This document shows positions 1 to 38,062 of a stretch of 38,062 nt of DNA, one piece after another. Location of the stretch: the IMG/VR virus record IMGVR_UViG_3300020182_000083, positions 1 through 38,062 of that record; one strand, 5' to 3'. A program made the translations under genes and the position numbers. The DNA comes from a virus. Under the pieces are notes generated by a model. It was not told the DNA's origin, searched no databases, and saw only the letters and a list, made by a program, of their open reading frames with translations. Position 1 is the stretch's first letter, and every line of letters starts with the position of its first letter.

Positions 1-162
1 TGAGTCCTGTCTGTAGTACTTGAACAGCAACGTCTGTGCTGTTAGCTGCCACCCACAGTTCATCGCCTGGCTCCAGATCTACTGGGCCGAGCGGGTCGTC
101 GTGAGCGAAGGTGACGTAGTCACTGCTTGTTGCGTCCTGATACAGGCGGACGATGCCTGATT
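1..162. repeat. Terminal direct repeat closing the circle (left copy)
   Basis: Bases 1-162 recur at 37901-38062. Comparing by eye, 158 of 162 positions agree, and the four differences fall within 12 bases (26-27 and 35-36). This is the usual sign of a circular or circularly permuted genome assembled as a linear contig. The same small minus-strand gene is thus present whole across the junction and partly twice in the window. A true short terminal repeat of a linear virion genome is the alternative, but the mismatches argue for sequence variants in a population. Confidence 0.9.
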
Positions 163-265
163 CGGACTTGAGGAAGGCCACTGCTTTCCGCCCTACTGGT
201 GAGGACGGTGCCGCTTTAACACGGGTGGCCGATGTGATTGTGATCGTTTCCGCTTTGATTACCAT
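1..265 (-). CDS. Small protein of the fibre-lysis operon (runs over the circle junction)
   Basis: The ATG is at 265-263, and the frame stays open to the window edge. Joined to 37900 and below, it ends at a TGA at 37898-37896, giving about 89 residues. The protein is beta-rich, and the segment near LEPGDELWVAANS looks like an edge of a beta-sandwich virion or fibre accessory protein. It follows the 281-694 gene by 15 bases, and its stop overlaps the ATG of the holin-like gene (ATGA), so it links the fibre genes with the lysis genes in one transcript. No family was recognised. The right-hand copy of the gene differs by two amino acids (Thr to Ser, Ala to Glu). Confidence 0.75.
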   Translation of the reverse strand, partial: MVIKAETITITSATRVKAAPSSPVGRKAVAFLKSESGIVRLYQDATSSDYVTFAHDDPLGPVDLEPGDELWVAANSTDVAVQVLQTGL

Positions 266-280
266 TGTGTTTTCTTTCGG

Positions 281-694
281 TTAGACCATGTCGACTGCGA
301 GTCGACAGATGCGGGCTAGTTTTTTCAAGGCTTCGGTCTGTTCCGCCTCGGTGAGAGTGTCTGCTTCAACGATGTCTGTCAGGGCTGACACCATGCTTTG
401 AATGGCTTCACGCTCAGTAGTGGCGGCAGCAAACATGAGATTGGATTCGGCTAGGGCAGCGTCGAATGTCCAGACGGTTTCGAAGCCTGCACCTACACGC
501 TCAATCGTGCGGACGTGATCGGCGTCAGGCTGGTCGGTTTCCGTGAACGCATAGATGCCATGATCGTTCATGTTCTGTTCGGTCAGCGGTTCGTAGTGCC
601 CCGCTTCCACAGTGTCCTGAATCCACGCCTTATAGGGCAGTTCGTTAACCCGCCGCCCCGGCGTGATGCCATCTTCACTTCGTATGTATGCCAT
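281..694 (-). CDS. Hypothetical protein downstream of the lectin-like fibre gene
   Basis: 137 residues, starting at the ATG at 694-692, which overlaps the stop of the upstream gene as TAATG, so translational coupling is likely. The N-terminal half (GITPGRRVNELPYKAWIQDT) is polar. The C-terminal third, from about residue 92, is helical and acidic (EREAIQSMVSALTDI, LTEAEQTEALKKLARI). No signal peptide or membrane segment is visible. Its place directly after receptor-binding genes suggests a fibre chaperone or a small appendage subunit, but no family is recognised and this is inference from position only. Confidence 0.75.
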   Translation of the reverse strand: MAYIRSEDGITPGRRVNELPYKAWIQDTVEAGHYEPLTEQNMNDHGIYAFTETDQPDADHVRTIERVGAGFETVWTFDAALAESNLMFAAATTEREAIQSMVSALTDIVEADTLTEAEQTEALKKLARICRLAVDMV

Positions 695-1455
695 TACAGG
701 TCACTCCAAGTTAAGGCCCATTTAGAGGCCAGATAGTTGCCAACGTCATTCACTTCCGAGTCGGTCAGATCGGCCTGATAGAAGATTATCTCCCCGATCA
801 ACCCAACAAAATGGGAAAATTGCTGGGTGGCTTCACAAACCCTGAGGATCGCCGCAGAGCTAGCCCTTCCAGGGGTGGACGACGTGCCACCATTCGTCCC
901 GCCCGCCAAAAACGCTTCTAACGTTGTGGCATCCTGACGAGTCGCACCCACATACCATGTCGCATCACTAACAGTGGGCGAATTGTCGGCGTACGGCCCA
1001 CCAGACCCCGCAATGTTCACCGCCGACATGCTCTCTCCCCCAACACGCATAAACTGCGGGTTGCGCTCAGACAGGGTGCCGCCACCTTTGTCTTGCGAAA
1101 ACACGCCACCAGTCGGGGTCGCATCAGTTGCATTAAACACCCCGAACACTGTCCAGTGCCCCGCCGTGGAAGTCATCCACGGTGTTGCAACAGACCGCAA
1201 CGCTGAATCCCCAGCGCTCCCAAACTCCAACACATTCAAACTGTTTTGCGTGTTAGCACCAGTCACCACAGCGTTCTCATAGCTGGACAAATCAGCACCA
1301 GTAGCGCTTTTGTCGTCCCACTGGGTGACAGATCCGGCCGTGTCAGTGATTGTTGCCTGATCAGAAGCGTCAAACCACACAACAAGCGAACCAATATCGT
1401 CAGGCGCAAACCCGCCTGTGGTTTGTTGTTGTGCTGCTGCCTTCAACTGCGCCAT
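694..1455 (-). CDS. Tail fibre or appendage protein with concanavalin A-like lectin domain
   Basis: 253 residues from the ATG at 1455-1453, which overlaps the preceding stop as ATGA. An in-frame extension upstream only reads through the previous gene. From about residue 20 (LVVWFDASDQATI) to the end the protein resembles the laminin-G or concanavalin A-like jelly-roll found in phage and exported proteins. The most telling part is the last 40 residues, with GEIIFYQADLTDSEVNDVGN and then YLASKW, a standard ending of this fold. Such domains bind sugars, so it is probably a receptor-binding subunit recognising host surface glycans. It sits in a run of four fibre-type genes. The lectin fold is fairly sure and the tail location is inferred. 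Confidence 0.8.
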   Translation of the reverse strand: MAQLKAAAQQQTTGGFAPDDIGSLVVWFDASDQATITDTAGSVTQWDDKSATGADLSSYENAVVTGANTQNSLNVLEFGSAGDSALRSVATPWMTSTAGHWTVFGVFNATDATPTGGVFSQDKGGGTLSERNPQFMRVGGESMSAVNIAGSGGPYADNSPTVSDATWYVGATRQDATTLEAFLAGGTNGGTSSTPGRASSAAILRVCEATQQFSHFVGLIGEIIFYQADLTDSEVNDVGNYLASKWALTWSDL

Positions 1456-1853
1456 CATGCCGCAGTCCCACCAAGCACGCTCCACGTATCAGTGGCGGTT
1501 TTTTCGAGCACCATCACCTCATTCTGGGCAATTGTTGTGTTCGGACTCGAGCCGTTGAGTGTGAGGGACGTGGTCGTGAGTGTGACGCCGCCCGCACCAG
1601 TCGACTGTAAAGCAATCTGGGTGCCCACCGGGAACGCCACGCTAGCATTCGTGGGCACTGTCACGGTCACCAAGGCGGCATTGCTGCACAAGATCATCGA
1701 GAATGCGTCAGTGAGCGCCAACGTGTAAGTGGTGCCTGCCTGAGTGGTCGCCGCAATCGGCGTCAAATCCGCTACATCAGAAGCCGAAACGGTCATGGCA
1801 GAAAACTCGATTTCCTCCCACGCCGCACCGGTCCATGTCTTCAAAACACCCAT
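1455..1853 (-). CDS. Short fibre protein carrying the duplicated C-terminal module
   Basis: 132 residues. The first 45 residues include LKTWTGAAWEEIEF, a short beta hairpin common at the start of fibre tips. Residues 45-130 are a beta-rich module (SNAALVTVTVPTNASVAFPV, GAGGVTLTTTSLTLNGSSP, then TWSVLGG) that also ends the 2592-3407 protein. This module is widespread at the ends of phage fibre and receptor-binding proteins. The start has a purine-rich AAGGACTAGGGG upstream, in the 22-base gap to the previous gene. Its stop overlaps the next ATG. It is probably a receptor-binding tip or adaptor, and its exact role is unknown. Confidence 0.8.
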   Translation of the reverse strand: MGVLKTWTGAAWEEIEFSAMTVSASDVADLTPIAATTQAGTTYTLALTDAFSMILCSNAALVTVTVPTNASVAFPVGTQIALQSTGAGGVTLTTTSLTLNGSSPNTTIAQNEVMVLEKTATDTWSVLGGTAA

Positions 1854-1875
1854 CAGAAACCCCTAGTCCTTGTTG

Positions 1876-2592
1876 TCATGCCGGGATAGATTCGACTTTG
1901 AAATATTCGAAGCGCTCACTGGAAGACGCTACCCGTTCATCCGTGAGCAAGCCGTAACAATCGGCCCCCGACCCTGCGCCGTGGGCGGTAGCCACCGCAC
2001 CCGTCAGCGTGTATGTGTCATCCACCGTTTCCACAGAACCGCCGTTGACCTGCATCGAATACAACGTGATGTCGTCACCGCTGCACCGCATCACCAATGT
2101 GATTGTGTCGCCGTCTTGCGGCTGCGTCGCCAGCAACACCGACAGATCCCATGTCTTCAGCAGCGGGTCTGCGGTTCGACCATCATGTAGTGCTAGGTTT
2201 GGGTCAATTGCTGTACCACGGAACCACGCACAAAGAATGTCTGTAATATCTGTGGTGGATGTTGGTGCCCGCATCCCCACGCCTTGCCAATTGGTATTGG
2301 AGCCACCCCTTTTAATGGTGGCGGTCATCGTGACCTGGACATCTTCCCGCCCCGACGTTTCAATCAGCGTTCGACGATTCACCTTGTTTGTCGTTGCTTC
2401 AACGCCCTCGCCCGAAGCGTTGTAAGTCAAATGACTGGTGTGGCCTTGCCACCCGCCACCCAACTCGTCAACCGCCAAATTGTTGTCCGACAAATCGCCA
2501 GTAGTGGTAGCCGTGAAGTCTTCCTCGACATACACCACCGGTGTTGCGCTCTGTTGTCTTACCGGCGCAGCCGCAGAAAGCAAATTACCCAT
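1876..2592 (-). CDS. Fibre protein with second lectin-like jelly-roll
   Basis: 238 residues from the ATG at 2592-2590 (ATGA overlap with the upstream stop). After a short Ala-rich start, residues of about 20-235 read as a beta-sandwich of the concanavalin A-like type. It begins with an EDFTATTTGDLSDNNL strand pattern, has central strands (DGDTITLVMRCSGDDITLYS) and ends with SERFEYFKVESIPA. The two ends of such a fold pair with each other, as in many carbohydrate-binding and 3-keto-disaccharide-hydrolase-like phage domains. It differs clearly from the 694-1455 lectin domain, so two separate glycan-binding folds lie in one locus. The fold assignment is from strand pattern only. Confidence 0.7.
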   Translation of the reverse strand: MGNLLSAAAPVRQQSATPVVYVEEDFTATTTGDLSDNNLAVDELGGGWQGHTSHLTYNASGEGVEATTNKVNRRTLIETSGREDVQVTMTATIKRGGSNTNWQGVGMRAPTSTTDITDILCAWFRGTAIDPNLALHDGRTADPLLKTWDLSVLLATQPQDGDTITLVMRCSGDDITLYSMQVNGGSVETVDDTYTLTGAVATAHGAGSGADCYGLLTDERVASSSERFEYFKVESIPA

Positions 2593-3407
2593 CAGACAGT
2601 CCCACCAAGCACAACCCAAGAATCAGTGTCAACCTTACGCAGCCACAAACCCTCATTCTGAGCACAACCAACCAAAGGCGACGAACCAATAAGAGTCAAA
2701 CCCGCTGTGGTCAACGAGATCCCACCGGCACCAGCAGCAACCAACAACATGGTTGTCTCAACCGGAAACGCCACGGTGGCGTTAGTGGGCACCGTCACAG
2801 TCACAGCCGCAGCATTACTGTAGATCACCGTTGACCAGCCGTTAGCCAAAGCCAGCGTGTGAGTGGTGCCTATCTCTGTGGTGGTCGGCTCAACGTTCTG
2901 CGGTGTTGGGACAGCATCAGTGTCATACCACAACAAGCCGCTGTCACCAGTGGGTGCCCCGGTCTGCTGGACAAAGTTGTCTGCACCCAAATCCGATACG
3001 AGCGCTTTCTTCAAAGCCCCATCTGAAGCGTCAGCGATCACGACATGATCTAGTGCGTCGGCAGTGACCAGGGTTTGCCCTGTGATAGCCGTGGCATCCA
3101 GCGTCAACACAGTCGTGCCTGTCACATCGCCAGTATGAGTGGCGTTCGTCACCTTCGCTGTGTTAGCGGCGATCGCTGAATCTTGTGCGACCTGATCGCT
3201 GTCGATGGTTGCGAGACGGGAGTGGTGCCCTGCTACATCAGTACCTAAATTGAACACCGTCGTGGCATTCGTAGAAACGCCCGAAGCATTAGTGGCAATG
3301 CTGCTGTTTTGCGTTGTTTGCTCGGACTCAATCGTAGCGATATCAGCCGTGTTCACGGCAGTCTGAGGGTCAGCGCCACCCCCGCCGGTGCTAGGTAGCC
3401 AACTCAT
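2592..3407 (-). CDS. Tail fibre with coiled-coil shaft and duplicated tip module
   Basis: 271 residues, with the ATG overlapping the previous stop (ATGA). Residues 15-90 are heptad-like and rich in Asn, Ala and Thr (TADIATIESEQTTQNSSIAT, then DQVAQDSAIAANTAKV), as in trimeric fibre shafts. A middle section (GDVTGTTVLTLDATAITGQT) is typical of phage fibres. Residues 185-271 are the same beta module found in the 1455-1853 protein (SNAAAVTVTVPTNATVAFPV, GAGGISLTTAGLTL, SWVVLGG). It is most likely a trimeric tail fibre that attaches at its N-terminus, with the C-terminal module at the tip. It is the first clear fibre gene of the locus. Confidence 0.8.
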   Translation of the reverse strand: MSWLPSTGGGGADPQTAVNTADIATIESEQTTQNSSIATNASGVSTNATTVFNLGTDVAGHHSRLATIDSDQVAQDSAIAANTAKVTNATHTGDVTGTTVLTLDATAITGQTLVTADALDHVVIADASDGALKKALVSDLGADNFVQQTGAPTGDSGLLWYDTDAVPTPQNVEPTTTEIGTTHTLALANGWSTVIYSNAAAVTVTVPTNATVAFPVETTMLLVAAGAGGISLTTAGLTLIGSSPLVGCAQNEGLWLRKVDTDSWVVLGGTV

Positions 3408-3847
3408 CAGCCGGTAAACGAAACAACAGGTGCCTCAACAGCAGCATCGACTGCTGCCGGTGTCGCCAATGGCACAGGACGAGTCCCTACGAGCAAGCAA
3501 TGCGAGTCAAGATAGGCACGCTCACTGACAGGGTTAGCAATCGACTCTTCATACGACGGGGCCAACCGCTGCTTCGCATCCTCACTCAAAGGATTCAAAC
3601 CGAGCGGGCCAGCAGGACAGATCCAGTCAGTCACCACCTCCAGGCAGGATTCCCCGCCGACCCGGTCAACGAGCAGAGTGCAGGTGGCAGGGATCGAGAC
3701 GTGATCAGTGATGGCCTGGTTCCCTTGCACATGAAGAGACTCAGGCTCTTCACTCAAAGGAGTGACGGGGCCTTGGGCGTCAGCGGCAGAGCCGAGCAAG
3801 GCGATAGCAGCAGTGACAGCCAGCAGCGGAGGCATGAAACGTTTCAT
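3407..3847 (-). CDS. Predicted secreted Cys-containing protein
   Basis: 146 residues from the ATG at 3847-3845. The frame extends further upstream, but this start has AAAGGA nine bases before it and gives a textbook signal peptide: Lys-Arg, a hydrophobic core (LLAVTAAIALLGSA), then Ala-Asp-Ala as a likely cleavage site near residue 24. The mature part has four cysteines (residues 56, 68, 77, 117), suited to two disulphides outside the cytoplasm. No family was recognised. It heads the minus-strand fibre operon. Possible roles are superinfection exclusion, envelope modification or a secreted decoy. Nothing in the sequence decides between them. Confidence 0.7.
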   Translation of the reverse strand: MKRFMPPLLAVTAAIALLGSAADAQGPVTPLSEEPESLHVQGNQAITDHVSIPATCTLLVDRVGGESCLEVVTDWICPAGPLGLNPLSEDAKQRLAPSYEESIANPVSERAYLDSHCLLVGTRPVPLATPAAVDAAVEAPVVSFTG

Positions 3848-4083
3848 CGAGCGGGATCCTTTGAGATCGATAACAACAAAGTCAACCCTAGCACAGGAAG
3901 CGATGCTTGCACAGTCAAAAAGAATAACTTGACAACAACAACACTCCCATGTCATGGTGTTGCTCCCACCATATGCCACTGGCAATGCACCGCCTATCGC
4001 CTGGCGGCTCCGACGGCTGCTCGTCAATGACATTGTCATAGGTTTTCCTATGGTGCCCGCAAACCCACACCGAAAGACCCCAC
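3848..4083. promoter_or_regulatory. Divergent regulatory region with palindromic operator candidates
   Basis: This 236-base gap separates the fibre operon (left) from the replication operon (right). It holds an 11-base palindrome CCATGTCATGG (3947-3957), a 13-base palindrome ATGACATTGTCAT (4027-4039) and an inverted repeat CATAGG-TTTT-CCTATG (4037-4052). A rightward promoter can be read as ATGACA (4027-4032), 16 bases, TATGGT (4049-4054), with both boxes inside the palindromes. A perfect TTGACA lies at 3929-3934 without a good -10. Leftward, TTGACT boxes lie at 3913-3918 and 3880-3885, and a TAGGGT box (complement of 3885-3890) follows the first with over-long spacing. A repressible divergent promoter is the natural reading. 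Confidence 0.5.
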
Positions 4084-5028
4084 ATGAAACTCCTCACCGA
4101 CGACCACGGGCACAGAACCCTGTACCTCCACCAGTCAGACATCGGCACACTACGCATGTGCCCCGAACAGGCCCGGCTAAAGCTCACCGGCGAATACTTT
4201 GACCCTGACTCAGACGTAGCCGCCATCGGCACACGCACCCACTCGTTCATCGAATGGTGCCTCCACCACAGGCAAGACCACGGTGAATGGCCCTCAGGCC
4301 AGCCCCTCCTCGACCAGCTCGCACAAGAAGTCACCCTGCTTGAAGAAGCCTGGCCGTCCATGTGGCTCCACCCCCACATGGTCGAAGACCTGTACACCGC
4401 AGTCAGGGAACTTGAAGATTGCTGCCAACGGTGGTACAACGAGATGATCCCGAGCCTCGACCAGACGAACGTGGCAGGCTGGGAGATCGAGAAACGATTC
4501 GACATCCCAGTCTCTTCGATAGACGGCGACCAGATAAGACTGCGAGGAAGCATCGACTTCTACGACGGCAACGGAACCATCTGGGACTGGAAGACAGGAC
4601 GCTTTGATTCCAGAGACGGATGGAAGAAATCCCGCTACGACATCCAAGCACCCATCTACACGTACGCCAAGCATCTGGAAGAGAACCTGGCAGGACTCAG
4701 CTTCAACTTCGGTTACGTGCCCCGAGGCAAGGCCGGTGTCAACACTTGGGGCATGACCCTAGGCCAACAGAAATGGGCCATGATGCTCGCCGAAGTACAA
4801 TCATGGGGCAACACCATCCTTAAGCTTGGCACGGCCAGTACGTGGCCCCTAGGCCCAGATGACTGGCACTGCAGCCCACGCTGGTGCAGCGAGTTCGCTC
4901 TCGGCAAATGCCGGGGCAGTCATGAAGACTCTTTCTGGCCAGACGAACCCTCCGTGCTTGTCGAACTGAAACGCAAGGTCGACGCAGGGCTAGTGGCTGC
5001 ACCAACGGAGCACCACCCCGATGAGTGA
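4084..5028 (+). CDS. PD-(D/E)XK nuclease, RecB/Cas4-like with probable Fe-S cluster
   Basis: 314 residues. Nuclease motifs are in the expected order: GTRTHSFIEW (His53), the acidic GSIDFYDG (Asp158), IWDWKTG (Asp168 and Lys170), then YDIQAPIYTYA as the Q/Y motif. One cysteine near the N-terminus (Cys26, in LRMCPEQ) and three near the C-terminus (Cys263, Cys268, Cys276) match the four-cysteine iron-sulphur staple of AddB- and Cas4-type nucleases. It probably acts as a DNA exonuclease in recombination, end processing or host DNA breakdown. It heads the plus operon, 30 bases after the candidate promoter. The upstream GAAAG is a weak ribosome site. Its stop overlaps the next start by eight bases. 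Confidence 0.85.
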   Translation: MKLLTDDHGHRTLYLHQSDIGTLRMCPEQARLKLTGEYFDPDSDVAAIGTRTHSFIEWCLHHRQDHGEWPSGQPLLDQLAQEVTLLEEAWPSMWLHPHMVEDLYTAVRELEDCCQRWYNEMIPSLDQTNVAGWEIEKRFDIPVSSIDGDQIRLRGSIDFYDGNGTIWDWKTGRFDSRDGWKKSRYDIQAPIYTYAKHLEENLAGLSFNFGYVPRGKAGVNTWGMTLGQQKWAMMLAEVQSWGNTILKLGTASTWPLGPDDWHCSPRWCSEFALGKCRGSHEDSFWPDEPSVLVELKRKVDAGLVAAPTEHHPDE

Positions 5029-5173
5029 CGAGAAGGACTACGACGCCATGCTGGCTTCCGTCCTAGAAGAGAACCCAAACTTCAGGGACGAACTGATTCG
5101 CCTGGAAACACGCATCCAAGTTCTCATGGACATACTCAACGGCTACATCGACATTCAGGACGAAGAAGAATGA
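5021..5173 (+). CDS. Small acidic protein between nuclease and WhiB
   Basis: 50 residues. The ATG lies inside the end of the nuclease gene, and its stop overlaps the WhiB start as ATGA, so it is held in a tight translational chain. The peptide is acidic and helical, with a leucine-rich stretch (ELIRLETRIQVLMDILNGYI) and an Asp-Glu-Glu-Glu end. It may form a short coiled coil. No family was recognised. The coupling on both sides and the filled gap support it as a real gene. Confidence 0.7.
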   Translation: MSDEKDYDAMLASVLEENPNFRDELIRLETRIQVLMDILNGYIDIQDEEE

Positions 5174-5406
5174 GCGGTGGATGGCGCGACCAGGCGGCAT
5201 GCCTGGGCATGGACATCGAAGTGTTCTTCCCAGACCCGCCGCACAAAAAACCCACCTTCGCCGTTGCAGTCTGCAACACATGCAAAGTTAAAGCCGAGTG
5301 CAGGCGGGAAGCCGACTCCAACCTAGACATGTACCAAGGAGTCTGGGGCGGGACAACCCAACGCCAACGCATCAGCGAACATAGAGAAAGGCACGCCAAT
5401 GATTAG
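5170..5406 (+). CDS. whiB: WhiB-family Fe-S transcriptional regulator
   Basis: 78 residues. Four cysteines in the WhiB order (Cys11, Cys35, Cys38, Cys44; the last three spaced C-X2-C-X5-C) bind a [4Fe-4S] cluster in this family. The turn motif GVWGG (residues 57-61) and a basic tail (TTQRQRISEHRER) complete the signature. WhiB proteins act with the actinobacterial principal sigma factor, and phage versions can repress host whiB genes and cause superinfection exclusion (known for mycobacteriophage TM4 WhiBTM4). Here it probably redirects transcription early in infection. It overlaps both neighbouring genes. It is the best single marker of an actinobacterial host. Confidence 0.93.
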   Translation: MSGGWRDQAACLGMDIEVFFPDPPHKKPTFAVAVCNTCKVKAECRREADSNLDMYQGVWGGTTQRQRISEHRERHAND

Positions 5407-5626
5407 CCCAACCAGCAGTGACACAATTGACACCACCAAATCGATGAGAAAAAGGCTGGACAGGCTAGAGTCGTTAGTCCAAGGGCTGCTGCCCGAAGAC
5501 CCACGCATCAAAGCCACCCACTCACGATGCAAATGGTGCGGCCACGTCGCACCCACACCGCAAGACAACTCAACAGTTTGGGACTGGCACGGCGTGGACT
5601 GCGACTGGCTAGGACTAATGGGATAG
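5399..5626 (+). CDS. Small protein with possible zinc site
   Basis: 75 residues, starting eight bases inside whiB. The N-terminal half is basic and helical (SMRKRLDRLESLVQGLL). The C-terminal half has CKWC (Cys44, Cys47) and a later His64 and Cys68 in WHGVDCDW, which could make one zinc site. The closing part is rich in Trp and Asp. It may bind nucleic acid or a protein partner. No family was recognised. Its TAG stop is followed directly by the ATG of the next gene. Confidence 0.7.
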   Translation: MISPTSSDTIDTTKSMRKRLDRLESLVQGLLPEDPRIKATHSRCKWCGHVAPTPQDNSTVWDWHGVDCDWLGLMG

Positions 5627-6574
5627 ATGAGCGACGCAGACGAGTTCTTCAACCAACAAGTCGCAACCGGGCCTCTAGTCCCAGGCGAATACCAACAACC
5701 AGAACGGCCGGGGGAAGGGTTGATGTCCAATCGGCCCCTAACCTGGGACAACCCTCCCACGGATTCAGATCTCCTACTCCTGTACGAGAAGCACGACGAA
5801 CAGAAACTCGGCTCCACGCGTCGTGAGATGTGGGAATTTTTTAACCCTAAACCAGAAAGCACCGATATGAGTTACCAAGAAGTAGAGACCGGGCCACTCC
5901 GGCCAGGCGAACACCAAACAGAAAGCAAAAATATGAGTTACGACACCCAAGAACAATACGCACCACAGCAGCAGACCCAGTTTGTTGAACCCGTCAAACG
6001 CAAGCTGATCATCAGCTACTCACGCACAGTGCAGGCACGCCAGTTCGAACCAGCCACCGTGTCAGCCACGATGGAAGCAGACCTGCCAGCCAACTGCACC
6101 CTCGAAGAAGCCATGAGCGTCTACGAGAACGAAATGATGCTCGTGAAAGCAGCCGTCCTCTCACAGCAGAACCTGCCATTCGAGCTTTCCGAGAACGAGC
6201 GGATGGTGCAAGAGGTATTCGGTGAGAACGAAGTGATGGTCGTAGCGTCCACCGCCGCACCGGCACAGATGCCTGCCCCGACCCAGATGCCAGCCCCGTC
6301 AACCGGAGGGTTTGCCGGTGCCCCCACCGCCAGCCCAGGCGGCGTCCGCCGCACCAAGACCCCTTCGGGTAACGATGTCCAGTTCTGGGACATGCTCGTA
6401 GCAGACCCGTCCAAGTTCTGGGACAACCGTGCAGGCAAAACCAACCCCAACGCACCCGACTTCAAGATGAAGGTAGACCGCAATGCGTCACCTGAAGAGA
6501 AGAAGGAAGCCAAAGCGCTCTGGCTCAACGCCTGCCCCGACAAGTACTGCGCCCAGTTCGGCGTGGAACTCTAA
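5627..6574 (+). CDS. Possible single-stranded DNA-binding-like protein of the replication operon
   Basis: 315 residues. The N-terminal 100 residues carry an internal repeat (TGPLVPGEYQ at 14-23, TGPLRPGEHQ at 88-97). A central domain (about 125-215) begins KRKLIISYSRTVQARQFEPA and alternates strands and helices. A Pro-Ala linker (about 216-255) follows, and then a conserved-looking C-terminus with FWDMLVADPSKFWDNRAGK, NPNAPDFKMK and LWLN. The last part resembles a segment seen in phage replication and recombination proteins (NR...K.NP.APDFK), which I cannot place in a named family. Neighbours are a nuclease and a helicase, so binding of single-stranded DNA is plausible but not shown. Several internal ATG codons leave the start uncertain. 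Confidence 0.75.
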   Translation: MSDADEFFNQQVATGPLVPGEYQQPERPGEGLMSNRPLTWDNPPTDSDLLLLYEKHDEQKLGSTRREMWEFFNPKPESTDMSYQEVETGPLRPGEHQTESKNMSYDTQEQYAPQQQTQFVEPVKRKLIISYSRTVQARQFEPATVSATMEADLPANCTLEEAMSVYENEMMLVKAAVLSQQNLPFELSENERMVQEVFGENEVMVVASTAAPAQMPAPTQMPAPSTGGFAGAPTASPGGVRRTKTPSGNDVQFWDMLVADPSKFWDNRAGKTNPNAPDFKMKVDRNASPEEKKEAKALWLNACPDKYCAQFGVEL

Positions 6575-6576
6575 CT

Positions 6577-6843
6577 GTGGAACCATTGCAGATAGGAGGG
6601 AGGACATACACGCTGCAGCTTGCGCCCAACCCTGTACTGCCCACAGCAGACATCATCGCTGACTTAGTTGTTGACTTCTTAACCGACTTCAACACCAGAC
6701 GCCACCCCGAACAGGAAGCGATCTGGGATAAATACAGGGAAACCATCTTGTACGACTGCGAAATTCTTGCAGCCCAACTCAGGCACACGGCAAGAACCAT
6801 CCACGCATGGCAGTACCTGCCCGCCGACGGAGGAGAAGAATGA
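6577..6843 (+). CDS. Hypothetical protein, GTG start
   Basis: 88 residues from a GTG two bases after the previous stop. Its own stop overlaps the helicase ATG (ATGA). The protein begins with a short beta hairpin (LQIGGRTYTLQLAP) and continues with helices (TADIIADLVVDFLTDFNTRR, YDCEILAAQLRHTARTIHAW). No motif is recognised. The tight coupling to the helicase suggests a partner, for instance a loader or regulator, but this is only positional inference. Confidence 0.7.
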   Translation: MEPLQIGGRTYTLQLAPNPVLPTADIIADLVVDFLTDFNTRRHPEQEAIWDKYRETILYDCEILAAQLRHTARTIHAWQYLPADGGEE

Positions 6844-7814
6844 GCATCGAGTTACAACAAGAAACAGACACACCTTCTCTTGGCCTTGAGGAGCGGGAAG
6901 CCGCACTCTTGGCCGAGAGGTCAGGCTGGCTGTTCCGCCCATCAGCCTCACTACTAAACGACCCCGATCTCACCCCGCCCATCCCGTTTGGGCTACCCGA
7001 AATCGACACAGCCCTTGGAGGTGGCCTCAGGGCTGGACTCCACCTGCTTGTAGGGTTCCAACACAACGGCAAAACCCAGCTCCTGCTGCGCCTCTTACAT
7101 GAGAACAGGGACAAGCCAATGATCCTGTTCTCACCCGATGAAGACGCCGAGCAAGTCATGTTCAAACTCATCTCGCTCGTAACGGAAACCCCCCTAACCG
7201 AAATCCTCGGCATGAGTGCCAGTTGGAAACGAGGGATCATCACCGAGTGGTTCCCCCTCCTCGCCATAGACGACGAGAAGCGATCCAAATACGACATGAT
7301 CACCTACATCCAGGAGGCAGAACAGTTCTGGCAACAGAAAGTAAAGATGTGCGCATACGACTACATGGGGTATTTGGCCAGCTCACGAGGCGAAGACTTC
7401 GGAGGGTCCATGCAGAAGGCAGCGAACGTAGCCAAAGACCTGGCCCGAGACACCCGCATCCCCTGGCTAATGCTGCACCAGGCCAACCGTTCGGCATCGA
7501 AAGGCGGGCAACTCTCAGCCTCATCCCTTTCATACGGCGGTGAACAGCAAGCCGTGACCATCCTCACAGTCCGACGACCACAACCGTCAGACCCGAGCAT
7601 GACCACACGAGACCAGATGCAGGAGGAACACCAGCCCCTCCTGACTGTAGGCATGATCAAGAACAAACAGACCTACAATTACCTCGACGGCAAGTGGCAA
7701 GGCCACGAAGTACAATACGCCATCACCAAAGAGTCAGGGCTTGTGCGGCCCATCAAGCCAGGAGACCTGTTACTTTCAGGGATCAGAGATGTCAGGCCAG
7801 GAGGCTACCGGTAA
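6840..7814 (+). CDS. RecA-fold ATPase, DnaB/RadA-like replicative helicase
   Basis: 324 residues from the ATG at 6840, which overlaps the previous stop. An 11-residue upstream extension is only basic read-through. Walker A is GFQHNGKT (residues 72-79), Walker B ends in CAYDY (Asp174) and a sensor-like MLHQANR (211-217) follows, as in RecA, RadA and DnaB-type ATPases. The LGGGLRAGLHLLVG lead-in to Walker A is typical of KaiC/RadA-like proteins. The most likely role is a phage replicative helicase unwinding DNA with the primase encoded next. A recombination ATPase is the alternative. The primase start overlaps its stop as TAATG. Confidence 0.85.
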   Translation: MSIELQQETDTPSLGLEEREAALLAERSGWLFRPSASLLNDPDLTPPIPFGLPEIDTALGGGLRAGLHLLVGFQHNGKTQLLLRLLHENRDKPMILFSPDEDAEQVMFKLISLVTETPLTEILGMSASWKRGIITEWFPLLAIDDEKRSKYDMITYIQEAEQFWQQKVKMCAYDYMGYLASSRGEDFGGSMQKAANVAKDLARDTRIPWLMLHQANRSASKGGQLSASSLSYGGEQQAVTILTVRRPQPSDPSMTTRDQMQEEHQPLLTVGMIKNKQTYNYLDGKWQGHEVQYAITKESGLVRPIKPGDLLLSGIRDVRPGGYR

Positions 7815-8743
7815 TGAGACTAGTGACCGACGAGATGGAAGAATCCATTCGGGCCGAACGAACAGACCTGTTCTACGAACTGTTTGAAGGGCGGGAAGAC
7901 GTAGCGTTTGTCGATCAGCCGCACCCTCACCAAGAAAAACTTGAAGAAGGAGACATGTTCAGCCTGGTTGACCTCCACCTCCACGGCTCCACCCCCATTG
8001 GCATCTACCCGCTCGAAGGAGGCAACCGGTGCAAATGGATCTGCAGCGACTTCGACACCAGCGAGGCAGAAGAACTCGCATGGCGATACGCCGAGGCATG
8101 GGAATACTACGGCATCCAAGCCTGGGTCGAAACATCCCGTTCCAAGGGATACCACGTCTGGGTGTTCGCAGACGACTGGATGAGCGGCACCATCGCACGA
8201 CGCGCAGGGTTGTGGGTCCACGAGCTAGCGGAGATCGAGGCGATTGAACTCAACCCCAAACAAGAACTCCTTGAAACAGGAGGCTACGGGAACTGTGTCC
8301 GCCTCCCCTACCCGGCAGCAGGCGCAGGGACAGTACGCCAAGTAATGTGGGCCGACCGCTCCACCCCCCTAGAAATCGATGACTGGCTAGACCAAGTCGA
8401 AGAGTACCGCACGCCAGTCCCATCCCTGCAACGCCTGGCAGCGCTCTGGAAACCCAAGCCGGTACAGCGCACACAATCGAGCTTCAACGGAGACAGGACG
8501 GGAGGTAGGGGTGAGAACAACTCGCACATCGTGTCAGTATTCAGGGGCGAAACTGACGTGAAGAAAGGCGAGAGGGACTTAGTGTTCTTCACCCTTGCCT
8601 CCCACCTCAAAGGCATGGGTATGGACCGAGACGAAGCCATCTCAGTAGTCCAAGAAGTATGGGAAGAACAAACCGAAGACAAAGCTTCCTTCCCATACAA
8701 AGAAGCAGTCAGTAAAGTCCACCGAGTCTACAACCAAGGATAA
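7814..8743 (+). CDS. Archaeo-eukaryotic-type primase (AEP/PrimPol)
   Basis: 309 residues from the ATG at 7814, in TAATG coupling with the helicase. The AEP core is visible: CSDFDTSEAEE with the metal-binding Asp79 and Asp81, the nucleotide-binding SKGYHVWVF (Ser110 to His114), and a third strand with NCVRLPYP (about 161-167). A linker follows near residues 210-240. The C-terminal helical part (RDLVFFTLASHLKGMGMDRD, then EAISVVQEVWEE) resembles the PriCT domain often fused to these primases. It makes primers and may extend them, as PrimPols do. With no DNA polymerase gene in the genome, its activity may matter more than usual. Confidence 0.85.
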   Translation: MRLVTDEMEESIRAERTDLFYELFEGREDVAFVDQPHPHQEKLEEGDMFSLVDLHLHGSTPIGIYPLEGGNRCKWICSDFDTSEAEELAWRYAEAWEYYGIQAWVETSRSKGYHVWVFADDWMSGTIARRAGLWVHELAEIEAIELNPKQELLETGGYGNCVRLPYPAAGAGTVRQVMWADRSTPLEIDDWLDQVEEYRTPVPSLQRLAALWKPKPVQRTQSSFNGDRTGGRGENNSHIVSVFRGETDVKKGERDLVFFTLASHLKGMGMDRDEAISVVQEVWEEQTEDKASFPYKEAVSKVHRVYNQG

Positions 8744-8746
8744 CCA

Positions 8747-9082
8747 GTGACCACCGAACTGCTCGACATCGAAGACATCCCCGATTTCAAATCACCCCCC
8801 AACTGGGGGATCATGCGCAGGCTAAACGAAGCTAAATGGGACGGCATCCGACACCGGCTCACACAAGTAGACTCCGCAGTCGAGCAGGCCATGTACGTTG
8901 ACCTCCTCCTCGAAGTCATCAACCTTGCCCCACTGAAACAAGAACCAGAACCAGTAGAAGCAGTGCCCGCAGCCGGACTGGAACTAGCGTTAATCAAAGC
9001 GTTAGCAGGCAAGATCCTTGACTGCGAACACGGATCAACCCTGCTGTCCACAGTCGCATCCATCATGGACGAAATGAAATGA
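8747..9082 (+). CDS. Hypothetical helical protein, GTG start
   Basis: 111 residues from the GTG three bases after the primase stop. Its end overlaps the next ATG. The beginning (LLDIEDIPDFKSPPNWGIMR) could be a binding peptide. The rest is helical and acidic (QVDSAVEQAMYVDLLLEVIN, LELALIKALAGKIL). No catalytic motif or membrane segment is present. Position between primase and resolvase suggests a replication accessory role. Confidence 0.7.
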   Translation: MTTELLDIEDIPDFKSPPNWGIMRRLNEAKWDGIRHRLTQVDSAVEQAMYVDLLLEVINLAPLKQEPEPVEAVPAAGLELALIKALAGKILDCEHGSTLLSTVASIMDEMK

Positions 9083-9492
9083 CTGTAGTAGCGGCCCTGT
9101 GGCCCAGCCTCTGGGCTATCGACGTGGCAGACAAGCCACGCAGCCTAAACCAAGAACGCGCACAAGGCCGCTACAAACGATCAGCAGACACCAAACTATG
9201 GCGAGACACCTATGGTGAAGAAGCAGTAGCTCAGCTCCTCGACCTCGGAGCCACCCCCCACGAAGGCGAATTCAGGGTAGAAACATGGATGGACTACCAC
9301 TCCAACGCCCACCACCTCGACCTTGGCAACTGGTACGGGGCCATCAAAGCCATCGTAGACCGGCTGGTCCTAGACGGACTGCTCGTTGAAGACAACCCAG
9401 ACTACCTATACGGAGTCAACTTCCTCAAAGGCGGCATCGACCCTGACGTCGTCTCCCCACAGCTTAGGGTAAACATATGGCTAGGTACCTGA
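9079..9492 (+). CDS. RusA-like Holliday-junction resolvase (divergent)
   Basis: 137 residues. The central motif matches RusA-type endonucleases: LDLGNWYGAIKAIVDRLVLD followed by GLLVEDNPDYL. That gives Asp81, Asn84, Lys90, Asp94 and Asp105 in RusA-like spacing. The usual DxDN is here DLGN, so the second acidic residue is replaced by Gly83. RusA cuts four-way junctions, which for a phage clears branched DNA before packaging. The substitution makes activity uncertain. The gene overlaps both neighbours and closes the DNA-metabolism part of the operon. Confidence 0.65.
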   Translation: MTVVAALWPSLWAIDVADKPRSLNQERAQGRYKRSADTKLWRDTYGEEAVAQLLDLGATPHEGEFRVETWMDYHSNAHHLDLGNWYGAIKAIVDRLVLDGLLVEDNPDYLYGVNFLKGGIDPDVVSPQLRVNIWLGT

Positions 9493-9899
9493 CCGCAGAA
9501 CAACGAGCATTCTACAAGCAGCTCGAATCGGCGCTCACCCACTTTGAAGGGTTCACTGCGCTGCCTGACGAAACCCACTGGGACAGATACAAGCCCTTGT
9601 TCCACATGGCACGGGCCAAACATGTTATCCACCCTGACGGTGAGGACAACTGGATCTGTGTGTACGACACGCAAGCAGAGTACGTCATAGCGTTACCGAA
9701 AGAAATCTGCCCTGAAGGGCTGATGACAGTGGAGAACGTCAAGTCACGTCAAGACAAAGCCCTGCGCCGGTTGAAACGCAAAGCTAAAGAACACGCAGCC
9801 GAGTACGGCGAGTTTGAGATACGCCCCATACAAGGACGCATCTTCCTCCGCCACACAGGCGTCATACCCGTATCTCAGTTAGAAAACAAGGACGCATAA
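9477..9899 (+). CDS. Hypothetical protein ending the plus operon
   Basis: 140 residues, with the ATG 16 bases inside the resolvase gene. Its stop lies 25 bases inside the end of the opposing 1374-residue gene, so the two operons collide tail to tail without a spacer. The sequence is soluble, with aromatic and charged surfaces (YVIALPKEICPEGLMTVENV, then a basic helix KALRRLKRKAKEHAAEYGE). The basic helix could contact nucleic acid. No family was recognised. Confidence 0.75.
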   Translation: MARYLTAEQRAFYKQLESALTHFEGFTALPDETHWDRYKPLFHMARAKHVIHPDGEDNWICVYDTQAEYVIALPKEICPEGLMTVENVKSRQDKALRRLKRKAKEHAAEYGEFEIRPIQGRIFLRHTGVIPVSQLENKDA

Positions 9900-12800
9900 A
9901 GCTTGTCGAAATCTTCCTTCTGGTCAGCCTCACGCAGATCCCGCAACTCCGAGAACGGATCAGCATACCCTCTCACATCCCATACAGCGTCCTGCACTTG
10001 GGCGTCACGGTACCCCTCCGAGAACAACTGGTACGGGATACCAGTGAAACTGAAGAAAGTGTTCCAGGCTTTAACAGCCCCCTCACCCATAGAGTCAGGC
10101 TCATCGCCTTCTGCACGCTTGCGTCGTGTCCCATCGCTTTCCACAAAATCCCGGCTAGTGAACATGCTTTCCAGCCTGCCAAGAATTGGCAAAGCGTTAG
10201 ACAGGAACTGTGCAGAGTTCTTCGTGATGAAAACTTCCCCGTCGACAACGTTCAAGTTCCCAGACTGTTCTAGCATGAAGCGCAGTGGGGGGATGGAACT
10301 CAGCCCTTCCAGTAAGCGGGGGCCGATGCCGTCTACTTCACGTAAAGGCTTAGCCGTCTCAGCGTAAGTGCCATCTTGGCTGGAAGCCAGCCCGGTGAGA
10401 GCGTTGTATGCAAACCCGTATACAGGTGCGGCGGCACCCACCCCTTCAGTCTCCCACAACTTCTTGATTCCTTGAACCGAAGTAGGCAGATCAGCAAACG
10501 CTTCGATAGTAGCGAACCCAGATTCAAACGGGTCTTCAAGGTCAGTAGCCCAATCGACTCCCCTGAACTTGCCAGCACCAAACGTGTAACGTTCAAACTT
10601 GCCTCGACCCCAAGGATCCTCGTCCTCACCCGCATCCCGCAGACGGCTCACCTGAGCGGCCAGGCCGGGAGTTGCAATGGCGTTCTGTGCAGAAAGCGTA
10701 GTCATCCGGGCACGGAACACGTAGAACGGCATCAGTTCATCTATCCGCTGGCCTGCAGTAGACAGATCCCAATAATCGAAATGGTTTCGGCTCACCTTCA
10801 ACAAGGCAGCGTCAAGGCTCTCCCCTTTGCGCATGGAACTCCACATCAAAGCGCCACGCATGTACGTTTCAACTTCTTTACGAGTGGAAGACTCAATGCC
10901 GTCAACACCCTTCTTGAAATCATCCGCCCCTCTACCAGAACGCCGAACAGCCGTCCCAGATTCAACCAAACTCCCGACGGCCTGTTCTATCCGGTTCTGT
11001 GTCCGGCCCACCGTGTCAGCCAAAGCACCCGTCCTCGCACCCACACTCCGCTCGGACAACTCAAACGCACGACCAATCGCACCTGTGCCAGAACCCGTGG
11101 TTAACACGCCACTAGCAGCCAGATCTTTAGCCGTCTCCCTCTGCCCAGCCGGAATCCCCTTCCACAGCGCAGAAGTGCCCGCAGCCAAATCATTGGCCGT
11201 CTCATCTTTAAGAGCTTTCAATGCAGTCGTATAGACAGGTTGCCATTCCCTGTACCCGCCCACGCCTGCTGTCCTGACGCCCTGAGTGAAGTTCACCCGG
11301 TAAGCACCCATAGCGTTACGGGCGACAAAGCCGGGACCGAACGTGGCTAAAGGACGGAAAGCCCGGTTAATCGTTTGGGCAGCCCCGAACACTTTGCTGT
11401 CCCCGAAGTCAGCCCGCTTCAACGAGTTCAAATACCTCGAATGTTCTGCCATCGCATCGGCAGCATCCCACCCCAAGGTGCCATTTCCTCTGATGCCGCC
11501 GAACGTGTTTGTCCCGCCAGCCTTGTAATGGAAATCCATCACCTGACGGGCGAGCAGATCGGCTTGCTCTTTCGGGAATTTGCGGAGCAGGGCCGCTGAT
11601 CCTCCCGCTGCTGTCCCTAAACCCGCAACCATCAACCTCGACTGAAGTAAAGCCGAGTGGAAGAAAGTGTCAATGTCAGTCAACACCTTGGCTGTCTCAG
11701 GGGTAAAGTTGGCGGAGTACTGCTCGAATGTGGCCTTAGCTCCCACAGCCCAATCGGTGAACCAGCTGCGCGTTTCGGCTAGGGAACCCGTAATGTATTC
11801 GGGGTGGAGTTCCTGCACTGCCCGCAAAAAATTCCTGTCTTCCGTAGACATCATTTTGGCCCTGTCGAAAACGTCCGAGTTCCTCATGGCCGGGTTGTAC
11901 ATCTCGTTCTTGAGAATCCGGTCAACCTTCGCCTCTAACGCGTTCCGCCCGCCATCCGCAGTATTATTGAGTAATTTTTTTACCTCGTTGCGTGCCGCCG
12001 TTTCCAATCCCCCGCCATCAGTCAGTACTTCGTAGATAAAAGTTTCATACTTGTCCAACTGGGCTGCGCCCAACTCGGCGGCAGTGTCTAACTCGGTTGC
12101 AAAGGCAGCGGTGTCGCCCGCCTTCAACCCCTGGTAAGCTCTCTGCACATTCCGGGCCACATTCAACCCGACAAGATCTTCCCCTCTTGACAACAGGCCA
12201 GCAAGTTCGTCGCCACTACCGGTCACAGTCTCAAGCGCTTCGTCCACTACCCCCTGCAGTTCTTCCCCAATGTCCGTGTATGTAATCCCGAAAGTCTCAA
12301 AGACCTTCTGCGTTGCATTGTCTGAAGCCTTAAAGAAATATTCACCTAAACTTCCATCGACCGTAGTAGCGCTTTCCCCCAAAACTTTGACTACTGCAAC
12401 GTTATTAACAAGCTGGCGTGCAGTCCCGAAACCCTGGACCAGCACACCCGGCTTCTGCACCAAAGTCTGCACTGCATCAGCCGCCTCTGGCGTCACACCC
12501 AACAAGTCGTCAATAGTTGACGAGCCTCTTTCGGTGACCTCCCCGGTCAACATGCCCAGCTTTGTAGCCGACTCGTCTAACTCCTTCAGCGAGTTCATTA
12601 TGGCTGGGGCAAGCCTTCTAGCTTCCACTGGGATATCACTGTTGCGCATGTAGTCGTCAAACAGCCCCTCGTCCTTAATCCTCTGGAAGGTGGGAGAGCC
12701 AATATCCTGCGACCAACGCTGCAGCACATCCACGGCTGCAGTAAAACTTTCGTCTTTTTTACCTTTGGCCAAAAGAACTCTTGCTACATCGTTCTCAATA

Positions 12801-13999
12801 GAAGAACCTAAACCTTTTTCAGTAGCAGACCTGTACACTTCAGGGTACAGGTCGGCGTACCTTCTAGTCACTTCTTCATTCTGGGCCATAATCTTTTTGA
12901 CTATGTTGCCTGCACGCCGGTTGCCTGCCTCAATCGTCACAGCCCTCAGCGACGCAAATTCAGACCCGCCATCACGGATAGCATTAGAACTGTTCTTCAA
13001 ACCCGACTGGTCGATCTTGTCGCCCAACCGGCTCAACTTGCCCAGCCTGCCCGTGCGAATAGCACCAAGAGCAGTCGCAACCCCACCAGTACCAGGAAGG
13101 TCGAACGAACCCAGCCGGGACGCACCCAGCCGCATCTTTGATTCCACACCCAGCTCGGCCAACTCATCCAAAGAAAACTGTGAAGGCTTCTTCCCCTTCT
13201 TCACGTCACGAAGCAAAGAAGTCACACCGCCCGAATCCAAAGACTCTACAGCCGCATTCAACTTAGCCTGATCAATGTCCTTCCCAGTCCTCGCAGCAAC
13301 AGCCTGAGCGTTGTCGACCAGCCTTCGCTGTGCCCCAGCCCGCCCAATGCGAGCGTCAGCGGCACGGGTACCGCCCCTCAATCCTTTAGCTGCAGCCCCT
13401 CCGGCGTCAGCGATAATGCCGGGTGCCCGCAAGAAAGACAGAGGGTCCATTGCCACATCTGTGCCAAAGTTTAGGATAGTGTCAAGATCGAAGAAGCCAG
13501 GGATCTCCCCGCCTTCCCAGTCCTTATCAAGACCCAGCGCTTCCAAACCCCGAGTGTTTTCCCTGTCATCCCCGAACGCTGTCCCAGCCACAAACCCGCC
13601 CCAACCGAGTTCATCACTTGCATTCCGCTCGCCTTCAGGGGCACGCCTTCCTGCTGCCTCCTTGACCAGTTCTGAAATTTGATTGCTTCCAGACTGCACA
13701 AGACTTAACGGCACGTCTATTGCTGTCCCTAGCCCTGAGAACAGGTTGCCGAAGAACCCTTTATCGTTATTCAGCATGGAGACATCAGTGGCCCCAGACT
13801 GCAGGTCAGCGATCTGCGCCCGGATCTGATCCCGCTGCCCACTGAACGCAGGGTCAACCAGTTTTTTATTCAACTCATCAACTATTGGCCTGATGAGCTC
13901 CTGATCCACACGGCCACCACCACTGTCTCCGCTACGGGAGTCGCGCCGTGCGCTTAAGCGGGCAGTCAGCTCGCTAATTGTTTCACCCATGTCAACCAT
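9875..13999 (-). CDS. Large internal virion (ejection) protein
   Basis: 1374 residues, the largest gene and the last of the virion operon. It is mostly helical and polar, with a glycine-rich amphipathic region near residues 85-130 (FFGNLFSGLGTAID) and a conserved-looking block FGPGFVARNAMGAYRVNFTQ in the second half. Similar blocks occur in giant phage proteins carried in the capsid and injected with DNA. It follows smaller internal-type proteins and the nozzle gene, matching the podovirus order in which ejection proteins come last. The frame may start at 13999 or at the ATG at 13990. A tape measure is less likely because no tail-tube genes are present. Confidence 0.8.
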   Translation of the reverse strand: MVDMGETISELTARLSARRDSRSGDSGGGRVDQELIRPIVDELNKKLVDPAFSGQRDQIRAQIADLQSGATDVSMLNNDKGFFGNLFSGLGTAIDVPLSLVQSGSNQISELVKEAAGRRAPEGERNASDELGWGGFVAGTAFGDDRENTRGLEALGLDKDWEGGEIPGFFDLDTILNFGTDVAMDPLSFLRAPGIIADAGGAAAKGLRGGTRAADARIGRAGAQRRLVDNAQAVAARTGKDIDQAKLNAAVESLDSGGVTSLLRDVKKGKKPSQFSLDELAELGVESKMRLGASRLGSFDLPGTGGVATALGAIRTGRLGKLSRLGDKIDQSGLKNSSNAIRDGGSEFASLRAVTIEAGNRRAGNIVKKIMAQNEEVTRRYADLYPEVYRSATEKGLGSSIENDVARVLLAKGKKDESFTAAVDVLQRWSQDIGSPTFQRIKDEGLFDDYMRNSDIPVEARRLAPAIMNSLKELDESATKLGMLTGEVTERGSSTIDDLLGVTPEAADAVQTLVQKPGVLVQGFGTARQLVNNVAVVKVLGESATTVDGSLGEYFFKASDNATQKVFETFGITYTDIGEELQGVVDEALETVTGSGDELAGLLSRGEDLVGLNVARNVQRAYQGLKAGDTAAFATELDTAAELGAAQLDKYETFIYEVLTDGGGLETAARNEVKKLLNNTADGGRNALEAKVDRILKNEMYNPAMRNSDVFDRAKMMSTEDRNFLRAVQELHPEYITGSLAETRSWFTDWAVGAKATFEQYSANFTPETAKVLTDIDTFFHSALLQSRLMVAGLGTAAGGSAALLRKFPKEQADLLARQVMDFHYKAGGTNTFGGIRGNGTLGWDAADAMAEHSRYLNSLKRADFGDSKVFGAAQTINRAFRPLATFGPGFVARNAMGAYRVNFTQGVRTAGVGGYREWQPVYTTALKALKDETANDLAAGTSALWKGIPAGQRETAKDLAASGVLTTGSGTGAIGRAFELSERSVGARTGALADTVGRTQNRIEQAVGSLVESGTAVRRSGRGADDFKKGVDGIESSTRKEVETYMRGALMWSSMRKGESLDAALLKVSRNHFDYWDLSTAGQRIDELMPFYVFRARMTTLSAQNAIATPGLAAQVSRLRDAGEDEDPWGRGKFERYTFGAGKFRGVDWATDLEDPFESGFATIEAFADLPTSVQGIKKLWETEGVGAAAPVYGFAYNALTGLASSQDGTYAETAKPLREVDGIGPRLLEGLSSIPPLRFMLEQSGNLNVVDGEVFITKNSAQFLSNALPILGRLESMFTSRDFVESDGTRRKRAEGDEPDSMGEGAVKAWNTFFSFTGIPYQLFSEGYRDAQVQDAVWDVRGYADPFSELRDLREADQKEDFDKLYASLFSN

Positions 14000-15581
14000 T
14001 CCCCCCGGTTTGAGTGGGCAACATTGGAGACGGGAACCCTGTCTCAGGGTTTATAGTCGCAATCAGATTCTGGTGAACCTTCTTGGCCACCGCCACCTGC
14101 ACATCAGTGGGGGCCTGAGAATACCAGCCGGGGGCCGGGTCCGTAGGTTTCCCTTTGGTCATGAAAGCCAGCTCGGAAGCCAGTATTTCGTAGAACTGTT
14201 CTTCCCTATTAGGTACGGGCATGATCGCCCCAAGCGAATCAGGAGGAGAGCCATCCAACCAATTTGAAGGGTCAGATATCTCCTTCAATAAGTCCAAGCC
14301 CTCACCGACGAATAGTGTTGAAAGAGGCGTTGTCATAAAGGTGTAGGTGAGTGCCGCCTCCGCCTCCGCTGGAGACTGAACCAACTCGTGAGAAATCAGG
14401 ACACTACCGCCCTTCTCAGAAACAATTGAGAAGTCTGTAAGATGGGCCATCGCCTGGGCCTGCCCCTCGGGTGTAGTCATATCCCCCACGTCGGCGCTAG
14501 CCGTCTGGTCAGCGACTCTCACAGCCCGCATCGCTTCCCGGTAGAAGTCGTCTTCGTCAAAGTCTCTATCGAAGATGTCAACGCTGTCACCAGCCAACTC
14601 CTGAACCCGAGCAACTATCCGCCCTTCCTCTGTCTCTGCCAACTCACGGTAACGTTCCAGTGCGTTGAAGTTGAAATTACGGGTATATGCGCTTAGCGCC
14701 CCCAATTCCTCTGCAGTCTTAACAACCTGGGCAGTCGCCCCCGGTTTTGCGGCCAACTTAGCCCACTCTTCTGCTCTTTCAGCCGCCGCACGGTTATTGG
14801 CAAACAAACCAGAAATGATTTCATTAGGCGTGGAACCGAAATTGTTAAAGAACGCTTCCGCCTCCTGCATCTCCGTCCACACAGATTGCAGGCCGTCAGA
14901 ATCGTCTGAAGCAGGAGTAGACCACAAGTCATCAAACGCCCGCTGGCTCACAGACCACTCGCTTTCATCCCCCACCTCCCACTCATCAGGAGCGGCGAGG
15001 ACGTTACGGGCAGCGTCCGACACATCTGATTTCTGCTGGGCTGTACGGGCATCATAGTATTGTTTGAGTCCATCAAGTTCGCGCTGCCGCCTGTCAGAGT
15101 CGGCCTGCGTCGCCGCTTCTCGCTCAGCCTGCTGCTCTAAGATGCTGGAACCGTAAGGAGTGAAGTTGCCGCCAAGTCGCTCCGCCATATCAGCCATCCC
15201 TCCGGGGCGGGGGGAAGGCTGCTGCCCTACGCCCCACGGAGGGAGTTGGCGAGGATACTCGTCCTGAAGTTTAAACAACTCATCCAACTGAGTCGAACCC
15301 AAAAATAGTTCCCCGAGAGTGGGCTTCGGTATCTCCGAGTTGTTGAACTCAACTGCTTTCCCTTGAGGGTTATTTGGAAGCCGAGTCCTCCCATACGACC
15401 CGCTTGCTCCCGCACCTACCATGCCCTGGCTTTGCCGACGGGCCAGCCGAGAAAGATCATCGCCCCCGCGACTCTGCGAACTGCCTTTATAACGATTCAA
15501 TATGCCTTGGATATCCCGAGGCAACGCATCCTCAGACGTTTCCTCACCAGTAACCGCATCAAAAACCTGGAACCTGACCAC
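13992..15581 (-). CDS. Putative internal virion protein
   Basis: 529 residues, with a GTG start behind a purine-rich AGAAGAAGAAGG. The N-terminal 150 residues are disordered-looking, with Gly, Arg and Pro-rich parts (SQSRGGDDLSRLARRQ). From about residue 140 it is mainly charged helices (ILEQQAEREAATQADSDRRQ). The C-terminus is Pro-Gly rich. No membrane segment or enzyme motif is seen. Its stop lies seven bases inside the large ejection gene, so the two are coupled. By position and composition it is probably another ejected or core protein. No family was recognised. Confidence 0.75.
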   Translation of the reverse strand: MVRFQVFDAVTGEETSEDALPRDIQGILNRYKGSSQSRGGDDLSRLARRQSQGMVGAGASGSYGRTRLPNNPQGKAVEFNNSEIPKPTLGELFLGSTQLDELFKLQDEYPRQLPPWGVGQQPSPRPGGMADMAERLGGNFTPYGSSILEQQAEREAATQADSDRRQRELDGLKQYYDARTAQQKSDVSDAARNVLAAPDEWEVGDESEWSVSQRAFDDLWSTPASDDSDGLQSVWTEMQEAEAFFNNFGSTPNEIISGLFANNRAAAERAEEWAKLAAKPGATAQVVKTAEELGALSAYTRNFNFNALERYRELAETEEGRIVARVQELAGDSVDIFDRDFDEDDFYREAMRAVRVADQTASADVGDMTTPEGQAQAMAHLTDFSIVSEKGGSVLISHELVQSPAEAEAALTYTFMTTPLSTLFVGEGLDLLKEISDPSNWLDGSPPDSLGAIMPVPNREEQFYEILASELAFMTKGKPTDPAPGWYSQAPTDVQVAVAKKVHQNLIATINPETGFPSPMLPTQTGGNG

Positions 15582-15583
15582 AA

Positions 15584-16396
15584 CTAAACCTTCTTCTTCC
15601 GGCTACCAAACGGTGCCCGCATAAACTCGCGATTCACCGCATTAGACTCAGTAAACTCTACAGCAAACTTGCCATCAGAAAGCTCTTCCATCCGGCCCGC
15701 CTCCAAATACCCGACCATCCGAGCAAACCTCGCACGATCCTCAGGATGGACAGTGTAAGAAACCTCATACTCACCAGACCCATTAGCCGGAATCGCTCGC
15801 ACCCCAGACTTCTTAATAGCCTTGATCAAAGCGGCATGCGCCGGAGCGCCGTCTTCAGCCAAGAACAAAGGCTCAGCCACAGACGGCAACTGGAACGCCA
15901 ACACCGCAGCCCCAGAACGAGACTTCCGCATACTGCCATCCGTTTCGCTCACAGCAAAATCTACAGCGTCCATGCCCGTGTCACGCAAAGCAGCGCCACG
16001 CTGAGTCGGAGACAAGGACGTGTAATCCGTGTCCAACGGACGCGCCTCAACCCTTGTCGACACAGACGAAGGGGCTACATCGTCAAGCACAAAGTCGGCC
16101 TGACCCATACTGCCTTCCACAGCCGCCTTAGGCACAGAGTTTGTTATACCTTTAACGCCCTGAGGCTGGCCGCTCACATCCCCCAACCCCGACTTATCGC
16201 TATCCCTCTTTGACGCACCAACACGCATGTCCTGATTCAGATCAGGAGATAGGTCCCTGTCAATAATGCGCTGCTGGCGCAACTGTGCCCGAGAAGCCAC
16301 CTTAGACAGGTCACTCGCAGGAGCCTCAACCAGGCTGCCTGAGCGGACCATAGCGTCCACGCTAGGAGCAGCTAACGATTCATACAATTCAGCCAT
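15584..16396 (-). CDS. Putative virion protein
   Basis: 270 residues from the ATG at 16396-16394 (ATGA with the upstream stop; a GTG one codon earlier is also open). The first 130 residues look disordered and polar. The C-terminal half looks folded (DFAVSETDGSMRKSRSGAAV, PLFLAEDGAPAHAALIKAIK, YTVHPEDRARFARMVGYLEA). It ends in a basic tail (FGSRKKKV). It lies between other virion genes. The role is unknown; an internal or head-tail protein is the likely class. Confidence 0.7.
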   Translation of the reverse strand: MAELYESLAAPSVDAMVRSGSLVEAPASDLSKVASRAQLRQQRIIDRDLSPDLNQDMRVGASKRDSDKSGLGDVSGQPQGVKGITNSVPKAAVEGSMGQADFVLDDVAPSSVSTRVEARPLDTDYTSLSPTQRGAALRDTGMDAVDFAVSETDGSMRKSRSGAAVLAFQLPSVAEPLFLAEDGAPAHAALIKAIKKSGVRAIPANGSGEYEVSYTVHPEDRARFARMVGYLEAGRMEELSDGKFAVEFTESNAVNREFMRAPFGSRKKKV

Positions 16397-16923
16397 CACA
16401 CACCCCTAAACGGTGGAGGTTTATCCAACGTCACATCTTCTAAAGTTTCCGCTACCGCCAAATCCTCAGCCAAAGCAGCAAACCCCTGCCTAGGTGCAGG
16501 CTTCCTGCTAGACGCAGAAGCTTTCCTGGCTGCTGGCCTGGCAGCTTTGGTAGACTTTGCACGGGCACCAACAGTTAACGGTTCAACTAACAGGATGTCC
16601 CACACGTCATCACCTACTACAGGCAAATCAATAAGGTCCATCAACACTTGGTCTACGTTAGGCGGCTGCTTGGGCAGCTTGGCCTTCTGTTTCTTTTTAG
16701 CTTTCTCAGGCCGAACCCGAGCAGGTTTCTTGTACTGCGGTGCAGGCAGGAACATGGGATCCATGCCGTCGCCCGCAGGCAGTTTAGGTTTGCGCGTTTT
16801 CGGGGTAGGGGATTGTTTGTACGGTTTGCCGCCCGGCTGGTCCCAGCCAGCGCTACCAGATTCGACAGCCAGCCGGTGATCGACTGCTGTCTGCTTTACA
16901 CGAGGAGGAAGTTTTTCACTCAT
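16396..16923 (-). CDS. Lysine- and proline-rich basic virion protein
   Basis: 175 residues from the ATG at 16923-16921, which overlaps the previous stop (ATGA). The first 90 residues are disordered and very basic (KTRKPKLPAGD, RVRPEKAKKKQKAKLPKQPP). The middle has a short hydrophobic and acidic part (VDQVLMDLIDLPVVGDDVWD). A second basic Ala-rich stretch (KSTKAARPAARKASASSRKP) follows. Such proteins often bind DNA inside the head. It could help condense or lead the genome during ejection. No family was recognised, and it should not be taken for a histone homologue without a search. Confidence 0.7.
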   Translation of the reverse strand: MSEKLPPRVKQTAVDHRLAVESGSAGWDQPGGKPYKQSPTPKTRKPKLPAGDGMDPMFLPAPQYKKPARVRPEKAKKKQKAKLPKQPPNVDQVLMDLIDLPVVGDDVWDILLVEPLTVGARAKSTKAARPAARKASASSRKPAPRQGFAALAEDLAVAETLEDVTLDKPPPFRGV

Positions 16924-18050
16924 AGAGGTATGCCGCCCCATACATAATTATTTGTAATTCGCTCGGGTGCTGGATCTGTTTGAGTATTAACTTGACCACC
17001 AGCTCCAGCAGCACTATTCGCAGCAGTATCGACAGCAGAACTACCCGCCCCGATGTCTGTCGACACGGTGTTAAAGCTTGCCATAGTTCCTTCCCAATCC
17101 CCGCCAGCAAGCTTCATTTGGACAAGTTCTTCCCTCTGGTCGAAGGACAAACGATTAGCTCCCGTAGATTGGCCGACAAGGGCACCAGCCAGAAGCCGCT
17201 GTTCCTCGTCCTTCTGGCGTTTTAGTTCCAACGCCCGAGCCGCGTCTTGACGATCCTGTATAGCAGACTGAGCCTGCCGGTCAGCCTCAGAAATGCGTTC
17301 CTGCTGGATATCAAGTTTCTCCTGATTCGAAGCCGTAGCAAGATCCTGCACCCGCTGCGCATACTGCGCCAACGGAGACTGGTTACCGACATAAGCCGAA
17401 CGCATAGCCCGTGAAGGGTCAGCCCCCGTGGAAGTATCACGAAAGAAATCGCCTTGAGTGTTCTCAAACGAATCCATCTGCAATTCAAAGTTTGCAGCCT
17501 GTTCCGCCTTGTTCCTTTCAGCGGTAGCCACAGCCCGCTGAGCCGCTTGGATGTCGTATTGTGATTTTGTTTGCGCAGCAATGTCTGACAGCCTGCGGGC
17601 TTCATCCTCAAACTTGCGATTCTGCAGCAACACCTCTCGATCAAAAGCAGAGATGGCGTCATTAAATCGTTTGTTTTCCGCAGCAATAGCGGCAGCAGCA
17701 GCAGCCGCATCCCTGTTCGCTACACGGCTTTCTTGCATGTACTGAAAATAAGTTTCCTGTCCTTGCCGTGCCATAAACTGATCAATAGTGTTAAGGTCTA
17801 CAGCCGGGCCATCAAAGCTTAAACCCGGCAACCCCAGGTCCGCAGTGCTATAAGGATTTCTTTGGAGCTGAGTGCTCGAACCCGGCAAAAGATTAACACT
17901 TGACGGAACACCAGTAACTGCCGAGTATGCCTGAGTGGAAACGGTAAGTTCTTCAATAATTGCAGGGCGGTCCTCTACCGGTTCCAGCGACAAATCCGCT
18001 GTGATAGTCAAGTCGCCTACATTAATAGTTACAAAATCGTTGCCGCTCAT
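16920..18050 (-). CDS. Coiled-coil internal virion protein
   Basis: 376 residues. An N-terminal beta-like region (TINVGDLTITADLSLEP) is followed from residues 110 to 285 by a long Ala-, Gln- and Arg-rich helix (AAAAAAAIAAENKRFNDAIS, AVATAERNKAEQAANFELQM, QERISEADRQAQSAIQDRQD). The end is Gly-Ala-Ser rich and closes in NNYVWGGIPL. Long alanine-rich coils just after the nozzle gene recall the internal proteins of T7- and P22-like phages that form a channel during DNA ejection. It begins one base after the preceding stop and is probably an ejection or inner-core subunit. Confidence 0.75.
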   Translation of the reverse strand: MSGNDFVTINVGDLTITADLSLEPVEDRPAIIEELTVSTQAYSAVTGVPSSVNLLPGSSTQLQRNPYSTADLGLPGLSFDGPAVDLNTIDQFMARQGQETYFQYMQESRVANRDAAAAAAAIAAENKRFNDAISAFDREVLLQNRKFEDEARRLSDIAAQTKSQYDIQAAQRAVATAERNKAEQAANFELQMDSFENTQGDFFRDTSTGADPSRAMRSAYVGNQSPLAQYAQRVQDLATASNQEKLDIQQERISEADRQAQSAIQDRQDAARALELKRQKDEEQRLLAGALVGQSTGANRLSFDQREELVQMKLAGGDWEGTMASFNTVSTDIGAGSSAVDTAANSAAGAGGQVNTQTDPAPERITNNYVWGGIPL

Positions 18051-18051
18051 A

Positions 18052-19965
18052 TTAAGTCCTAATCAGCCATCGTTCAAAGAACAAAGACAAACGATCCAAG
18101 TTCCACTTCCCAGCCTCAACAGGCTCAACCCTCACACTCACACAACGAGACGCACAAAACCTGTTTACCCGCACAGGCTGAGCCAACCGCTCAGCACTCA
18201 CAGGCACAACAGGGTCATACTCCCCATCCCGCCCCTCACGAGCAACCAGCGTCGGAAACAACACCGAGTTCTCCTTCCACGCACCAGCCACCGCATTAGG
18301 CACCGCAGTAAAATTCGGGTAATTGCCCGTAAACGACGTAGGCAAAAACCCGCCATCATCCCAAGTCCCCTCGTTTCCCACATCCTTAACCACACTCAAC
18401 GCAGGAGAAGCCGGATCCCAATCACTCGCCGCAGTAATAGAACAAGTCACATCAGGCAGCGTGCGAAAAAACATTTCCGCCCCAACCCAATCCTTCGTCT
18501 GCTCGGGACTCCCCGCATCAATCCAAGACGTAGCCACATAAGACTCGATAGGCACCATGCCGCTCCCAGCGACAGTCGAAGGCAAATAATAATCGTTAGC
18601 GAAATCCACCGGATCATAATCCAACTGGACAATAGAGTTTTCTACGTCAGGATTGTCGGCGTGCTGATGCACCCAAGCAAACAACCTGTCCTCACCGTTT
18701 TCTAAATAAGCACGGTAGAAGAAAAACCTGTCAACCCCAAAATTGTAACGGGTCCAAGCCTGAGTCTTAATGTCATACACATACGTGCGAGTGTTGCCAT
18801 CAGGCGTAGCGCTCCCGCCAGGCAGGATCTCAGGGACACTCACCCACACCCGGTCGTCATACAAACCCAAACACACGGAAGACTTATCACGCAGCAGCAA
18901 CGGCATCAAGCCGTCAATCTTTTCCATGTGCCCAACCAGCGCCCCCTCAGAATTGATTTCCATCAACCCTTTCTCCTGATCAAAGAACCACACACTGTTC
19001 CCTGAAGCAGCAATAGCGTGCTTGTTAGCCAAACCTATATCCGAACGATACTCCTGCACTTGATAAAACAATTCCACAGGCTCAGCAAAGTTAGGGCTAA
19101 CCACATGGATCCGATTATCACCGAACACAAACAGGCGTTCGCCCAAAGAAGCTAAAGATACAATCTCGCCCATGCCGTCAGGCTCAAACCTCAACGCCCA
19201 ATTAGCGTAAAAGTCTTGAGGCCCTTCGTCTTCCCGCTGCCCATAAGCAAACGAGAAATACAGCGTGGACGTGTCCTCGTAGAACGAAGAGGTAGGGCCA
19301 GCATCAGGGGTCCACACCGCTTTCCCCAAAGCCGCATCGTACACGTAAGCGCCATCCTCCAACTCCACCTCGCTACCCCACACCCACAGGCGGCTATTCC
19401 AACTCAAACACCTCTTACCCCGAGGCGTGCCTGTTAGATGAAACTCTGAAAAGTTGGGAAGACCTGTCCCCTCATAGTCGTCTTCACGAAACTTGTTCCG
19501 CACATCAACCGCTGCAGTACCGTCCCACAAAGACCAGCCCCTATTAGGGCCATTGGCCGTGCGGGCGTAAAGCTTGTCCCCAACCTGAGTGCCCGTAAAC
19601 GATTTGCCTGCACCAGGCGGCACAAACGCAGACGTAGTCAGCGTGTCGGAACCGTCGACAAACAATTGTTTCTCGTTCGCCCCCTCCGTGCTCCAATACA
19701 AATACACCCCAGTAGGTGTCCGGTATTCCACGATGTCGGTCGTAGTTGAAATGCGTTCGCTAGTAGCAGCCAAAGGCCACACGGCCTTGCGTCGCTCAAC
19801 CCCGCCAGTGGCAGGGAAGTCAACGTTCATGCAATCCCTCACCTCGTTTGGCTGCAACTCCATGCCATCAGCGCCGATTCGCAAACCCCCAGTAAAGTCG
19901 ACCTGCACGACCGCTTCAGTTGCGTTCGCTTGCGCCCGAGCAGCAAGCATGTTCCTAAACGCCAC
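18052..19965 (-). CDS. Tail nozzle / stopper protein with beta-propeller look
   Basis: 637 residues. The start (VDFTGGLRIGADGMELQPNE, then CMNVDFPATGGVERRKA) is the hallmark opening of short-tail nozzle or needle-base proteins such as P22 gp10 and T7 gp12-like proteins: a GGL, an element selecting many sites, and a G..RR turn. Repeated four-strand blades with Trp and Tyr follow (VYLYWSTEGANEKQLFVDG, LFVFGDNRIHVVSP, NSVWFFDQEKGLMEIN), fitting a propeller ring. It forms the lower tail tube, holds DNA in and probably docks fibres. Its ATG overlaps the stop of the adaptor gene, matching the usual pairing. Confidence 0.8.
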   Translation of the reverse strand: MAFRNMLAARAQANATEAVVQVDFTGGLRIGADGMELQPNEVRDCMNVDFPATGGVERRKAVWPLAATSERISTTTDIVEYRTPTGVYLYWSTEGANEKQLFVDGSDTLTTSAFVPPGAGKSFTGTQVGDKLYARTANGPNRGWSLWDGTAAVDVRNKFREDDYEGTGLPNFSEFHLTGTPRGKRCLSWNSRLWVWGSEVELEDGAYVYDAALGKAVWTPDAGPTSSFYEDTSTLYFSFAYGQREDEGPQDFYANWALRFEPDGMGEIVSLASLGERLFVFGDNRIHVVSPNFAEPVELFYQVQEYRSDIGLANKHAIAASGNSVWFFDQEKGLMEINSEGALVGHMEKIDGLMPLLLRDKSSVCLGLYDDRVWVSVPEILPGGSATPDGNTRTYVYDIKTQAWTRYNFGVDRFFFYRAYLENGEDRLFAWVHQHADNPDVENSIVQLDYDPVDFANDYYLPSTVAGSGMVPIESYVATSWIDAGSPEQTKDWVGAEMFFRTLPDVTCSITAASDWDPASPALSVVKDVGNEGTWDDGGFLPTSFTGNYPNFTAVPNAVAGAWKENSVLFPTLVAREGRDGEYDPVVPVSAERLAQPVRVNRFCASRCVSVRVEPVEAGKWNLDRLSLFFERWLIRT

Positions 19966-20759
19966 TACAGAGTCACAATCTCAGGAAGGTAATAAGGCAC
20001 ACCAACCCCATACTTCTTGTAAGGAGTGCCGCCCATACGCAAAGGCTCATCCAGCTCCAACGGCAAACGGTTCATCACATTACCGCTGTTCAAAGACTGC
20101 AAAGACCCCAGCTCGTCCGAAGCTGCACGCAACCATTTCTCTGCACCAACATGGTCATTAGTCGCAGTCAGCAAGAAACCCAGCACGCACTTCTGATACG
20201 TCTCAATGTACGCATCAGGCAAATCCACGACTTGCCAAGTAGTTGTAGGCGCAGAATACGTCCAGATAGAACGGTTCAAAATGCGGTAACCGAAAGCGTC
20301 GTACGTTTCAGCGCCAGTAGAAGGAGGGGAGACAACAAACTCGTCGCCCCAAGTAAACCATTCCAGACGCGCAGGCTCAGCTTCCGATTTTACCGGATCA
20401 TCCAAACCCGCCATCGGGATCTTAGGATACGACTCTGCTTGAAACAGTTCTTTATGATCTCTCCGCCGTTGAATCTTATTCAACACAGCAAACATCGGAG
20501 AAAAAATGCTGGTAGTAATAGCCGGAGTGCCACCACCGGCGTCCACAAAGTAATCGTCAGCAGCAATTGTAAATGACCACTTGGCTTTATATTTGTCGTG
20601 GTCCCAGATTTGCGTGTGGATTGTCTGCAAGCAATCAAGCAGCAGTGCATCCATTATCTCAGCAGGCACAGGACACGTCGTCCCCCATCCTCCTACATCC
20701 AAAGCCCAATCACGGACCCTGTCGTAAGTCGTTGCCCCACCCGGTTCAAGTACTGACAT
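19965..20759 (-). CDS. Head-to-tail adaptor protein (T7 gp11-like role)
   Basis: 264 residues, with an AAGGAT ribosome site before the ATG. It opens with a short helix set (TTYDRVRDWALDVGGWGTTC, ALLLDCLQTIHTQIWDHDKY) and continues with beta strands. It has a later helix pair (LPDAYIETYQKCVLGFLLTA, AEKWLRAASDELGSLQSLNS), the helical bundle expected of adaptors sitting under the portal. In podoviruses this gene precedes the nozzle gene, and here they share one base. Family membership rests on position and secondary-structure pattern. Confidence 0.7.
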   Translation of the reverse strand: MSVLEPGGATTYDRVRDWALDVGGWGTTCPVPAEIMDALLLDCLQTIHTQIWDHDKYKAKWSFTIAADDYFVDAGGGTPAITTSIFSPMFAVLNKIQRRRDHKELFQAESYPKIPMAGLDDPVKSEAEPARLEWFTWGDEFVVSPPSTGAETYDAFGYRILNRSIWTYSAPTTTWQVVDLPDAYIETYQKCVLGFLLTATNDHVGAEKWLRAASDELGSLQSLNSGNVMNRLPLELDEPLRMGGTPYKKYGVGVPYYLPEIVTL

Positions 20760-20768
20760 TTATAATCC

Positions 20769-20999
20769 TTATTTCAGGTGGAGGTGCTCTTTACACAAAG
20801 GTTTCTTGCCTTTACGGCATCGAGTATTGTCAGACAATTTGCCCTGGCATCCGACTGCAGCCTCTTCACGCGGTTCAAACACTTGAACAACGCCCTGGCC
20901 TGGCCCGTTGTAGGCCGAGATCTGATTAGACCCCGGCCCACTAACAGGTTCAGAACCAGGGGGACCGTACCACGCATGGGCTGGGTCCCCCTGTATCAT
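20769..20999 (-). CDS. Small zinc-knuckle protein in the head operon
   Basis: 76 residues from the ATG at 20999-20997, which overlaps the previous stop (ATGA). The first half is Gly-Pro rich. The C-terminus has Cys51, Cys61, Cys69 and His72 (VGCQGKL, NTRCRKGKKPLCKEHL), a treble-clef-like pattern common in small actinobacterial and phage proteins. It could bind DNA, RNA or a partner during assembly. No structural role is shown. Confidence 0.7.
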   Translation of the reverse strand: MIQGDPAHAWYGPPGSEPVSGPGSNQISAYNGPGQGVVQVFEPREEAAVGCQGKLSDNTRCRKGKKPLCKEHLHLK

Positions 21000-21406
21000 C
21001 GCAAACCACCAAACACAACCCAAACTGCAGAACCTGCAGCTTGAGTTGAAGCGGCCGCTACTTCACCAGCGTCGTCTTTAATGACCAGCAGTGGGACCGT
21101 AGGGTCCGTACTGTCCAAAGTAAACGTCAAACCGGTAGTTACGTGTGGCACATCCGCAGCCCCGTAAGGGTCTTTACCTGCGAGCACCAACATGTCAAAG
21201 ATGCGTGTGAACCCGCACGTACCCACAGGAATGGGCACACCGCCAGTCACATACGCAGTGTTTTCGAGGTCGATCAGGTACGAAGCGTAATGAAGTTTGC
21301 CGACGCCCTTGATAGGGCGACCGCCAATCCCAATACGGTCCATAGCCCGGCCGACAACCGTGCCAGGATTACCACTTGCATCAGTGGCTTTCAAAGTTAA
21401 TGCCAT
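20996..21406 (-). CDS. Putative head decoration or structural protein
   Basis: 136 residues placed directly after the major capsid gene, 11 bases downstream, a usual place for decoration or cement proteins. It is beta-rich, has no membrane segment, and shows a central conserved-looking block (GKLHYASYLIDLENTAYVTG, GTCGFTRIFDMLVLAGKDPY). The tail is Ala-rich and hydrophobic (AAGSAVWVVFGG). The family is not recognised. A capsid-surface protein is the best guess from order and fold class. Confidence 0.7.
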   Translation of the reverse strand: MALTLKATDASGNPGTVVGRAMDRIGIGGRPIKGVGKLHYASYLIDLENTAYVTGGVPIPVGTCGFTRIFDMLVLAGKDPYGAADVPHVTTGLTFTLDSTDPTVPLLVIKDDAGEVAAASTQAAGSAVWVVFGGLR

Positions 21407-21417
21407 GAATTATCCCC

Positions 21418-22371
21418 TTAACCGATGTTGTGCATATAGCCCTGACGCGCACGGTTATTTACGGTCTGCTGACCGCCCATGAGAATCTGGGCATAAATTG
21501 CGTCCTGATTGTGGGGACGCACGAATGGAGTTGTCGTGAACCAAGTGCGACGGTTAGGGCGCAGCTTGAGATACTTCGAGTTCAAGAAGTACATGTCATC
21601 GTCGGCAACATTCGTATCATAAATGACCGGGATGTCTTTGTAAAGCAGGTTGCGGAAACCGGCGTTTGCAATCGACTGATCACGGAACATTTGCTGAGGA
21701 GCCAACAGCGCCTCGAACGCTTCAAACTGCTTCTGCGAAGTCAGAATGAGGTCAGGTCGGTCTACACCATTGCTGCAGTTATTCACCATAGTGTTCATGT
21801 CAGACAGAACCAGAGCGCCAGCGCCGACATCGTCAACCTGTGAACGCCACCAAGTGTTATCGGCCACAACAATGCCGCCGACGTTAGCGTTACCAGTGAC
21901 GTGGTCACCGATCAAAGCCGTAAGACCCAACCAGTCCTTGCCACTGTTACCTGTGCCATCAGAAGTCACCAACATGGTGTTCATTTCCTGAGTGACCGTT
22001 TCGGTAGCCTGCATCATCTTGGCTTCAAGCAAGTCAATGACTGCTTCCGGCCCAGCGTTAACCATTTGACTGAAACCGTCAATAGCAACACTGACATATG
22101 CTTGCTGAGGCGTAAACACTGCCGACGAAATGCCTTCTTGAGGCGTTACGGTCAGGGTGTCATAACCCGAATAAGACGAGAACGTGCCGTTTACTGCGTG
22201 GATCAAAGGCTCGACGATGGTAGCACCACCAGCAAAATCCTTAACCCGGCCAGCCTGGTTGATCCAGAACATGTACGGCTGATTCTCAAAAATGTTATTA
22301 GCGAGCATTGAAGCATGCTCGTTGAGAGTCGTTGAAGCGATCTCTCCAAAATCTGCGTTACCTACTGCCAT
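21418..22371 (-). CDS. Major capsid protein, HK97 fold
   Basis: 317 residues behind an excellent ribosome site (AGGAGAAAACA then ATG), as expected for the most abundant virion protein. Features fit HK97-fold capsids: an N-terminal helix (ADFGEIASTTLNEHASMLAN), a central helix (AGPEAVIDLLEAKMMQATET), a TSDGTGNSGKDWLGLTALIG domain, the conserved DLILTSQKQFEAFEALLAPQ (spine-like helix and A-domain), then KDIPVIYDTNVADDDMYFLN and LRPNRRTWFTTTPFV. No protease or delta domain is fused. It follows the scaffold gene after a short gap. Confidence 0.9.
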   Translation of the reverse strand: MAVGNADFGEIASTTLNEHASMLANNIFENQPYMFWINQAGRVKDFAGGATIVEPLIHAVNGTFSSYSGYDTLTVTPQEGISSAVFTPQQAYVSVAIDGFSQMVNAGPEAVIDLLEAKMMQATETVTQEMNTMLVTSDGTGNSGKDWLGLTALIGDHVTGNANVGGIVVADNTWWRSQVDDVGAGALVLSDMNTMVNNCSNGVDRPDLILTSQKQFEAFEALLAPQQMFRDQSIANAGFRNLLYKDIPVIYDTNVADDDMYFLNSKYLKLRPNRRTWFTTTPFVRPHNQDAIYAQILMGGQQTVNNRARQGYMHNIG

Positions 22372-22399
22372 TGTTTTCTCCTAAAAATGTTGCACAGGA

Positions 22400-23164
22400 T
22401 CATACGGAACTAAGTATCTCATCCATGTCCATATCCGCCGCAGCATACGCTCGGCGCAGCGACTCACGAATGTCCTTAGGAGCTTCGTAAGCGGCTTTAG
22501 CCGGGGCCGGTGTAGCGGTAGGTGCACCAGGAGCAATCTGCCCCAATGCCTGGACAGCACTGTCAAGCGTGCCGTCGGGAGAAGGGGTTGAAAGTCCTTC
22601 ATCGAAACGCCATGCCTTAAACGCTGTTTCCACATCGTTAATATCATTAACCAACGCGTAATTAAGTACCTTGTCCTTATCGAAAGCATCGCCGTGGGCC
22701 TGTTGCAGGCCCGAAAGTTTTGTTTCAATTTCAGATTCATGTGCTTTGGTTGCCAACTGGTTTTGCAACAAAGCCATTTGCCTTGTTGTCTCTGCCACTT
22801 GTTTCTTGACTTCCACCAACTCAGAGTCCACCTCTGGGTCGTCATCAGGGTAATCATCGCTGGCCCTGGTAGGAGATATATTAACCTGAAAACGTTCAGC
22901 AAGCCCCGTGACAATCCGATTAGGATCTGTCTGAAGCTGTTGTTTGAAACGGTCAAAAGCTTCGACCTGTTTCTGCAACTCTGCTGCTCGCGTTGTAGCT
23001 TCTGTCACCATTTGTCTTGAGGCGTAGCCGTTAACGACTTCTTGCAAAGTCATTTCGGTAGTTACACCTTTGATGGTGACAGGGACCATTTGGGTCATAT
23101 CTATTTGCTTGGAAGGGTTCGAGTCTTCGGCTGCATTGACTAGTCCTGAATTCACAGGGGTCAC
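22400..23164 (-). CDS. Capsid scaffolding protein
   Basis: 254 residues just before the capsid gene. It is acidic, with a long coiled-coil section (about 68-150: TTRAAELQKQVEAFDRFKQQ, SELVEVKKQVAETTRQMALL) and a Pro-Ala linker before a short C-terminal helix (RESLRRAYAAADMDMDEILS), as in podoviral scaffolds that bind the capsid with their C-terminus. The start is either the GTG at 23164, which is very close to GAGG, or the GTG three codons later, which has better spacing. A 191-residue frame on the same strand is only a shadow. Confidence 0.8.
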   Translation of the reverse strand: MTPVNSGLVNAAEDSNPSKQIDMTQMVPVTIKGVTTEMTLQEVVNGYASRQMVTEATTRAAELQKQVEAFDRFKQQLQTDPNRIVTGLAERFQVNISPTRASDDYPDDDPEVDSELVEVKKQVAETTRQMALLQNQLATKAHESEIETKLSGLQQAHGDAFDKDKVLNYALVNDINDVETAFKAWRFDEGLSTPSPDGTLDSAVQALGQIAPGAPTATPAPAKAAYEAPKDIRESLRRAYAAADMDMDEILSSV

Positions 23165-23182
23165 ATCCTCTAATAGTTCGAA

Positions 23183-23236
23183 TGTCCGATTGTACGGACA
23201 ATCCCTATTATGACACTAAAAGAGCATGCACCACAA
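23183..23236 (-). promoter_or_regulatory. Candidate internal promoter and hairpin before the scaffold gene
   Basis: In the 80-base gap after the portal gene, the minus strand reads TTGTGG (complement of 23231-23236), 18 bases, CATAAT (complement of 23207-23212). The -10 box is good and the -35 box weak. Just downstream lies an inverted repeat TGTCCG / CGGACA (23183-23188 and 23195-23200), overlapped by an alternative ATTGT / ACAAT hairpin (23189-23193 and 23198-23202). This could give extra transcription of scaffold and capsid genes, with the hairpin protecting or regulating the message. Confidence 0.35.
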
Positions 23237-23244
23237 CTCGCGAC

Positions 23245-25347
23245 TTAATAAGGTGGTGGTTGAGCCGCAGACTGAGGCACCCCACCAGAAGGCTGCAACA
23301 CCCCGCCAGCCACAGACGGCACCCCAGCAGGGCCACCCTGGCCTTGCATCATGGCCATTAAATCAGGCGGCAAACCCCCACCAGGCCCCGCTCCAGGCTC
23401 TACCATTCCGCCCTGCGGACCCGCAGGCTCAGGGGCCGTCCCGACCATGAACTCTGAAGCATTCGGTATGCCAAACCCAAACCGCAACACATAAGTCAAC
23501 AATGCGTCAACATCAATCTTGCCCATCTGCAAAAACGGGCCGACAGTCGCCAGCATCTCCTGAATAGATCGGCGACGCTGCGATTCATTAAACGCCGTAG
23601 AAGATCCTGCTTCCACAATAACGTCGTACTCACCTTGAATATCTTTAGCGGTGTAAGACGTAAACAACTCAGTCGGATCCTGCGAGTTGGCTCCCTTCAA
23701 ATCCACACCAGCATTACGCAGCTTTTCGGCAGACTGCGGGTTAGCACCCAAAGAAATGCGCAACATCTTTTCAGATTTCATGTACTGCATTTTAAGTTGC
23801 ACAAGACGGCGGGCTACATCGCGCATCAGATGCTCAAGCTTGCCCTGCTTCTCTTTCATGCGAGCAAGAGTGCCATCATTAATGATCGCTGCTTCAGTTG
23901 CAGTGCCGCCGCCGCCAGAAGCGCCACGCTGGAAATCCGAAATGCCACTCACCTCATTCATCAGATTCTGCAGCTTGGACCCCACACTGTACAAAGCCGG
24001 ATCTAACGCTGGTGAAGGGACTCTGGAAATAATGTCTTCCATCCTGACCCCTTGCCCCTTAATCGGGATCGAAGCAATCAAGTTGTCGTCTTCAGAACGC
24101 AACACTTCCGATAGCGAGTTAGGGCCAGCGTCAGTCAAGTAATCTTCACGAACCATCCATTTCCGCTGGAAACCTTTACGGTCGTTTACCAGAGCCGAAT
24201 GCGTTTTGTTAATCTCCATCTGGAGAGTTTCAATGCGTTCAAGATCGCCAATGTGCCAGAACTTGTCAGGCACAGAATAATTACCAATATGGATAAACGG
24301 GTGGCCAAACTTGAACGGCATTGGCTGAGGCTCTACAAGAAAATCGTCTGCCATGTTGTCATCAAAGACACACATAGTTCCTTCTTGCAAGTCGTAAAAC
24401 TCCCACACAATCACCCATTCAATCTTTTCCCCACCAGGACGGCCTTGGCTTATGGAAGAGTTAGGCGAGTTGTAACGGGCGTTAAAGCCCTCATCTTCAG
24501 GATCTTCAGCAATAGATTTCTGCCCCGCACGCAACTGCTTGCGAATCCGAGGTGCCCAGTTTTTATTGTTCTGGGCCACATCGCTACGCACCGGCACGCG
24601 CTGCGCAATCCACTGCAAGTTCTTCATAGACGTAGCGGTCGAATCAACGAGCATGTCAAAGACGCTTACCCGCTCGACTACACAATCATCTTTAACAATG
24701 ATTGAACCCTGCTCCCGCAACTGCTTAGCCATCGCAGAACGAGAGGGTAGATCTGAACCCATAGCTGCCCTAGAATTCAAAACCTGCGCAGCGCCTTCAA
24801 CAGTTTTATCAAACTCTTTGTTGTAGCCTGGCTGTTCAAACGCTGCGTAATCAATGCCACCCATAGGGGCAGGCGAAGCAAGCTGGCTCACATCCGAACG
24901 CTTCCCATACGTGTCAAGCTGATACCCAACCTTGATAAAACCATTGCCAGTTATCAACAAATCGTCTGTAGTCCTGCGGATCTCATCTTGGATGTCGTTG
25001 TGATACCACTCCCAATTTACGATCTCTTCGCACAAAGTCGCAGCCAGATGAGATTGGAGGTTGCGAGGCGAAGCCGTAAACTTAGGATGGTTGACCGTCA
25101 ACGCAGAGCGCAGGATGTTGACGTTTGCAAACGCAATAGGAACATCTATCGAGTCTACTGCCGGGTCAGTCGAATAATTAAGATTCGCTTCATACATGTG
25201 TATGAACCGCCGCCACTTCTCGTGATACTTCTTCTCCTCCATCTGATGTTGCGAAGCAGCAATTTCAGCCCGGTAATCAGCTAGTTTCTGCTGCCTCTTC
25301 ACGGGCACGCGCCCAGAAGGAGCGGGTATAAGTTCGTTAGCGTCCAT
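23245..25347 (-). CDS. Portal protein
   Basis: 700 residues between terminase and scaffold genes, the standard portal position. It starts with a charged helix set (QKLADYRAEIAASQHQMEEK) and has a portal-like clip and stem region with the conserved DDLLITGNGFIKVGYQL. A later long helix (ERIETLQMEINKTHSALVND) and the FQRGASGGGGTATEAAIIND loop recall portal proteins of podoviruses. The last 80 residues are Gly-Pro-Gln rich, probably the disordered end inside the head. Twelve copies form the DNA gate at one vertex. It overlaps the zinc-ribbon gene upstream by 11 bases. Confidence 0.85.
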   Translation of the reverse strand: MDANELIPAPSGRVPVKRQQKLADYRAEIAASQHQMEEKKYHEKWRRFIHMYEANLNYSTDPAVDSIDVPIAFANVNILRSALTVNHPKFTASPRNLQSHLAATLCEEIVNWEWYHNDIQDEIRRTTDDLLITGNGFIKVGYQLDTYGKRSDVSQLASPAPMGGIDYAAFEQPGYNKEFDKTVEGAAQVLNSRAAMGSDLPSRSAMAKQLREQGSIIVKDDCVVERVSVFDMLVDSTATSMKNLQWIAQRVPVRSDVAQNNKNWAPRIRKQLRAGQKSIAEDPEDEGFNARYNSPNSSISQGRPGGEKIEWVIVWEFYDLQEGTMCVFDDNMADDFLVEPQPMPFKFGHPFIHIGNYSVPDKFWHIGDLERIETLQMEINKTHSALVNDRKGFQRKWMVREDYLTDAGPNSLSEVLRSEDDNLIASIPIKGQGVRMEDIISRVPSPALDPALYSVGSKLQNLMNEVSGISDFQRGASGGGGTATEAAIINDGTLARMKEKQGKLEHLMRDVARRLVQLKMQYMKSEKMLRISLGANPQSAEKLRNAGVDLKGANSQDPTELFTSYTAKDIQGEYDVIVEAGSSTAFNESQRRRSIQEMLATVGPFLQMGKIDVDALLTYVLRFGFGIPNASEFMVGTAPEPAGPQGGMVEPGAGPGGGLPPDLMAMMQGQGGPAGVPSVAGGVLQPSGGVPQSAAQPPPY

Positions 25348-25639
25348 GAGTTTGATAAATCCGTCGTTTAGTCTCGTCAGAGAGAGTTGGCTTTACTGTC
25401 TTCTTTGCTTCTGCTTGCTTATCCGGGTCCGTCTGAGAAGCCCTAACAATCTTCCGGCCCGAAGCAGCGTTAGCTGCCACTAATTCTTTTTCAGCCATTC
25501 CGTCTTCAATATAAGAAACTTTGTCAAAAGTCAAAGTAGATATTTTGCAACCAAAACACACCCCGTGCTTGTGCAAATCTTCAAACACCGTATTGCAATC
25601 ATTGCATACAGCATGATGCGGTGTGTATTCGTTAAGCAT
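25337..25639 (-). CDS. Zinc-ribbon protein between terminase and portal
   Basis: 100 residues. Two Cys pairs (CNDC at 12-15 and CFGC at 28-31) form a clear zinc ribbon, followed by a strand (ISTLTFDKVSYIEDGMAEKE) and a basic C-terminal helix (KTVKPTLSDETKRRIYQTHG). It overlaps the terminase end by eight bases and the portal start by 11, so all three are probably co-translated. A DNA- or terminase-binding packaging factor is possible. The family is not recognised. Confidence 0.75.
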   Translation of the reverse strand: MLNEYTPHHAVCNDCNTVFEDLHKHGVCFGCKISTLTFDKVSYIEDGMAEKELVAANAASGRKIVRASQTDPDKQAEAKKTVKPTLSDETKRRIYQTHGR

Positions 25640-27230
25640 AAATCACAAAGTCCGGTGTAGTCGGCGGTTTTCTGTAACCAGCAGTATAGGGCGTTTTTGT
25701 TGCACCTTTCGCCCGGTCTACCAATGATTCAAAAAAAGCCATAGTTAACCCATCCGGCTCTTCTTCTTTTATCTCAGGGACATGAACCTGCTGCAACGCC
25801 ATATTGGCAATACCCAAAGAAATAACAAGATCATCATGAGGCTTCCCCTCATACACAGTGTTCCCGCCCGAACGAGTCTTACGAGAGAAAGCCAACAACT
25901 CCGTAAACGTATCCTCACAATGAAGGATAAGCTTTCCACGCCGCAACCCTGCCCCCAGCTCGTCAACCAAAACCATCTTTGAAGCCTGGTTCGTATGCCA
26001 GCCCACATTGCGTGTTACAGACTGCCGGATGTTGTCACGCACATGCATGTAAAGATTCGGGTACTTCAAATCGTACGTGAGCCTCCGCACCACCACCAGG
26101 CCATGCGTGTTCCGTTCAGGAGCGAGCAAAGCCGTGTTGTACCACAACGCCAACCTAGCCAAATAATCAGAAAAGTCTTCAGGCACAATACGTTCACGGA
26201 ACACAGCCACAACCTGGCCCGTGTTCGCTTTAATCACAGTGGCTGTAGAGTAGTCGCCGTCCTCTGCACCAGTAGCCACGTCAGCGCCTACCACATACAG
26301 CATGCCGCCTTGCGGTTTCTCCCACACTTTCAAGTTCGGCTCAGGAACCCGGACAAGAGTGGCGACCCCGTCGTCCCCTTCTGCCAGTATCCCTTCAAAA
26401 GCGGGCGGCAAAATCTCTATACGAGACTTCAACATGTCAGTGTCAAATGCCGGGTTACCCGAAGCTATAAATGCTTCTTCGTCAGTAGCCGGGTATTCCT
26501 GCGACAACTGCCAAGGTTCCATGTCCTTCGTGCGCTGCAAGTACCATGCCTCGTCACGAGACGGAATGGAATTCCAAGGAAAAAACATTGCCTTAAAATT
26601 GTTGGTTCCAGCCTTGGCAGAATTGTAAAACTTGTGGAACCAGTTGCCAAACCCGTTAGCCGTAGAGATGCCAATAATCTGCCCGCCAACTTCAGTCGCG
26701 GGATAGATAGCAGTCCAAGCCTCAGCAGGATCGTTAAAGAACGCCCACTCGTCAGCAATAATCAAAGAAGCCGTAATGCCACGAGCAGCGTTCTCACGGG
26801 AAGCCATTGACTCGATAGAAGAACCGTTCTGAAAATTAAGCTCAAGCAGATTCTGTTTCTCAACCGCAGGCCCACGCTCTTTCATCCAGTCAGGAATGCG
26901 GGCATAACCATACTTGCTCATCTGCAATAGCTTTTTAGCAAAATTTTCGGTACGAGAAAGCATTACAATCGTTTGGTCAGGGTGAAAGAACGCTATCCAA
27001 AACGCGTAAGCAGCAGACAGAGTCGACCAGCCAATCTGGCGGGCTTTCAACGAAATAGTGTTTTCGCCGCTTTCCCACGTTTCCAAAGCTATCCGCTGAG
27101 GCTCTCGCAACTCAAACAACGGCGAAGCCCCAGGAGTCGAAATGTGCCAATACGTTTCTAAAAAATAGAACACGTTTGCTTTGCAACGGCGGAACTCTAC
27201 CTCTTGCTCAACCTCCTCCCTGGAAGCCAT
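25632..27230 (-). CDS. Terminase large subunit
   Basis: 532 residues with both enzyme domains. ATPase: Walker A-like KARQIGWST (62-70), Walker B SLIIADEW (Asp160, Glu161) and the coupling-type motif GISTANGFG (187-195). Nuclease: VGADVATG (Asp317), Glu372 in LLAPERN and HDDLVISLG (Asp466, Asp467). It drives genome packaging and cuts concatemers. The ATG overlaps the stop of a 44-residue gene as TAATG and has GAGGAAGAG upstream. Length and motif order are normal for the family. Confidence 0.92.
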   Translation of the reverse strand: MASREEVEQEVEFRRCKANVFYFLETYWHISTPGASPLFELREPQRIALETWESGENTISLKARQIGWSTLSAAYAFWIAFFHPDQTIVMLSRTENFAKKLLQMSKYGYARIPDWMKERGPAVEKQNLLELNFQNGSSIESMASRENAARGITASLIIADEWAFFNDPAEAWTAIYPATEVGGQIIGISTANGFGNWFHKFYNSAKAGTNNFKAMFFPWNSIPSRDEAWYLQRTKDMEPWQLSQEYPATDEEAFIASGNPAFDTDMLKSRIEILPPAFEGILAEGDDGVATLVRVPEPNLKVWEKPQGGMLYVVGADVATGAEDGDYSTATVIKANTGQVVAVFRERIVPEDFSDYLARLALWYNTALLAPERNTHGLVVVRRLTYDLKYPNLYMHVRDNIRQSVTRNVGWHTNQASKMVLVDELGAGLRRGKLILHCEDTFTELLAFSRKTRSGGNTVYEGKPHDDLVISLGIANMALQQVHVPEIKEEEPDGLTMAFFESLVDRAKGATKTPYTAGYRKPPTTPDFVIYA

Positions 27231-27364
27231 TACTCTTCCTCATCTTTTTCAGGTTGAGCAACCTCCAACTGTTCCGCATACAACACCAGACTTGTCAAAA
27301 CGTGGCCTACTAGCGGCGACATCTGCTCACCTTTAACCATGTCCCACCAGCCCGCAGCGTCCAT
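27230..27364 (-). CDS. Small protein coupled to terminase
   Basis: 44 residues. The ATG at 27364-27362 overlaps the previous stop, and its TAA overlaps the terminase ATG by one base. It begins with MDAAGWWDMVKGEQ, has a hydrophobic helix (LVGHVLTSLVLYAEQLEV) and ends acidic. It could be a small terminase partner. It fills exactly the only gap between its neighbours, which supports a real gene. No family was recognised. Confidence 0.6.
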   Translation of the reverse strand: MDAAGWWDMVKGEQMSPLVGHVLTSLVLYAEQLEVAQPEKDEEE

Positions 27365-27729
27365 CACGCTAGCCGTTCATCTATTTTGTTAATCTTCGCT
27401 TGCAAATCTGCACGCTTTGCCAGCAGCCGATCTGTCTTTTTGTTATCAGATTCCCCGACTATGAGCGCCAGCTCACCTTCTTCATTCAGGGCTTCACCTT
27501 CTAAAAACGAATAATTTTTCACGTCTGCCAAAACTATTAGAGCGTCTTTCCACGTCATGATCCCAACTATTTCCCCTGCAGGACCAGAATTCGTGTACAC
27601 AGCCACTTCACGTCCAGACGGTTTGCCCGATTCATCGGTCATTACAGACTGAAACGCTGCTTTTGGAGAAGCCTCAAACGCCTGCTTAAACATTTTAAGG
27701 TCTACAAGTTTTGCTGATCTTAAATGCAT
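27364..27729 (-). CDS. Hypothetical protein before terminase
   Basis: 121 residues from the ATG at 27729-27727, chosen because AGGAG stands seven bases before it. The longer frame would run into the fibre-like gene. The middle is beta-like (GREVAVYTNSGPAGEIVGIM) and the C-terminus a basic coiled coil (KKTDRLLAKRADLQAKINKI). No motif was recognised. Its stop overlaps the next ATG. It lies eight bases after the stop of the beta-roll gene. Confidence 0.65.
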   Translation of the reverse strand: MHLRSAKLVDLKMFKQAFEASPKAAFQSVMTDESGKPSGREVAVYTNSGPAGEIVGIMTWKDALIVLADVKNYSFLEGEALNEEGELALIVGESDNKKTDRLLAKRADLQAKINKIDERLA

Positions 27730-27737
27730 GCCTGCTC

Positions 27738-28652
27738 CTATGCCATTCTTAAATATTTGTTTGGAGAAGTGCCTGAAACCCACAACTGCCCTGCCGTCAA
27801 AGCAGGTTGCAAGTATGGAGTGGGGGTAGTTGGAAGCGCCCCGAAATCAATGGTGGCACCGAAAGCTTTAAAATTTTCTACGTGCGTTGTAAACTGGCCG
27901 ACAGATGTGCGGGTGTCACAGCCCAACATGACAGAAAAATCGTTGTTGTTAGTATTGTTATCTCCCACCAAAACTGCTGATGAAACACAGTTGTCAATCG
28001 AGTTGCTGTCGCCCCCAATAATTGCCGAGCGGTATGTGGTAGTAAGCTCGCTCCGAAGGGAAGAAATCACGGAGCTTCTCACGCTGTCAGTAACAGTGTT
28101 GTCTTCTCCTCCTAGCACCACAGTTGAATAACTTCCAGTTACGGTGTTAGCTCTCCCGCCCAAAACTGTTGCGTAACGTGAATCGTCCACACTAGAAGTG
28201 TGAGACATCAAAACAATTTCGTAGCTATCTGCTGTCGCTGCCAAAGTATTGTAAAAACCTTGAACCAGGCTTCTTCGCGCTCCCCACGCTCCCCCAGGAG
28301 CGCCAACAGTGCTGCCAATACAACCGATGGCGACAACATCCCTAGAGTTAGCACCATTAATCGTTGTGTCGCTAGAAGCCATTATTGTAGATTCGGCCGC
28401 ATCATTAATAGAGCAGCTTATTCCCCCAACAATTCCTGATTCCAAAGAACCAGTAATAGTGTTTGTGTTGCCACCTGTAATCGTTGAATAATCAGAATTA
28501 GTTATTTTTGAATCTTTCCCACCCAGCACAGCGTTTTGGGCACCGGCAATCACAGCGTTATCCACGCCACCCAAAACGAGCGAACGGCTGGCAGGGTTAG
28601 TGCCCTTCAACAAGCGGTTCTGCAGAAGGATCTCTCGCCTAGTCTGACTCAT
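27738..28652 (-). CDS. YadA-like beta-roll adhesin or fibre between the terminase genes
   Basis: 304 residues. From residue 23 to about 240 it repeats short units of the kind S-x-I/V-x-G-G-x-x-N-x-I/V-T (VLGGVDNAVIAGAQNAVLGG, YSTITGGNTNTITGSLESGI, YSTVVLGGEDNTVTDSVRSS). This is the left-handed beta-roll of trimeric autotransporter heads and of some phage fibres. The end (NFKAFGATIDFGALPTTPTP, then AGQLWVSGTSPNKYLRMA) looks like a trimeric tip. Receptor binding is likely. Its site between the small and large terminase genes, far from the fibre locus, is unusual. Confidence 0.75.
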   Translation of the reverse strand: MSQTRREILLQNRLLKGTNPASRSLVLGGVDNAVIAGAQNAVLGGKDSKITNSDYSTITGGNTNTITGSLESGIVGGISCSINDAAESTIMASSDTTINGANSRDVVAIGCIGSTVGAPGGAWGARRSLVQGFYNTLAATADSYEIVLMSHTSSVDDSRYATVLGGRANTVTGSYSTVVLGGEDNTVTDSVRSSVISSLRSELTTTYRSAIIGGDSNSIDNCVSSAVLVGDNNTNNNDFSVMLGCDTRTSVGQFTTHVENFKAFGATIDFGALPTTPTPYLQPALTAGQLWVSGTSPNKYLRMA

Positions 28653-28688
28653 CCCGACCTCAAAGTCGTGATGCGAGCAGTCGTGGGG

Positions 28689-29159
28689 CTATCCATCGTT
28701 AGCCCATTCCGCTACAGCAGCTTCTAATTCCTCATCGCTCATGGCCGTAGGCTCCACCGCTTCCACAGGGACCGGTTCTTCTTTAACCTGCACGTCGACC
28801 TTGGCGGGCGTGAGGTGGCGGGCTGTCGGCTGGTAGAAAGCCATCCAGTCTTTGCGGGCCTGAGGGTTCCCTTTCAGTGCCTGTTCGTAGGCCACGTCAA
28901 GGATTGCTCTGGTCTTGTAGTCGACTTCACCTTTTTCGAGTGACAGTTGGCGACGCGCCATCTTGTAGTCATCTCTTTGCATTGTCCGCATACAACGATT
29001 GCGACTATGGCCACGACTGTTGCAATAGCCGACCAAAGTCTTTTCGCCTTCGTCACGCAAATCTCTAGGAGTGGTATCCCACTCAAGCAGTTCTTTACCG
29101 AACTCAGACAATTCACGAGCAGTCGTGTCGGGTTCATTAGGCAACATTCCAAACTTCAT
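28689..29159 (-). CDS. Putative small terminase subunit
   Basis: 156 residues, a helical charged protein near the head of the packaging operon. It has a Cys-containing basic part (YCNSRGHSRNRCMRTMQRDD), helices such as DYKTRAILDVAYEQALKGNP and ARKDWMAFYQP, and an acidic end (MSDEELEAAVAEWAN). The pattern of helices with a GNPQARKDW turn is like small terminase proteins that recognise the packaging site. No helix-turn-helix is certain. An inverted repeat lies directly before its start. Assignment rests mainly on position. Confidence 0.6.
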   Translation of the reverse strand: MKFGMLPNEPDTTARELSEFGKELLEWDTTPRDLRDEGEKTLVGYCNSRGHSRNRCMRTMQRDDYKMARRQLSLEKGEVDYKTRAILDVAYEQALKGNPQARKDWMAFYQPTARHLTPAKVDVQVKEEPVPVEAVEPTAMSDEELEAAVAEWANDG

Positions 29160-29166
29160 GGTTAAA

Positions 29167-29208
29167 GCACCCGGCCACCCTGAGAGAGGAGGAAGAATGA
29201 CCGGGTGC
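29167..29208. promoter_or_regulatory. Inverted repeat directly upstream of the small terminase gene
   Basis: A perfect eight-base inverted repeat GCACCCGG (29167-29174) and CCGGGTGC (29201-29208) is separated by 26 bases. The loop on the plus strand holds AGAGAGGAGGAAGA right before an ATG. In the minus-strand message the repeat ends eight bases before the small terminase start and could mask its ribosome site or serve as a protein-binding site. It could also be a packaging recognition site. Confidence 0.4.
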
Positions 29209-29228
29209 GAGCACCACCATACCAGCGA

Positions 29229-29465
29229 TCAGAAACCCTCGTCCACTTCCGCAGCAAACTCACACAACAAAGTGATCTCGTCAATAGCCGCCTGCAGCAC
29301 ACGCGCCACTTCACGCACCAAAGAAGGCTCCAACCCTTCTCCCCACAAAGCCTTACCTTCTAACAACTCCACCATATCCACAAGCTCATCCATAGACGAG
29401 CAGCCTACACACGCCACACTAGAGACACAAGTCTCTCCAAATAGCTGCACCCGCTGCCTCTGCAC
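29229..29465 (-). CDS. First gene of the virion operon, small Cys-containing protein
   Basis: 78 residues from the GTG at 29465-29463, chosen because AGAGGAG lies a few bases before it; an ATG 24 codons later is the alternative. Cys13, Cys19 and Cys22 sit near the start. The rest is acidic amphipathic helix (DELVDMVELLEGKALWGEGL, PSLVREVARVLQAAIDEITL). It lies about 75 bases after the strong promoter. It may be a regulator of late expression. No family was recognised. An opposite-strand frame overlaps it but looks like a shadow. Confidence 0.65.
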   Translation of the reverse strand: MQRQRVQLFGETCVSSVACVGCSSMDELVDMVELLEGKALWGEGLEPSLVREVARVLQAAIDEITLLCEFAAEVDEGF

Positions 29466-29546
29466 CTAGCTCCTCTCTGCACTCTGTGCCCGAGGAGCCG
29501 GAACTAAAGGAGGCGACCCTCGCTGCCGCTCACTCCGGTATTTGAA

Positions 29547-29575
29547 AGCCTAGCTGCACCCTAGGCCAAAGTCAA
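29547..29575 (-). promoter_or_regulatory. Strong sigma70-type promoter for the virion operon
   Basis: On the minus strand TTGACT (complement of 29570-29575), 17 bases, TAGGCT (complement of 29547-29552). This fits the actinobacterial principal sigma consensus, where TTGACN and TANNNT are typical. Runs of T and A just upstream (29576-29625) resemble an UP element. Transcription would start near 29540 and reach the first gene at 29465. It is the clearest promoter in the window. Confidence 0.65.
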
Positions 29576-29579
29576 GAAA

Positions 29580-29889
29580 AAACTTATTAAATCTCAAAAC
29601 CCAATAAAACAAAGACATACAGAGGGTTCAAAGACTGCTCGCTTACTGCTCGCAAAAACAAAACATGGTCCCAGACATAGCCCTATGCGGGCAAAGACAC
29701 ATGGTGGCAGAGCCACCCTATGGTGGACCCATAAGCTCGACTGTAGTGTACCCCGCCTTTTTCACACCACAACCAGCCACCCACCACCAGGTACCATCCC
29801 CACCAAAACCCACCCCCACCAATCTCGCCTAACCCGCCCTCCACCCCTAAGGGTACCCGCCGCCGGATTTTTGTCAAGGGGGTAGGGGG
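29580..29889. other. Gene-free stretch: A-rich then C-rich, with alternative hairpins
   Basis: No convincing gene. Bases 29576-29625 are A-rich on the plus strand. At 29703-29717 there is a hairpin GGTGGC-AGA-GCCACC, and its right arm can instead pair with GGTGG at 29722-29726. Bases 29760-29880 are extremely C-rich with many CCACC runs. Two GGTACC-containing sites (near 29790 and 29850) lie inside this part. The composition contrasts with the G-rich side right of 30230. Confidence 0.5.
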
Positions 29890-30000
29890 TGACATGTGTC
29901 ACATGTGAAATGCGTCACATCGGGCGTTTGGTTGCTTCATTTACGCAGCAAGCGCTTCGTCGATGCAATGGTCATGTGTCACATGGTCATGTGTCACACA
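29890..30000. repeat. Four ATGYGTCACAY repeats (iteron or operator cluster)
   Basis: Copies of an 11-base motif: ATGTGTCACAT (29894-29904), ATGCGTCACAT (29910-29920), ATGTGTCACAT (29974-29984) and ATGTGTCACAC (29989-29999). Spacing is 16 bases within the first pair, 15 within the second, and 80 between pairs. The first site also lies in palindromes GTGACATGTGTCAC and TCACATGTGA. Repeats on one face of the helix beside an AT-rich stretch suggest a replication origin or a multi-site repressor operator. Confidence 0.6.
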
Positions 30001-30092
30001 CTGGGAATGGTTCTTATTCCTATTCCCCACTGCCGGCTCTAGTGCTTCGCAAATGAAGCAGGCGCTAACTATATGATTAATTAGATTAGGGC
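29933..30092. other. Candidate replication origin: inverted repeats and AT-rich segment
   Basis: TGCTTCATTT (29933-29942) is repeated inverted as AAATGAAGCA (30051-30060), enclosing the second repeat pair. The right arm also forms a local hairpin TGCTTC / GAAGCA (30043-30048 and 30055-30060). Just beyond, 30066-30092 is AT-rich around ATGATTAATTAGATTAG. The plus strand is C-rich to the left and G-rich to the right of this zone, and genes diverge from it. Together these are signs of an origin. No DnaA boxes are assigned with confidence. Confidence 0.5.
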
Positions 30093-30123
30093 GCACCCTT
30101 TACTGTTGGTTTAGGGTTGGGGT

Positions 30124-30203
30124 AATCCGCATTGGTGCTGGCATTGCGCCCATTTGTTGCTGGCGAGCAATCCGCATTAGTGCCGGGGTTGCACTCATTT
30201 GTT
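30124..30203. repeat. Two 35-base direct repeats, 45-base period
   Basis: Copy one is 30124-30158 and copy two 30169-30203. Both start AATCCGCATT and end CATTTGTT, with about six differences between. They lie between the AT-rich segment and the G-rich RNA-like region. They could be protein-binding sites next to an origin. Confidence 0.6.
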
Positions 30204-30696
30204 AGTTGGTGCTTAGGTAGTGAATCGTCGCGAGGTTAGTGGGTGGCGGGGTAGGTGTGGCCGGGCCTTGGGGGCTGTTAGGGGCGATTGTGGGGGCTGT
30301 TTGTTACGTTTGTGACAGCATTGTTTCGGTTGTGTTACAGAGTGGCTTCGGGTTGTGTTGGGAGGTCGGCGGGGTGTTAGGTTCTAGCCGTTGCCGAGTT
30401 AGGGGCAGCGAGACGGTACCTCAGGCCCTCGGGCCTTGGGGCATGTGCCGTCCGATGTTCTTTGACAACTTGCACCGCTACCTAGTAGCGCTACCGACAT
30501 AACGAACGCGGATTCTAACTCCGATGGCGATGGGCGCAGTGTGGGAAGTAGTGGTCTATAGGTTCCCTGGTTCTGGTGTGAATACCTGGCAGGCATGGAG
30601 GGAACAAGCTAGCAAGACTTGCCTTGGGGCAGGACTAGACGGTGTCGGATGGGATTACCCCGCGACGCTCAGTGAGTCCGGCTCTAGGGCAAGTGG
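30204..30696 (+). other. G-rich gene-free region with several RNA hairpins
   Basis: Open frames here have poor composition and no ribosome sites. Hairpins on the plus strand: CGTTGCC / GGCAGCG (30389-30395, 30404-30410), AGGCCC / GGGCCT (30423-30428, 30431-30436), CGCTAC / GTAGCG (30476-30481, 30485-30490), and GTTCCCT / AGGGAAC (30562-30568, 30599-30605). A TTGACA at 30462-30467 lacks a fitting -10 box. Together with the folded element that follows, this looks like a long leader or non-coding RNA. Confidence 0.4.
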
Positions 30697-30849
30697 TCTA
30701 GTAGAGCCACCAACGTGGTAGCTCGTCCGGTCGTAGGAAATACCCCTACGTGGTAGCTGGTCCTGTCCGGGCCAGTGCAGAAGCGGACGAGTGCAGAAGC
30801 GGCGAGAGTCGGTCGTGGTGGCTCTACTAGATCGGGGGATGTTCCCCCG
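30697..30849 (+). ncRNA. Strongly folded RNA element upstream of the accessory operon
   Basis: A perfect 16-base inverted repeat, TCTAGTAGAGCCACCA (30697-30712) and TGGTGGCTCTACTAGA (30816-30831), closes a branched fold. Inside are a stem CTCGTCCG / CGGACGAG (30722-30729, 30784-30791) and two hairpins within it: CGTAGG / CCTACG (30732-30737, 30745-30750) and CTGGTCC / GGGCCAG (30757-30763, 30769-30775). A GC hairpin CGGGGG / CCCCCG (30833-30838, 30844-30849) follows, then the ribosome site of the next gene. A competing hairpin, 30704-30712 with 30716-30724, would break the outer stem, which suggests a switch. It may be a cis-regulatory RNA or the end of a larger one. Confidence 0.6.
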
Positions 30850-30870
30850 CGCTAAGAGAGAGAGAGACAC

Positions 30871-31188
30871 ATGATGGGACACAATCCGATGTATCAGCCC
30901 GAGTCTGTTGAGACAGTGGAACGTCTGGATCACGACCAGGCGTTAGAGTATTCGTTGAACCTGCTGGAAATGGCGATGCTAGACGAGCATTATGACCTAG
31001 CTCGGACAGCTCGCGAGTCTATCGCTGCTATCTGGCGGCATAAGACAAGCGACTTCGGCGGCATGTTTGTGGCGATGGTGATGCATGGCAAGCGGATAGA
31101 CGCCGACTGTGGCCTTTATCTAGAACGCGGCATGACCTACCATAGGGATGGCGATACGTACCTTGCTACGTGGTCGCTTCATAGCTAG
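30871..31188 (+). CDS. Hypothetical protein, first gene of the accessory operon
   Basis: 105 residues behind AGAGAGAGAGACAC and directly after the folded RNA element. It is mainly helical and acidic (HDQALEYSLNLLEMAMLDEH, LARTARESIAAIWRHKTSD), with a small end containing one cysteine. It starts at the first of two adjacent ATG codons. No family was recognised. The GA-rich leader is shared with the next gene, which suggests matched, efficient translation. Confidence 0.7.
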   Translation: MMGHNPMYQPESVETVERLDHDQALEYSLNLLEMAMLDEHYDLARTARESIAAIWRHKTSDFGGMFVAMVMHGKRIDADCGLYLERGMTYHRDGDTYLATWSLHS

Positions 31189-31265
31189 TCGGTTAGTCCA
31201 GCTAGGGCTATCGGGCGTATGTCCGATGGTCTCATGGTGAACTACACCAAGAGAGAGAGAAAGCC

Positions 31266-32120
31266 ATGCCAGGAACAACCAAGGTAACCAGCGCTCGGGT
31301 CTACATGTCGGACGAGGTCCGAGACGACTACCGAACCTATGCGGAATTCCGTACACAGTTCGGTTTCGTTCATCGTCCCGGGGTCGTAAAGATATTGACC
31401 CAACCGACGGACAATTCGAAACTTGATAAGTCCACACTACCTACGTGGGGGCTGTCGCTAGCACCGCACACTATCGCTCGTGACTACTGCAGGGCGCACG
31501 GCATCCAGTCGGGGTATTCCGTGCCCGACCAGTGTCCACATGCGACTGTTGAATGTAGCGCTAACTGTTTGCAGGCTAACGGTAACGGACGATATGAGAG
31601 CGCACAGCTCGGGCGGATCTGTAAGACGGTATTCGCTCACACCTACCCGGAGGCGTTCGCTCGGATCGTAGAGCATGAGGTTAGGTCCAACCTTGCGACA
31701 ACTCTCGGTGAGTGTTTGCATCGGCTCAACGTGTTGAGCGACCGACGCTGGGAAGTACTACTTCCACGGGTGTTCAAGCTGCGGGATCCGTTGGGTCGTC
31801 TGGCCCGGTTCTACGATTACAGCAAGATTCCGGCTCAGATCCGTGAACGCAACCGACCAACGAACTACCACCTGACATATTCGGCCACCGAACATACTAC
31901 TGTCGACGCTATCCGGTCGATGGTCGACGCTGGACACAGTGTGGCTGTCGTGATTCGGGCCAAGGCCAGCGAGCTGGACGTGCCGACGTGGCACGGTATG
32001 GACGCCACGAACGGCGACCTGCACGATGACCGAACACAGGACAGCGCCGGGGTTGTGCTGCTGTCGGCTAAGGGTACGATGCGACGCTCCCCGATGGCTA
32101 AAGAACTAGCGACGGCATGA
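31266..32120 (+). CDS. GP88-family phage protein
   Basis: 284 residues. The pattern matches the phage GP88 family (gene product 88 of mycobacteriophages and relatives): GLSLAPHTIA, a cysteine block C-X6-C-X3-C (Cys90, Cys97, Cys101, in DQCPHATVECSANC) followed by LQANGNGRYESAQLGRICKT with Cys119, then FYDYSKIP, NYHLTYSATEH, SVAVVIRA and GDLHDDRTQD. The function of the family is unknown. The cysteines could hold a metal or an iron-sulphur cluster. Its leader AAGAGAGAGAGA is like that of the previous gene. The 77-base gap before it holds no gene. Confidence 0.8.
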   Translation: MPGTTKVTSARVYMSDEVRDDYRTYAEFRTQFGFVHRPGVVKILTQPTDNSKLDKSTLPTWGLSLAPHTIARDYCRAHGIQSGYSVPDQCPHATVECSANCLQANGNGRYESAQLGRICKTVFAHTYPEAFARIVEHEVRSNLATTLGECLHRLNVLSDRRWEVLLPRVFKLRDPLGRLARFYDYSKIPAQIRERNRPTNYHLTYSATEHTTVDAIRSMVDAGHSVAVVIRAKASELDVPTWHGMDATNGDLHDDRTQDSAGVVLLSAKGTMRRSPMAKELATA

Positions 32121-32179
32121 CCTTGCTGCTGATAGTCCTACTGTTGGCCGCTGCACTGTGGTGTGTCGGCCCGCGATGA
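32117..32179 (+). CDS. Twenty-residue membrane micropeptide
   Basis: The ATG overlaps the stop of the GP88 gene (ATGA). The peptide is almost wholly hydrophobic (TLLLIVLLLAAALWCV) and ends Gly-Pro-Arg, so it should insert in the membrane. Micropeptides of this type often regulate membrane proteins or help lysis. It is too short for normal gene finders. Translational coupling and clean composition support it; chance cannot be excluded. Confidence 0.45.
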   Translation: MTLLLIVLLLAAALWCVGPR

Positions 32180-32180
32180 A

Positions 32181-32217
32181 CCCAACCCAACCCAGCCAAC
32201 CCAACCAACCAACCCAA
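32181..32217 (+). repeat. Imperfect CCAA/CCCAA tract before a ribosome site
   Basis: Repeated CCAACC and CCCAACC units fill the leader of the 32227 gene and end just before AAGGAG. The tract is free of G except one base. A purer tract stands before the next gene. It may keep the leader unstructured so that ribosomes load well, as CA-rich leaders do. Confidence 0.7.
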
Positions 32218-32226
32218 GGAGACACC

Positions 32227-32433
32227 ATGAACAACACAACCGCCAGCTACGAGCTGAAGCTGCATCACAACAACGAGCTGCACGTATTCACGACGTGCGG
32301 ATGCGCTGTCGACATCAGCGACCAGGTGTACAGCATTCTGGAGCCGACCGAAGAAACCTTCGAAGCTGCCGACCGGGTCGTGACCCGGCTACTCACCAAG
32401 GGCACACCGTGCGCCACCGAGTGCCGAGCATGA
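32227..32433 (+). CDS. Small Cys-containing protein
   Basis: 68 residues from the ATG at 32227, preceded by AAGGAGACACC, a strong ribosome site; an upstream in-frame ATG would translate the CCAA tract. It has a CGC pair (Cys24, Cys26) and a late CATEC (Cys62, Cys66), which might hold a metal together. It begins with strands (ASYELKLHHNNELHVFTTCG) and continues with an acidic helix. No family was recognised. Confidence 0.7.
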   Translation: MNNTTASYELKLHHNNELHVFTTCGCAVDISDQVYSILEPTEETFEAADRVVTRLLTKGTPCATECRA

Positions 32434-32444
32434 GCAACCAACCA

Positions 32445-32476
32445 CCAACCAACCAACCAACCAACCAACCAACCAA
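32445..32476 (+). repeat. Eight perfect CCAA units before a ribosome site
   Basis: Pure tetranucleotide repeat ending directly in GGAG of the 32488 gene. Slippage would change leader length without touching codons. It mirrors the tract at 32181-32217, so the arrangement CCAA-repeat then AAGGAG occurs before two consecutive genes. Confidence 0.85.
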
Positions 32477-32487
32477 GGAGAGATGAA

Positions 32488-32763
32488 ATGATATGGAACG
32501 ACGTAGACATCGAAATGGCCGAGGCTATCCAAGCGAGCGACCATCGGGCAACCCTGCTCAGTGGGGACGGAATGAGTGAGGAGGACATGAGGGAGTGCGA
32601 AAGGTGTGCAACTGTATGGTTGGACGCCGGTTACTACGACGGGGGGTTCGACGCTGTGATCCACACTCTGGAAGACAACCCGATGTGGCGACCGACCGAT
32701 GAGCAGTTTGATGAGATGCAATGGAATAGCTGGCATGCCAGCGAGGAAGGCAAGCGACAATGA
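32488..32763 (+). CDS. Hypothetical acidic protein
   Basis: 91 residues with AAGGAGAGATGAA before the ATG. Acidic and helical with a Cys-Glu-Arg-Cys segment (MRECERCATVWLDAGYYDGG) and tryptophans near the end (NPMWRPTDEQFDEMQWNSWH). Its stop overlaps the next start. The family is not recognised. High acidity suggests a protein-binding role, perhaps as an inhibitor. Confidence 0.7.
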   Translation: MIWNDVDIEMAEAIQASDHRATLLSGDGMSEEDMRECERCATVWLDAGYYDGGFDAVIHTLEDNPMWRPTDEQFDEMQWNSWHASEEGKRQ

Positions 32764-33011
32764 ATGATGAAGAATGGACAGGCCAGCGCATGGACGACGA
32801 TTGGCGTACAGGTGAGCACATGATGTTCGAGTACGAGGACAAGATTGCACGGCGGCGCATGCTGGCAGCGACAGCCCGGGTCGACGCTGCGACCAACTAC
32901 AACGAGTTCACTGCAGCCTACGTGGCACGGCAAGATCTCAAGGTGGAGCTTGGCCTTATGCCACCACCACCACCGTTCCCAGGTTTCAACAACAATGAGG
33001 AGAGCAAGTGA
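32760..33011 (+). CDS. Hypothetical protein with proline run
   Basis: 83 residues, overlapping both neighbours by four bases. Charged N-terminus with many Trp and Asp, a basic-acidic helix (YEDKIARRRMLAATARVDAA), then a run of five prolines and an Asn-rich end (MPPPPPFPGFNNNEES). No known domain. It is probably translated as part of a coupled chain. Confidence 0.65.
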   Translation: MNDEEWTGQRMDDDWRTGEHMMFEYEDKIARRRMLAATARVDAATNYNEFTAAYVARQDLKVELGLMPPPPPFPGFNNNEESK

Positions 33012-33295
33012 GTACATCAACCAACATCCAGGCCACCCAATGCAAGGAGGCGCGAGTCGCCATCGAGGTCGATGACCTGTACAACGACGGCAAGATCACC
33101 ACCCTTGAGGTCATGGTCAGGACGGATGAGGGGGGCGGTCAACGCTCCGCTGGGTCGGTCACGCTCTTCCTGCCAGGTGCGCCGCACGACGCCGTATCAC
33201 ACATGATCACCGCACTGCAGGCCATCCTAGAACCATCGGACCACGGTGGATGGGAGCGGGCCAGCGCCAGCTTCACCCTGAAGGTAGGAGAATGA
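33008..33295 (+). CDS. Hypothetical beta-rich protein, GTG start
   Basis: 95 residues from a GTG overlapping the previous stop (GTGA). Alternating strands (EARVAIEVDDLYNDGKITTL, SAGSVTLFLPGAP) and one helix (AVSHMITALQAIL) give a small alpha-beta sandwich. No active-site motif is visible. The next gene starts at its stop (ATGA). Confidence 0.65.
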   Translation: MSTSTNIQATQCKEARVAIEVDDLYNDGKITTLEVMVRTDEGGGQRSAGSVTLFLPGAPHDAVSHMITALQAILEPSDHGGWERASASFTLKVGE

Positions 33296-33498
33296 CTGTC
33301 GAGAGGGTATTGTTTATTGACTGGGGTCCAACCGCATCCCCCGCATGGAGATACCGCTGCGTAATCACAACAGACACCCACTTCGGACTGGCCGACGCCG
33401 GATCCTACGTTGCGGCTGAGAAACTGAGTCGCGAGGGCATGACAAGGGTCCTGGATGATGACGAGGAAGAGGACGAGGCCAACTACGAAACCACCTGA
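33292..33498 (+). CDS. Hypothetical protein with acidic tail
   Basis: 68 residues from the ATG at 33292; a longer frame upstream is read-through. It begins with a strand (ERVLFIDWGPTASPAWRYRC) and ends in a very acidic stretch (LDDDEEEDEANYE). Acidic tails of this type can mimic DNA or bind basic partners. No family was recognised. Confidence 0.65.
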   Translation: MTVERVLFIDWGPTASPAWRYRCVITTDTHFGLADAGSYVAAEKLSREGMTRVLDDDEEEDEANYETT

Positions 33499-33505
33499 GC
33501 AGTTC

Positions 33506-33561
33506 GAACACTGCGCACTCCACACCGACACTCTCTCTTCGGTGTGGTTTGCGGACTGTTC
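33506..33561 (+). promoter_or_regulatory. Long stem-loop between small genes
   Basis: CCACACCGA (33520-33528) pairs perfectly with TCGGTGTGG (33539-33547) over a CT-rich loop of ten bases. Flanking GAACA and CGCA parts can extend the stem with a few mismatches to about 33561. It is not followed by a U run, so it is unlikely to be a simple terminator. It may be an RNA processing or attenuation site that sets the level of the genes from 33589 on. Confidence 0.5.
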
Positions 33562-33588
33562 GGTCCCACTAACTGATAAGGAACCACC

Positions 33589-33792
33589 ATGTACGTATCA
33601 CCTAACTACCCATCGAAGGCAGCGCTGAAGAGGGCGCTCAAGGAAGGGACGCGAGTCACTGTGTTCTCACCCGGCCCGTTCCCTGCCCCTACCGACGGCC
33701 GAGTCGGCATCGAAGGCCCCCACTACCCCAAGCCACACAGTTGGTACGGTCAGGCCACTGTCGTTGACGGTGTTGTCACGGGGGTGAAGTGA
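33589..33792 (+). CDS. Small hypothetical protein
   Basis: 67 residues with AAGGA nine bases before the ATG. The N-terminus is a basic helix (SKAALKRALKEGTRVTVFSP). The remainder has Gly-Pro turns and strands (GPFPAPTDGRVGIEGPHYPK, WYGQATVVDGVVTGV), like a small SH3-type barrel. No family was recognised. It is the first gene after the stem-loop. Confidence 0.65.
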   Translation: MYVSPNYPSKAALKRALKEGTRVTVFSPGPFPAPTDGRVGIEGPHYPKPHSWYGQATVVDGVVTGVK

Positions 33793-33793
33793 G

Positions 33794-33997
33794 ATGGGCC
33801 AGACCGTAGCTGTCGAGTGCTTTGCGTGCTCGACCCTAACCGACGTGACCGTCCCCCGGCTAGGCTACGCAGCGTGGCAGGCAGGGGCACTCATCCAACA
33901 AGCGATGCCGGGCGTGAGCATTGAGGACAGGGAGACTTTGATCTCATCGCTATGCCACCACTGCCAAGAACAAATGTTTGCAGAAGAGGAAGAATGA
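33794..33997 (+). CDS. Small zinc-ribbon-like protein
   Basis: 67 residues. CFAC (Cys9, Cys12) and CHHC (Cys54, Cys57) form two Cys pairs separated by a helix (AAWQAGALIQQAMPG), a treble-clef or ribbon arrangement. The end is acidic (FAEEEE). Its stop overlaps the next start. It could bind nucleic acid or a protein partner. It is one of several such genes in this operon. Confidence 0.7.
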   Translation: MGQTVAVECFACSTLTDVTVPRLGYAAWQAGALIQQAMPGVSIEDRETLISSLCHHCQEQMFAEEEE

Positions 33998-34389
33998 TGA
34001 ACAGATACCAGCATCTCAGTAAGTCGGAGTGCAAGGCCGAGCTTGCACGGGTTACAGCCGAGGCCACAGACTTGCTCAGGCAAGCGATGAGGGAAGACCC
34101 TTTCGAAACCGTCATGTACATGCTGGACTACGCCGCAGAATACGATGAGAGGAACCCCGGTTCGACTGCGGCGATCTTGCCGAACTTTTTGGTCGACTCC
34201 TTGCGGCGAAGAGGAGGAATGATGCCCATCACCGACCAAGACCAACTCGACCAGGCTACTGGCCTGCTTGAACTGTTCACATCCACGCTCGTTGAACTGA
34301 TTAATGCGGTAGCGCAAGGATTGGAACCTGAAGCGCAAGCCGCTGCGAGCAATCTCATCGCCCAACATGCGGAGGCCATCCAGCAATGA
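33994..34389 (+). CDS. Hypothetical helical protein
   Basis: 131 residues from the ATG at 33994 (overlap with the previous stop, AGAGGAAGA upstream; a second ATG follows at once). Nearly all helix (KSECKAELARVTAEATDLLR, FETVMYMLDYAAEYDERNPG, LLELFTSTLVELINAVAQGL). No motif or membrane segment. It overlaps the clamp-like gene start, so they may work together. Confidence 0.7.
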   Translation: MMNRYQHLSKSECKAELARVTAEATDLLRQAMREDPFETVMYMLDYAAEYDERNPGSTAAILPNFLVDSLRRRGGMMPITDQDQLDQATGLLELFTSTLVELINAVAQGLEPEAQAAASNLIAQHAEAIQQ

Positions 34390-34961
34390 GCAAGCACGAC
34401 TTCAAGAACCTGGCCGGGTTCCTAGACACCACGAAGAAAGCCCCCACTTGGGCATCCCATGTCCAGATCCACCCGTCGCCGGACGGTGACAGTGCAGAGT
34501 TGTTTGCCACCGATGGCATCAAGCTCGCCTCCATCCTGATGGAAGGTGTGGAGATGTACAGTTGCCCGCCTCTACTCATCGAGGATGGGGCAGGCTTCCT
34601 CAAAGAAGCCTCGCTGGCCGCTGCAGTGCAGGTGGTAGCCAGGGAAGGACGCCACTGTGTGTACGTGGGCGACAGCGTCTTCGAGGCAGTAGCTGTGCCT
34701 ATCAGCCGCAATTACAAGCTACTCAGAGCACAGTGTCTGGCCGACTACCCTCCGGTAGGGCTGGACAAGCTCGGCTTCTACTCACCCCACGCTGCCACCC
34801 TGGGCAAGGTGAAGGACAATAAAGGCAAGCCCGCTGTCATCCAGCTCGGGTTCAGGCGAGGGCACGTTGTGTTCACGGCTACCGGCACCACGCTGACCGG
34901 ACTCATAACATCCAACTCACTACTCACCGAAGAGCAACCACCTGAAGGACAACTGCTATGA
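34386..34961 (+). CDS. Possible sliding-clamp-like (DnaN-type) protein
   Basis: 191 residues. SAELFATDGIKLASI recalls the ATDG-x-RLA hairpin of bacterial beta clamps. The later part (LADYPPVGLDKLGFYSPHAA, KPAVIQLGFRRGHVVFTATG) follows the clamp-domain order of a YP-type lead-in, a helix and paired strands. It is about half the length of a DnaN monomer (three domains), so it would be a reduced clamp or a single-domain relative. If true it would tie the host polymerase to phage DNA. The similarity is from pattern only and needs a profile or structure search. Confidence 0.4.
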   Translation: MSKHDFKNLAGFLDTTKKAPTWASHVQIHPSPDGDSAELFATDGIKLASILMEGVEMYSCPPLLIEDGAGFLKEASLAAAVQVVAREGRHCVYVGDSVFEAVAVPISRNYKLLRAQCLADYPPVGLDKLGFYSPHAATLGKVKDNKGKPAVIQLGFRRGHVVFTATGTTLTGLITSNSLLTEEQPPEGQLL

Positions 34962-35206
34962 CATCCAAATCCAAATTCGTACCCACCTACATTGCTGGCG
35001 TGCCGATGGCCAGGGACGGAGGGTTGATGCCGGACTCCGAGAAACTACGGGCAGGCAAGACGCGCTGCGACGAATGCGAAACATACCTGGCCTCAGACCA
35101 AGTAGTTGACGGCGAGACGTTGTGTTCACCGTGCATGCGTAACGAACCGTTCGGTGCCACCAGTCGTCGCAAGCTGGCCCACGGGAACGGATACTACAAC
35201 CGATGA
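34958..35206 (+). CDS. Small zinc-ribbon protein
   Basis: 82 residues overlapping both neighbours. CDEC (Cys37, Cys40) and CSPC (Cys56, Cys59) frame the strand pair ETYLASDQVVDGETL, a clear zinc ribbon. The tail is basic (RRKLAHGNGYYNR), as in nucleic-acid binders. The family is not recognised beyond the ribbon. Confidence 0.7.
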   Translation: MTSKSKFVPTYIAGVPMARDGGLMPDSEKLRAGKTRCDECETYLASDQVVDGETLCSPCMRNEPFGATSRRKLAHGNGYYNR

Positions 35207-35385
35207 CTACCCCGGCCCGTCACCCGTCACCCATCATGCAAGCCCACCTGAACCGCACCATCCACTGCGGACACCACGGCACACTGATCGAGGTGAGAGG
35301 TGATGGGTCCAGTTACCCGACGTTCACGATGGACTGCGAACAACGCTGCCCAACCCACGATCCGACTCTACCGAAGCATCGGTGA
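35203..35385 (+). CDS. Small Cys/His protein ending the accessory operon
   Basis: 60 residues, ATG overlapping the previous stop (ATGA). HCGHH (Cys22) and DCEQRCPTH (Cys45, Cys49, His52) could form a zinc site. Its last 62 bases are antisense to the end of the minus-strand 35324-35509 gene. Translational coupling supports it. Confidence 0.55.
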   Translation: MTTPARHPSPIMQAHLNRTIHCGHHGTLIEVRGDGSSYPTFTMDCEQRCPTHDPTLPKHR

Positions 35386-35509
35386 AACCTAGTATCCGCC
35401 GCTTATCAGCGGCCGATAACGCACGGCTGTCGGAATGGGTTGGGCAGTCAGTAGCCCACGCATCCCAGTACCCTTCACACCACCAGCACTCGTCATCTTC
35501 AATCCGCAT
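35324..35509 (-). CDS. Small CWWC protein ending the lysis operon
   Basis: 61 residues. The ATG lies 11 bases inside the metallophosphoesterase gene. CWWC (Cys8, Cys11) and DCPTH (Cys22, His25) suggest a zinc knuckle. A basic helix (SAADKRRIL) follows. The pattern is too regular for chance, but the gene runs antisense to the 35203 gene for 62 bases, so one of the two may be spurious. Confidence 0.45.
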   Translation of the reverse strand: MRIEDDECWWCEGYWDAWATDCPTHSDSRALSAADKRRILGFTDASVESDRGLGSVVRSPS

Positions 35510-36521
35510 ACGCAGCGGTCTGGATCGTCACACCATTCTCAGGAGTGATGACGAACAGCATCTGCTGCGGCCGCTCGAACGAGAAACCATGCCCGATAGC
35601 GTACTCGTCATACCCTTTCAGGCTCCCATTGATGAACGCTGTCGGATAGAACTGCAGGCTGTGCCAGTGGCCCATCACTGCGATGTCAAACGGGGTGACC
35701 TGATGCTTGCGCAGCAGCCACCGGTTCATCGCCGGGAAGATGCCGCCCACACCGCCACCGCCACGGAACCCATCGCCATGAGTGAGCATGAACCGCGTCT
35801 TGTAAACCTTCACCATCTTGTCGGCACCCTCGGCAATGTCGAAGGTGACCCGGTCATCGTCTGCTAGTTCAGCAGCGATCCAATGGTAGATGATCCAAGA
35901 GAACGATTCTTGCGCCCGGTTCTTGAACTGGATCTTCTTGCCTGTCCGGTCATGGTTGCCGCTCACACATGGCACATGCACCTTGCCGAACCTGTCTGCG
36001 AGCCGACCGATAGCCGAGGCCAGCACTGGCACCCAGTGGACAATCGTTTCAGGCACTGACGATTCGTTCGTCTTCATCAGCTCTTCGTGAATGTCACCTG
36101 TGATGATGTCGCCGCCCAACGCGCAGACGATACCGTCAAGTTGGAGGCCGGTGATCTGCTCATCGAACACGGCAATGGTGTTCTCGATGACAGCAGTCAG
36201 GCGTTTCTCTGCGATCTTGCGGTTGTAAGAGTTGAGGCCCGCCGACTGCGACCTGATGACAACCTCGTCGAGGTGGAGGTCAGACAGGGTCAGCCATGCT
36301 GTGGCATGCAGGTTGCTGTCGCCCCGCTTAGGTGCCAGCCATGCAGGGGCTGCAGACAACTGGTCAGTGATGGCATTCTGCGCTTCGACCAGGCCCAACA
36401 GTTTCTCAAGTTCGTCCTTCGACTTCGCTGCCACCTTACGCTGACGTTGCAGTTCGGAGCGGACGCCGACGAGCTTCGCCTCCAACACCTCGATGCGATG
36501 GGAGTCGACGCCTCCGCTCAT
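35499..36521 (-). CDS. Calcineurin-like metallophosphoesterase
   Basis: 340 residues from the ATG at 36521-36519, which overlaps the previous stop. An N-terminal coiled coil (residues 8-55) precedes the enzyme. All metal motifs are present in order: SDLHLDE (Asp81, His83), GGDIITGD (Asp138), SGNHDR (Asn189, His190), LTHGDGF (His248) and MGHWHS (His285, His287). Such enzymes act on nucleic acids, nucleotides or phosphoproteins. Its place in the lysis operon is unusual for a DNA-repair nuclease. It could process host or phage nucleic acid late in infection. The substrate is unknown. Confidence 0.85.
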   Translation of the reverse strand: MSGGVDSHRIEVLEAKLVGVRSELQRQRKVAAKSKDELEKLLGLVEAQNAITDQLSAAPAWLAPKRGDSNLHATAWLTLSDLHLDEVVIRSQSAGLNSYNRKIAEKRLTAVIENTIAVFDEQITGLQLDGIVCALGGDIITGDIHEELMKTNESSVPETIVHWVPVLASAIGRLADRFGKVHVPCVSGNHDRTGKKIQFKNRAQESFSWIIYHWIAAELADDDRVTFDIAEGADKMVKVYKTRFMLTHGDGFRGGGGVGGIFPAMNRWLLRKHQVTPFDIAVMGHWHSLQFYPTAFINGSLKGYDEYAIGHGFSFERPQQMLFVITPENGVTIQTAAYAD

Positions 36522-36817
36522 GTGTGACATATGCACAACCCGTTGGCGTGATTCGACATGATGGAAGGGGAGATGCGGCCGGGTTTACCTTGCGCCCGTG
36601 TCTCGTTGGCAAACTTTGCTGACAATCGCGTGTACGACAGGGTCTGCCCGTCACGGGGGGACGCTGCCTTCACTGCTAGCTGCCCTGCAAGCCAGTCTCT
36701 GTCCTCGGTGGTCAGCCCCCAACTGGTTGGGTCGGCCAGGAAACTGGCGACCTTGCAGGTGCGAGGCCCAGGGTCAGAGGCCATGCCCCCAACCAACTCT
36801 GCGTTCTCTAAACTCAT
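36518..36817 (-). CDS. Hypothetical protein between lysis and phosphoesterase genes
   Basis: 99 residues, AGGAG ten bases before the ATG, overlapping both neighbours. The body has helices with a possible DNA-binding turn (LTTEDRDWLAGQLAVKAASP, LSYTRLSAKFANETRAQGKP, RISPSIMSNHANG), which resembles a helix-turn-helix of the kind that reads a site. No family was recognised. The protein is not membrane-bound. Confidence 0.65.
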   Translation of the reverse strand: MSLENAELVGGMASDPGPRTCKVASFLADPTSWGLTTEDRDWLAGQLAVKAASPRDGQTLSYTRLSAKFANETRAQGKPGRISPSIMSNHANGLCICHT

Positions 36818-37068
36818 GCTGGTCTTTCTCCTACAGGTGGCTTGTTGTCGCTAACTGCGACGTTGGGGTCGTTCAGATGCCACATGAGGTGACCGTCGAC
36901 CTTGTCGGATATGTCTGCAGTCTGACCTTTGAGATCTTCAAGCGCTGCAGCCACCTCGCCGTGATCACGCTTGTTCGTGCGGCTCAGCCTTGAGGCCAGG
37001 TATGTGTTGAGTAAGGTCGCACACGCCCCGACTCCTGCCACTAGCAGGGTGATGACGGTGGCCTGCAT
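36814..37068 (-). CDS. One-pass membrane protein next to endolysin
   Basis: 84 residues from the ATG at 37068-37066, four bases after the endolysin stop; a longer frame upstream is an antisense-like extension inside the endolysin gene. One hydrophobic segment (residues 3-24, VITLLVAGVGACATLLNTYL), then a basic turn (SRLSRTNKRD) and an acidic helix. This is a common actinophage lysis partner, either a second holin or an antiholin. The exact role cannot be told from sequence. Confidence 0.7.
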   Translation of the reverse strand: MQATVITLLVAGVGACATLLNTYLASRLSRTNKRDHGEVAAALEDLKGQTADISDKVDGHLMWHLNDPNVAVSDNKPPVGERPA

Positions 37069-37072
37069 TGTG

Positions 37073-37669
37073 TTACCGGTAGTACCAGCGGGTGGGTGTT
37101 GGGCGCACGTCCAGATGGATGACAGAGTTGTTTGTGCGTGACTCGATGCCCACACCTGAGAACCCTGCGGCCCGTGCTTGCGCCTCTGTCACGTTGCTGC
37201 GCATGCGACTGCGGTGAAGGTCCACGGCCCGCCCATATAGGTGCTGGCTGTTATTCACGCCGCCCACTGAGCGATTATGGACAGGGGAGCGGTAGCCGGA
37301 AGCGATATGGATAGGCCCCGTCTCCTTGCGCAGCCGCTCCAAGCCTTCGACAAGCTCACGTTCCAACCGGATCACATGATTGGACACGGTCGGAGTGAGG
37401 GAGCCTTTGTTGCGGAACTCTTTGTAGTGGAAGTGACGGGATACCCGACCGCCTTCAGCCCTGCACATTCGCATGGCTTCCAAGGTCTTTGGCCCAGGTA
37501 TCCCGTCTACCACCAACCGGCCCACACCGGAATAGTCACCTATCTGAAAGGTGTCTTGAAACATCTTAACAAACCGCCGGGTGAAATATCCGTTGCGGCC
37601 GTCGATTGTTACGCCAACCCCCAACGAGTTGGCAAAGTACTGCACTTCGGTGAGGTCGGCCTTAGTCAT
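37073..37669 (-). CDS. Endolysin: M15-type peptidase with N-terminal cell-wall-binding-like part
   Basis: 198 residues. Residues 1-65 resemble a peptidoglycan-binding helical unit (VQYFANSLGVGVTIDGRNGY, GVGRLVVDGIPGPKTLEAMR). Residues 80-198 form a zinc D,D-peptidase of the M15 type: SGYRSPVHN, SQHLYGRAVD (His143, Asp150) and IHLDVR (His185, Asp187). It cleaves peptidoglycan stem peptides or cross-links at lysis. There is no signal peptide, so it depends on the holin. The start overlaps the stop of the holin-like gene. Confidence 0.88.
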   Translation of the reverse strand: MTKADLTEVQYFANSLGVGVTIDGRNGYFTRRFVKMFQDTFQIGDYSGVGRLVVDGIPGPKTLEAMRMCRAEGGRVSRHFHYKEFRNKGSLTPTVSNHVIRLERELVEGLERLRKETGPIHIASGYRSPVHNRSVGGVNNSQHLYGRAVDLHRSRMRSNVTEAQARAAGFSGVGIESRTNNSVIHLDVRPTPTRWYYR

Positions 37670-37899
37670 GAAACGATCTGCTCGTCTGCGTCACCCAACA
37701 GGCCAATGACATCAGGCCCGTACACTTTCAGTCGAGCAATCAGCCCGGTGACAACTGGGAGCAGAGCAATCAAGCCTGACTCCCAGTCGATACCGTTTAG
37801 AACAGCGATGATTTCGCCGATGATGCTGGCTGTGAGGGTGAGTGTGAAGACGACCTCGTTTGAGAGGTTGCGGATGTCTGGGAGATACTGGTTCATCAT
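37666..37899 (-). CDS. Holin-like protein with two membrane segments
   Basis: 77 residues (76 if the second ATG is used), with AGGA upstream and overlapping the stop of the preceding gene. Two hydrophobic segments (about 17-35, VVFTLTLTASIIGEIIAVL, and 42-57, GLIALLPVVTGLIARL) are joined by a short charged turn. The tail is acidic. It stands directly before the endolysin, the usual position of a holin. Phage holins have no fixed sequence, so the call rests on membrane pattern and position. Confidence 0.75.
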   Translation of the reverse strand: MMNQYLPDIRNLSNEVVFTLTLTASIIGEIIAVLNGIDWESGLIALLPVVTGLIARLKVYGPDVIGLLGDADEQIVS

Positions 37900-38062
37900 G
37901 TGAGTCCTGTCTGTAGTACTTGAACTTCAACGTCGCTGCTGTTAGCTGCCACCCACAGTTCATCGCCTGGCTCCAGATCTACTGGGCCGAGCGGGTCGTC
38001 GTGAGCGAAGGTGACGTAGTCACTGCTTGTTGCGTCCTGATACAGGCGGACGATGCCTGATT
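37896..38062 (-). CDS. Second, partial copy of the junction gene
   Basis: This is the 3-prime part of the small gene described at the left edge, here cut by the window end. Compared with the left copy, two residues differ: Thr to Ser and Ala to Glu, from four base changes. Its TGA (37898-37896) overlaps the ATG of the holin-like gene. It is not a separate gene in the circle. Confidence 0.85.
   Translation of the reverse strand, partial: SGIVRLYQDATSSDYVTFAHDDPLGPVDLEPGDELWVAANSSDVEVQVLQTGLT
37901..38062. repeat. Terminal direct repeat closing the circle (right copy)
   Basis: Matches bases 1-162 with four differences at 37926-37927 and 37935-37936. See the left copy for interpretation. Confidence 0.9.

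Follow-up and report, generated by a model that had tools for sequence, protein, structure and literature searches.

What is the branched RNA fold that lies directly before the first gene of a rightward operon in this viral DNA, and what might the phage use it for? The window, as we call the whole 38,062-nt stretch analyzed, is IMG/VR virus record IMGVR_UViG_3300020182_000083, from a podovirus-like phage whose early operon, on the replication side, is the one in question. A preliminary description had proposed a branched and possibly switching RNA at this site. The branched element is real, its fold being stronger than that of shuffled sequence and its stems covarying in related phages. The 16-base inverted repeat TCTAGTAGAGCCACCA / TGGTGGCTCTACTAGA (30697-30712 / 30816-30831) is perfect, as described, and no other perfect inverted repeat in the window reaches 14 bases with arms no more than 400 nt apart. 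The other parts that had been pointed out are likewise in the minimum-energy fold: an inner stem of eight bases (30722-30729/30784-30791), hairpins within it, and the GC hairpin, after which comes the ribosome-binding site (RBS). For region 30680-30860 the minimum free energy was -94.4 kcal/mol, a value equaled by 0 of 200 shuffles (z -5.7; dinucleotide shuffles, -67.1 +/- 4.8 kcal/mol). The z-score was -6.2 for 30691-30860 and -0.6 for the preceding 290 nt of leader, and when both strands were scanned from 29900 to 31279 in 120-nt windows, the most extreme values came from the plus-strand windows starting at 30620 and 30680 (z -3.2). Feature coordinates are collected in the table. Hairpin P0 contains a GGCTCTA that could alternatively base-pair to the left P1 arm.

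Table. Features of the leader, the RNA element and their surroundings (window coordinates unless a relative is named).
Feature	Position	Strand	Remarks
Leader and first-gene cassette	29950-31188; L004 896-2034; L015 6165-7311		Differs in each relative
GTTGCC, putative transcription start zone	30390..30395	+	Follows a TANNNT-like -10 region; alignment of window, L004, L015 and L014
Hairpin just 5' of boxA (boxB position in rrn leaders)	30412..30452	+	RNAfold of 30390-30475
CCGATGTTCTTTGACAA, with rRNA-type boxA TGTTCTTTGACAA (30456-30468)	30452..30468	+	17-nt exact match to L004 leader
Strong hairpin P0, directly 5' of the element	30617..30694	+	RNAfold, -46.9 kcal/mol
RNA element	30695..30833	+	P1 plus its whole interior; P1 pair probabilities near 1 except for the first pair
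Closing stem P1	30695-30711 with 30817-30833	+	Fold, pair probabilities
Outer motif copy	30717..30798	+	GGUAG 30717-30721, P2 30722-30729/30784-30791, UGCAGAA 30792-30798
Hairpin P3, between the two GGUAG strands	30733..30749	+	Pair probabilities about 0.99
Inner motif copy	30752..30782	+	GGUAG 30752-30756, P4 30757-30763/30769-30775, UGCAGAA 30776-30782
Short hairpin P5 (CGGC GAGA GUCG), 3' of outer copy	30800..30811	+	Minimum-energy fold
GC hairpin without U-run, not a terminator	30833..30849	+	Fold
RBS AGAGAGAGAGAGA	30854..30867	+	Same type as other operon genes
First operon gene, 105-aa orphan	30871..31188	+	Absent from L004, L015 and L014
Nested element in L014	within 4659-4495	minus	

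Both pairs of repeated pieces that had been reported are present (30699-30732/30734-30767 at 76% and 30768/30784 at 88%), and they have a common basis that the preliminary description missed: together they make up both strands of a single motif, 5'-GGUAG-[stem]-UGYAGAA-3', which occurs twice, with one copy nested in the other. The longer repeat suggests a tandem duplication. The loop letters are invariant across copies, apart from C or U in UGYAGAA. For the loop formed by the motif, RNAfold predicts GUA-UGC pairs with the last G of GGUAG bulged and AGAA mostly single-stranded, at probabilities of 0.5-0.7; other, non-canonical geometries are possible. The letters GUA and GAA led us to consider a sarcin-ricin-like loop, in place of which RNAfold prefers the pairing just given.

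Close and distant relatives of the phage were found by terminase searches. A distant one, L014/L016 (TerL 71-72%), has the same nested element at the same place, right after the putative transcription start. The leader of L004/L009 has two tandem motif copies (a and b), about 35 and 97 nt 3' of a boxA sequence discussed below, and L015 has a 50-nt leader with neither element nor boxA. The carriers thus comprise three distinct leaders (window, L014/L016 and L004/L009), and in all three the element comes directly after the putative early promoter, ahead of the first gene. Just as P5 follows the outer copy in the window, there is a hairpin behind the outer copy of L014 and behind copy a of L004.

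Covariation was assessed on the six motif copies in these three leaders by aligning the loop-adjacent stem bases of each copy, such that copies from the same phage are paralogues and the motif definition derives from the same leaders as the test. All 22 of 22 stem cells were paired, with two-sided changes at three of the four pairs. The covariation score was 0.82, compared with 0.28 +/- 0.12 in shuffles and at most 0.17 when the partner strand was slid; sliding it by 1-3 columns left just 27-46% of cells paired. As controls, we counted motifs whose stem had at least 3 pairs: 176 kb of unselected loci contained none, and 1.2 Mb of loci picked for the motif letters contained 18, scattered and with no nested layout. 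Fold strength is lower in the relatives, with z -2.2 for the L014 element and 0.2 for the L004 motif region (-3.2 for its distal domain). Motif conservation and covariation carry the case for the element more than energy does. In L004 the stems of copy a had probabilities of about 0.93, those of copy b 0.16-0.63.

These observations bear on whether the structure might be a chance palindrome, a mobile inverted repeat or a coding sequence taken for RNA structure. Such a reading could draw on the surroundings, as the region of about 29.95-31.19 kb, between a conserved left arm and the likewise conserved GP88 gene, is a hypervariable cassette that is replaced in L004 and L015. It is very unlikely, and already contradicted by the covariation, the layout kept in L014, a z-score of about -6 and the lack of a second copy in the phage; across the element, moreover, no open frame is preceded by the AGAGAG-type RBS of the real genes.

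The switching part of the preliminary description fared less well. The competing hairpin at 30704-30724 does exist, with -8.4 kcal/mol on its own, but it is favored by short transcripts only and its ensemble probability in the full-length RNA is zero. A transient co-transcriptional fold is possible, and in L014 GGUAGC and the left P1 arm can form a weak hairpin early on. From 30390 to 30930 we found no U-run of at least 4 and no anti-RBS of the CTCTCT type, and no terminator-like site follows the element; neither expression platform usual for riboswitches, a terminator or RBS sequestration, is thus present. The gene after the element also differs between carriers: the window has the orphan, L004 a gene for a 71-aa protein and L014 yet another. 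Because of this difference and the lack of a terminator or anti-RBS, a ligand switch is not supported, and a metabolite riboswitch or a thermosensor, which would give the suggested switching its mutually exclusive folds, is highly improbable in spite of the hairpin favored in early transcripts and its possible weaker analog in L014. For the same reason, that the downstream gene changes, the element belongs to the head of the operon and not to one gene. Where the window's first gene reaches its stop codon, L004 and L015 become homologous to the window again, and the same downstream operon stands behind the 50-nt leader of L015.

The sequence upstream gives the element its context. GTTGCC at the putative start is common to all four leaders, and no match to the sigma-70 consensus was found there. 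Counted from this point, the leader would be roughly 480 nt long and untranslated, with the element forming its 3' domain. The longest exact match between the otherwise unalignable leaders of the window and L004 is CCGATGTTCTTTGACAA. It includes TGTTCTTTGACAA, which is best read as a boxA because similar sequences adjoin 16S genes in the genomes examined, namely GGTCTTTGAAAACTC before 16S (L181) and CGTACTTTGAGAAC and TGTTCTTTAACAAT after 16S (L182 and L183, respectively); the pattern also matched in draft genomes without rRNA nearby. In rrn and nut anti-termination, boxA serves to recruit NusB/S10 (PMC10250234, PMC6614801). TGTTCTTTGACAA is present in the leaders of the window and L004, and hence in two of the three element carriers; no boxA was found in the L014 or L015 leaders. 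In the window a hairpin ends just before boxA, which is the rrn order. L004 likewise has a hairpin upstream, yet its predicted fold pairs boxA itself.

Since the element is tied to the operon head rather than to any one gene, and boxA lies upstream in two of three carriers, we consider it best explained, by analogy and tentatively, as a cis-acting transcription leader with anti-termination or anti-pausing activity of the nut, rrn or put kind. BoxA (30456) would recruit the host NusB/S10 machinery, and the rigid P1 stem would present the two loop motifs to a partner, which could be polymerase, a Nus factor or a phage protein. Polymerase might then resist pausing and termination across the downstream operon, as with nut, rrn leader and put RNAs. 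The invariant loop letters, the covarying stems and the nested layout shared with L014/L016 fit such a role, as do the boxA-containing 17-mer common to the window and L004, which resembles the rrn boxA beside 16S, and the lack of a terminator, U-run or anti-RBS after the element. Against it, L014 has the element without a recognizable boxA and the L015 operon has neither, intrinsic terminators in the operon are not beyond chance, and the fold predicted for the window leader leaves little of boxA unpaired.

Comparison with known systems gives a similarly mixed picture. Like HK022 putL/putR, the element is a structured RNA 3' of an early phage promoter with two hairpin units and a proposed cis action on the elongating polymerase. 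put RNAs are about 70 nt long with two adjacent stem-loops (PMC9378689), whereas the element is about 140 nt and nested, and that paper mentions no boxA for put. Other hallmarks of put RNA are binding to the beta' zinc-binding domain of RNA polymerase and protein-independent anti-termination in cis; for boxA-dependent leaders of the nut or rrn type, a further one is read-through that depends on Nus factors. When scanned, HK022 putL/putR had no GGUAG and no UGYAGAA in the two-stem region; this lack of motif similarity counts against the anti-termination reading and led us to reject a sequence-level similarity to put, although a put-like mode of action is still compatible with such dissimilarity. 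With lambda nut (boxA + boxB, N protein) the window shares a boxA in an early phage leader, but no boxB 3' of and adjacent to boxA was identified, its hairpin lies 5' as in rrn, and the element stands about 250 nt beyond boxA. The bacterial rrn leader (boxB-boxA-boxC) is similar in its order of hairpin, boxA and long helix enclosing structured RNA; here, by contrast, no rRNA lies inside, no boxC was recognized, about 105 nt are enclosed and an mRNA follows. BoxA is the only nut or rrn feature recognized.

The rrn resemblance (PMC10250234) can also be taken in another direction, in which the element is an RNA processing or stability module. An RNase III-type cut of P1, like the cutting of rRNA leader-trailer helices, would release a compact RNA of 100-140 nt and leave a protective hairpin at the 5' end of the operon mRNA. 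P1, with 16 perfect contiguous pairs around about 105 nt, would suit such a cut, and strong hairpins precede the RBS in several intergenic gaps of these operons. The invariant GGUAG/UGYAGAA letters would however be left unexplained, and the L004 motifs sit outside the long stem; we regard this serious rival as unlikely. A second serious rival, and in our estimation a doubtful one, is a protein-binding operator, in which a phage or host protein on the two loops would regulate translation or decay of the operon by autogenous feedback. Two small hairpins with invariant loop letters would be typical of a bivalent protein site, but no long complementary stretch sequesters the RBS, the first gene differs between carriers, and no RNA-binding protein was identified in the operon.

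It is possible, though rather improbable, that the element represents a new class of phage-encoded processive anti-termination (or anti-pausing) RNA, in which an rRNA-type boxA and a duplicated GGUAG/UGYAGAA module replace N-boxB or put and are swapped as a leader cassette. To our knowledge, few RNA-encoded ways of modifying RNA polymerase have been found, and covariation-supported RNA families restricted to uncultured phages have seldom been described. Were polymerase modified here, phages would have one more solution alongside nut/N and put, and this in a lineage without a close cultured representative. The signature of the motif would let other such elements be found, and a compact loop motif that is used twice with invariant letters lends itself to direct mutational tests.

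The RNA family is new in that the searches of Rfam, GenBank phages, PLSDB plasmids and GTDB genomes gave no match to it. The earlier statement that no known riboswitch or tRNA is recognized was borne out: Rfam 15 gave no match at gathering thresholds (chance-level snoRNA matches only, up to E 5), and ARAGORN reported no tRNA or tmRNA. The published candidates of PMC2864571 are likewise conserved structured RNAs with covariation support, and were compared as far as Rfam contains them. BLASTN gave no match to GenBank phages with the region and 24 kb of the window, or to PLSDB with the element. The strict nested pattern occurred in IMG/VR in this family only, plus coding or chance matches; with the relaxed pattern, among the matches listed, no fetched locus outside the family had the nested fold. 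Of 20 matches in a GTDB pattern scan none had the nested structure, two having long inner stems in long open frames. TerL had no match in GTDB genomes, and no host was therefore found. Searches with TerS, the 34386 protein and the small gene of L004/L014 returned the same contigs alone. The nearest GenBank phage, MW202803, is a 42-kb record labeled Podoviridae with a TerL 40% identical, and has no copy of the element. Structured early-operon leader RNAs have precedents as a kind; literature searches on anti-termination RNA elements of actinobacterial phages gave nothing closer.

Several other features of the locus deserve mention. The GP88 family protein (PF17338, phrog_1617; 31266-32120) is common to the window, L004 and L015. 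A hairpin precedes the open reading frame at 31266, whereas the CCAA-repeat tract at 32434-32480, just before the frame at 32488, is almost unstructured. The same operon in L014 has strong hairpins in the intergenic gaps before several of its genes (minus strand, about 4130-2900), and a repeated sequence, CGCTAGTGGTGGCTCTAT, accompanies two of them. Upstream of the putative promoter, a 35-nt direct repeat (83%, spacing 45) at 30124-30203 may provide regulator-binding or origin repeats. An exact 15-nt tandem repeat, ATGGTCATGTGTCAC, is found at 29968-29997, and L004 and L015 have recurring GTCACATGTG boxes ahead of the promoter; both are possible operator sites. The divergent intergenic region has an 18-nt inverted repeat (29933-29950 / 30043-30060; 89%) with arms 92 nt apart. 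Elsewhere in the window, positions 6807-8743 encode a DnaB-like helicase and, after it, a primase that matches an AEP-TOTE domain (PF22548).
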